A stretch of DNA of 38,229 nucleotides from Verrucomicrobiota bacterium (GTDB lineage Bacteria; Verrucomicrobiota; Verrucomicrobiia; Verrucomicrobiales; Akkermansiaceae). This document shows positions 1 to 38,229 of the stretch, one piece after another. How positions within the stretch are numbered: the stretch's first letter is position 1; each line of letters opens with the position of its first letter. The notes beneath the pieces were generated by a model that was given only the letters and a program-made list of their open reading frames with translations, was not told where the DNA came from and did no database searches. Where the stretch lies: assembly GCA_030835305.1 (NCBI GenBank), contig JAURPJ010000007.1, positions 1 to 38,229 on the forward strand, written 5' to 3'. The position numbers and the translations under genes are program-made.

Positions 1-271
1 CTAGTTTTCGTCTTTCCTCTCCAATGACGGCCAAGGCGTCAAAAAGCGCCATTAAGATCATAAAGAGACACATCAGGGCGAGAAATCCCCAGAAAATCAA
101 CATTCGCCAGAGTCCTTGCAAAAGCCACGAATTCAGCGGCCAGTTCCCCAGCGTGAAATAGGCCACGATAACCACGAGCAAACCGGTGATGAAACGACGT
201 CGTTTGGCCCGATCTCCGAGCGTGACCGTAGCAATTGCGAGCGACATCTGCCACCATCCAGAACTCTTCAT
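1..271 (-). CDS. Small membrane protein, 3' end cut by window edge
   Basis: Reading from an ATG at 271, the minus strand stays open for 90 codons to the window edge with no stop seen. The product begins MKSSGWWQMSLAIATV, has a basic stretch (AKRRR, about residues 22-26) and then two strongly hydrophobic segments at roughly residues 28-42 and 54-76, so it is probably an inner-membrane protein with two helices. I do not recognise the family. The start lies 68 bases from the divergent glycosyltransferase start at 340, leaving room for a shared promoter region. The frame is supported by its membrane-protein character; the overlapping minus frame that starts at 356 gives no such pattern. Confidence 0.6.
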   Translation of the reverse strand, partial: MKSSGWWQMSLAIATVTLGDRAKRRRFITGLLVVIVAYFTLGNWPLNSWLLQGLWRMLIFWGFLALMCLFMILMALFDALAVIGEERRKL

Positions 272-339
272 GGCGCAACGCTAGCGAATCCCGTTTGCCA
301 TCGCAACGCAATCGTGCAGACTCCTTCCTCCCAGCGAAC

Positions 340-1689
340 ATGCACATCCTGATCATCCACTACCATCTGCGAGCGGGAGGCGTGACGCGGGTGATCGAAT
401 CCCAGACCAAAATTCTCCGAAAACAAGGACACCAGGTCAAGATTGCGTCCAGCGGGCCCGAAAAAGACTGGGCCGGTCCAGGGCTCATCCTACCTGAGTT
501 GGATTACCAAACCGAGGGCACCATACCGGTCGAGCGACTTCTCGAGCAAAACGCTGACCTCTGGATCATTCATAATCCGACGCTCGGCCTGAACGTCTCC
601 TACCCGCGGATGATCGAAGCTGCCGCGACTTCCGGAATCTCTATTTTGATGCAGATTCACGATTTCGTGGAGGACGGCCGACCGGCCAATTATCAACTAG
701 TTCAGGGGAATCGCCGACTCTACCCAAACGCACCTCACATTCACTACGCCACCATCAATCGGCGCGATCTCGAGATCCTCAAGCAGGCCGGCATTCCCCA
801 ATCTCGCGCACACTTTCTTCCGAATGCCGTCAATCCCCCCACGATCCGGAAGAAGACACCGAAGGAACCCCTGGTTTTATACCCGGTCCGGGGAATTCGC
901 CGAAAAAACCTTGGTGAACTCTGCCTTTTGGCCGCAAACGCACCGCCCAACACCCGCTTTGCAGTAGCGTTGCGCTCCGGCGCGGAGGAGCCCGCGTTTT
1001 TACACGACGACTGGGTCCGGTTCTCTGAGGAGGAAAATCTTCCGATTGTTTTCGATGTGGTGGGCAAACATCCGGACTCCTTTGTATCGTGGCTTGAAAA
1101 ATCAACCCATTTGGTGACCACTTCGATTAACGAAGGCTTCGGCCTCACGTTCCTTGACCCCGCTTTTCTTAATAAGCCTCTCATTGGGCGCGACCTGCCG
1201 GAAATCACTTGCGACTTCGTCAACTACGGCACGCTTTATCAATCCATTCCAGTGTCTCTCGAACTCCTGCCGGAGCTGGAGACAGAGTATCGTGAGAAAC
1301 TTGCGGCCACCATGCTCGCATATGGACGAAAATTGGAGACCGAAGAACTGGATCAAGCTTGGTCCGAATTCTCAGCTGGCGGGACCGTAGACTTTGGGAA
1401 CCTTCCGGAAGAGTATCAGCGCAGGGTTATTGCAAAAGAATCCCTTCCCGAATTGTCGGACTGGCTCAAAAACGCGCTTCGGCAAGAACCTCAAAACGTA
1501 GACACCACACCCTGGACCTTGGGAAGTTACTCCGGGAACTTGAGCAGGGTTGTTTGTTCCCTCCAGACTCCTGGTGAAATCGAGTGGATTCCTCCTGAAC
1601 GAATTCTCAATCAATTTCTCAGGCCCGAAAAATTTCACTTCCTTCGGTCCAGGCTCACTTCCCGCGATATTCGGCCCACCACCGATTAA
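340..1689 (+). CDS. GT4-like glycosyltransferase
   Basis: A 449-residue cytoplasmic glycosyltransferase with the two-Rossmann-fold (GT-B) look. The N-terminus MHILIIHYHLRAGGVTRV carries the glycine loop typical of GT4 enzymes. Near residue 265 is the nucleotide-sugar-binding region NEGFGLTFLD, an EX7E motif whose second acid is Asp. The open frame extends up to 235, but the ATG at 340 fits the family start and avoids overlapping the divergent gene. Donor and acceptor cannot be read from sequence; cell-surface or compatible-solute glycosylation is a guess. The last 35 bases overlap the end of the convergent DUF6807 gene. Members of this family make surface polysaccharides, glycolipids or glycosylated small molecules. 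Confidence 0.8.
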   Translation: MHILIIHYHLRAGGVTRVIESQTKILRKQGHQVKIASSGPEKDWAGPGLILPELDYQTEGTIPVERLLEQNADLWIIHNPTLGLNVSYPRMIEAAATSGISILMQIHDFVEDGRPANYQLVQGNRRLYPNAPHIHYATINRRDLEILKQAGIPQSRAHFLPNAVNPPTIRKKTPKEPLVLYPVRGIRRKNLGELCLLAANAPPNTRFAVALRSGAEEPAFLHDDWVRFSEEENLPIVFDVVGKHPDSFVSWLEKSTHLVTTSINEGFGLTFLDPAFLNKPLIGRDLPEITCDFVNYGTLYQSIPVSLELLPELETEYREKLAATMLAYGRKLETEELDQAWSEFSAGGTVDFGNLPEEYQRRVIAKESLPELSDWLKNALRQEPQNVDTTPWTLGSYSGNLSRVVCSLQTPGEIEWIPPERILNQFLRPEKFHFLRSRLTSRDIRPTTD

Positions 1690-2575
1690 TCGCAGCCTGG
1701 TCGGGCTGTCCGTCTGAAATGACAATCCGATATTTCCAGGAAACCGATTGGTCAGATTGGATCACCAAAGGTTTTTCCTGAATTGGAGTCCAACAGAGAA
1801 ACACCTTCCCATCCGGCCAGGTTCTTAAGCGTTGGGGAGCATCAAAATTAGCTGGATGCCCCATCATCGTGATAGTGGCATCCCCTTTGGCAGTCGGTCC
1901 AAAAATCGCACACCAGTCCGCGCGGGTAGCATGGCTGTCAGCCCGCTTCTTTCCAGTGGAGGTCAGGTAGTCGCTGTTTTCCTTATTCCAGGAATAGGGC
2001 CCGCGATAAGCCAGAGGCCCGCCATATCGGTAGGCTGGCAATTCCAAAGTCTCGCTGGAAACGTTCTTTTGGATAAGGTGGTAGTCAATGAAGTTGGCCT
2101 CCTCCGTGGCATCTACTGCTATTGATAAAATCTCCCTGAGAATCACAGATTCCTTTTTGTTCGCGCCTTTGTAAGCAAGCTGCTCTTGTTCAACCGCAAA
2201 TCCACTCGTGTTTTTCTCAAGTAATTTGGAAAAGCGGACCCTCCCACTCTGTCCTCCCAAATTCCAGAAATCCGGTTGGTCCTTGCCGTGTTTCGTTTTC
2301 ACCCATGCGTGCCAAAGCCCCAGATGGTGCAAGTGGTCATCAGGATGAATTCCGGTGACCACTCCCCCTTTCGGACTCTTGAGCGGATGAATAAAACCAC
2401 TCCGGCGGTAGACCTTCCTTGCCCCCTCCGGAGGCGGCACTTCTACTTTGTGGTAGGTCAGGATGTCTGTTTCTCCACGCGAAATGATAATGGACCTTTG
2501 AGATTCCACGACTTTCACTTCATCAGCCGCAACCAACGAGAACATCAAGATGGGAAAAATAAGTCTCAGAGCCAT
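1655..2575 (-). CDS. Exported DUF6807 (PmoA-like) protein
   Basis: A 306-residue protein with a short signal peptide (MALRLIFPILMFSLVAADE). It has the hallmarks of the DUF6807 family, often labelled 'methane oxygenase PmoA' although it is not the membrane methane monooxygenase subunit: the histidine-rich motif HPDDHLHHLGLWHAW near residues 77-91 and WDFWNLGGQ-type surroundings soon after. The family is common in Planctomycetes and Verrucomicrobia, often beside sugar dehydrogenases and isomerases, and its biochemical role is not established. Its start lies inside the end of the upstream TIM-barrel gene (10-base overlap), so the two are probably co-translated. The 3' end overlaps the convergent glycosyltransferase by 35 bases, leaving no room for a conventional terminator. 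Confidence 0.8.
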   Translation of the reverse strand: MALRLIFPILMFSLVAADEVKVVESQRSIIISRGETDILTYHKVEVPPPEGARKVYRRSGFIHPLKSPKGGVVTGIHPDDHLHHLGLWHAWVKTKHGKDQPDFWNLGGQSGRVRFSKLLEKNTSGFAVEQEQLAYKGANKKESVILREILSIAVDATEEANFIDYHLIQKNVSSETLELPAYRYGGPLAYRGPYSWNKENSDYLTSTGKKRADSHATRADWCAIFGPTAKGDATITMMGHPANFDAPQRLRTWPDGKVFLCWTPIQEKPLVIQSDQSVSWKYRIVISDGQPDQAAINRWWAEYRGK

Positions 2576-3459
2576 GACTTTAGAACTTTTACGTCACGCC
2601 CGACATGAGCGACAGCATCCATGACAATCTCCTTTGGATAGATTGGAGCCTTTCCCCATTCCATGTGCAGCGACAAAGGCATAGCGCCATGCCCCTTCCT
2701 CACCTCATCGAAGGTCTTTTTGTTAACGATTCCGGTATCGAGGGGGACATTCTTGATGCTGGTCGTTCGTTCACCTCCCCATCTCGCATCCTTAACAAAA
2801 ATTGATCGCACATGCCTCCCCATCGCGGCGAGAGCGGTGGAAAATGACAAACCAGATCCTGCCTTCACATGTCGAAGATCAAACGCGATCGCGGCATGAT
2901 CCGGATTTACCTTTTCGAACATCATGGCTGCGTCCCAGGCCAGTGAACCGGCATATTTAGCACCGGCGTGGATTTGATACAAAGCCTGCATTCCGATTTC
3001 GCGATTCATTGCCTCGATCTCGCGGAGCTTGGCGGTATTCTCCGCAACTTGTGGGAGGAGGGCCTTTTTTAGATCATAGCGAAAGTAATCCATGCGGTAG
3101 CGGGTGATCCCATTTGCCTTGAGTAGGCGCAGAAAATTAGCGTTCTCCTCGTTTGCTAAATTCACGTTGCAAGTGGCAATGAGGGCCTTCTGGCCATTTT
3201 TTGCCAACGACTTTACCATTCTGGGCACTTCAGATTCAGCATCCTTGGGTTCAACGTGACCTCCACGCCGGATGGTCGCCTCAATACCTTGAACGCCCAT
3301 TTTAGACAACTCCTCACCCATGCGGTCATAATCGAGGGTCTGAATGGGCTTTTCGAAAATCACGATGGGCCACGATTTTTTATTTCGACTTTGGCCTGCA
3401 GCCACGCCTGCTACAACCGATGCCAGCCCGGTTTGGGTGATAAAATGGCGTCTTCTCAT
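2566..3459 (-). CDS. Tat-exported sugar phosphate isomerase/epimerase-like TIM barrel
   Basis: A 297-residue protein starting with the twin-arginine signal MRRRHFITQTGLASVVAG, so it is probably exported folded. The mature part resembles the AP-endonuclease-2/xylose-isomerase-like TIM-barrel superfamily (sugar phosphate isomerases/epimerases): alternating beta/alpha pattern, and possible metal ligands in YQIHAGAKY (about residue 168), FDLRHVK (about 197) and HMEWGK near the C-terminus. The substrate is unknown. It is the first gene of a two-gene minus-strand unit with the DUF6807 gene (10-base overlap), which suggests periplasmic processing of a carbohydrate. It diverges from the M16 protease, with a 99-base gap between the starts. 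Confidence 0.75.
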   Translation of the reverse strand: MRRRHFITQTGLASVVAGVAAGQSRNKKSWPIVIFEKPIQTLDYDRMGEELSKMGVQGIEATIRRGGHVEPKDAESEVPRMVKSLAKNGQKALIATCNVNLANEENANFLRLLKANGITRYRMDYFRYDLKKALLPQVAENTAKLREIEAMNREIGMQALYQIHAGAKYAGSLAWDAAMMFEKVNPDHAAIAFDLRHVKAGSGLSFSTALAAMGRHVRSIFVKDARWGGERTTSIKNVPLDTGIVNKKTFDEVRKGHGAMPLSLHMEWGKAPIYPKEIVMDAVAHVGRDVKVLKSWL

Positions 3460-3558
3460 CTTCTCCCCATCAAGCCTTCCACAATCTCTGATGACAATCT
3501 AAAATCACAAAAACAAATCGAATTACTTTCCCCGCTTTCCTTCCAGACCGACTGACCT

Positions 3559-6378
3559 ATGGTCTCCACATTCATGAAATTATTGTTTCTATTCGCAACC
3601 GCGCTCATCCTGCCGCTCACCGCTAATCCGGTCGCTGGCGAGGGATCAGATCTCAAGCCCGATCCCAATACCATCTTCGGTTCGATGGATAATGGCTTCG
3701 AATACATTATCTATCCCAATTCGGAGCCTCCGGGCAAGTTCTCGGTCCGCCTTCACATCGCGGCTGGCTCCTTGATGGAAGCCGATGACCAGCGAGGATT
3801 GGCGCACTTTCTGGAGCACATGGTCTTCAACGGCTCTAAGAACTTCACTCCAGCCGAGCTCATTCCGCAAATGCAACGGCTCGGTATCCAATTCGGAGCC
3901 CACGCCAATGCCTACACTTCCTTCGATGAAACAGTCTATATGCTGGATCTCCCGAATATGGACGAAAAAACGGTGGACCTGACCTTCACCGTCATGCGGG
4001 ATTTCGCCGACGGGGCCCTTTTGACCAAGGAGGAAATTGACAACGAGCGCGGCGTCATCATTTCAGAAAAGACCTCCCGTGATTCCGTGGGATACCGTAT
4101 GATGCTGAAGCAATTTGAGTATCTCATCCCGGGGTCACGACTCATGAAGCGCGTGCCCATTGGGACCGAAGAAGTCATCAAAACCGCCCCTCGCGAGCGC
4201 TTCACTGACTTTTACAGCCGTTATTATACGCCAAAACGCATGACTTTCGTTGTTGTCGGTGACTTCGACGCCAAGGAAATGGAGAGACGAATCCGTGAAA
4301 CCTTCATCTCCATGCAAAACCCGGAAAATCCTGGCCAAAATCCGCCCAAGGATATTCCCCCCTCGGGTTTCGGTCTCCGCTCCGAGGTCTTTACGGACAA
4401 GGAACTTCCCTCGACCGATATCACCCTATACTCGCTTCGGCCTTACACTCCGAAGCCTGACACCAGCACCAATAGAACAAACCAATACCCGCTCGCCATC
4501 GCGAACGGGATCCTAAGCCGTCGGTTTGGCATCCTTGCCAAGGAAGAAGGATCTCCAATTCTCTCAGGATCGGCTAGTCGCAGCGCCTACTTCAACATGA
4601 TTGAACAAGGAGGAATCGAAGTCACTCCCGCCGAAGGAAAATGGAAAGAGGCCGTGCCCGTCCTCGAACAAGAACTCCGTAAGGCCGTTGAGTTCGGATT
4701 TACCGAAGAGGAACTCAAAGAGGTCAAAGCAAACCTCATCAACAGTGCTGAAGAAGCGGTCAAGCGCAAAGACACCCGCCGCTCAAATGGAATTGCCATG
4801 CAATTCATCGGAGCGATTGGCGAAAAGAATGTCTTCACCACTCCGGAGACCGATCTGGAGCTTGTGAAGTCGGCCCTTGGGAAAATCACCGCCGAAGACT
4901 GCCAAAAGACCTTCAACGAATTTTGGGACACCAAGGATTTATCTCTCGTCCTCACCACGCCCGAAGCTCCGGACTCGGCGGCCGAAGAACTCAAGAAGAT
5001 CTTCCTCAAGAGCCGCGAGACCGAAGTCGCCGCTCCCACCGAAGAAACTCTGGCTCCATTCGTTTACACTGATTTCGGAAAACCCGGAACCATCGTTCAG
5101 GAAAAGGAAATCGAAGACCTTGGAGCCACCCAGCTCATACTTTCGAACAATGTCCGCGTGAACTACAAGCAAACTGATTTCCAAAAGAATTCGATCAGTA
5201 TCAACGCCAGCTTTGGCTCAGGTCAGCTCACCCAGCCCGATGAAACCCCCGGACTCGACCGCTTCGCTAGTGCAATCTTCGAAGCCGGCGGTCTCGGGAA
5301 ACATTCGGCCGACGACCTTCAGCGCATACTTGCCGGCAAAAATGTCAGTATTGGTTTTGGAGTTGGCGACGGCAGCTTCGCTCTCTCCGGGCGCACCACC
5401 CCCGATGACTTGGAGCTCCAGCTGCAGCTCATGTGTGCTTATCTCACCGATCCGGGTTTTCGTCCTGAGGGTGAACGCATGTTCAAGATGGCTCTGCCAA
5501 TGCTTTACAACCAGCTCGAGCACTCGATGCAGGGCGCAATGATCAAGGTCGCAAGCCATATGCATGGTGGTGATTTCCGCTTTGAATTTCCCGCCAAAGA
5601 AAAGGCCATGACCTACGATAGTGAAATGGTGAAGAACTGGGTCATGCCAGCCTTTAAAGAAGCTCCACTTGAACTCACCTTGGTTGGAGACCTTGATCCG
5701 GCTGTTGCGCTCCCCCTTATTCAAAAAACGTTTGGGGCATTGCCCGAGCGCAAAACCGCGAAGCCGAACTATGACGAACGCCGGAAAATCAACTTTCCCG
5801 AGCGCCCGGACAGCAAGAAGTTCACCTTCGACTCCAAAATTCCCAATGCCGCTGCCATGGCCGTTTGGAGAATCCCAGCCACCGGAACCGATGTGAAACG
5901 CACAAGACGTTTTAACATCCTCGCTTCGATTCTGAGTGATCGGCTTCGCGAAGAGATCCGCGAAAAACTTGGTGGATCCTACAGCCCCCGTGCCGGTGCT
6001 TCACCCAGCGAGGAATTGGATATGGGGATGCTTCAAGCAATGGCTCAAGTGAAACCGGAAGAGACCAAGAAGTATGGTGACCTCATGATTTCACTCGCTC
6101 ACAAAATGGCGACCGATGGAGTCACTCAGGACGAACTCGAGCGTTCGCTCAATCCCATCCAATCCGGACTCAAAGAGAGCCTCCGCGACAATGGATACTG
6201 GCTGGGAACGGTTCTCGGCAGCAGCCAGGAAAAGCCATACAAGCTAGATTGGGCACGCACCCGTGACGAGGATTACGGCAAAGTGACAGTTGAAGAACTC
6301 AATGCGCTCGCGAAAGAGTTTCTCACCAAAGACAATGCCCTTCTTTACGAATTGATCCCTGATTCGAAGGAAGAATAA
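3559..6378 (+). CDS. Exported M16 (pitrilysin/PqqL-like) zinc metalloprotease
   Basis: A 939-residue zinc endopeptidase with an N-terminal signal peptide (MKLLFLFATALILPLTANPVAG). The inverted zinc motif HFLEH lies at H83-H87 with the catalytic Glu at 86, and the third ligand is Glu163 in NERGVIISE, the expected distance downstream. The C-terminal half holds the Arg/Tyr substrate-binding region (EKLGGSYSPR, about residue 809). The length fits single-chain four-domain M16 peptidases of the PqqL/zinc-protease group, in which only the first half binds metal. The second ATG at 3574 gives a better signal peptide and may be the true start; neither has an obvious ribosome-binding site. It probably degrades peptides in the periplasm. 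It diverges from the TIM-barrel gene. Confidence 0.9.
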   Translation: MVSTFMKLLFLFATALILPLTANPVAGEGSDLKPDPNTIFGSMDNGFEYIIYPNSEPPGKFSVRLHIAAGSLMEADDQRGLAHFLEHMVFNGSKNFTPAELIPQMQRLGIQFGAHANAYTSFDETVYMLDLPNMDEKTVDLTFTVMRDFADGALLTKEEIDNERGVIISEKTSRDSVGYRMMLKQFEYLIPGSRLMKRVPIGTEEVIKTAPRERFTDFYSRYYTPKRMTFVVVGDFDAKEMERRIRETFISMQNPENPGQNPPKDIPPSGFGLRSEVFTDKELPSTDITLYSLRPYTPKPDTSTNRTNQYPLAIANGILSRRFGILAKEEGSPILSGSASRSAYFNMIEQGGIEVTPAEGKWKEAVPVLEQELRKAVEFGFTEEELKEVKANLINSAEEAVKRKDTRRSNGIAMQFIGAIGEKNVFTTPETDLELVKSALGKITAEDCQKTFNEFWDTKDLSLVLTTPEAPDSAAEELKKIFLKSRETEVAAPTEETLAPFVYTDFGKPGTIVQEKEIEDLGATQLILSNNVRVNYKQTDFQKNSISINASFGSGQLTQPDETPGLDRFASAIFEAGGLGKHSADDLQRILAGKNVSIGFGVGDGSFALSGRTTPDDLELQLQLMCAYLTDPGFRPEGERMFKMALPMLYNQLEHSMQGAMIKVASHMHGGDFRFEFPAKEKAMTYDSEMVKNWVMPAFKEAPLELTLVGDLDPAVALPLIQKTFGALPERKTAKPNYDERRKINFPERPDSKKFTFDSKIPNAAAMAVWRIPATGTDVKRTRRFNILASILSDRLREEIREKLGGSYSPRAGASPSEELDMGMLQAMAQVKPEETKKYGDLMISLAHKMATDGVTQDELERSLNPIQSGLKESLRDNGYWLGTVLGSSQEKPYKLDWARTRDEDYGKVTVEELNALAKEFLTKDNALLYELIPDSKEE

Positions 6379-6428
6379 CGAATGATGTTGTCACCTTTAC
6401 TCTTTATACTTTTGGGTCTTAGCGGCCC

Positions 6429-6572
6429 ATACGAAGCACGATTGAGGTGGACGATGAAATCCTGAAGAAGGTTATGAAGTTGACCGGCGAGTCCAAGAAA
6501 GGGGACTGCCTTTTCCGGGGCGTCCGCGGAGTACGTCAGTATGGAATTGACCTTCTCGATACATTCGAGTGA
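6429..6572 (+). pseudogene. Decayed VapB-like antitoxin remnant
   Basis: A 47-codon open frame reading IRSTIEVDDEILKKVM and then KLTGESKK matches the N-terminal ribbon-helix-helix pattern of VapB antitoxins (DUF2191-like, typically M-R-T-T-I-x-x-D-D-x-L-L). The expected initiator ATG is ATA at 6429, an in-frame TAG lies just upstream at 6420-6422, and the frame stops at TGA 6570-6572, shorter than a usual VapB of 65-80 residues. I see no intact vapC after it. The lost start and early stop indicate a dead gene. Family assignment rests on pattern recognition only. Confidence 0.5.
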
Positions 6573-6889
6573 GTGCCCTCCGTGGGCTGGTGGAAAATAG
6601 AATTCGCCAGTGGCACGAGCCCCAAAAAGGCTGCTCAAATCAAGAAATGGTTCGTCCACATCCAGTATCTCGCAAATGACCAAAAGCTCTGCCGCATGGT
6701 TTCTGAAAACTACGCCGTGCTGAGCTCGGAGGGACGTCCTATATCGTGGAACGACCTTATGACCGCCACATCACGAAGGAAAAAGAAGTTGGCGTCTGTG
6801 TTCACGACATCAATTTCACCATCACGGCCGATATCCTAAAAGAGCTCTTTTGTCATCCAAGGTATCACGGAGAATTTAATCCCGACTAA
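6573..6889 (+). pseudogene. Frameshifted coding remnant, family unknown
   Basis: Directly after the VapB-like stop, the same frame runs from GTG 6573 through SPKKAAQIKKWFVHIQYL and ENYAVLSSEG. At a run of three G around 6729-6733 the more coding-like reading passes to another frame (SYIVERPYDRHITKEKEVG, then INFTITADILKELF) that ends at TAA 6887-6889. Adding one G would join the two pieces into about 100 residues. A second reading keeps the first frame (GRPISWNDLMTAT), which resembles the end of a PIN-domain VapC toxin and would suit the VapB remnant. I cannot decide between them. Either way there is no intact gene in 6379-6885. The end overlaps the convergent cinA stop. Confidence 0.35.
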
Positions 6890-8121
6890 TGATCTGCTTT
6901 CAAAGCGCGTCTCACAAGGTCGAGCGCGCGCTGGCTGACTTGCTGTTTGAAGTCACGTCGACTCCGTGGATGCATTTCTCGAAAGGTCTTCACGCCATTC
7001 GGTCCTGCAATTCCGAAACAAACAGTGCCGACAGGCTTGTTCACGGCCCCCCCGGACGGCCCCGCGATTCCCGTGATTGAGATCCCGTAGTCCGATCCGC
7101 TTGTTCGGCGCGCCCCCTCTGCCATGTCACATGCCACCTCCTGGCTCACCGCCCCGTGGACCGTGAGTGTGTCGCCGGAGACTCCAATCAATTGGGACTT
7201 TGCTTCGTTTGAGTAGGTCACAAAGCCATGCGTGAACACGGAACTGGCACCGGAGACATCAGTGATACGACTTGCCACCAGGCCACCGGTGCAACTTTCC
7301 GCAGTCGAAAGTGTTTTTCCAAGTCTGGTCAATTCCCGCACGACCACCGTCTCAAGATTAGCCCCGTCCTCTGAAACGAGAAACTCGTCGAACTTGGCCA
7401 AAGTCAATTCGCGCCCTTGCTCGATAACAGCATCCGAGCCGATGAGTCGGAGGTCAACCTCCCCCAGCCGTGCGCAGTAGCCCACTTCAAGTCCTTCAAT
7501 CTTCGCCAACTCGTCGTCCAGTTGATCGTGAAAATCACTCTCCCCGATCCCCACAAATTTCAGCTCGCGAACATTATCAATTTCATCAACTCCGGCGAGC
7601 GCCTTGAGTCTCGGAATCACCTCGTCATGAAACATCGGGTAAAGCTCCCTCGGAGGCCCCGGCAGGAGAAAGACCGCGCACTTGGGGTCCCCTCCAAGCC
7701 TGGGAGGTGCATAGATTCCCGGCGCGGTTCCATTGTTATTTGGCAGAATATCCGCGCCCACCAGGTTTTGCGCCTGCTTGAGGTTGGCGCGCACCATGGG
7801 CTTATTGCGCCTCTCGAAAAATTCACGTAGCGACCGCAGTGCCGCCTCATCCTCAATCATCTCTACTCCCAGAACTTCAGCCAAAGCTTCGCGGGTAATA
7901 TCGTCGCTTGTCGGCCCCAGACCGCCAGTTACTAAAACCACATCGGAGCGGCTGGTCGTTTCCCGCAAGGAATCAAGAATGGCCTGACCATCAGGCACCG
8001 TCATTTGACGCTGAACCCTGAGTCCAAGCTTCACTAACTCCTGCCCCATCCATGTTCCATGGGTGTTGACGGTTGAACCGAGTAATAACTCGGTTCCGGT
8101 ATTCAGTATCTCAATCCTCAT
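6886..8121 (-). CDS. cinA: CinA: nicotinamide-nucleotide amidohydrolase / damage-inducible protein
   Basis: A 411-residue two-domain CinA. The N-terminal MoCF-like domain begins MRIEILNTGTELLLGS and carries VVLVTGGLGPTSDD, the metal-dependent pyrophosphatase part. The C-terminal PncC domain carries TAESCTGGLVASRI with the serine nucleophile region, and ITGIAGPSGG. PncC deamidates nicotinamide mononucleotide in the pyridine-nucleotide salvage cycle. The start at 8121 was chosen because the family begins exactly there, although the frame is open further upstream. The start overlaps the rsfS stop by 11 bases, so the two genes are likely co-translated. Length and motifs look intact. Confidence 0.92.
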   Translation of the reverse strand: MRIEILNTGTELLLGSTVNTHGTWMGQELVKLGLRVQRQMTVPDGQAILDSLRETTSRSDVVLVTGGLGPTSDDITREALAEVLGVEMIEDEAALRSLREFFERRNKPMVRANLKQAQNLVGADILPNNNGTAPGIYAPPRLGGDPKCAVFLLPGPPRELYPMFHDEVIPRLKALAGVDEIDNVRELKFVGIGESDFHDQLDDELAKIEGLEVGYCARLGEVDLRLIGSDAVIEQGRELTLAKFDEFLVSEDGANLETVVVRELTRLGKTLSTAESCTGGLVASRITDVSGASSVFTHGFVTYSNEAKSQLIGVSGDTLTVHGAVSQEVACDMAEGARRTSGSDYGISITGIAGPSGGAVNKPVGTVCFGIAGPNGVKTFREMHPRSRRDFKQQVSQRALDLVRRALKADH

Positions 8122-8473
8122 CACGGTCATTCCAGGCCAGTTCCTTGGCATCGCCCCATAAAGATTCAAGAGCATAATGCTCGCGAAATTCTTCATCGAG
8201 GACGTGAACCATGACATCGACAAAGTCGAGAACCACCCACCGGCTTGCAGCCTTCCCCTCGGTATACAGGGCGGGATCCGATCCCTTTTCCCGCACGCTT
8301 CCCTCAACTTCGCGCACGATCGCCTTCAGATGTGGCAGTGAATTACCCGAACACACCATCATGAAATCGGTGAGTGTTGAAATACCACGCAGATCGAAGA
8401 TGCGGACATCCTCCGCTTTCAAATCATCGGCAGCTTTCGCACAGGCGAGGGCAAGGTCTTGTCCTTTTAACAT
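8111..8473 (-). CDS. rsfS: Ribosomal silencing factor RsfS
   Basis: A 120-residue member of the RsfS/Iojap/YbeB family, which binds ribosomal protein uL14 (L14) and blocks subunit joining in starved cells. Family landmarks: DLKAEDVRIFDLRGIST, TDFMMVCSGNS, and the C-terminal WVVLDFVDVMVHVLDEEFREHY. The ATG at 8473 gives the usual length; the longer open frame reaches back through the tRNA and is not real. The gene lies 21 bases after the T-run of the tRNA-Ala terminator with no recognisable promoter between, so expression may depend on read-through. It overlaps the cinA start by 11 bases. Confidence 0.92.
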   Translation of the reverse strand: MLKGQDLALACAKAADDLKAEDVRIFDLRGISTLTDFMMVCSGNSLPHLKAIVREVEGSVREKGSDPALYTEGKAASRWVVLDFVDVMVHVLDEEFREHYALESLWGDAKELAWNDRDED

Positions 8474-8494
8474 GGTATTGAGTGGGGAATTGAC

Positions 8495-8517
8495 AAAAAA
8501 ACCGGCCTTGGGCCGGT
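8495..8517 (-). terminator. Rho-independent terminator after tRNA-Ala
   Basis: On the minus strand a perfect 7-bp GC-rich stem (ACCGGCC / GGCCGGT) with a CAA loop is followed at once by a run of seven T. It begins 15 bases after the CCA end of the tRNA and ends about 21 bases before the rsfS start, so it could end the tRNA transcript or attenuate rsfS-cinA. Confidence 0.85.
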
Positions 8518-8531
8518 CGTCGTCCGTGAAA

Positions 8532-8607
8532 TGGTGGAGCGTAGCGGATTCGAACCGCTGACCCTCTGCATGCCATGCAGATGCTCTACCAACTGAGCTA
8601 ACGCCCC
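8532..8607 (-). tRNA. tRNA-Ala (anticodon GGC)
   Basis: Read on the minus strand, 76 bases fold into a full cloverleaf: 7-bp acceptor stem (GGGGCGT with ACGCTCC, one G-U pair), U8-A9, D-stem GCTC/GAGC, anticodon stem TCTGC/GCAGA with loop ATGGCAT, T-arm AGCGG/CCGCT with TTCGAAT, discriminator A and an encoded CCA. The anticodon GGC, at about 8572-8574, reads GCC and GCT alanine codons. Confidence 0.97.
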
Positions 8608-8630
8608 CTAACCTTTTCAGGACGGGCGAA

Positions 8631-8659
8631 GGGATAGGCCCACCCCTGTTCGCTGGCAA
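8631..8659 (-). promoter_or_regulatory. Possible sigma-70-type promoter of tRNA-Ala
   Basis: On the minus strand TTGCCA (8654-8659) and TATCCC (8631-8636) are separated by exactly 17 bases, with a GC-rich stretch between the -10 box and the tRNA, as is usual for growth-rate-controlled stable RNA promoters. The -10 match is only partial. Confidence 0.35.
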
Positions 8660-8735
8660 GAGAAAAAACGTAAGATCTTCCTCTCCGCAGCTTAGGACTT
8701 GAATCGATACGCCACTCGATGGCAGCATCTCTTGT

Positions 8736-8951
8736 ATGAGCTTACTTGCACTCTCGTTTCTAAAAAGCCAGTTCCCGTTATTGGCAGGATCTCTTTTCAT
8801 GTGGTTTACCCCGGTAAATGTTCAGGCCAAAGCCTTTGAAATGGAGAAGGATGTCGATGTCCAGCAACTCTTAATGGAGGTCGAGGGATTCGAGGCCCAA
8901 CAGGAAGAGGAGCCTGAGAATTTAAAAAAAGCACTTCCGAGGGAAAAATAG
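8736..8951 (+). CDS. Small predicted exported protein (71 aa)
   Basis: An open frame of 71 codons starts at ATG 8736. The N-terminal half is hydrophobic (LLALSFLKSQFPLLAGSLF) and ends in a plausible signal peptidase site (VQAKA, about residues 29-33). The rest is acidic and helical (MEKDVDVQQLLMEVEGFE, then EEEPENLKKALPREK). No family is recognised. The nearest gene on either side is on the opposite strand, with tRNA-Ala upstream and the DCC protein convergent 6 bases downstream. It could be a secreted small protein or a chance frame; the signal-peptide pattern favours the former. Confidence 0.5.
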   Translation: MSLLALSFLKSQFPLLAGSLFMWFTPVNVQAKAFEMEKDVDVQQLLMEVEGFEAQQEEEPENLKKALPREK

Positions 8952-8957
8952 GCGCCG

Positions 8958-9344
8958 TTACTTCAGCATCTTTTCCCGCATTCCCTCTTCCGGAAAACCA
9001 CACGCCTCGCTTTTAATGAGGCGTTTTCGGTTTCGAGCAACCCACTGATACCCCCAATTCCGCAAGGTCACGGGCAGGAATGTGAGGAAGCCGGCAATGA
9101 ACGCACCTACGCCACCGGCATGCCAGAAGGCGCGTCGGGCCGCTTCACTCGCCCGATAAATCACACCCTGCTCGGCAAAGGCCATCGAATCATCGCTCCG
9201 ATCAATTTCGTAGTTTTTCGCGGTCTCACCCTGCAACGGGGCGAATTTCAAGCGATCCTCTCCGTCAAGGCGATTCAACCACTTCACCGCGCGCTGACAG
9301 AGAAGGCAGTCTCCATCAAAAAAGACAATCAGTTCCTCTTCCAC
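8958..9344 (-). CDS. DCC-family (DUF393) thiol-disulfide oxidoreductase-like protein
   Basis: A protein of about 128 residues with the DUF393 signature near its start: VFFDGDCLLCQRAVKWL, an Asp followed by a CxxC pair, then LKFAPLQ. The family is thioredoxin-like by annotation, with unproven substrates. A hydrophobic stretch (VGAFIAGFLTFLPVTLRNWGY) near residues 80-100 may contact the membrane. The frame is open to a TTG at 9386, but this would leave only 4 bases to the divergent radC ATG at 9391. The GTG at 9344 places the motif at the usual distance from the start and leaves a 46-base divergent spacer, so I chose it. Confidence 0.8.
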   Translation of the reverse strand: MEEELIVFFDGDCLLCQRAVKWLNRLDGEDRLKFAPLQGETAKNYEIDRSDDSMAFAEQGVIYRASEAARRAFWHAGGVGAFIAGFLTFLPVTLRNWGYQWVARNRKRLIKSEACGFPEEGMREKMLK

Positions 9345-9390
9345 GACGGAAGCTTGCCACTTACTCTCGGAAAATTGAAGATCCAAGTCG

Positions 9391-10089
9391 ATGGCCGAAC
9401 ATCAGCGAATCCACGACCTTCCTACTGACCAAAAACCTCGGGAGAAAATGGCCAGACTCGGAGCAGGTGCACTTTCCAACGAGGAACTCCTAGCAATCTT
9501 CCTTCGCACCGGAACCAAAGAAGCAAGCGCAATTGAGATTGGACGTCAATTGCTTCGCAAACATGGCGGCCTTATTCCCCTCGCCCGCTTGGATCTCAAA
9601 GAACTCTGCAAAGAACACGGGCTGGGGCTCGCTAAAGTCTGTCAACTTCAGGCCGCCTTCGAGCTCGGATCCCGTGCTGCCCGCGATGATTCTTCCGTGG
9701 TGACCCTCTCAAATAGCGGGGCGATCTATCACTTTCTCGCCCCACAACTCGCCCACCTCTCCACCGAGAAACTTTGCGTCCTAACCCTTCATGGAAATGG
9801 CAGACTGATCCGAATGCGGGAACTTTCCAGCGGATCCACGAATCAAACTGTCGCGTCCATTCCGGAAATCCTTCGCCCCGTCCTCATCGACCAGGCCCCC
9901 AACTTCGCCATCGCCCACAATCACCCCTCCGGCGATCCCTATCCCAGCGCTCCGGATAAATCCCTGACTAAAAACCTCGCCCAAGCCGCACAAACCATGG
10001 GCCTTTATTTTCTCGACCACGTGATCATCGGTCGGCCCAGCGATGGGTGTCAGGGATACTATTCCTTCGCTGAAGAGGGGCATCTTTAG
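9391..10089 (+). CDS. radC: RadC family JAB-domain protein
   Basis: A 232-residue RadC/MPN family protein. The N-terminal helix-hairpin-helix-like part begins with the family string IHDLPTDQKPREKM and ALSNEELLAIFLRTG. The C-terminal JAMM metal site is complete: H176-N-H178-P-S-G with Asp189 downstream. RadC was once called a DNA repair protein, but its role is unresolved. The start at 9391 fits the family length. Four bases separate its stop from the next small exported-protein gene, which suggests a short operon leading into lpxA. Confidence 0.92.
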   Translation: MAEHQRIHDLPTDQKPREKMARLGAGALSNEELLAIFLRTGTKEASAIEIGRQLLRKHGGLIPLARLDLKELCKEHGLGLAKVCQLQAAFELGSRAARDDSSVVTLSNSGAIYHFLAPQLAHLSTEKLCVLTLHGNGRLIRMRELSSGSTNQTVASIPEILRPVLIDQAPNFAIAHNHPSGDPYPSAPDKSLTKNLAQAAQTMGLYFLDHVIIGRPSDGCQGYYSFAEEGHL

Positions 10090-10093
10090 AACC

Positions 10094-10318
10094 ATGAAAG
10101 TTTTCTTAATCATCCTTTTCCTGATCGATCCAGCCTCTTCCAAGACATGGCTGGAATACGACATAAAAGAGAAACCACCAAGAGTAGAAGGCGACCTATT
10201 GCGCGACGAAAATTTAAAATTCAACTTCCTTGAGAGGACGATTATTGTTTCCAAGACCAATGCTTCAATCAGCCGCCTAACTTTACAGATTGATGTCCCC
10301 CATTTTACCCAAGACTGA
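10094..10318 (+). CDS. Small predicted exported protein (74 aa) coupled to lpxA
   Basis: The frame begins MKVFLIILFLIDPASSKTW, a short signal peptide with a possible cleavage site near residues 16-17, followed by about 57 residues with alternating polar and aliphatic residues (LKFNFLERTIIVSK, ISRLTLQIDV). No family is recognised. Its TGA overlaps the lpxA ATG (TGATG, 10316-10320), and it starts 4 bases after radC. This spacing argues for a real translated gene. A role at the envelope is only suggested by position. Confidence 0.6.
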   Translation: MKVFLIILFLIDPASSKTWLEYDIKEKPPRVEGDLLRDENLKFNFLERTIIVSKTNASISRLTLQIDVPHFTQD

Positions 10319-11094
10319 TGCCCTTGATTCATCCTCAATCTCTCGTTTCCAACTCGGCTATTTTGGCAGATGACGTTGAAGTCGGGCCATTCGCTCTTAT
10401 CGAAGATGGAGTCACAATAGGGGCCGGTTGCCGCATTGGCTCCCAGGCCAGGATCTGTCGAGGAGTGGCCATGGGAAAGAACAACATCGTTGATCATGGC
10501 GCGGTCATCGGCGGAGCTCCCCAGGATCTTTCATTTGATTCAGAGACCCGATCGGGAGTCACGATCGGCAACGACAACACCTTCCGTGAATACGTCACGA
10601 TCAACCGCAGCACCGCAACAGGCGGCAAGACCATCGTCGGCGATCGTAATTTCCTCATGGCGGTTTCCCATCTCGCCCATGACGTCGTTGTTGGAAATGA
10701 CAACATCCTCGCCAACAACGTCATGATCGCTGGGCACGTTCGCATCGGAGACAAAATTTTCTTCGGCGGCGGGAGCGCCATCCATCAATACGTTCACGTC
10801 GGCGACTTCGCGATGACCCAAGGCAATAGCGGTATGACCCGTGATGTCCCTCCCTACTGTGTCGTCCACAAAATCAACCAACTGTCCGGACTCAATGTCG
10901 TCGGACTGCGGCGAGGCGGTTTCACTCGCGAAGAAAGAAAGGAGATCAAGCTTGCCTATTCCCTCGTTCTAAACTCCAAATTCAGCCGCGAAGAAGCTCT
11001 CGAGGAAGCTTCCAAAATGGACTTTGGACCGGTGGCCACCAAATTGGTCGCAGCCGTCCGGTCTCCATCTTCCAAGGGAATTCTCACTCGCTGA
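10318..11094 (+). CDS. lpxA: Acyl-ACP--UDP-N-acetylglucosamine O-acyltransferase LpxA
   Basis: A 258-residue cytoplasmic acyltransferase for the first step of lipid A synthesis. The N-terminal two thirds is a left-handed beta-helix of hexapeptide repeats (for example VEVGPFALIEDGVTIGAG), and the C-terminal part is helical. The catalytic region SHLAHDVVVG places the general-base His at about residue 121, equivalent to E. coli His125; DNTFREYVTINRST matches the family substrate region. It shares a TGATG overlap with the small exported-protein gene before it. The gene shows that the organism makes, or can make, lipopolysaccharide-type outer membrane lipid. No other lpx genes lie in the window. 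Confidence 0.93.
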   Translation: MPLIHPQSLVSNSAILADDVEVGPFALIEDGVTIGAGCRIGSQARICRGVAMGKNNIVDHGAVIGGAPQDLSFDSETRSGVTIGNDNTFREYVTINRSTATGGKTIVGDRNFLMAVSHLAHDVVVGNDNILANNVMIAGHVRIGDKIFFGGGSAIHQYVHVGDFAMTQGNSGMTRDVPPYCVVHKINQLSGLNVVGLRRGGFTREERKEIKLAYSLVLNSKFSREEALEEASKMDFGPVATKLVAAVRSPSSKGILTR

Positions 11095-11101
11095 CTTCGT
11101 T

Positions 11102-11129
11102 TTGATTGCAAAAATCAATATTCTTTACT
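11102..11129 (+). promoter_or_regulatory. Weak promoter candidate before the dehydrogenase-kinase pair
   Basis: TTGATT (11102-11107) and TTTACT (11124-11129) are spaced 16 bases apart in the AT-rich gap between lpxA and the dehydrogenase. Each box matches four of six consensus positions. It overlaps a small inverted repeat (TGATT/AATCA). Confidence 0.25.
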
Positions 11130-11164
11130 AGCAAGCTGTCACACAGATTTCACTCTTAAACATT

Positions 11165-12142
11165 ATGAGCAAGCGCGTTCTCCTTACCACCACCTCGTTC
11201 CAGGACACCCCTGGGACCCACCAGGATCTTTTGAATTCCCAGGACTGGGAGATCGTTCGCGCTCGCGGCCCTCTGTCCGAAATCGAAATGCTTGAACTTG
11301 CCGGTGATTTTGATGCCTTTCTTTGCGGGGACGATGCGATCACAGCCGCCGTCATCGACAAGTCACTCCCACGCCTCAAGATCATTTCCAAATATGGAAT
11401 CGGCCTCGACAAGATTAACGTCGACTACGCGACCGAGAAAAAACTCCCTGTTCTCTTCACTCCTGGGGTGAACCACACCACGGTTGCCGAACATACCTTC
11501 GGACTTCTCCTCGGAATCACCAAGGACATCCAATCCAACGCCGCCGCCGTCCAAAATGGCGAATGGGTCGCCGGTTGGAAAAAGCCTGTTGGCAACGAGA
11601 TCATGGGCAAAACCATTGGAATCCTTGGACTCGGCCGCATCGGGAAAGAGGTCGCCGTGCGTGCCCGTGCCTTTGGTATGGCCATCATTGCCTTCGATCC
11701 TTACTTCGACGAATCCTTCGCTTCCGAATACGGAGTAAAATGCTGTGCTGACATGGACGAGGTCCTTCACAATTCAGATGTCGTTTCCCTACACTGCTTC
11801 CTCAACGAGGAAACCGAGGACATGATCAATGCCAGCAAAATTGCTGAAATGCGTGATGGGGTCATCGTTCTCAACTGCGCTCGTGGCGAGCTTGTCAACA
11901 CCAACGATATGGCCGATGCACTCAAGTCCGGCAAGGTTGGTGGATACGGGGCCGACGTCCTCGATGCAGAGCCGCCCGCCCCCGGTCACGTGCTTATTGG
12001 TGCTCCCAACTGTATCATCACCAGCCACATTGGATCGCGTACCCATGAGTCGGTCCAACGCCAGGCCAACCGCTGCCTCAACAATGCCATCAATTTCTTC
12101 GCAGGAGCCGACGACATCCTCTGCGCCAACGGTGTTCTCTAA
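11165..12142 (+). CDS. D-isomer 2-hydroxyacid dehydrogenase (phosphoglycerate dehydrogenase-like)
   Basis: A 325-residue NAD-dependent D-2-hydroxyacid dehydrogenase. The nucleotide-binding loop is GLGRIG (155-160), and the catalytic triad is in place: Arg240 (NCARGELV), Glu269 (DAEPP) and His288 (TSHIGSRT). It lacks the C-terminal ACT regulatory domain of SerA. The family reduces or oxidises 3-phosphoglycerate, hydroxypyruvate, 2-ketogluconate and similar acids. The sugar kinase 20 bases downstream suggests sugar-acid catabolism rather than serine synthesis, but the substrate cannot be read from the sequence. Confidence 0.88.
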   Translation: MSKRVLLTTTSFQDTPGTHQDLLNSQDWEIVRARGPLSEIEMLELAGDFDAFLCGDDAITAAVIDKSLPRLKIISKYGIGLDKINVDYATEKKLPVLFTPGVNHTTVAEHTFGLLLGITKDIQSNAAAVQNGEWVAGWKKPVGNEIMGKTIGILGLGRIGKEVAVRARAFGMAIIAFDPYFDESFASEYGVKCCADMDEVLHNSDVVSLHCFLNEETEDMINASKIAEMRDGVIVLNCARGELVNTNDMADALKSGKVGGYGADVLDAEPPAPGHVLIGAPNCIITSHIGSRTHESVQRQANRCLNNAINFFAGADDILCANGVL

Positions 12143-12162
12143 ATTCAAATACCGAACAACTC

Positions 12163-13263
12163 ATGAGCCTCGACATCAAACCAGCCTCAGAATGCGCCTA
12201 CGACATTGTCTCGATGGGCGAAATCATGCTCCGTCTCGATCCAGGTGACGGGCGCGTCCGCACCACCCGCCAATTCCAGGCCTGGGAAGGGGGCGGAGAA
12301 TACAACGTTGCCCGTGGCCTCCGCCGCTGCTTCGGCAAGCGGGCCGCAGTTCTTACCGGGTTCGTAGACAACGAAGTCGGACGTCTCCTCGAGGATCTCG
12401 TGCTGCAAGGCGGAGTGGATACCCAGTTCATCAAATGGGCTGACTTCGACGGCCTCGGTGTCGCTGCGCGGAACGGACTCAACTTCACCGAGCGCGGCTT
12501 TGGCGTTCGCGCCGCCAAAGGCACATCTGATCGGGGCCACACCGCGGCTTCTCAACTCACCGTTGACGACTTCGACTTCGAGCACATCTTCGGAACTCTC
12601 GGCGTGCGATGGTTCCACACCGGCGGTATTTTTGCCGCTCTCTCTGAAGGCAATGCCGCGCTCACCATCGAGGCCTGCAAAATTGCCAAGAAATACGGCA
12701 CCATCGTTTCCTACGATCTCAACTATCGGCCAAGTCTCTGGAAGTCCATTGGCGGACAAAGCAAAGCCCAGGAAGTGAACCGAGAAATCGCCAGGTATGT
12801 CGACGTCATGATTGGCAACGAGGAAGATTTCACGGCCTGCCTCGGCTTTGAAGTTGAAGGAGTCGACGAAGAAAACATCACAGGAATCGACATCTCGAAT
12901 TTTAAAAAAATGATCGAGAAAGCTGTCGCTGAATTCCCTAATTTTAAGGCCACCGCCACAACTCTTAGAGAAGTTCACACCGCGTCCGACAACGATTGGG
13001 CTGCGCTCGCCTGGCACGATGGTCAGTTTCACAACTCGGTCAATCGGGAGCACCTCGAAATCTTTGACCGCGTCGGCGGAGGCGACTCCTTCGCTTCAGG
13101 CCTCATTTACGGATTTCTTGAATTTAACGACGCCGCCCAGGCCGTCGAATGGGGTGCTGCCCACGGAGCCCTTGCCATGACAACACCGGGCGACACCACC
13201 ATGGTCACCAAGGACGAAGTTGGCAAACTTGTCGGAGGAGGGTCGGCCCGCGTGGATCGCTAA
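12163..13263 (+). CDS. PfkB-family sugar kinase (2-keto-3-deoxygluconate kinase-like)
   Basis: A 366-residue ribokinase/PfkB kinase. The N-terminal substrate region is VSMGEIMLRLDPGDG with GGGEYNVARGL, and the C-terminal ATP and catalytic motif is VGGGDSFASGLIYG with Asp308 as general base. The N-terminal motif and overall length resemble 2-dehydro-3-deoxygluconate kinases (KdgK), which feed the Entner-Doudoroff-like uronate pathway. An internal stretch of roughly residues 225-275 is longer than in compact family members. It lies 20 bases after the 2-hydroxyacid dehydrogenase and is almost certainly co-transcribed. Exact substrate uncertain. Confidence 0.85.
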   Translation: MSLDIKPASECAYDIVSMGEIMLRLDPGDGRVRTTRQFQAWEGGGEYNVARGLRRCFGKRAAVLTGFVDNEVGRLLEDLVLQGGVDTQFIKWADFDGLGVAARNGLNFTERGFGVRAAKGTSDRGHTAASQLTVDDFDFEHIFGTLGVRWFHTGGIFAALSEGNAALTIEACKIAKKYGTIVSYDLNYRPSLWKSIGGQSKAQEVNREIARYVDVMIGNEEDFTACLGFEVEGVDEENITGIDISNFKKMIEKAVAEFPNFKATATTLREVHTASDNDWAALAWHDGQFHNSVNREHLEIFDRVGGGDSFASGLIYGFLEFNDAAQAVEWGAAHGALAMTTPGDTTMVTKDEVGKLVGGGSARVDR

Positions 13264-13352
13264 AAAGTCCCGAATTCTTCAAGACTGGAGCTGCCTCACC
13301 AAGTTGGGCACTCCGGGCTTATTTTGTCCCGCGCCTGCCTTAAGGTTTTCCC

Positions 13353-14102
13353 ATGCTGCGTTCGATCGTCCTTTCCATCTCATTGGTCATCAATTCCTGT
13401 TCCTCTAACAGTCCTGTTACCCTTGGAACTCCCACCCTCCCTCCACCAGGGGGGGAGCCGAATATCTTCAAACGATATTCGGCTGAAAAGGACGCAAAAA
13501 TGATGCCCGGTTGGTCGCGAAATTTCGATATGTCGGGAGTCTCTTTCAATGAACGCATGACTTTGACATTGGTGACACCACGCCACGTTGTCATGGCGTC
13601 CCATTACCGTCGGCGTCCCGGGGCGAAAGTCGTGTTCCACAACCGCATGGGAAAGCGGGTTGAACGAACCTTGATTGGCGTAGCTGGAGTTGCTGGCGAT
13701 GTCGCTGTTGGGCTTCTCGACTCAGATGTCCCCGAAGACCTCAAAGTCTACCCCCTTCCGGCACCGCAGGAAGATTTCACCGACATCGTCGGGCAAACCG
13801 TCGTGGTTACGGATCAGAACCGGCGCATCTTTTTTCATGAGGTTTCGCGAGTGGGTCCGACTTCAGTTGGCTTTCGCCATCCGAAGCCCGCCAAACACGG
13901 TTGGGGTAAAAATCTGATCAAGGGCGACAGTGGAAATCCTTCTTTTCTCATCAGCGGTGGCGAACTTGTTCTCATCGAGACCCACACCACCGGAGGAGGC
14001 GGTTCGGGCCCGTTTTACGGCAGCTCTGGGATTCAGGAAAAACTGGCAGCCGCCATCACCAGATTGGCTACCGGATACCGGCTCCGCTTTAAGTCGCTCT
14101 AG
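13353..14102 (+). CDS. Lipoprotein with trypsin-like serine protease fold
   Basis: A 249-residue protein whose signal sequence MLRSIVLSISLVINSC ends in a probable lipobox at Cys16 (the -2 Asn is unusual). The mature part shows the order of a chymotrypsin-fold peptidase: His84 in TPRHVVMASH, Asp116 or a nearby Asp in GDVAVGLLDSD, and Ser193 in IKGDSGNPSF, matching the GDSG nucleophile motif. I expect an envelope-anchored protease or inactive relative; the triad is inferred from motif order, not structure. The C-terminus has a glycine run (TTGGGGSGPFYG). It is followed after 48 bases by the CbiX gene. Confidence 0.65.
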   Translation: MLRSIVLSISLVINSCSSNSPVTLGTPTLPPPGGEPNIFKRYSAEKDAKMMPGWSRNFDMSGVSFNERMTLTLVTPRHVVMASHYRRRPGAKVVFHNRMGKRVERTLIGVAGVAGDVAVGLLDSDVPEDLKVYPLPAPQEDFTDIVGQTVVVTDQNRRIFFHEVSRVGPTSVGFRHPKPAKHGWGKNLIKGDSGNPSFLISGGELVLIETHTTGGGGSGPFYGSSGIQEKLAAAITRLATGYRLRFKSL

Positions 14103-14150
14103 CGGCACGACATTCACTTGCGAGATCTCCAAGTGAAACTAACCTCCGGC

Positions 14151-14972
14151 ATGGAATTTACTCCAAAGCCAAACGCGGCTTTGCTCATTGTCGGCCACGG
14201 GTCCACCGAGAACCCGGATTCGTCCACGCCCTACTTCGATCATGCCCGCGAGATCCGCCGCCGAAATGTTTTCGGCGAAGTTCACTGCTGCTTTTGGAAA
14301 GAAGAACCTTCCATGCGGGAAGCAATCTACATGATCGATGCCGACGAGGTTTATGTCGTGCCAGATTTTATTAGTGAAGGATACTTCACACAGGACGTCA
14401 TTCCCCGTGAACTTGGCCTCACCGGGCCCACCACCCAGGTTCACGGTAAAACCGTTCACTACTGCGATCCGGTCGGAATCCACCCGTCAATGACTTCGCT
14501 CATTCTCCAGCGAACCGATGAAGTGGCGCCGGGAGTCCCGCAGGAAGAATCCACTCTTTTCATTGTGGGTCACGGGACCGGGCTCAACAAGAACTCGACC
14601 AAGGCCATCAAGGACCAGGTCGACCACATCAAGACGCTCCCGAACTGCCGCTTTGCCGATGTCATCGACACCTACATGGAAGAGCCTCCATTTATCGCCG
14701 ATTGGGGGAAGTTGGCAAAAACTCCAAACGCCGTTGTTGTCCCCTTCTTCATCGCCGACGGCCTTCACAGTTATCAGGACATTCCAGTGATGCTGGGCTT
14801 CGAAAAGGAGGAAGGCCTCGCCGCCAGCCAGAAGGAGGTGTTCCGCCGCAATCCCTACCATCTTCAGGGCAAAACTCTCTACTACTCAGCGGCCATTGGC
14901 ACCGAACCCATGATGGCCGATGTTATCCTTGATCAAATCTCAACCTTCGATGCCCAGCATGTCGCTCACTAA
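14151..14972 (+). CDS. Two-domain CbiX-type chelatase (DR2241-like N-terminal part)
   Basis: A 273-residue protein made of two tandem CbiX/SirB-like domains. Each has the metal-binding loop: LLIVGHGSTENP (His16) and TLFIVGHGTGLNKN (His141). CbiX enzymes insert metals into sirohydrochlorin for siroheme or cobalamin. The second ligand differs: domain 2 keeps a His (His206 in IADGLHSYQDIP), while domain 1 has Tyr78 (ISEGYFTQDVIP) there. The ATG at 14151 is preferred over the TTG at 14118. The gene end overlaps the next gene, and together they match the layout of Deinococcus DR2241, a chelatase-like protein with extra domains. No other tetrapyrrole genes are nearby, so substrate and metal are unknown. 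Confidence 0.75.
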   Translation: MEFTPKPNAALLIVGHGSTENPDSSTPYFDHAREIRRRNVFGEVHCCFWKEEPSMREAIYMIDADEVYVVPDFISEGYFTQDVIPRELGLTGPTTQVHGKTVHYCDPVGIHPSMTSLILQRTDEVAPGVPQEESTLFIVGHGTGLNKNSTKAIKDQVDHIKTLPNCRFADVIDTYMEEPPFIADWGKLAKTPNAVVVPFFIADGLHSYQDIPVMLGFEKEEGLAASQKEVFRRNPYHLQGKTLYYSAAIGTEPMMADVILDQISTFDAQHVAH

Positions 14973-15597
14973 AGTTCTCTCGGACGCTCTCGAATCCGGT
15001 ATCAATCAAATCGGACAACTTCGCATTCTCCGGGATCCACTCCGCCTGCATCACATCGATGACCGTGATCTGGATTCCCTGGAGTTGCACACCGACCCGG
15101 ACGACGCCCGGGAGATCGGGCTCTACACGCCCGATGGCGGATATCGATTCACCAAGGGCGAGCTCTCTCTCAAAACCGGCTGGATCTTCGAACTAGGTTC
15201 AGTTGAAGACCTGCGTCGGACCATTGACTTGTTTTATCCGGCTTCTCTTGGACTTTGGAACGCCTGGAAGAACGATCAAATCCAGATTCAAAACCTTAGA
15301 GACAAGCTCAACCGGCAGACCGGGATGTATCGGCACGCCCGTAATGTCTCCGACGAGGGAGCTCAAGAACTTGTGCGATGCCTCTGCGGTCCTTCTAACA
15401 AGTGCGTGAAGAAAATTCTCTGGAAAATTGACGACGAAAACCCGCTCGAAGACTCCGAGGCATCTCGCTTCAATGGTCTCGTCGGAGATGTCGATGAGTC
15501 CACCGCAATCCCCATGGTCTGTCAGGAAGCCTGCAATTTCTTCGTCGCGCAGGCTCGAAAGAAATCAAAAGAGGAGTTTGAGGCGAAAGACCAGTAG
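14959..15597 (+). CDS. DR2241-type iron-sulfur protein (stabilising domain + 4Fe-4S-like domain)
   Basis: A 212-residue protein I place with the C-terminal domains of DR2241-family proteins. The first 100 residues are a mixed alpha/beta region (REIGLYTPDGGYRFTKGEL) that I match to the DR2241 stabilising domain. The rest carries five cysteines: Cys141, Cys143 and Cys149 in RCLCGPSNKCVKK, and Cys188 and Cys192 in MVCQEACNFF, suitable for an iron-sulfur cluster. In Deinococcus these domains are fused to the chelatase domains; here they are a separate gene overlapping the chelatase by 14 bases (23 if ATG 14950 is used). A chelatase-plus-electron-transfer complex is inferred. Confidence 0.65.
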   Translation: MSLTKVLSDALESGINQIGQLRILRDPLRLHHIDDRDLDSLELHTDPDDAREIGLYTPDGGYRFTKGELSLKTGWIFELGSVEDLRRTIDLFYPASLGLWNAWKNDQIQIQNLRDKLNRQTGMYRHARNVSDEGAQELVRCLCGPSNKCVKKILWKIDDENPLEDSEASRFNGLVGDVDESTAIPMVCQEACNFFVAQARKKSKEEFEAKDQ

Positions 15598-15658
15598 CTT
15601 TTCAGCATTGCGTCAGTCGCGGCAGGCGGTCACAATTGCCAGACAATCAAAGCCTACC

Positions 15659-15979
15659 GTGAAATCTTTAGCTAACATCGCTCTCCCTTTCGTCCTCATC
15701 TCTTGTGCCAATCTCGCTGCGGACAGATGGGACGAGGAGGAGAAAGTTTCCACTCCCGCTCCCGAGCAACCACAGGAGCCTGTCGAGGCTCCTGAGCTTC
15801 CCGCAGAGGAACCTGATGAAGAGCTGAAGTTAGTGGATCCCAATACGACTTCCGAGCTCATGAAGGACGAGAATAAAAAAACCGTTATCGGACCCGCTCC
15901 AGTCGATGTTCCCGCTCCCGAGTCCGATAGCGCGATTGACCTTCAGCCTACCATCCCCGCGCCGCCGGAGGAAGACTAA
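15659..15979 (+). CDS. Small Pro/Glu-rich lipoprotein
   Basis: A 106-residue protein from a GTG start at 15659. The signal VKSLANIALPFVLISC matches a lipobox (L-I-S-C, Cys16). The mature part is acidic and rich in Pro, Glu and Val (for example PEQPQEPVEAPELPAEEP), apparently disordered, and could be a spacer that reaches into the periplasm. The frame is open further upstream into the preceding gene, but only this start gives a lipoprotein signal and avoids a long overlap. It lies 18 bases before the RNA methyltransferase gene. No family recognised. Confidence 0.65.
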   Translation: MKSLANIALPFVLISCANLAADRWDEEEKVSTPAPEQPQEPVEAPELPAEEPDEELKLVDPNTTSELMKDENKKTVIGPAPVDVPAPESDSAIDLQPTIPAPPEED

Positions 15980-15997
15980 CGCAGAGCGTCCCTGGTT

Positions 15998-17215
15998 ATG
16001 GCTCAACAGCGTCCCCGCAAATTCAAGGCGGAACCCTACGAGTGGCACGAAGTTGTCGAACTCGACATCGAAGCTCTTTCAAATCTCGGGGCCGGCATCG
16101 CCAAGCCCGATGGCTGGGTCGTTTTTGTCCCATTCGCTCTCCCCGGTGAAAAGGTCCGGGCCAAGGTCTGGCGGAACGAAGGCAATTGTTCGCACGCCGA
16201 TCTGATCGAGGTTCTTGAGCCCTCGCCCGATCGGATCGCCCCTCACTGTCCACACTTCGGGACTTGTGGCGGGTGCCAATATCAACATCTTCCCTACGAC
16301 AAGCAACTTGAGTGGAAGACTCGCCAGGTCCATGAGCTTCTTTCCCACATGGTCGGAATTGAGGCCGAGGTTCATCCAACCATCCCCTCACCCAGGCAAT
16401 GGGGGTATCGTTCAAAGATTACCCCTCACTTCCAGCGCCCAAAACCAGGAGAGGACTTCCCGATCGGCTTTCTTGAGTTTAACCGACGCACCCGTCTCGT
16501 GGATGTCTATCACTGCCCGATAGCGATGGACGAAATCAACGAGGCTCTTCAGCCCATCCGGGATGACGTCAGGAGCAGGGCGGCTGAATATAAGAAAGGA
16601 GCAACTCTACTCCTTCGCGCAACCGAGAATCGGGTTGAGACCGACCATCGGGCCCCCGTCTCTGAAAAGGTTGGCGACTTGAAGTTCAACTTCCTTGCCG
16701 GGGATTTTTTCCAAAATAACCCCTTCATTCTGGAATCGTTCACCAGCCATGCTGCCGAGCAGGCGAAAGGGCCCAACCAAAAGTATCTCCTCGACGCCTA
16801 TTGTGGTTCCGGACTTTTTGGACTTTCTCTTGCCAAGCATTTTGAGCAAGTTGTCGGGATCGAACTTTCGGAAACTTCCGCTGATTGGGCGCGCCGAAAC
16901 GCTAAAACAAACGGAATTCAGAACGCGAGTTTCATCGCAGCCTCCGCTGAAAATCTTTTTGCCGACATCACCTTCTCTCCTGAACAAACTTCCGTTCTCA
17001 TTGATCCTCCGAGGAAAGGTTGCAGCATCGACTTCCTGAGCCAACTCTTTGCCTTCGGGCCAAGCCGCGTCGTTTACGTTTCCTGCAACCCTGCAACTCA
17101 AATGCGTGACCTGAAGAGTTTTCTGGAAAAACGATACACAATCGAAAGCATTCAGCCCTTCGACCTCTTCCCGCAGACCCGCCATCTTGAGTGCGTCATT
17201 TCCCTGAGCCGATAA
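15998..17215 (+). CDS. 23S rRNA/tRNA (uracil-5-)-methyltransferase, RlmD/TrmA family
   Basis: A 405-residue SAM-dependent RNA m5U methyltransferase. An N-terminal TRAM-like domain (about residues 15-75) precedes the iron-sulfur ligands Cys84, Cys90, Cys93 (CPHFGTCGGC) and Cys173 (YHCPIA), as in RlmD. The SAM site is LLDAYCGSGLFGL (about 264-276), IDPPRKG lies at 335-341, the catalytic nucleophile is Cys363 in SCNPATQ, and Glu398 in HLECV is the general base. All are intact. The exact target (23S U1939, U747 or tRNA U54 equivalent) cannot be set from sequence. It is the last gene of a plus-strand run and faces the decayed genes at 17.3-17.9 kb. Confidence 0.88.
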   Translation: MAQQRPRKFKAEPYEWHEVVELDIEALSNLGAGIAKPDGWVVFVPFALPGEKVRAKVWRNEGNCSHADLIEVLEPSPDRIAPHCPHFGTCGGCQYQHLPYDKQLEWKTRQVHELLSHMVGIEAEVHPTIPSPRQWGYRSKITPHFQRPKPGEDFPIGFLEFNRRTRLVDVYHCPIAMDEINEALQPIRDDVRSRAAEYKKGATLLLRATENRVETDHRAPVSEKVGDLKFNFLAGDFFQNNPFILESFTSHAAEQAKGPNQKYLLDAYCGSGLFGLSLAKHFEQVVGIELSETSADWARRNAKTNGIQNASFIAASAENLFADITFSPEQTSVLIDPPRKGCSIDFLSQLFAFGPSRVVYVSCNPATQMRDLKSFLEKRYTIESIQPFDLFPQTRHLECVISLSR

Positions 17216-17295
17216 CAGGATTCAGGGCCAATGGATGTTCGGACCGGCGGAGCAGGACTCGATAAGTGATTAAACCGCGGCCGTGCGAGCATTGA

Positions 17296-17528
17296 TCAGC
17301 CAGAGATAGAGACGACGCCGTGAATTCCCAACCCCGAACTTGTCAAAACTTGGTCGATCATACCACGATTTTCATGGCAAAGCGCATGGAAACACCGCAA
17401 TCCAAACTCAGGTGGCACGGCACGGGAATTAACCGATATGACGCCCGGGCTGCCTTCAAAAGACTTTCGAACCAGACTGCATTGTCGGACGAATAAACCA
17501 GAAGCACACTCTGACGGGAATTACTTAT
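17296..17528 (-). pseudogene. Broken DUF3343 (putative Se/S carrier-like) gene
   Basis: On the minus strand the frame from 17528 reads QSVLLVYSSDNAVWFESLL and then YRLIPVPCHLSLDCGVSMRF, matching the small DUF3343 family (putative selenium/sulfur carrier), whose signature is a lysine/arginine-leucine-IPVPR-x-x-S-x-DCG string. Here the conserved Arg after PVP is Cys. The frame hits TGA at 17358-17360; after a one-base shift near 17372 the expected C-terminus continues (ENRGMIDQVLTSSGLGIHGV) to TGA 17296-17298. The expected ATG is ATA at 17526-17528, overlapping the stop of the upstream desulfurase fragment, as if an ATGA overlap had mutated to ATAA. Confidence 0.65.
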
Positions 17529-17883
17529 CTGCTGATGCGAGGAAGGCTGGAGAGGGCTTCAAGAGCTCGATCAATTTTGTTTAATTCAATGAAAGAACCC
17601 AGCGAAAGCCGGACATTCCAGGGTTGCGGTAGTTCAAGGGAGTACATTGCAGGTAGACCCGACTGAGAATGCCGTAATCCTCATCGAGTCGCAGGTCCGT
17701 TTCCGGAGGCTCCATGTTTCGCAGATTCAATGACACCGTTGGTGTTCGGTTCCCGGCATCACCACCTTCAAAAACATCTATTCCGTCCATTCTCCGCAAA
17801 CCACCAAGCAGTCGCCGGCTGAGTTCTTCTTCCCGGCGGCGAATCGTGTCTACTGTTTGGCCGAAAATACATCGGACCCCAGC
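17525..17883 (-). pseudogene. C-terminal fragment of a cysteine desulfurase-like aminotransferase V
   Basis: The minus-strand frame from about 17883 reads TVDTIRRREEELSRRLLGGL, GGDAGNRTPTVSLNL, RLDEDYGILSR and LQCTPLNYRNPG, which fits the C-terminal domain of class V aminotransferases/cysteine desulfurases. It then passes to another frame near 17611 (VRLSLGSFIELNKIDRALEAL) and stops at TAA 17525-17527. About 115 of the usual 380-400 residues remain; the PLP-lysine part is missing, and the upstream frame is closed by TAG at 17884-17886. This family (the group near selenium genes) often lies beside DUF3343, as it does here. Clearly a relic. Confidence 0.75.
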
Positions 17884-17962
17884 CTAAAGCCCGGCCAATC
17901 GACCAAGCGTTGTCTTTCAATCATTAAGATTATTCAACTCGAAAAAATCTATTTGAAGATGA

Positions 17963-17998
17963 CCCAAAAAAGCCGCTTAGGTTTCCCAAAGCGGCTTT
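17963..17998 (-). terminator. Rho-independent terminator of rpsA
   Basis: On the minus strand a 10-bp stem (AAAGCCGCTT with AAGCGGCTTT) with a 10-base loop is followed by TTTTTT. It starts 24 bases past the rpsA stop codon. Confidence 0.9.
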
Positions 17999-18021
17999 GA
18001 AGGCTTTCTTTCCAGTGAGGA

Positions 18022-19740
18022 TTAATCCTCTTCGGACGGGCTCCACTCCTCGGAGTCGTTATTGCTGGTGGCAAGGTTGAACGCTTGCTCCAGACCAACG
18101 AGGTCGCTGGAAGGACGGAGGGTCTCGAAGGACGCGCTCTCTTTCTCAAGTTGATCGTCAGAGTATGCAACGGCCTTGATGGAGAGACCAATGCGGCGCT
18201 CGATTTTGTCAACCTTGATGACCCGGGCCTCGACTTCGTCGCTAACTTTGAGAACATCCTTAACCCGTTCTACGTGCTCCTCGCTCAGCTGCGAGATGTG
18301 GATGAGGCCATCGATGTCACCATCCAGGCTGACGAATGCTCCGAAGGAAGCAATCTTGGCAACCGTTCCGGTGACCTTGTCACCCACCTTAAATTTGCTG
18401 TCGATATCGGACCATGGGTCATTGTCGAGCTGCTTTATGCCGAGAGAAACACGCTGGTTCTCCTTGTCGATGCTAAGAACAACAGCTTCGACTTCGTCGT
18501 TCTTCTTGAGCATCTCGGAAGGATGATTGATCTTGCGGGTCCAGCTGAGGTCGGACACGTGGATCATCCCGTCGATTCCCTCTTCGAGGCCGACGAAGGC
18601 ACCATAAGCGGTGAGGTTGCGTACCTCACCCTTGATCTCCTTGCCGATTGGGTAACGGGCTTCGATCTCGGACCATGGATTCTCCTCAAGCTGACGAACA
18701 CCAAGGGAGATTTTCTGCTCCTCGGTAGAAATACCAAGAACGACCGCTTTGATCTCTTGATCAAGTTCCAGCACATCGCTGGGGCGCGTGATGCGTTTGA
18801 CCCAGGAAAGCTCGGACACGTGAACGAGTCCTTCGACCCCCTTTTCGATTTCGATGAAGGCCCCGTATGGGAGAAGCTTGGTGACATTTCCAGAGACCTC
18901 GGCTCCGATTGGGAAGCGAGCTTCAATGTCGGCCCATGGGTTGTCGGTCATCTGCTTGAGACCAAGTGAGACGCGCTCCTTGTCGCGGTCGACGTCGAGG
19001 ATCTGAACCTCGAGTTCCTGGCCGATGCGAAGCATCTCGGATGGGTGAGCGATGCGTCCCCAGCTCATATCGGTGATGTGAAGGAGTCCGTCCATACCCT
19101 GAAGATCGACGAAAGCACCAAAATCGGTGATGTTCTTGACTTGTCCTACGACCTTGTCACCTACGATGACGGTTTGGAGGAACTTCTGGCGAAGCTCGGC
19201 GCGCTCTGCTTCGATGACTTCACGACGGCTAAGAACAAGGTTCTTGCGATCGTCGTTCACCTTCACGATTTTGAATTCGTAAACGTTGCCTACGTATTCC
19301 TGAAGGTCGCGTGGAGGAATAATATCGACTTGTGACCCCGGAAGGAAAGCCTCAACGCCGACGTTCACCATTAGGCCGCCTTTGACAGCGCCTTTGACCT
19401 TTCCTTTTACAAGACCGCCGGCCTCGTAAACTTGCATGATTTTTTCCCAGTTCTGCTTGTGGGCGGCCTTTTCTTTGGAAAGGACAATCAGTCCTTCGTC
19501 ATCTTCGAGGCGCTCCAGGAGAACTTCAACTTCGTCTCCGACTTCGATATCTTCATCTTCGAACTCGGAAACCGGGATAGCCCCCTCTGATTTGTATCCA
19601 ATGTCGACAACGACTACTTGGGGACGGATGTCAAGAATCGTGCCACTGACAATCGATCCTTCTTTAAATTCGCGGAAATGCTCGTCGATGAGAGCCAAAA
19701 GCTCTGCATTCTCGGGCTCCGCCACTGCGGTTTCACTCAT
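18022..19740 (-). CDS. rpsA: 30S ribosomal protein S1
   Basis: A 572-residue S1 with six S1 (OB-fold) repeats at about residues 28-96, 113-182, 199-267, 284-353, 370-439 and 456-525, the last four most alike (GAFVDLQGMDGLLHITDMSW and relatives). The C-terminal tail of about 45 residues is acidic and serine-rich. S1 holds mRNA on the 30S subunit, which fits a genome where strong Shine-Dalgarno sites are scarce. The start ATG at 19740 gives the normal full length. The 179-base leader between tRNA-Arg and the start may carry translational autoregulation, as known for S1 in other bacteria, but I see no firm structure in it. Confidence 0.96.
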   Translation of the reverse strand: MSETAVAEPENAELLALIDEHFREFKEGSIVSGTILDIRPQVVVVDIGYKSEGAIPVSEFEDEDIEVGDEVEVLLERLEDDEGLIVLSKEKAAHKQNWEKIMQVYEAGGLVKGKVKGAVKGGLMVNVGVEAFLPGSQVDIIPPRDLQEYVGNVYEFKIVKVNDDRKNLVLSRREVIEAERAELRQKFLQTVIVGDKVVGQVKNITDFGAFVDLQGMDGLLHITDMSWGRIAHPSEMLRIGQELEVQILDVDRDKERVSLGLKQMTDNPWADIEARFPIGAEVSGNVTKLLPYGAFIEIEKGVEGLVHVSELSWVKRITRPSDVLELDQEIKAVVLGISTEEQKISLGVRQLEENPWSEIEARYPIGKEIKGEVRNLTAYGAFVGLEEGIDGMIHVSDLSWTRKINHPSEMLKKNDEVEAVVLSIDKENQRVSLGIKQLDNDPWSDIDSKFKVGDKVTGTVAKIASFGAFVSLDGDIDGLIHISQLSEEHVERVKDVLKVSDEVEARVIKVDKIERRIGLSIKAVAYSDDQLEKESASFETLRPSSDLVGLEQAFNLATSNNDSEEWSPSEED

Positions 19741-19919
19741 AACTGTAGGTTAGAATTTGGGTTAGTTTGGTTAATCGTCCAGACGACAGGTGCCCCACTG
19801 GAGAAAATGAACATTACGAGGCGCCAACTTGTTCATTCCCGACGAATGACCGCTCTTCGAAAAGAACAAACCACTCACGTTCTCTACTCCCCGGGTGAAG
19901 GGTGAATAAAAAATGCGAA

Positions 19920-19996
<77 letters not shown>

Positions 19997-20012
19997 TAAT
20001 TCGCGTCGCGGG

Positions 20013-20040
20013 ACTCTAGAAAGAAAAAAGGATGCGTCAA
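20013..20040 (-). promoter_or_regulatory. Likely promoter of tRNA-Arg
   Basis: On the minus strand TTGACG (20035-20040) and TAGAGT (20013-20018) are spaced 16 bases apart. The DNA from the -10 box to the tRNA 5' end (16 bases) is GC-rich (CCCGCGACGCG), the discriminator type seen in stringently controlled stable RNA genes. Confidence 0.55.
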
Positions 20041-20057
20041 TACTTTAGGAAGAGAAT

Positions 20058-20083
20058 TTCGCCTCCTATTTCAGGAAGGCGAA
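20058..20083 (-). terminator. Hairpin overlapping the stop of the 2302-aa gene
   Basis: A strong inverted repeat (TTCGCCT(T)CCT with AGGAGGCGAA, one bulged T, loop GAAAT) overlaps the last codons and TGA of the giant gene on the minus strand. It lacks a T-run, so it may act as a 3' RNA stabiliser or a Rho-assisted end rather than a classical intrinsic terminator. Confidence 0.4.
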
Positions 20084-23000
20084 CTAGCGTGCTTGGCCAA
20101 GCGCCATCCGAAGAGTAGGCAGATCAGGATCAGGACAAAAATAAGGATCTGCCCCCCCCATCGGGTCTCGGATTTTTGAGTTTTCAATTCCAAATCGAGT
20201 TCGAGAGCCTCTTCACCATCAACCTGGATCATGCGGGTGAAGACTAGAGACTCGCCGTGAGCCGGAATCACGGGATCAATCATCTGTCCGACAGGCTCGG
20301 CAATCCGCTGGTTACGAACCCACTTGCTCGCAATAGTCTTGTGAACCCGATTCACCTCAGCGTTATTGCCCTGAATGATGTTCTGAAAATCATCCTGCCC
20401 CACATTCAGCGACCCGTTGGTAAACACCGGATTAGCACGCATCGCAGCCTGAATTTGATCGTTTTGGCTCTGGGGCACCGCAAGTTCAGCACCCTCGTTG
20501 TCCACATAGAGTCGCTGGAGCCTGGTGTTCAAACCGATAATGGCGTTCTGCTTCGCCACATTTTCCATCTTCACACGCACGTCTTCATTGCTCGCTGCAT
20601 CGAGGTTCCCCTGATCATAGACCTGACCAAGAGCGATATTCCCATTGATTTGATCGCCCGATTTAAAGAACTCTGTCGCTTTGTTCAATCTGCCCAGCGA
20701 GATTTGCTCCTTCTCCCGGTAACGGATGCTCACCAGATCGCGATACTGCTTTCTCGACAACTCACCAAGGCTGTTGGTTTTATTGTGATCGAGATCTCCG
20801 GTGGAGTCGGACAAGGCGTAACCTTCCGGCAAGGAAATCGTCCAGGAGATATTCTCCAGTGGTTCGCCAATTTTGAAGGCCTGCAGCTTGAGGTTTTTCA
20901 CGTTTAAGCTGTCAAGTGAGGTTGCGTAGGTGAAACGCACCTTGGCAAAGTCCTTGTTATCTCCAGCGGTATCGCCGGTGACCTGAAAGCGATAGGAATC
21001 GCCAACCTGCACCACAAGAACACTTTCCTCATTCACGAGGACTCCGAAAAGTCGGCTCTTCTCAGGCAGAGTCAGTGTCAGCGACCCCCGCTGCAGGGTC
21101 TCGATCCCAAGTTCAGCCTGGTTCATCAACTCCCCTCCCGGTGACAGGACCGTAAGAAGCGAACCGCTCACCACACGCATCTTGGACCCCGCAACCACCG
21201 AATGACGACTCAGCGAAACCGGAACTCCCCCGCTTTTCTGGGTGCTGCGAAGGAATTGTGCGGGAGCACCACTCCGGTCCAACTGGAAAAGAGCTTTGGG
21301 CAAAACTGACCAGTCAACCAGATCCCAATCAGAAACACCAACGGGCTCAAGTCGCAGGCGGGCCCCCGGACGGAGCGCAAGGTAGGTTTCCTGCTGGCGG
21401 GCCAAAACCACACGGACGGGATTCACCATTGAAGTGGTTATGGTTTGTTCAAACTCGACCCTCAAAGGAACACTTCCTATCACCCGCCTCTTGAAGCGAA
21501 TCTGCCAACGATTTTCCTCAATATACACAATATCCCGTACTTCCCCCCCTGATACCCGCACCGTGCGTGCATCAATCTCCGAAAGAATTGGGAGCATCAC
21601 TTCAAGCTCCTTGATGGAGGCGTGATCGACCTGCAGAATGAGATCGACCCGGGACCTCGAACGTTTCTCGCGAAGCTCCACATCATTGAGGACCTGTGCC
21701 GCCAAAGAGGGCTCAAGTTGATCAACGGACAGTGAGAGTTCCCAGGACTTCTGCAAAAGACGGAAAGCCAATGAGCCTGGTTGCGAGCCGCCCACGGAGC
21801 GGGGATCAAGGGCGGACAAGTCCTTACGGGTGGCGACGCTCAGCTGAATCCCCCGGCCGGGAACAACCACCAGTTGCCCTGACTGGCGGCTGGCTTCGTG
21901 CAAGGCCACTTTTGGAACGAACCATTTCTTAACCGGAAGCACCGGAGTCGATGCGCTTAGCACGAGAGAGAATTGCTGCGTTCCCATCGTCTTACCATTC
22001 AGGTTCATCATGATGGAACGGTTTCCTTCCTCCTCAAGCTCCACCCAGTGATTCAGAGCTGCGCCCGTGAGTGATTCCACTTCAAAGCCTTTCGGCAGGG
22101 GGAAACTCAAACGGAAGACCCCCGCACGTGTGATTGCCGCACTGAGCTCCACCGCTAAAACCGTCCGCTCTTCTCCAAAGGAGAGCCGCTGTTTCGAGTC
22201 GACCCTTACCTCGGGGGATACCGGAGCCACCTTGATTTTAAGCGAAGCGGCTGCCTCCGAGTAGCGATAGACTTTTTGAAGGGAAGCCAGAAGTTTGCCT
22301 TCGCGGTCCCGCGGAATGAGGCTACTGCTAAAGTCAGCCAGATTTACCGGTGACAAACCCTCGGACTCATCACGATCCAGTTGCGCTTCTTTGCCGAACG
22401 CCAATGCCAGCATGCCGACTTCACCCGCGGCACCCTGCACTTTCATCGGTGAAAGCGAAACCTCGACCGGCAATTCTGCCAAGGCCCGCTGGGTCTCAAC
22501 ATCAATATAAAATGGACGGGATTGGAACGGAGCCAACTCCACGGTGAGCAACCGTTTCGAGGGGTCAAAGCGCCAGGGCCCGACCAACTTGCTGCTGACA
22601 TCACTCACGGTAAAACCTTCGGGAACCGTCAGAACGAGTTGTTTCACCTGTCCTTGGGCCGGACGAATTTTAATCCGGTGGCGACCATCCACGACGCCCG
22701 GACCCGGCACGAACAAGTCATCAACCTCGGTAAAGAAGCGGGAAGCCTCCGCCGCAACATCCCGGGCCTTGGGGCTCAGGATCACCCGGGCATTCTCCTC
22801 CGGAGCCAGCCACAAGCGGGCTGAGCTGCCCTTCCCTCCGAGCGTCTTCGTTCGAACAGCCGAACTGCTGTCGATGGACCACCCGGCGGCCTCGTAGGAA
22901 ATCGAGAGCTTTCGCACGGCCGCAAGACCGGTCAGAACCGGCACGCCTTTGGTCACCAGGCCGGCCGGGGCCTGATAAGCGAAGGTCGCCTTGAATTTGC

Positions 23001-26000
23001 CGTCAGCGGTTGGGATCACCAGATAGTTTCCACCCTCGGTCACCACGCGGAGGTTCTCGCCCTCGAAGCGGGTCAAGGTTGCCGGAGCCTGAACGAGAAG
23101 GAACCGTTCACCCGCCTTTCCGCTGACCTGAATATTGCCTTCAGATGAGAGGCGCCGACCTTTAATTTCCCACATTTCCTCGATCAAGTCACCAGCTTTG
23201 ATCACATCAGTCCCTTGTTCCTGGGCCTCAGCTGAAATCGATCCGAATGCTGTAAAGAGCCCAATTAAAAGAAGTGCGGTTGCCGCACCTTTGGGGCCAG
23301 GTGTCGGCCCGGGTTCAGGCCCGTCGGCTTCCTCATCCGAACCATCGTCTATTTCGAAGTCGTCCTCTTCACGAGTAAATACTTCCTTCCACACATCAAG
23401 ACAACGTCGTGCTGCAAACCACCACAGCATCAGGATGACAATTCCGAGGCCGGAGAAAAACCATCCCGCCCCGCCAACTTGCGACAAAGATCCATAAGAA
23501 AATCCAAAAGCAGCGACTACCAGCAAAAGATCATGCTTCGCTCTCCAATTGAAGGCCAGAACCACCAAGACGAAGGAAGCAACGATCACTAATAGCCCCG
23601 GATGAGAGGCATTCAGTAGTCCCTTTTCCACATGAGAAACGGTGATTCCCAGAAGAGTGTCGGGAGCTTTTACCGGAGCGTTGTATTCCAGAACATCGGG
23701 CAATTCGACATGTTGTTGGGAACCCTGACTCGCAAGATGAAATGCTCCTGCTGCCGCGAACAATACCAGGGCGGCCCCAATCATGGACACCCCGGCCCTG
23801 ATTCGCATGATCAAACTGCCAAGGATCCAGGCTAACACGAGTATTCCAAAGCTCAAGAGTGCCTTGTTTTCGATCCAGCTGAATCCGTCTTCGAGAGTAA
23901 AGATGGTTGAGAGATTCAACCCCGTGGCGATCTCGGGTTTGAGTTGGTATCCGGTATCCGGCGTCACCTCCCAACGTGTCATCAACTGGGTCGTATCATG
24001 AAGCATCGGCGTCAAAAGACGCACCCCTGCGCTCCCCTCTTTCCCTTCCTTACTTGAGTGGACGGTGACTTTCACCGGAAGGTTTGGCGAAACCGAGTCA
24101 GGTAGCGGAATCAGGAAAAGATCTCCGGCTGCCCGCAAAGTGACCTGTTTTCCGTTCACAGAGACGTCCCGAATCTTGAGCCCCTCGGGCGCCGATAATT
24201 TGAGCTCTTGTCCATTGCGGGTTCGCACATCAAAGTTGGAAACAGTGACCACGCCGCCATCCCGGGCAATACGGCTTTCGATCTCGGCATACTCCACGAC
24301 CTGGCGGGCGGTCTCACCCCGCTCAAACCATGATACTCCGGCGACCAGCTCAAAGGGTCGAAGTTGATATTGCCATGCCTTCAATGTTGGAGCATTCGAC
24401 ATGAGCTGGTATTCCGCAGGCAACTCCAGCGGATCGAGTTGCTGCAGCTTTTTGTCTCCATTTATTTCGGTCAACTCGACTTGCCCGGGACTCACCACCT
24501 GAATGAATCCCCGTTCGGCTTGCACCTCTTCCGCAGTGACCCCGCCGAGAGCGATCGCTTCCCCCGCATTCTGCTCATAGGTCACCAGCAACTGGTAGGC
24601 CCCCATGACCGGACGATGAAGAGGCACAATCAACACCCCCTCCGTGTTCCGATAGTCACGGATATCCTGACCATCGACGCCGAGATTCTCGACTTCCGCC
24701 GGCACTGTCAGTTTCCACTCGCTCACCGGAGCTCCGGTTACGAAATAGTTGAGCAGCACCGAGACATAAGCAGTTCCTTCTTGAAGTGAGTAAAAATGGT
24801 AGCAGTCCACCTGCACGTTCTGGCTGAGCGCCACCACTTTCATCCCAGCGCTCCATTTGTCCGAACGAATCCGAAATGCTTGCTGCAAATTGGGTCCTCG
24901 TGTCAGCAGTCGGGCCAGCGGCATTTCCGCAAGACCTTCAACCTTGTCCGGATTCACCCGGAACCCGGGTGCAGCACTCACTCCAAGCTCCCCGCCAACC
25001 ACCGTGCTGACAGGGTATTCGAACGAAGGCAGGTCCCATGCACCGGCTTTGGCTGGCTCATTCTTTTCCAGGTGAACCTTCACCAGTCGTCGACCGGAAA
25101 CCTCTTTGCCAAAAATGACCTTGAGTCGGCGCATTCCCTTCTCCGGATCACTCACTACATAGTCGGAAACATCAGCACCGGTCAGGGAGACCACCGAGTA
25201 ATCCGAGGGGCCATAGAATTCCCACTCGCGAATGCCTGCTTCACGAATTTCCAGTTCAAGATCGGCGCGCAAAACACGATCAGTCTCGGTCAACTCGTAT
25301 ACGAGATTCTGGGATACAGTGATCTCAGGTTTTACTCGTTCGGCGGAAACCGAAAACGAACGATTGGCCGAAGGATAACGATAATGAAAAACCTGCCGAA
25401 TCGTCTCAGGGAGCTGGGTCGCCTCGGGGTATTGATCCGGCGAGAGTTGGGTCAGGCCGGTCGGATTCATCACTTCAATCCGAACCGCACCGCGATTGTA
25501 AACCCGGAAAAATCCGGAGTGACGCACCGCACCGACCGGAGTGAGACGAAGAGGTTCGGTCTTCACGGGGAGGGCGTCGACTGCCGACTGTGACCGAACG
25601 ATGAAAGAAGCCTCCTTGGACACCGGGCGACTGAGAACGATTTCCAGAACCCGCTTCTCTGTGACCTGCCAGCTGAGAACATTCTCGCCCTCCACAGCGA
25701 GAACCTCACCGGCCCCGGCAAGCTGCACATTGAGAGACGGAAGTGATCCCTGCAGAGTCTTAACCGTCAGCGAGGTCATCTGACGAAGCAATCCTGCTCC
25801 AATCGAGATTTCACCCATCGCTTCACTGGTGAAGAACAATTTTCCGTCGCTCGTTTTTCGTTCCGGCTGCCACGCAAACAAACACTTGCCGGTTGCCGGG
25901 AGAAAAGCGGCATGCCCGCTCTCATTTGCCATCGGACTCACTGGAAGCGCTGCATCAAATACAGCGGTTGGATTGATCCCCTTGAGGGTGATCGGAACCA

Positions 26001-26979
26001 CCGCGCCACTCGGCACAAAGAAGTCGATCTTCTTCCAATCTCCGGCTGTCTGCACAGGCGTCACAAAGGACAAATCGATCGGGTAAACCCCGTTTTTTTG
26101 AAACTCAATCTGGTATCCTTCGTCGGAAAGCTTGAGGCGGTAATCAGCCGTCGCCACCGCTTCAACGGGCGCGGCACGCCCTCGAAGAACGGTGAGGGAG
26201 ACGGGCTCCTTGCTCGTGACATAAGCGGCTCCAATCAATCGAAACGAGGCCGAACCCTCTTCTGAAATCACCTCGCCGACGAGTTGGATGTCACGAAGCT
26301 CGACCGGAGCAGGTTGGGCCGCGGAAAGAGAAATACCCGCAGAAATCACAGCACGCTCGGCTGCTGAAAGCTGATCGGTGCCAGCAGCGCTTTTAAGCGT
26401 CACCAAACCCTCTGCAGTGAGCAGTTGATGACGCAGACCTTCAGCCGAAGCCACTGAATAGGTGGCTGCGAATCCACTCGCAGCAGCCGGCCCAAAAGTC
26501 GAAATGGCATGCGAGCCGGGGATTTCGATCGGGCTTCGTTTGAACTGCACCACGAAACCCAGCTGTCTCGTCTTGGGATCCTTTGGGATGAAGTCGAGAA
26601 AGCGGAGTTCCCCTTCCTGCCGTAATGACCAGCTCTTTAAGTCCTCTCCCTTCACCGAAAGGATGGGAGCATTTCCAAGAACCTCAACGGACAAGCGATC
26701 CGCTCCACCCTGCATTACTTCAAATCTAAGATCTGCCGTTTCAATCAATTCTTCGCTTGAAAACGTTGCCGCTGAATTCACCTTGGTCACATAGAACAAC
26801 TTGGGCTTGGGTGCTGGTGCCGGAGCTTCGATCACGATGCGGTGATCCACTTTCTCTGACTTCACTTTCGCCTTTTCGACCTTGGGCGGAGTTTCTTCAG
26901 GAATGGGGGCAGATGTTTCCACCTCCTGCGCCGTGAGCCAAGAACTGAGAATTAGAGTGAGGGCGTAATGGATTTTCAT
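20071..26979 (-). CDS. Giant (2302 aa) exported, membrane-anchored beta-rich protein, apparent fusion
   Basis: I do not recognise a named family. The N-terminus MKIHYALTLILSSWLTAQ is a signal peptide, followed by a Lys/Pro/Ala linker. Residues 60-1030 are beta-rich; about 1039-1190 hold several transmembrane helices; 1200-1230 is an acidic then Pro/Gly linker. Residues 1231-1253 (ATALLLIGLFTAFGSISAEA) look like a second, internal signal peptide; 1255-2270 is again beta-rich with a helical part near 2090-2190; a final helix lies at about 2274-2294. Recurring modules of about 100 residues occur near 95-192, 414-512, 584-686, 1446-1550 and 1622-1725. It is the last gene of the sigma-VWA unit, 79 bases after the VWA gene. 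A role in envelope structure or sensing is inferred from topology and neighbours only. Confidence 0.75.
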   Translation of the reverse strand: MKIHYALTLILSSWLTAQEVETSAPIPEETPPKVEKAKVKSEKVDHRIVIEAPAPAPKPKLFYVTKVNSAATFSSEELIETADLRFEVMQGGADRLSVEVLGNAPILSVKGEDLKSWSLRQEGELRFLDFIPKDPKTRQLGFVVQFKRSPIEIPGSHAISTFGPAAASGFAATYSVASAEGLRHQLLTAEGLVTLKSAAGTDQLSAAERAVISAGISLSAAQPAPVELRDIQLVGEVISEEGSASFRLIGAAYVTSKEPVSLTVLRGRAAPVEAVATADYRLKLSDEGYQIEFQKNGVYPIDLSFVTPVQTAGDWKKIDFFVPSGAVVPITLKGINPTAVFDAALPVSPMANESGHAAFLPATGKCLFAWQPERKTSDGKLFFTSEAMGEISIGAGLLRQMTSLTVKTLQGSLPSLNVQLAGAGEVLAVEGENVLSWQVTEKRVLEIVLSRPVSKEASFIVRSQSAVDALPVKTEPLRLTPVGAVRHSGFFRVYNRGAVRIEVMNPTGLTQLSPDQYPEATQLPETIRQVFHYRYPSANRSFSVSAERVKPEITVSQNLVYELTETDRVLRADLELEIREAGIREWEFYGPSDYSVVSLTGADVSDYVVSDPEKGMRRLKVIFGKEVSGRRLVKVHLEKNEPAKAGAWDLPSFEYPVSTVVGGELGVSAAPGFRVNPDKVEGLAEMPLARLLTRGPNLQQAFRIRSDKWSAGMKVVALSQNVQVDCYHFYSLQEGTAYVSVLLNYFVTGAPVSEWKLTVPAEVENLGVDGQDIRDYRNTEGVLIVPLHRPVMGAYQLLVTYEQNAGEAIALGGVTAEEVQAERGFIQVVSPGQVELTEINGDKKLQQLDPLELPAEYQLMSNAPTLKAWQYQLRPFELVAGVSWFERGETARQVVEYAEIESRIARDGGVVTVSNFDVRTRNGQELKLSAPEGLKIRDVSVNGKQVTLRAAGDLFLIPLPDSVSPNLPVKVTVHSSKEGKEGSAGVRLLTPMLHDTTQLMTRWEVTPDTGYQLKPEIATGLNLSTIFTLEDGFSWIENKALLSFGILVLAWILGSLIMRIRAGVSMIGAALVLFAAAGAFHLASQGSQQHVELPDVLEYNAPVKAPDTLLGITVSHVEKGLLNASHPGLLVIVASFVLVVLAFNWRAKHDLLLVVAAFGFSYGSLSQVGGAGWFFSGLGIVILMLWWFAARRCLDVWKEVFTREEDDFEIDDGSDEEADGPEPGPTPGPKGAATALLLIGLFTAFGSISAEAQEQGTDVIKAGDLIEEMWEIKGRRLSSEGNIQVSGKAGERFLLVQAPATLTRFEGENLRVVTEGGNYLVIPTADGKFKATFAYQAPAGLVTKGVPVLTGLAAVRKLSISYEAAGWSIDSSSAVRTKTLGGKGSSARLWLAPEENARVILSPKARDVAAEASRFFTEVDDLFVPGPGVVDGRHRIKIRPAQGQVKQLVLTVPEGFTVSDVSSKLVGPWRFDPSKRLLTVELAPFQSRPFYIDVETQRALAELPVEVSLSPMKVQGAAGEVGMLALAFGKEAQLDRDESEGLSPVNLADFSSSLIPRDREGKLLASLQKVYRYSEAAASLKIKVAPVSPEVRVDSKQRLSFGEERTVLAVELSAAITRAGVFRLSFPLPKGFEVESLTGAALNHWVELEEEGNRSIMMNLNGKTMGTQQFSLVLSASTPVLPVKKWFVPKVALHEASRQSGQLVVVPGRGIQLSVATRKDLSALDPRSVGGSQPGSLAFRLLQKSWELSLSVDQLEPSLAAQVLNDVELREKRSRSRVDLILQVDHASIKELEVMLPILSEIDARTVRVSGGEVRDIVYIEENRWQIRFKRRVIGSVPLRVEFEQTITTSMVNPVRVVLARQQETYLALRPGARLRLEPVGVSDWDLVDWSVLPKALFQLDRSGAPAQFLRSTQKSGGVPVSLSRHSVVAGSKMRVVSGSLLTVLSPGGELMNQAELGIETLQRGSLTLTLPEKSRLFGVLVNEESVLVVQVGDSYRFQVTGDTAGDNKDFAKVRFTYATSLDSLNVKNLKLQAFKIGEPLENISWTISLPEGYALSDSTGDLDHNKTNSLGELSRKQYRDLVSIRYREKEQISLGRLNKATEFFKSGDQINGNIALGQVYDQGNLDAASNEDVRVKMENVAKQNAIIGLNTRLQRLYVDNEGAELAVPQSQNDQIQAAMRANPVFTNGSLNVGQDDFQNIIQGNNAEVNRVHKTIASKWVRNQRIAEPVGQMIDPVIPAHGESLVFTRMIQVDGEEALELDLELKTQKSETRWGGQILIFVLILICLLFGWRLAKHASSPS

Positions 26980-27058
26980 GAGATTTTAAAAAGGAGTGGC
27001 GCTCTCCAGAGCGATAAAAGTGATAGCATGGACGCTTGGGGATCCGTCCTTCCGTGAT

Positions 27059-30000
27059 TTAGTCACCAGCTTGCTGAAGCATGGTTTGAAATTCGTTGAA
27101 ACGGGCTTGATGGGCGAAGCTTGGTTTCAGGACCTGCGTCTCCTGACGTAGTCGCTTGAGTTCCACCCGATCCCCGACCGGGCTACCCTTGAGTTTCTCG
27201 GCAAAGAGCGCGGCGACGCTGGCGAGGCGTAACCTTGGATCAGCCTTCGAGAAAAACGCAACTTCAGCCTGATAAGGAATCGTCCAGGTTCGCTCGACCA
27301 TTTGATTGCTGGAGATATCGAAAAACCGAACCGAAATCGTTCCAATATCTCCACGACCTTCTGGCATTGGTTCGAAGTGATAAAGAGCAACTCCGCTTTC
27401 CTCGGCTGCCATTTCAGCGGCGTCGACAGAATCGTTTCGAAAATCCTCTTTCTTCAACTTGTGCTTCTCAAACCCATAGATTTTGAAGGTCGAGACCCGG
27501 TCCGGATTGAAGAGGACCTGCACCTTCACGTTCTTGGCAGCCGGACGAAGAGCTCCCGCGATCTGTCGGGCAAAGCCATCGTCGGCATCTTCGGGGCGAT
27601 CCAGAAAATAATAACGGCCGTCCCCTTGTTTGGTAAGAGAACTCAACACGTCATCATTGAGTCCATCCGCCCCAACACCACAGGCATCGAAGGCAATGTC
27701 AGCGCGTCGCATCGACTCCACTTGTTTTGCAAGATTCACGGGCTTGGCGTCACCCAAATTGGCGGCGCCATCGGTGAGCAAAATGATGCGATTCTGCGCA
27801 CCCTTCACGAACTGCTGTTTGGCCAACTGCAAACCGGTCGAAAGAGCTCCCTCAAGATTCGTTCCACCTTCGGTGAGCGGATTCGCGACAAAGCCTGCAA
27901 GCTTCGCGACTTCATTCCCCTTCACCCGCTCCGCCAAGAGCCGCGTTGTTCTGGCAAAGCCCACGAGCGTGACTTCGTCATTGGGATTCAATTGCGCGGC
28001 GAGCAGGGCAAAAGCCTTTTGCACACTCTCGGCCCGGTCGGCCCGCTCCATCGATCCGCTTTGATCAAGGAGTATGGTGAGCCGCAGTGGCGTCGCCGCA
28101 TTCCGCCCAAGCGAAGCGGTGCTCATGGAAACCCTCATCAGATTTCGCTGCTGCATGAAAGGATGGGAACCCTGCTCGATCTCACAGGAAATCTTCTCGT
28201 TCTGCGTCGGCTTGGCGTCGTCGTAGCTGAGCGCATTGACAAACTCTTCCGGGCGAACCTTCGAGGCGTCAGGCCAGGTCCCCTTGCTCAAGGCGGCCTT
28301 CGCCAATTTGAAGGAAACATCACTGACATTGAGGGAAAATGTGGAATCCGTTTTCTCTTTTGTTGAGGTTTCAAAGGATGCGACAACAGGCGCTTGCTTG
28401 GGGGTAATCGGCTTGCTTTTCGGAGAAATTTTCTTGAGCTTTGCAACTTCTTTCGCCGAGCCCATGTCTTCTCCCAACAACCACTCTGCTTGGCGCGTTT
28501 TCATCTTTTTCTCAGCAAATTTTTCGGCAGCCTCTACGATGCCATTCAACAATTCCAGATTAGTGGAAGTGTTACGGGCGATCAAAATATTGTCATCGCC
28601 AAGAAAGCTTGCCGAGGCGTTTTGAGGAAAAGAAATACCCTGCTCTTTAAGAACAGTTTTAAACGATTTCCCATTCGCCGTCGCTTCGCGGATCTCGTGC
28701 GCAACCTCGGGAGAGATATCCCATCGACGTTGCTTCACATCCGCATCAGCACCATCGGTGATCGGAAGAAGGATCACCCCATTCTCATCAACCTTGTAAC
28801 GAAGCTTCGCCTCATCAGCGATATGCTGGAGCGCGATTCGGGCCGGCACATTCTTGAGCTCGAGATTCTTGATCTTATTCCTGGAGAGATCCAGAGAAGC
28901 ACCAAAACCCTCTTCCCCGTTCGTCGTCAAAGTTCCCGGTGAAACCACCCGAATATCAATCCCTTTCCGGGCTCCGTTCCGGGGTGTGGAGTCCAGTTCA
29001 CGGGTCCGTGATTCGATGAACTCGATAGCTTCTTTTACGGTCACATTGTCTAGTTTAACCTCTGGGATAATGACTTGGTTGAGCCGGTCGAGGTTTTCAT
29101 TTGCTTTCACTTGATTGTCAGAAAACTCTCCGTAAAGCGGAATTGCTTCCGCTTCCACCAGACTCAATTGCGCCTGTTTATCTTGATCTTCAACCTCTCC
29201 GGCAAAGGGATCTGGATCGACTATTTTTTGATCCTCCTTTGCTGAGAATGGATCCGAATCATCGTCATTCGTCTCGAAAAAATTAGACTGCCCCCCCTTC
29301 ACCCCAGAGAATGGATCGTTTGCGACGAGACCATCAGCATCTTCGTCCTGAGTGGCGGGAAGCTTCCAAGCCTTATCCACCTTCATCAACATTTCGGCCC
29401 GAGTCTGATCATAGGCGGCGCGATACTTGGCGACTGCTGACTCATAGTCGCTATAGGAGTAGGCTTGCCTGCCTCCAATCAAGCGTTTACCTGCAATCTC
29501 TACGCCATCCTCGCGCCGCATGATTTCCTGCGCGAGAAGCTCCAGCCCGCCTGTTGACGCTTCCTCGGCGGGCTCCTCTTCGACCTCCCTTCCCCGGGAA
29601 ATTGATTCAACTGCCTTGCGCTGAGCAATTCCGGGGTGCGACTCATCGCTCTCGATTTCATCAACAGCTACCTGGGCTCTACGTGCTGGCATAGAAACAC
29701 CACCGGGATTTTGCCCATCGTTTGGAATCGCCAATCCATCAGCCGCGACTCCTCCGTCCACCACACCAGCTTTAGCAGTAAAGCGAGTCCTCGTTGTGGA
29801 AAATCCCTCTGAATCTTGGCCGGAATCCCGGTTTACGGACTCCGCGACAGGAGTCGCTGCGGACAAGGGGAAACGGAAACCCAATTTCTTGGCGCTTGCA
29901 TCAGCTGGTCTGCCACCGGCATCTTCGTCACGTCCATTATTATCCTTTGCCTTACCTTCTGCGAAATCCTTCCCGGCCTTCCGTCCGCTCTCTCTCGTGG

Positions 30001-31150
30001 TGATTCTGTGATCTTTTTCTCCGAGATCAGAGATCAAACTCTTATTTTTTTCTCGGGACGCCACACTTCTTTCTTCCTCATCAAATCGGAAAGACTCCGA
30101 CTTGTTGGCATCCGTCAATTCGAAGTCCCAAGTAGCCTCATCATCATTCAACTCGCGTCCCTCCACGACAGCGTCACCAAGAGCCGCGGCGTTGGGACGT
30201 GCGAGCGGAAGATTTTCTCCGCCTCCACCAGCAATAACGCCGCCACCAACACCTCCGCCAGATGCGAAACCATCGCCAAAATCAGAAACCGGATCCGGAA
30301 TAGCAACCGGAGGTGCCGGGACCGCGGCAGGAGAACTTGTATTCGACGCGATCGCCTTACTCATGACAGCTTTTGGAGCTGGGGGTTTCCCCGCGAACCC
30401 ACCCGATGAAGCTTCACTACTCTCAACCATCGCAGGAAGTTCTTTCATAACCGTAGGGACAGAAACCGAGCCCCCGTTGGGAATTACCACTGCATCGTTC
30501 CCAGACGAAAGAGCGCTATTCAACCCTGCGTTCGCATGAGCCGCCTCTTGTTTTTGGGAAATGGCATCTTGCTTTTTCCACGGGGTATTTGCCTCCGGGG
30601 TAACGAGCTCTTTCTTATCGTTCCCTCTCTGAGCACTTTCCTCAACTGATTTGAAGGCGCTTTCGAAATTGGCAGACCCCGCAGAAAGGTCGATCTCTCC
30701 TTTCGATTTCTCGTCCTGTTCAGTTTCCGCGAGTGCCGTCATCCGGGCTAACTCTTTCTCCGATCCCAGTGGTTGGCTTAGCACCAAAATCACAAGCGTG
30801 AGCACGAGGCAGGCCGCACAGGTGTAAATCAATCGTCGTTGGGCGATTCTCGAAATCCGCTTCCGCCTCGCCTCCACCGTCTCACGGCGCTTCCTCTCAT
30901 CGATTTTGGCCAGAATCCTTCCCCGCCTGACATCCGATAGTTTCCACTCCGACTCATCCTGCTCCCGGTGAGCTTCCGACACGATGCCGTCAATTTTCTC
31001 CAGGCCTCTCCGATAAGCCTTGAGCTCCGGCCTCTCCGAGATCAATCGCTCAAGCTCTTCAGCTTCAAAGGCAGAAGCTTCGCCAAGAACCAGAGCTACG
31101 ATGCGAGCTTCCAGCTCGGGCTCGATATAGGTTTGAAGATCATCGTTCAT
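27059..31150 (-). CDS. 1363-aa membrane protein: anti-sigma-like N-terminus, STN-like domain, YfbK-type VWA domain
   Basis: Residues 1-105 are charged and helical, like a cytoplasmic anti-sigma region, with one transmembrane helix at about 107-126. Residues 130-690 are low complexity (Ser, Gly, Pro, Asp, Glu; a GGGVGGGV stretch near 298-305). Residues about 696-800 (VKLDNVTVKEAIEFIE, VPARIALQHIADEAKL) resemble the STN domain of secretins and FecA-type receptors. About 920-1020 is a YfbK N-terminal-like region; 1024-1190 is a VWA domain with an intact MIDAS (DQSGS at 1029-1033, GGTN near 1095-1098, LTDG near 1125-1128); 1190-1363 is DUF3520-like. I chose ATG 31150, 12 bases after the sigma factor stop, over the TTG at 31162. 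It probably controls or is controlled by the sigma factor; ligand unknown. Confidence 0.8.
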   Translation of the reverse strand: MNDDLQTYIEPELEARIVALVLGEASAFEAEELERLISERPELKAYRRGLEKIDGIVSEAHREQDESEWKLSDVRRGRILAKIDERKRRETVEARRKRISRIAQRRLIYTCAACLVLTLVILVLSQPLGSEKELARMTALAETEQDEKSKGEIDLSAGSANFESAFKSVEESAQRGNDKKELVTPEANTPWKKQDAISQKQEAAHANAGLNSALSSGNDAVVIPNGGSVSVPTVMKELPAMVESSEASSGGFAGKPPAPKAVMSKAIASNTSSPAAVPAPPVAIPDPVSDFGDGFASGGGVGGGVIAGGGGENLPLARPNAAALGDAVVEGRELNDDEATWDFELTDANKSESFRFDEEERSVASREKNKSLISDLGEKDHRITTRESGRKAGKDFAEGKAKDNNGRDEDAGGRPADASAKKLGFRFPLSAATPVAESVNRDSGQDSEGFSTTRTRFTAKAGVVDGGVAADGLAIPNDGQNPGGVSMPARRAQVAVDEIESDESHPGIAQRKAVESISRGREVEEEPAEEASTGGLELLAQEIMRREDGVEIAGKRLIGGRQAYSYSDYESAVAKYRAAYDQTRAEMLMKVDKAWKLPATQDEDADGLVANDPFSGVKGGQSNFFETNDDDSDPFSAKEDQKIVDPDPFAGEVEDQDKQAQLSLVEAEAIPLYGEFSDNQVKANENLDRLNQVIIPEVKLDNVTVKEAIEFIESRTRELDSTPRNGARKGIDIRVVSPGTLTTNGEEGFGASLDLSRNKIKNLELKNVPARIALQHIADEAKLRYKVDENGVILLPITDGADADVKQRRWDISPEVAHEIREATANGKSFKTVLKEQGISFPQNASASFLGDDNILIARNTSTNLELLNGIVEAAEKFAEKKMKTRQAEWLLGEDMGSAKEVAKLKKISPKSKPITPKQAPVVASFETSTKEKTDSTFSLNVSDVSFKLAKAALSKGTWPDASKVRPEEFVNALSYDDAKPTQNEKISCEIEQGSHPFMQQRNLMRVSMSTASLGRNAATPLRLTILLDQSGSMERADRAESVQKAFALLAAQLNPNDEVTLVGFARTTRLLAERVKGNEVAKLAGFVANPLTEGGTNLEGALSTGLQLAKQQFVKGAQNRIILLTDGAANLGDAKPVNLAKQVESMRRADIAFDACGVGADGLNDDVLSSLTKQGDGRYYFLDRPEDADDGFARQIAGALRPAAKNVKVQVLFNPDRVSTFKIYGFEKHKLKKEDFRNDSVDAAEMAAEESGVALYHFEPMPEGRGDIGTISVRFFDISSNQMVERTWTIPYQAEVAFFSKADPRLRLASVAALFAEKLKGSPVGDRVELKRLRQETQVLKPSFAHQARFNEFQTMLQQAGD

Positions 31151-31162
31151 ATCCGTGTGCAA

Positions 31163-31690
31163 TTAAAGGTGGCTGATCCCGGACTTGCGCAGTCGCTCGC
31201 CGAGATCTTTGAGTAAGTGGTGGAGCCGGTATCCGACGTTGCCGACGCTCATCTCGAGCTTGTCGGCTATTTCCTGATATTTGAGGCCCTGAAAATACTT
31301 CATCCGGACCATCGACTGGTCGCGTTCTTCCATTTCGGAGACAAGCATCTGGATCATTCCGACTGCTTCGAGCCGACCGAGTTCATCATCAGGCCGCTCG
31401 AGAGCTGATTCACGTTCGCCCGGCGATTCATCGAGCGTCTCACGGTTATTCTTCCGAAGAATGTTGAACGAAAAATTCCGCACACAGCGAAAGAGCCATG
31501 CACGGGGAATTTCAACCTCGTCCCAGTGTTGGTGGAGCTTCAGAAAAGCGTCTTGCACGACTTCCTCGGCGAGTTCGCGTCGCCCAAGCAAACCGAAGGC
31601 ATAGCGGAGCAGCGGGCTTTCCTCTTCGGAAAAGACCTCTTCAAGAGACCGCCGGGTCACCGGAGAGGTCATTTTACCGGGTAGGCGCAT
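31163..31690 (-). CDS. ECF-type sigma-70 family RNA polymerase sigma factor
   Basis: About 175 residues with the two ECF domains: sigma2 (SPLLRYAFGLLGRRELAEEVVQ, then AWLFRCVRNFSFNILRK for the -10 melting region) and sigma4 (MVRMKYFQGLKYQEIADKLEMSVGNV, a helix-turn-helix for the -35 box). The frame is open to a GTG at 31732; ATG 31690 and ATG 31672 are both possible, and no ribosome-binding site decides between them. It heads a three-gene minus-strand unit, with the VWA membrane protein beginning 12 bases after its stop. This arrangement is typical of a sigma factor held by a membrane-bound partner; which genes it controls is unknown. Confidence 0.88.
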   Translation of the reverse strand: MRLPGKMTSPVTRRSLEEVFSEEESPLLRYAFGLLGRRELAEEVVQDAFLKLHQHWDEVEIPRAWLFRCVRNFSFNILRKNNRETLDESPGERESALERPDDELGRLEAVGMIQMLVSEMEERDQSMVRMKYFQGLKYQEIADKLEMSVGNVGYRLHHLLKDLGERLRKSGISHL

Positions 31691-31801
31691 AATCGACGGT
31701 CTTGAGACCTGCTGTGAACTTCCTTGGGACACGGATAGGCATTCTTTTCAATGGCTGCGACACCTCATGAAATGAATCCTTGGAAAAAAAGATAATTTTT
31801 T

Positions 31802-31822
31802 TTTGGAGAGGCGGTCTCCAAA
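31802..31822. other. Perfect 8-bp inverted repeat between oxidoreductase and sigma factor
   Basis: TTTGGAGA and TCTCCAAA flank a 5-base loop (GGCGG on the plus strand). On the minus strand it follows the oxidoreductase stop by 44 bases and precedes an A9-TTATC-T7 stretch. It may end the oxidoreductase transcript or be an operator for the sigma factor gene; the T-run is not directly adjacent, so a standard terminator is uncertain. Confidence 0.4.
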
Positions 31823-31866
31823 CTAGCAATTGCCAGCGTTTGGCGCCCGCATGAACGTTCCCCCCA

Positions 31867-32781
31867 TTATGACTCCACGATTTGCCGCGTGATCTCCAGA
31901 GCGATCGCCAGTGCATCGGCGCCCTGCTCTCCGGTGACCGCTGGAGTCTTGCCATCGCGGACACTTTCCACGAAAGCAGCCAGTTCCAGCTTTAAGGGTT
32001 CATCCTTCTCCACCTCAACTTTCGCTTTCTGAATCGCACCGCCTTCCTTCCAAAACACTTCCCCAGACTGCTCCTGATAGTCGAGCGAAAGATAGCCATC
32101 ATCTTGAAAAACCCGGATTTTTCGGAGTCTTTCGGGGCTGATTCGGCTCGCGGTCACATTGGCAACACAGCCGTTTTCGAACCGAAGCCGCGCATTCGCA
32201 ATGTCCTCGCTCTTCATCAATACTGGCACTCCGACCGCATCGATGCTGGCAACAGGCGATTTGACGAGGTGAAGAATAATCTCGAGATCGTGAATCATGA
32301 GATCCAGGACCACTCCAATATCAATACTCCGGTTGGGAAAAGGCGAAAGCCGATGGGATTCAATGAACTTCGGGTGGTTTAACTTGGCCTCAAGCTCGCG
32401 CATCACCGGGTTGAAGCGCTCGATATGGCCAATTTGCAGGATTCGATCGTTATCCTCGGCAAGCTGGACGAGTTGCCGGGCTTCCTCAACACTCGGAGCA
32501 ATCGGCTTCTCCATCAACACGTGAACCCCGCTCTTGATTAATTCACCACCCACTTCAAGGTGCGCAACCGTGGGAACCGCAACGCTGGCCAAGTCGCAGG
32601 CTTTGGCGAGTGCTTCGAGTGAATCGACCGCTTCGGCACCGAATTCGTCGGCAACGACTTGCGCTCGCTCCAAATCAGCATCATACACAGCCGTTAGCTT
32701 GGTTTCTTCGATAAGAGAGTAACATCTGGCATGATTTCGCCCCATTGATCCTGCACCGGCCACCCCGGCTCGTAAATTCAT
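31867..32781 (-). CDS. Gfo/Idh/MocA family NAD(P)-dependent oxidoreductase
   Basis: A 304-residue dehydrogenase of the Gfo/Idh/MocA superfamily. The dinucleotide-binding loop is GVAGAGSMGRNHAR (about residues 6-19), and the conserved EKPIA motif (Lys92) follows VHVLM. His in DLMIHDLEI lies in the catalytic region. Relatives oxidise sugars and nucleotide sugars, some UDP-N-acetylglucosamine at C3, but the substrate cannot be told here. The frame is open to 32901, but the family start is clearly ATG 32781. It diverges from the ABC operon with a 136-base gap, and lies 176 bases upstream of the sigma factor on the same strand. Confidence 0.87.
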   Translation of the reverse strand: MNLRAGVAGAGSMGRNHARCYSLIEETKLTAVYDADLERAQVVADEFGAEAVDSLEALAKACDLASVAVPTVAHLEVGGELIKSGVHVLMEKPIAPSVEEARQLVQLAEDNDRILQIGHIERFNPVMRELEAKLNHPKFIESHRLSPFPNRSIDIGVVLDLMIHDLEIILHLVKSPVASIDAVGVPVLMKSEDIANARLRFENGCVANVTASRISPERLRKIRVFQDDGYLSLDYQEQSGEVFWKEGGAIQKAKVEVEKDEPLKLELAAFVESVRDGKTPAVTGEQGADALAIALEITRQIVES

Positions 32782-32917
32782 GATAAAAGGGTTCGCAGAT
32801 CGGCCGAAAATTACCAGCGAACTTTCCTCTTGAAAAAATTCATCTAACAATAAAATTCCTAAACAAGTTTGAGCAGCTCGACGCTTAAAACGTGCATACA
32901 ATGAATCCTATCAACCC

Positions 32918-33643
32918 ATGATTGAAGTTACCGGTCTCACAAAGCGTTTCGGCCCAAAGGTGGCCGTCGACGATCTCTCGTTCTCAGTCAAAAAGGGCGA
33001 AGTCCTTGGCTTTCTCGGGCCCAATGGTGCCGGAAAGTCCACCACCATGCGAATGGTGACAGGATTTCTACCCGTCACCGCCGGCGAAGTGGCGATTTGC
33101 GACATCTCGATGATCGCCAATCCGCAGGAGGCAAAGCGAAAAATCGGCTACCTTCCCGAGTCGGCTCCGCTCTATAACGATATGACAGTGCAAGGGTTTC
33201 TGAAGTTCTGCGCTTCCATGCGAGGGCTTGGCGGAGCCACCCGACGGGCAGCGGTCGTAAAGTCAATCGAAACATGTTTCCTCGAAAACGTGGCCCGCCA
33301 ATCCATCGGCACCCTTTCCAAGGGATACCGCCACCGCACCTGCCTCGCGCAGTCCCTTTTGCACGACCCGGAAGTCCTCGTTCTTGATGAACCGACTGAC
33401 GGTCTCGACCCCAATCAAAAACTGGAAGTTCGTAAACTCATCAAGAACCTCGGAAAGGAGAAGGCCATTCTATTCTCGACCCACATTCTTGAGGAAGTCA
33501 CCGCAGCCTGCACCCGCGCGGTAATTGTCGACCAGGGTGCCATCGTGGCCGACGGAACCCCGAAAGAACTCGAAGCCCAAGGAGACGGATCGCTTTACGA
33601 CCTCTTCCACAAGGTTACCAGCTTTGAAACTCCGGCCGCTTAA
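32918..33643 (+). CDS. ABC transporter ATP-binding protein (GldA-like)
   Basis: A 241-residue ABC ATPase. Walker A is GPNGAGKST (34-42), the signature is a variant LSKGYRHR (about 133-140) instead of LSGGQ, and Walker B is VLVLDEPT (153-160), followed by DGLDPNQ and the switch His in STHILEE. The LSKGxxxR signature is common in GldA/CcmA-like and multidrug/Nod-type exporters. It is the first gene of a four-gene plus-strand operon with a permease, a GldG-like protein and a DUF4340 protein. Gliding is known only for Bacteroidetes homologues; the cargo here is unknown. Confidence 0.9.
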   Translation: MIEVTGLTKRFGPKVAVDDLSFSVKKGEVLGFLGPNGAGKSTTMRMVTGFLPVTAGEVAICDISMIANPQEAKRKIGYLPESAPLYNDMTVQGFLKFCASMRGLGGATRRAAVVKSIETCFLENVARQSIGTLSKGYRHRTCLAQSLLHDPEVLVLDEPTDGLDPNQKLEVRKLIKNLGKEKAILFSTHILEEVTAACTRAVIVDQGAIVADGTPKELEAQGDGSLYDLFHKVTSFETPAA

Positions 33644-33663
33644 TTCCAACCGCTCTTGAAGAA

Positions 33664-34401
33664 ATGAATATGCTCACTATTTTTAAACGCGAGTTAACCA
33701 GCTACTTCACCCAGCCGACGGCTTACGCCATCGTCATTGTCTTTGGCCTGCTTTCAACCCTCTTCGCCTTTACCCAGGGGAGATTTTGGGACTACGGGGA
33801 CGCGTCGCTCCACAGCACCTTTTTCGTATTCCACCCGCTGATTTTAATGATCCTTGTTCCTGCTGTCAGCATGCGCCAATGGTCTGACGAACACTACACC
33901 GGCACCATTGAACTCCTCGGGACTTTCCCTGTGAAAATGGGAAGCGCCATCATCGGTAAGTATCTTGCTGCGGCGGTTGTCTGGGCTCTCGCTCTTGCGC
34001 TTACTTTCCCGATGGTTCTAACTGTGAATTACCTCGGAGATCCCGACCTCTCCACTATCTTTAGCGGCTACCTCGGCAGCTTTATGGTCTGCCTCACTTT
34101 CCTTGCGATCACGACTTTGATTTCGGCATTTACTCGGGACCAAGTTGTGGCGCTCATCTCGTCTGTTGCAGTTTGCTGCCTTTTCACAATCCTTGGTCTC
34201 GAGCAGGTGATCAACGAAGTGCGTAGGACCGGGCCCGAGGCAAAAAGCGCGGTCGAACTGATGACCAAGGTGGGTATTTTCAGCCACTTCTTTGATGCAA
34301 CCCAAGGTCGTATTTCCTACACCAGCCTCCTCTATGTCTTCGGTCTGATTTCAGTCTGCCTGTTCGGCACCAACTTGGCCCTCAAATCCCAACGTGCTTG
34401 A
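33664..34401 (+). CDS. ABC-2 type permease (GldF-like)
   Basis: A 245-residue membrane permease with about six hydrophobic segments (for example TAYAIVIVFGLLSTLFAF, LILMILVPAVSM, YLAAAVVWALALALTFPMVL, FMVCLTFLAITTLI, ALISSVAVCCLFTILG and SLLYVFGLISVCLFG). The N-terminal cytoplasmic helix FKRELTSYFTQPTAYA is typical of ABC-2 permeases of the GldF/YhaP-like group. It starts 20 bases after the ATPase gene and should form the transporter core with it. Confidence 0.88.
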   Translation: MNMLTIFKRELTSYFTQPTAYAIVIVFGLLSTLFAFTQGRFWDYGDASLHSTFFVFHPLILMILVPAVSMRQWSDEHYTGTIELLGTFPVKMGSAIIGKYLAAAVVWALALALTFPMVLTVNYLGDPDLSTIFSGYLGSFMVCLTFLAITTLISAFTRDQVVALISSVAVCCLFTILGLEQVINEVRRTGPEAKSAVELMTKVGIFSHFFDATQGRISYTSLLYVFGLISVCLFGTNLALKSQRA

Positions 34402-34441
34402 ACCCTCCAAAAAACCTTTCAACTTTTCCTGAACAAAGATT

Positions 34442-36538
34442 ATGAATACTTCAAAAGCTTTTGCTTCCGGACTTGCCGCTCTTGGCATCCTCCTTCTCGT
34501 CCTCTCCTGGGCATTCGAATCTCTGGCCTCCTATTCCTGGTATTTTGCAATCGGCGCCTTTGTTGCACTCTCTTTTGTGCCCAGCAGCCGGCTCATTAGG
34601 GTGGGATTTGCTACTGTTGCCATGGCTGCCATGGTTTTCTTCTTCACCGAGTTCATCTCGCGAACCGGGGTTGGAAACCGCTCGGTCGACCTGACCGAAG
34701 ATGACCGCTACACCCTTACTGATGGAACCCGGTCAATCCTCTCGGAACTGACGGAACCAGTGACCATCAATTATTACGTTACTCGCGATGTCGACGGCAC
34801 CCCGTCGTCCTACAAGCGCCACATTCCGCGGGTGGACAGTTTCCTTCGCCAAATCGAAGGGCTCGCCGCCGATGATCTCGTCACCCTGAATTTCATCGAT
34901 CCGAAGCCGAACACCGACCAAGAAGACGCAGCACTTCTTGATCAGGTTCAGCAGGTTCCGGTGACCCAGGATGACAACCTCATATTTGGCGCATCCATTA
35001 GCTCGCTGGACAAAAAGACTGTAATACCTCTCTTTAGTCCAAGTCAGGAAACCCAACTCGAGTTTCAAGTGGTAAGTGCAATTGCTGAAGTCAGTCGTCG
35101 AGAAACTCCGGTGGTGGGTTTGGTTTCCGCCCATAATCTTGCCATGGGAGGCCAGACCAATCGCGGGTGGCTCTTCTATCAACTGCTGCAACGTTCCTAC
35201 GATGTCGCAAACCTCGGCATGATGCCGACCGATGCCTTGGAGGTGGAATACGAGAAGCGAAAATGGGGCGATGCACCCGACTATCTCGATCCTGAAAAGA
35301 TTCCCGTAATTCTTTGTGTTCACCCCGCCGGCATCACCCCGGAAGCTGAGTTCGCGCTAGACCAGTATCTCCTTCGGGGCGGTACCGTCATCGCCTGTGT
35401 TGACCCTCTCTCGTTGGTCGCCCAGCAATCGGGGCGGCCGCAGTTTCCAGGAATGCCCCCTCAAGGCGGCACCCTGCCATCGTCCACTCTCCCTAAGCTT
35501 TTCGCGAAACACAATATCAACTTCCGTGAATCGCAGGTCATAATTGATCGCGTCTATGCGCCATCTAACAATCCCCGCATCATTCTTCTTAACGATGAGG
35601 CCATGACGGTGAAGGATGACATTTCTCTCTCCAAGATCCAAAACCTCGCCTTCCTAATGTCCGGCGGCTTCACTGGCGCCAATGGTAAGCCAATGGGCCC
35701 AGGTCTCGAAGTGAGCAAGCTTGTTGAATCATCTTACGAATACACCTTCGTAAGCGATCAAACCCTCAACAGTCCCGACGCGGCTAACCAATTGCGCTTC
35801 GCCTTAGGAAGTCGCCGCGAAGGCGATGAAAAGCAAACCTACGTAGCGCTTCTCAGCGGAACCTTTGAAACATCATTCCCCGATGGGGATCCAGCCATAG
35901 AATCGGATGACTCCGGAGATGAAGATGACGATAAAGAAGAGGTGGATGAGGAGAAGAAAAGTAAAGCTCTAGCCACAGGCACCGGCCGGGGTAACCTCTA
36001 TCTCATTAGCGACTCCGACTTCCTCTATGATGGAATGGCTTACAATTCCCGGCGGATGTTTAATACCGAGGTTGTTGAACCCATCACCGGCAACGGCGCC
36101 TTCATGTTTAACATCCTCGATCAGGCAACCGGCTCCAAGTATCTCATCGGAGCACGGGCCCGGGCTGAAGTCTACCGCCCCTTCACCGTGCTCAATGAAA
36201 AGCAAGCTGAATTCGAAAAGGCGCGCGGCGAGGAAATGGAAAAACTCCGGCAAAAGCGCGATAATGCTCAATCCGAAATCCAGCGTATCACGAGCGAACT
36301 AGCAAAGAACAATAATTCCCAGCGCAACGAACAAGTCCGCTCTGAGATCGCCAAATACAACAAGGAGATCGTCGATGCCAACAAAGAGATTCGGGAGAAA
36401 CAGAAGTCCTATCAGGCTGAAGTTGATTCCCTGAAAGCTACCATTTTCTGGCGCAATGTTCTCTATGTCCCTCTCGGCGTCATCATTATCGGTCTTAGTG
36501 TCTTCATTTGGCGTAAACAACAAACGAAAGCCCGATAG
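34442..36538 (+). CDS. GldG-like ABC-associated periplasmic/membrane protein
   Basis: A 698-residue protein of the GldG/ABC-type uncharacterised transport family. Three hydrophobic segments occupy roughly residues 8-80, then a large extracytoplasmic domain follows (SVDLTEDDRYTLTDGTRSIL, LTEPVTINYYVTRD). A strongly acidic insert lies near residues 486-505 (SDDSGDEDDDKEEVDEE). A coiled coil at about 590-660 (EFEKARGEEMEKLRQKRDNA) leads to a last transmembrane helix (VLYVPLGVIIIGLSVFIWRK). It is 40 bases after the permease. In Bacteroidetes GldF and GldG work together; in this operon it probably bridges the permease to a periplasmic partner. Confidence 0.85.
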   Translation: MNTSKAFASGLAALGILLLVLSWAFESLASYSWYFAIGAFVALSFVPSSRLIRVGFATVAMAAMVFFFTEFISRTGVGNRSVDLTEDDRYTLTDGTRSILSELTEPVTINYYVTRDVDGTPSSYKRHIPRVDSFLRQIEGLAADDLVTLNFIDPKPNTDQEDAALLDQVQQVPVTQDDNLIFGASISSLDKKTVIPLFSPSQETQLEFQVVSAIAEVSRRETPVVGLVSAHNLAMGGQTNRGWLFYQLLQRSYDVANLGMMPTDALEVEYEKRKWGDAPDYLDPEKIPVILCVHPAGITPEAEFALDQYLLRGGTVIACVDPLSLVAQQSGRPQFPGMPPQGGTLPSSTLPKLFAKHNINFRESQVIIDRVYAPSNNPRIILLNDEAMTVKDDISLSKIQNLAFLMSGGFTGANGKPMGPGLEVSKLVESSYEYTFVSDQTLNSPDAANQLRFALGSRREGDEKQTYVALLSGTFETSFPDGDPAIESDDSGDEDDDKEEVDEEKKSKALATGTGRGNLYLISDSDFLYDGMAYNSRRMFNTEVVEPITGNGAFMFNILDQATGSKYLIGARARAEVYRPFTVLNEKQAEFEKARGEEMEKLRQKRDNAQSEIQRITSELAKNNNSQRNEQVRSEIAKYNKEIVDANKEIREKQKSYQAEVDSLKATIFWRNVLYVPLGVIIIGLSVFIWRKQQTKAR

Positions 36539-36581
36539 TCTTCTGAATTCCTAGAATAACCACGAACCAGACAAATAAACC

Positions 36582-38021
36582 ATGTCACGACTTCATCTAA
36601 TGATTCTCTGGGTCCTCGCCCTCGGGGCAGGCATCTATTACTTCAACAGCAAGGACGTCCCCGACTCCAACAACACCGAGACCGACCTCGACGTCGGCTC
36701 CAATCTTGTTCCCGGCGATCTTGTCGAAACCGTTGACAGCTTCACGGTCCAATCCGATGAGGGTGAGGTAACCTTAAAGAAGCTCGAGAAGGAGTGGGTC
36801 GTCGCCGAGAAAGCCGATTTCCCTGCCAGCAATGATTCAGTCTCCCGCGTCTTCGATGCCTTGCGTAAGGCCAAAGTCGCCCAGAGCGTCATTGCTTCGG
36901 GCGAATACTACAACCGCTTTGAATTAGATCCCGAAACCGCGGATAGTAAAAGGCCCATCGTCATCACTTTGCGAAAAGATGGCAAGGAAACCTCAAGTGT
37001 CTACCTAGGCAAGACCCGTGAGTCGACAGGTGGCACGAGTCAGTCCGCGGGACGCTTTGTCCGCTTGTCCAATGACGACAGCGGGGTTTACGTGGTTCAA
37101 GAGGGATTTGCCTTCCTGAATACAAATCCCGAAAACTGGATCAACAAAGCTCTCACCCCCCTTGAAGAAGGTGTTGTCAAGATGGAAGTAAGCGCTCCAA
37201 ACGATGACACATTCAAGCCTTGGGTGGTCTCACGTGCAACGGTTCAAGACGATCTCATCATCGAAGGATTAGAGGAGAAGGAGGAAACCAAAACAAATGA
37301 AACCGCGACCTTAAAAAACCTCTTCGCCGGGGGGACCTTTATGGAACTTGTATCTGAAGAAGATTATAAGGAGCGGGCGAACGAAAAGGCAACACGTCAA
37401 CTCAAGGCCACAGACTCGGCTGGCTCCACCTTCCTTATTACCGTCACCCCTGAAAAGGAAAAGGAAGAAGAGAAAGAGGATAAGGACAATGATGATCCGG
37501 CAAAACCAGCAGCGGCTCCGTCGGTCAATTACTTCGTTTCGATCCAAATCCTCAATGGCCCCACGAAGCCCGAACCTCTGGGCGAAAACCCTTCAGTGCA
37601 GGAGAAGGCAGTCTACGCCGAGCGCGTTAACAATCTCGCTGACGTCTCGGCAAGCGTAAACAGGATGCGCCGCGCTTACGAATCGCGCTACTTACTAGTC
37701 AGCAATGCTTCGATTGGTTCCCTGACCAAAAACCGAGGCGAGTTCATCCAAGCCAAAAAGGAAAAGAAGGAGCCCGTGACTGTCGCAACTCCGCCTATTG
37801 CCGTCCCTACACCGGGGACGAACAAGCCCAACTCGCCTCCGCCATTGATCACCCGCCCGAAGGACGGCGACAAAGAGAAACCGAAAATTGAAGCCGTCAC
37901 TCCTCCCATCCAGGTCCCCCCTATTCCAAAGAAGCCGGAAGTCGAAGACGGGCTTGGGGCTGGTGACATGCCCGACCCGGTCGAGAAGCCAAAGGTAGGA
38001 GAGAGCCAGGAGAAAAAGTAA
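36582..38021 (+). CDS. DUF4340 domain protein with long charged/proline-rich tail
   Basis: A 479-residue protein with one N-terminal transmembrane helix (MILWVLALGAGIYYF) and an extracytoplasmic DUF4340-like domain (about residues 30-230, repeated short beta units such as SFTVQSDEGEVTLKKLEKEW and SVYLGKTRESTG). After that come a Lys/Glu-rich segment near 288-305 (EKEKEEEKEDKDNDDP) and a Pro/Lys-rich C-terminal tail (about 395-479), probably disordered. DUF4340 genes regularly follow GldG-like genes, as here (43 bases after), which supports one complex. Function unknown. It is the last gene of the operon. Confidence 0.82.
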   Translation: MSRLHLMILWVLALGAGIYYFNSKDVPDSNNTETDLDVGSNLVPGDLVETVDSFTVQSDEGEVTLKKLEKEWVVAEKADFPASNDSVSRVFDALRKAKVAQSVIASGEYYNRFELDPETADSKRPIVITLRKDGKETSSVYLGKTRESTGGTSQSAGRFVRLSNDDSGVYVVQEGFAFLNTNPENWINKALTPLEEGVVKMEVSAPNDDTFKPWVVSRATVQDDLIIEGLEEKEETKTNETATLKNLFAGGTFMELVSEEDYKERANEKATRQLKATDSAGSTFLITVTPEKEKEEEKEDKDNDDPAKPAAAPSVNYFVSIQILNGPTKPEPLGENPSVQEKAVYAERVNNLADVSASVNRMRRAYESRYLLVSNASIGSLTKNRGEFIQAKKEKKEPVTVATPPIAVPTPGTNKPNSPPPLITRPKDGDKEKPKIEAVTPPIQVPPIPKKPEVEDGLGAGDMPDPVEKPKVGESQEKK

Positions 38022-38042
38022 CTTTTGAGTCAAATTACCCCA

Positions 38043-38077
38043 AGTGCTTCCAGTGTTGCACAGGAAGCGCTTTTTTT
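38043..38077 (+). terminator. Rho-independent terminator of the ABC operon
   Basis: A 9-bp stem (AGTGCTTCC with GGAAGCGCT, one G-U pair) with an 11-base loop is followed by seven T. It lies 21 bases after the DUF4340 stop codon. Confidence 0.9.
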
Positions 38078-38091
38078 CGGACCTCTTGCCA

Positions 38092-38147
38092 AATGCATAA
38101 AATTTGCATTAAGGGGCTTGACTCTTCCCCCACGTATGCAATTTACT
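38092..38147 (+). promoter_or_regulatory. Possible promoter and operator for the last gene
   Basis: An inverted repeat AATGCA (38092-38097) / TGCATT (38105-38110) is followed by TTGACT (38118-38123) and TTTACT (38142-38147), spaced 18 bases. The -10 box ends only 7 bases before the ATG at 38155, so transcripts would be nearly leaderless. A third ATGCA copy lies at 38136-38140. Confidence 0.3.
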
Positions 38148-38154
38148 TTCAAGT

Positions 38155-38229
38155 ATGAAAAAACTGGCTCTTTTCTTTATCTCTAGCCTGATCGCTCATG
38201 GTATCGATGTCGCCTCGCTTCATCCACTC
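38155..38229 (+). CDS. Start of an exported protein, cut by window edge
   Basis: Twenty-five codons from ATG 38155 to the window end with no stop. The start MKKLALFFISSLIAHGIDVA is a standard signal peptide (two Lys, hydrophobic core), with HGIDVA near a possible cleavage site. Too little remains to name a family. It follows the ABC operon terminator by 77 bases and has a possible promoter of its own, so it begins a new transcription unit. Confidence 0.6.
   Translation, partial: MKKLALFFISSLIAHGIDVASLHPL

Follow-up and report, generated by a model that had tools for sequence, protein, structure and literature searches.

The window, by which we mean the whole stretch of 38,229 nucleotides that was analysed, carries on its minus strand an ECF sigma factor gene, the gene of a VWA membrane protein and the gene of a giant beta-rich membrane protein (Table 1), and this sigma–VWA–giant layout is conserved among relatives beyond chance. 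We consider it fairly likely that the three genes make up one operon which controls its own expression through a sigma/anti-sigma pair and guards the cell envelope, with the giant as a partner and, in some relatives, alpha-2-macroglobulin and DUF4139 genes as output. A previous sequence-only reading of this DNA had described three adjacent genes with gaps of 12 and 79 bases, and both the coordinates and the gaps were confirmed. It had further proposed the three as one candidate system; this is supported by the conservation of the layout, by a predicted fold that resembles anti-sigma domains and by the single conserved promoter-like site that precedes the set, while the signal from outside the cell that it included is something that we infer. 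To our knowledge, the sensing of envelope damage in Verrucomicrobiota and Planctomycetota is poorly understood. The locus combines a conserved switch of three genes, a promoter-like site of defined sequence and a set of candidate targets that can be named, and the question is directly testable in cultured relatives.

Table 1. Coordinates of the features of the three-gene locus, with the basis of each assignment.
Feature	Position	Strand	Basis or remark
Bipartite promoter-like site before sigma, TTCCAAGGA-N13-GTGTCG	31758..31785 (-35-like 31777-31785, -10-like 31758-31763)	-	upstream-sequence comparison
ECF sigma factor	31163..31690	-	ATG start; longest frame from GTG 31732 (possible earlier start)
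VWA membrane protein, putative anti-sigma factor	27059..31150	-	ATG at 31150; longest frame from TTG 31162
Anti-sigma-like domain: three helices and start of a long helix running into the membrane segment	30863..31150	-	alignment, profiles, predicted fold
Single membrane helix of VWA protein	30758..30841	-	hydropathy
Long, compositionally biased linker, probably disordered (presumed periplasmic)	29543..30757	-	composition; total length varies among homologues
Residues 541-585 and 571-601, two short stretches resembling the own Amuc_1098-type secretin	29354..29542	-	sequence comparison
Secretin N-domain-like (STN-like) segment	28502..29146	-	45% identical to own-genome Amuc_1098-type secretin
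vWF_A (PF12450) domain	28133..28369	-	Pfam
VWA domain, DxSGS motif (MIDAS, residues 1033-1037)	27593..28081	-	Pfam, motif
YfbK_C (PF12034) domain	27125..27553	-	Pfam
Giant two-module beta-sandwich membrane protein, 2302 aa	20071..26979	-	frame, hhalign, structure prediction
Giant, first homologous module	23941..26241	-	hhalign
Giant, inter-module block of several hydrophobic segments	23407..23874	-	hydropathy
Giant, hydrophobic segment preceding the second module and resembling an internal signal peptide (possible fusion relic)	23224..23292	-	hydropathy and sequence reading; putative
Giant, second homologous module	20794..23133	-	hhalign, structure prediction
Giant, domain like the N-terminal beta domain of M1 aminopeptidases, with helical insertion	20179..21192	-	structure prediction and comparison
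Giant, C-terminal membrane helix	20083..20169	-	hydropathy, structure prediction

Conservation of the locus and the place of the giant

Conservation was assessed in 81 giant-bearing loci, namely the window and the best 80 of 105 relatives. The VWA gene lies upstream of the giant in all 67 loci with at least 1.5 kb of DNA before the giant, the 14 of the 81 that are short of such DNA being left out of the count, and an ECF sigma gene lies upstream of the VWA gene in 59/59 loci with a closed VWA frame and more than 700 bases upstream. A looser rule for the sigma gene gives 62/62, three of which have fewer than 700 bases upstream and were let in on seeing the sigma gene. In two loci (L124 and L149) the VWA frame is broken, and the N-terminal domain sits between the sigma gene and the break. 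The sequence-only reading had conceded that its idea would suffer if homologous sigma and VWA genes usually occurred apart; apart from the operon loci, they stand together, in the same order, in 19/19 paralogous YfbK-VWA loci, a selection out of a longer list. In a tree of the VWA domains, which took in 68 of the 70 operon VWA proteins, these 68 separate from the 19 paralogues with support 1.0. Moreover, a table for Mesorhizobium huakuii lists yfbK and a sigma-70 gene under neighbouring locus tags with similar induction values (PMC3973600). The combination had been said to match no named system. Because a sigma gene beside a YfbK-VWA gene is a common pair, in the same order, it is less unprecedented than claimed; what is special to this locus is the giant together with the dedicated promoter-like site. 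None of the open-licence papers that we consulted joins an ECF sigma factor, a VWA anti-sigma protein and Verrucomicrobia. An anti-phage defence system was also considered and rejected, with no PADLOC model matching the three proteins at E <= 0.01.

The giant had been described as two-part and beta-rich, and its halves indeed proved to be two homologous beta-sandwich modules, aligned by local hhalign runs at 4.5e-40 over 752 columns against 0.043 for the reversed and 0.44 for the shuffled control. No Pfam family was found in it at E <= 1. It was rejected as an alpha-2-macroglobulin, since it holds no MG, A2M or bMG10 Pfam domain and shows only generic tandem beta-sandwich similarity; among the best 50 of 1247 Foldseek rows, complement C5, CD109 and A2M chains rank behind ribophorin I and integrins (TM 0.05-0.07). 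In VIA, ribophorin I/OST1 and the beta domain of M1 peptidases come out best. The catalytic domain of M1 aminopeptidases is not found in the giant, which has no Pfam match and VIA rows to the beta domain of half two only, the half that the structure model represents.

It is quite possible, at a little short of an even chance, that sigma and the VWA protein are an ordinary two-gene sigma and YfbK-VWA anti-sigma pair, and that the giant, as a structural protein in its own right, is co-transcribed with them to form the main output and has no sensor role. No giant accompanies any of the 19 paralogous pairs within the 8-13 kb retrieved, and relatives of the giant stand in nine loci of other genera and families where the DNA retrieved, truncated at the locus end in some cases, shows no sigma gene, so that the giant family can apparently work alone. 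Against such a separation, in this clade the VWA gene has the giant behind it wherever enough DNA is available, and in five of the split relatives a region resembles the secretin-like piece of the VWA protein, a hint of a common machine; in one split relative that was scanned, STN and Secretin_N matches lay under the Pfam cut-offs. We favour the operon with the giant as a partner, which may contact the VWA protein.

The promoter-like site and candidate target genes

The sigma gene product, taken for an ECF sigma factor from the outset, is a small protein of 189 aa in which regions 2 and 4 of sigma-70 (Sigma70_r2, PF04542, and Sigma70_r4_2, PF08281) both score over the Pfam cut-off, which places it in the ECF family. 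Upstream of it, the consensus TTCYAAGRA-N13-GKGTC recurs in 50/51 loci, 60 upstream sequences having been dereplicated to 51; these 50 agree with it at 11 or more of the 15 positions, at the 13-base spacing, and score 16.2-26.2 bits, the upstreams being also the training set. CTAA-N17-TGTC occurs in 25 of the 51 upstreams, compared to at most 8 in 10 shuffled sets, and in 56 of 60 loci the two elements of the best match lie 13 bases apart, a count that has no control. The site is specific to the clade: the best score anywhere in the 19 paralogous loci is 15.1 bits, from a match that falls at the start of the sigma frame of its own locus (L202). In the genome of the window, the site before sigma is the only exact copy, with one-mismatch sites at the control rate (19 vs 25). 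Scans for Sigma-70-type promoters and terminators gave chance-level counts. Sigma may well read this promoter-like site.

Genes elsewhere would join the regulon in a number of relatives. In operon-bearing genomes, the site lies before 9/40 alpha-2-macroglobulin genes vs 2/612 other genes (p 2.5e-10), and before 6/37 (p 5.9e-7) once the three genes that revealed the link are taken out, the scan having covered 40 of the 44 alpha-2-macroglobulin rows of one list, with one further row read separately, and 40 of the 48 of the other. DUF4139 orthologues have the site in 4/9 cases, two of them discovery cases, and are without it in the other 5/9. Within operon-bearing genomes, 0/23 members of the largest alpha-2-macroglobulin cluster have the site, and the alpha-2-macroglobulin of this class in the genome of the window resembles a remnant. 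A tentative target there (C47, 14.8 bits, also in the sister genome G134) was set aside, as five other relatives do not share it (best 12.1 bits). One scan of sites elsewhere gave 11, of which 8 near gene starts, with G135:C348 excluded as the operon's own sigma gene.

Such sites might instead belong to other ECF sigma factors with a similar promoter taste, the operon regulating itself only, which we hold to be quite possible, though less likely than not. Operon-bearing and operon-lacking genomes differ weakly: the latter have 4/40 alpha-2-macroglobulin sites in the wide scan range and 2/40 in the narrow one, the narrow count giving p 0.048 against 9/40 and p 0.14 against the 6/37 without discovery genes, and sites elsewhere lie near a gene start in 8/14 cases vs 3/11 in operon-lacking genomes (p 0.23; 11 of the 17 sites in operon-lacking genomes examined, one G014 site also left out). 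A site of 20.3 bits precedes the alpha-2-macroglobulin of G103, a genome that lacks the operon, and the single exact site in the genome of the window likewise fits self-regulation. On the other hand, a matrix built from operon sites alone finds these genes far above the 2/612 background, and the paralogous sigma–VWA loci score no higher than given above. From the alpha-2-macroglobulin link one can make a concrete proposal for the purpose of the alarm and, if the link holds, name a regulator of one class of bacterial alpha-2-macroglobulins.

The VWA protein as putative anti-sigma factor

Judging by the predicted fold of its N-terminus, the VWA membrane protein probably restrains sigma. The conserved alignment comprises 60 VWA N-termini, and the anti-sigma-like domain is present in all 60 uncut, unbroken frames among the 70 VWA frames. 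With its structure model (pLDDT 83.8), 18 of 31 Foldseek matches, including ranks 1-9, were ECF anti-sigma complexes at E-values that are all 0.76 or worse, and VIA Z was 6.3 for RslA, 5.9 for RsiW and 5.5 for MucA, similar to unrelated helical proteins (prohibitin 5.9); the nearest solved folds are RslA, MucA, RskA, ChrR and RsiW, at weak scores. The sequence-only reading had called this region anti-sigma-like and proposed a profile search, in which 45/60 N-termini matched the NCBIfam antisigma profile at E <= 0.1 (best 9.1e-8) while that of the window stayed below every curated cut-off, with 21.3 bits against the 100 of NF052375. Pfam gave no anti-sigma match for the window N-terminus and one zf-HC2 match in one member (0.0026), and a PDB sequence-profile search nothing relevant, with two chance-level receptor matches. 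Support for the likeness comes from the predicted fold, and an N-terminus devoid of such a fold, which would have told against the idea, is not what structure prediction gives. As in class I anti-sigma factors, the gene adjoins its ECF sigma gene (59/59 loci) and the predicted fold has an N-terminal three-helix bundle plus fourth helix, at weak scores (Foldseek E >= 0.76); no curated anti-sigma profile matches the window protein above its cut-off, which is a convenient mark of the class and does not strictly define it. Many class I anti-sigma domains are without a zinc motif (PMC7406223).

The remainder, which would lie in the periplasm with the N-terminus in the cytoplasm, had been assigned STN-like and YfbK-type VWA domains, and both hold. 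vWF_A (PF12450), VWA and YfbK_C (PF12034) all exceed their Pfam cut-offs, in the order and with the MIDAS of the YfbK family, and the DxSGS motif is present in 68/68 operon VWA proteins. Residues 682-887 match the NCBIfam Amuc_1098 secretin family at 5e-41, with 140.6 bits against a whole-protein cut-off of 750. This piece is patchy, being matched at E <= 1e-5 in 11/69 other operon VWA proteins, and the VWA protein is not itself an Amuc_1098-type secretin: the barrel domain PF00263, present in the own-genome secretin of this type (L208), is absent among its matches to E 1. It is unlikely that the VWA protein is an activator or scaffold keeping sigma at the membrane, or that the system monitors pilus assembly at a type IV pilus/secretin complex, as the segment 45% identical to the own PilQ-like secretin and the nature of Akkermansia Amuc_1098, which is found in the outer membrane and predicted to be a type IV pilus secretin (PMC4960237), could suggest, given this patchiness and a fold and domain order that resemble inhibitors.

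Proposed mechanism and relation to known systems

In the mechanism that we favour, the three genes would be one operon run from its own ECF promoter. The VWA protein would act as anti-sigma factor: with its cytoplasmic N-terminus it would bind and inhibit sigma and keep it at the inner membrane, and the signal would be received in the periplasm by the disordered tether, the secretin-like N-domain piece and the MIDAS-bearing VWA domain. The giant, as a membrane-anchored periplasmic partner of two fused beta-sandwich modules, would most likely hold or present the ligand of the VWA domain. Upon envelope disturbance, a plausible signal, the VWA protein would release sigma, which would transcribe the operon that encodes it and, in some relatives, also alpha-2-macroglobulin protease-trap and DUF4139 genes. 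A more specific version, which we deem improbable, is an alarm for protease attack on the envelope: the tether would be a cleavable bait that the giant screens or presents, and a cut by a foreign protease would free sigma, whereupon alpha-2-macroglobulin traps are made and the alarm is rebuilt.

Class I ECF sigma/anti-sigma systems commonly have a self-regulated promoter. The locus resembles those of RslA, RskA, RsiW, MucA/RseA and ChrR in its adjacent genes, one membrane helix and bipartite promoter-like site, and in three predicted helices plus a fourth, laid out as described in PMC7406223 for the class; it differs by the long periplasmic tether and YfbK VWA part, and by the giant third gene throughout the clade. 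With the YfbK family it shares all three Pfam domains over cut-off and the sigma gene next door, as in 19/19 paralogous loci and, by locus tags, in M. huakuii (PMC3973600). Unlike YfbK, the protein has an anti-sigma-like domain, membrane helix and long tether preceding the YfbK part. We know of no demonstrated anti-sigma role for E. coli YfbK. With bacterial alpha-2-macroglobulin, an envelope protease trap and here a candidate output gene, the giant shares a chain of beta-sandwich domains, unlike it being without a Pfam macroglobulin domain. Cell-surface signalling of the FecI/FecR type joins a sigma factor, a membrane anti-sigma factor, an STN domain and a TonB receptor. The present locus likewise brings sigma, a putative anti-sigma factor in the membrane and an STN-like piece into a single pathway, whereas its STN-like piece resembles a pilus secretin and lies inside the putative anti-sigma protein, and its third gene encodes the giant in place of a TonB receptor. 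The domain arrangement of the putative anti-sigma factor joins a VWA domain and a secretin-like piece.

Gene order and the sigma-VWA pair

Within its 4.45-Mb genome the window makes up contig C119, and the coordinates of its operon agree with the row of three minus-strand genes that had been described in the sequence-only reading, with gaps of 12 bases between the sigma and VWA genes and 79 bases between the VWA and giant genes. Among named records, the closest giant protein belongs to a Verrucomicrobiia MAG (97% identity). Named genomes were scanned with the alignment of the giant protein, by which 105 relatives were found and the best 80 retained. The titles of these best 80 are chiefly Akkermansiaceae, Opitutaceae and other Verrucomicrobia, including the isolates Haloferula rosea, Luteolibacter marinus, Roseibacillus persicicus and Rubritalea profundi, and five of them are titled as Planctomycetota groups, among them the isolate Rhodopirellula maiorica.

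Positions of the features discussed (in the window unless a fetched locus, L, or a contig, C, is named; G000 is the genome of the window)
Feature	Position	Strand	Remark
ECF sigma factor gene	31163-31690	minus	
VWA membrane protein gene	27059-31150	minus	
Secretin N-domain segment of VWA gene	28502-29146		
Giant protein gene	20071-26979	minus	2302 aa
Promoter-like site	31758-31785		sole exact copy in own genome
tRNA-Arg (acg)	19920-19996		directly downstream of operon
Protein gene	18022-19740		downstream of operon; by eye, repeated S1 RNA-binding domains
Own Amuc_1098-type secretin	L208:969-3575		PilQ-like
Frame between VWA frame and giant	L076:7167-8453		428 aa, no Pfam match
Own alpha-2-macroglobulin of site-bearing class	G000:C122, L368 about 7218; C122:20203-20493		remnant-like
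Site before secreted protein gene	G000:C47 about 990-1100 (L369)		14.8 bits; 79 bases before gene

The layout holds across these genomes. Of the 81 loci (the window and the best 80 of the 105 relatives), 67 extend 1.5 kb or more upstream of the giant gene, and all 67 have a VWA gene at this place in the same orientation; a sigma gene precedes the VWA gene, again on the same strand, in 59/59 loci with a closed VWA start and more than 700 bases upstream, this count including L130 and L135, in which the open VWA frame extends beyond the sigma start. The same order was seen in the relatives fetched first, whose genomes partly overlap the named set, wherever the contig extends far enough; in two loci of this first group, L081 and L094, the VWA frames run into the contig end and the sigma gene was not found. 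In some loci (L076, L121, L146, L148, L151, L183, L186) 0.6-1.3 kb separates the VWA frame from the first aligned giant residue.

An ECF sigma gene also lies directly upstream of the YfbK-VWA gene in all 19 paralogous loci, chosen from a longer match list at roughly 30% identity, and the giant is absent from the fetched DNA of all 19. The possibility that homologous sigma and VWA genes usually occur apart is thus contradicted by both sets. The N-terminal profile of the operon proteins is detectable in 6/19 of the paralogues, and a tree of the VWA part splits 68 operon proteins from the 19 with support 1.0. For Mesorhizobium huakuii, a species from another phylum, a table of PMC3973600 lists MCHK_2864 (yfbK) and MCHK_2865 (sigma-70), whose tags are adjacent, at similar levels of induction. 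Sigma and VWA together are thus a common pair, and the giant is the mark of one clade.

Domains of the VWA protein and the giant

Sixty VWA N-termini align from LEARIVAWVLGEASAFEAAELERL to WKLPPEKR, followed by a membrane helix that was placed by hydropathy of the window's protein. In the search against anti-sigma profiles, the NCBIfam antisigma model matches 45/60 N-termini at E <= 0.1; the window's own scores 21.3 bits, under the cut-off of 100. The anti-sigma-like fold proposed earlier is favored by the predicted structure, in which a long fourth helix follows three short ones, in agreement with the class I anti-sigma domain layout as described in PMC7406223. With this model, 18 of 31 Foldseek matches, including ranks 1-9, come from ECF anti-sigma complexes (all E >= 0.76), and VIA returned RslA (Z 6.3 over 60 residues) and RsiW (Z 5.9), with unrelated long-helix proteins also at about 5.9.

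The membrane helix is followed by a compositionally biased region some 400 residues long, and the C-terminal end matches vWF_A, VWA and YfbK_C, DxSGS being present in 68/68 operon proteins. Residues 673-879 share 45% identity with the genome's own Amuc_1098-type secretin, whose barrel domain is missing from the VWA protein, and this secretin-like piece is matched in 11/69 other operon VWA proteins; such identity together with the patchy distribution among homologues suggests domain capture.

The two halves of the giant are homologous (752 columns, 4.5e-40; controls 0.043 reversed and 0.44 shuffled). Each half matches both a family of ~1200 aa and an adjoining one of ~1500-1770 aa, and the second half also a third neighboring family; in nine loci from genera and families elsewhere in the order, they are encoded by separate genes next to each other, some of them truncated at locus ends. 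The region joining the halves contains several hydrophobic segments, after which comes a signal-peptide-like one, as expected if the giant is a fusion of two secreted proteins, which we infer. The model of the second half (pLDDT 86.3, pTM 0.43) is a predicted string of beta-sandwiches with a helical segment and a terminal membrane helix; the top VIA row is ribophorin I/OST1 (Z 16.2, rmsd 17.7 over 336), followed by M1-aminopeptidase beta domains (Z 14.3, rmsd 3.0 over 158). In the loci of the giant's relatives, five neighbors have matches to the VWA protein's secretin-like piece, the one in L100 having STN and Secretin_N matches under Pfam cut-offs. In loci L100-L108, giant beta-rich proteins occur side by side in groups of two or three; five of the proteins contain a secretin-N-like stretch, and no sigma gene was found in the fetched DNA of these clusters.

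Promoter-like site, candidate targets and proposed mechanism

Upstream of sigma, CTAA-N17-TGTC occurs in 25/51 dereplicated loci, and none of ten shuffled sets gave more than 8. The aligned consensus is TTCYAAGRA-N13-GKGTCW; the best match has a 13-base spacer in 56/60 loci, and both readable Planctomycetota loci share this spacer with 11/15 positions each. A search of 23 operon-bearing relatives for the exact pattern yielded 21 sites, vs. 6 for the reversed pattern; 10 of the 21 stand before the operon and 11 elsewhere. Eight of these 11 stand at or just before a reading-frame start, the one in genome G120 falling within the 5′ part of the longest frame. Products nearby are alpha-2-macroglobulins (three genomes), DUF4139 proteins (two genomes, in one as the second gene), one VIT-VWA protein and two proteins that match nothing in Pfam.

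A matrix trained on operon sites alone was applied to 40 alpha-2-macroglobulin genes each from operon-bearing and operon-lacking genomes. At 12 bits or more, the wide window gave 10/40 vs. 4/40 (opposite strand, 2 and 0), and the narrow window 9/40, 2/40 and, among other genes, 2/612, one of these two background matches being the operon's own VWA frame. After removal of the three discovery genes 6/37 remain (p 5.9e-7 vs. background), and DUF4139 orthologues have the site in 4/9 cases in 24 genomes, two of the four being discovery cases. Other results count against such a regulon. The largest alpha-2-macroglobulin cluster has no site in operon-bearing genomes (0/23). Operon-bearing and operon-lacking genomes differ only weakly in alpha-2-macroglobulin sites, at p 0.048 (p 0.14 minus discovery genes), and elsewhere-sites near a gene start number 8/14 in the former vs. 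3/11 in the latter (p 0.23). The site may be shared with another sigma factor.

The explanation that we find rather probable, with confidence held down slightly by the weak contrast to operon-lacking genomes, is that the VWA protein holds sigma until a signal at its periplasmic part frees it. The VWA protein would keep sigma tethered to the membrane; when its periplasmic part detects a change, perhaps via the giant, sigma would be released and would then transcribe the operon that encodes it and also, in relatives, genes for protease traps. Both sigma/anti-sigma logic and the YfbK unit belong to known kinds; the design of anti-sigma, tether and VWA with a dedicated giant and promoter was not found in the open-license papers searched. 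A term search of the main text of an ECF review (PMC8103513) returned neither VWA, von Willebrand nor Verrucomicrobia.

In the genome of the window, a 14.0-bit site lies only ~0.5 kb before a C-terminal alpha-2-macroglobulin fragment, whose counterpart in the sister genome is an open frame of 2018 aa with a similar site; the fragment looks like a remnant, or an assembly fault. The secreted protein on contig C47 is an open frame of 2153 aa in the sister genome, and among seven relatives searched its site is common to the sister genome only.
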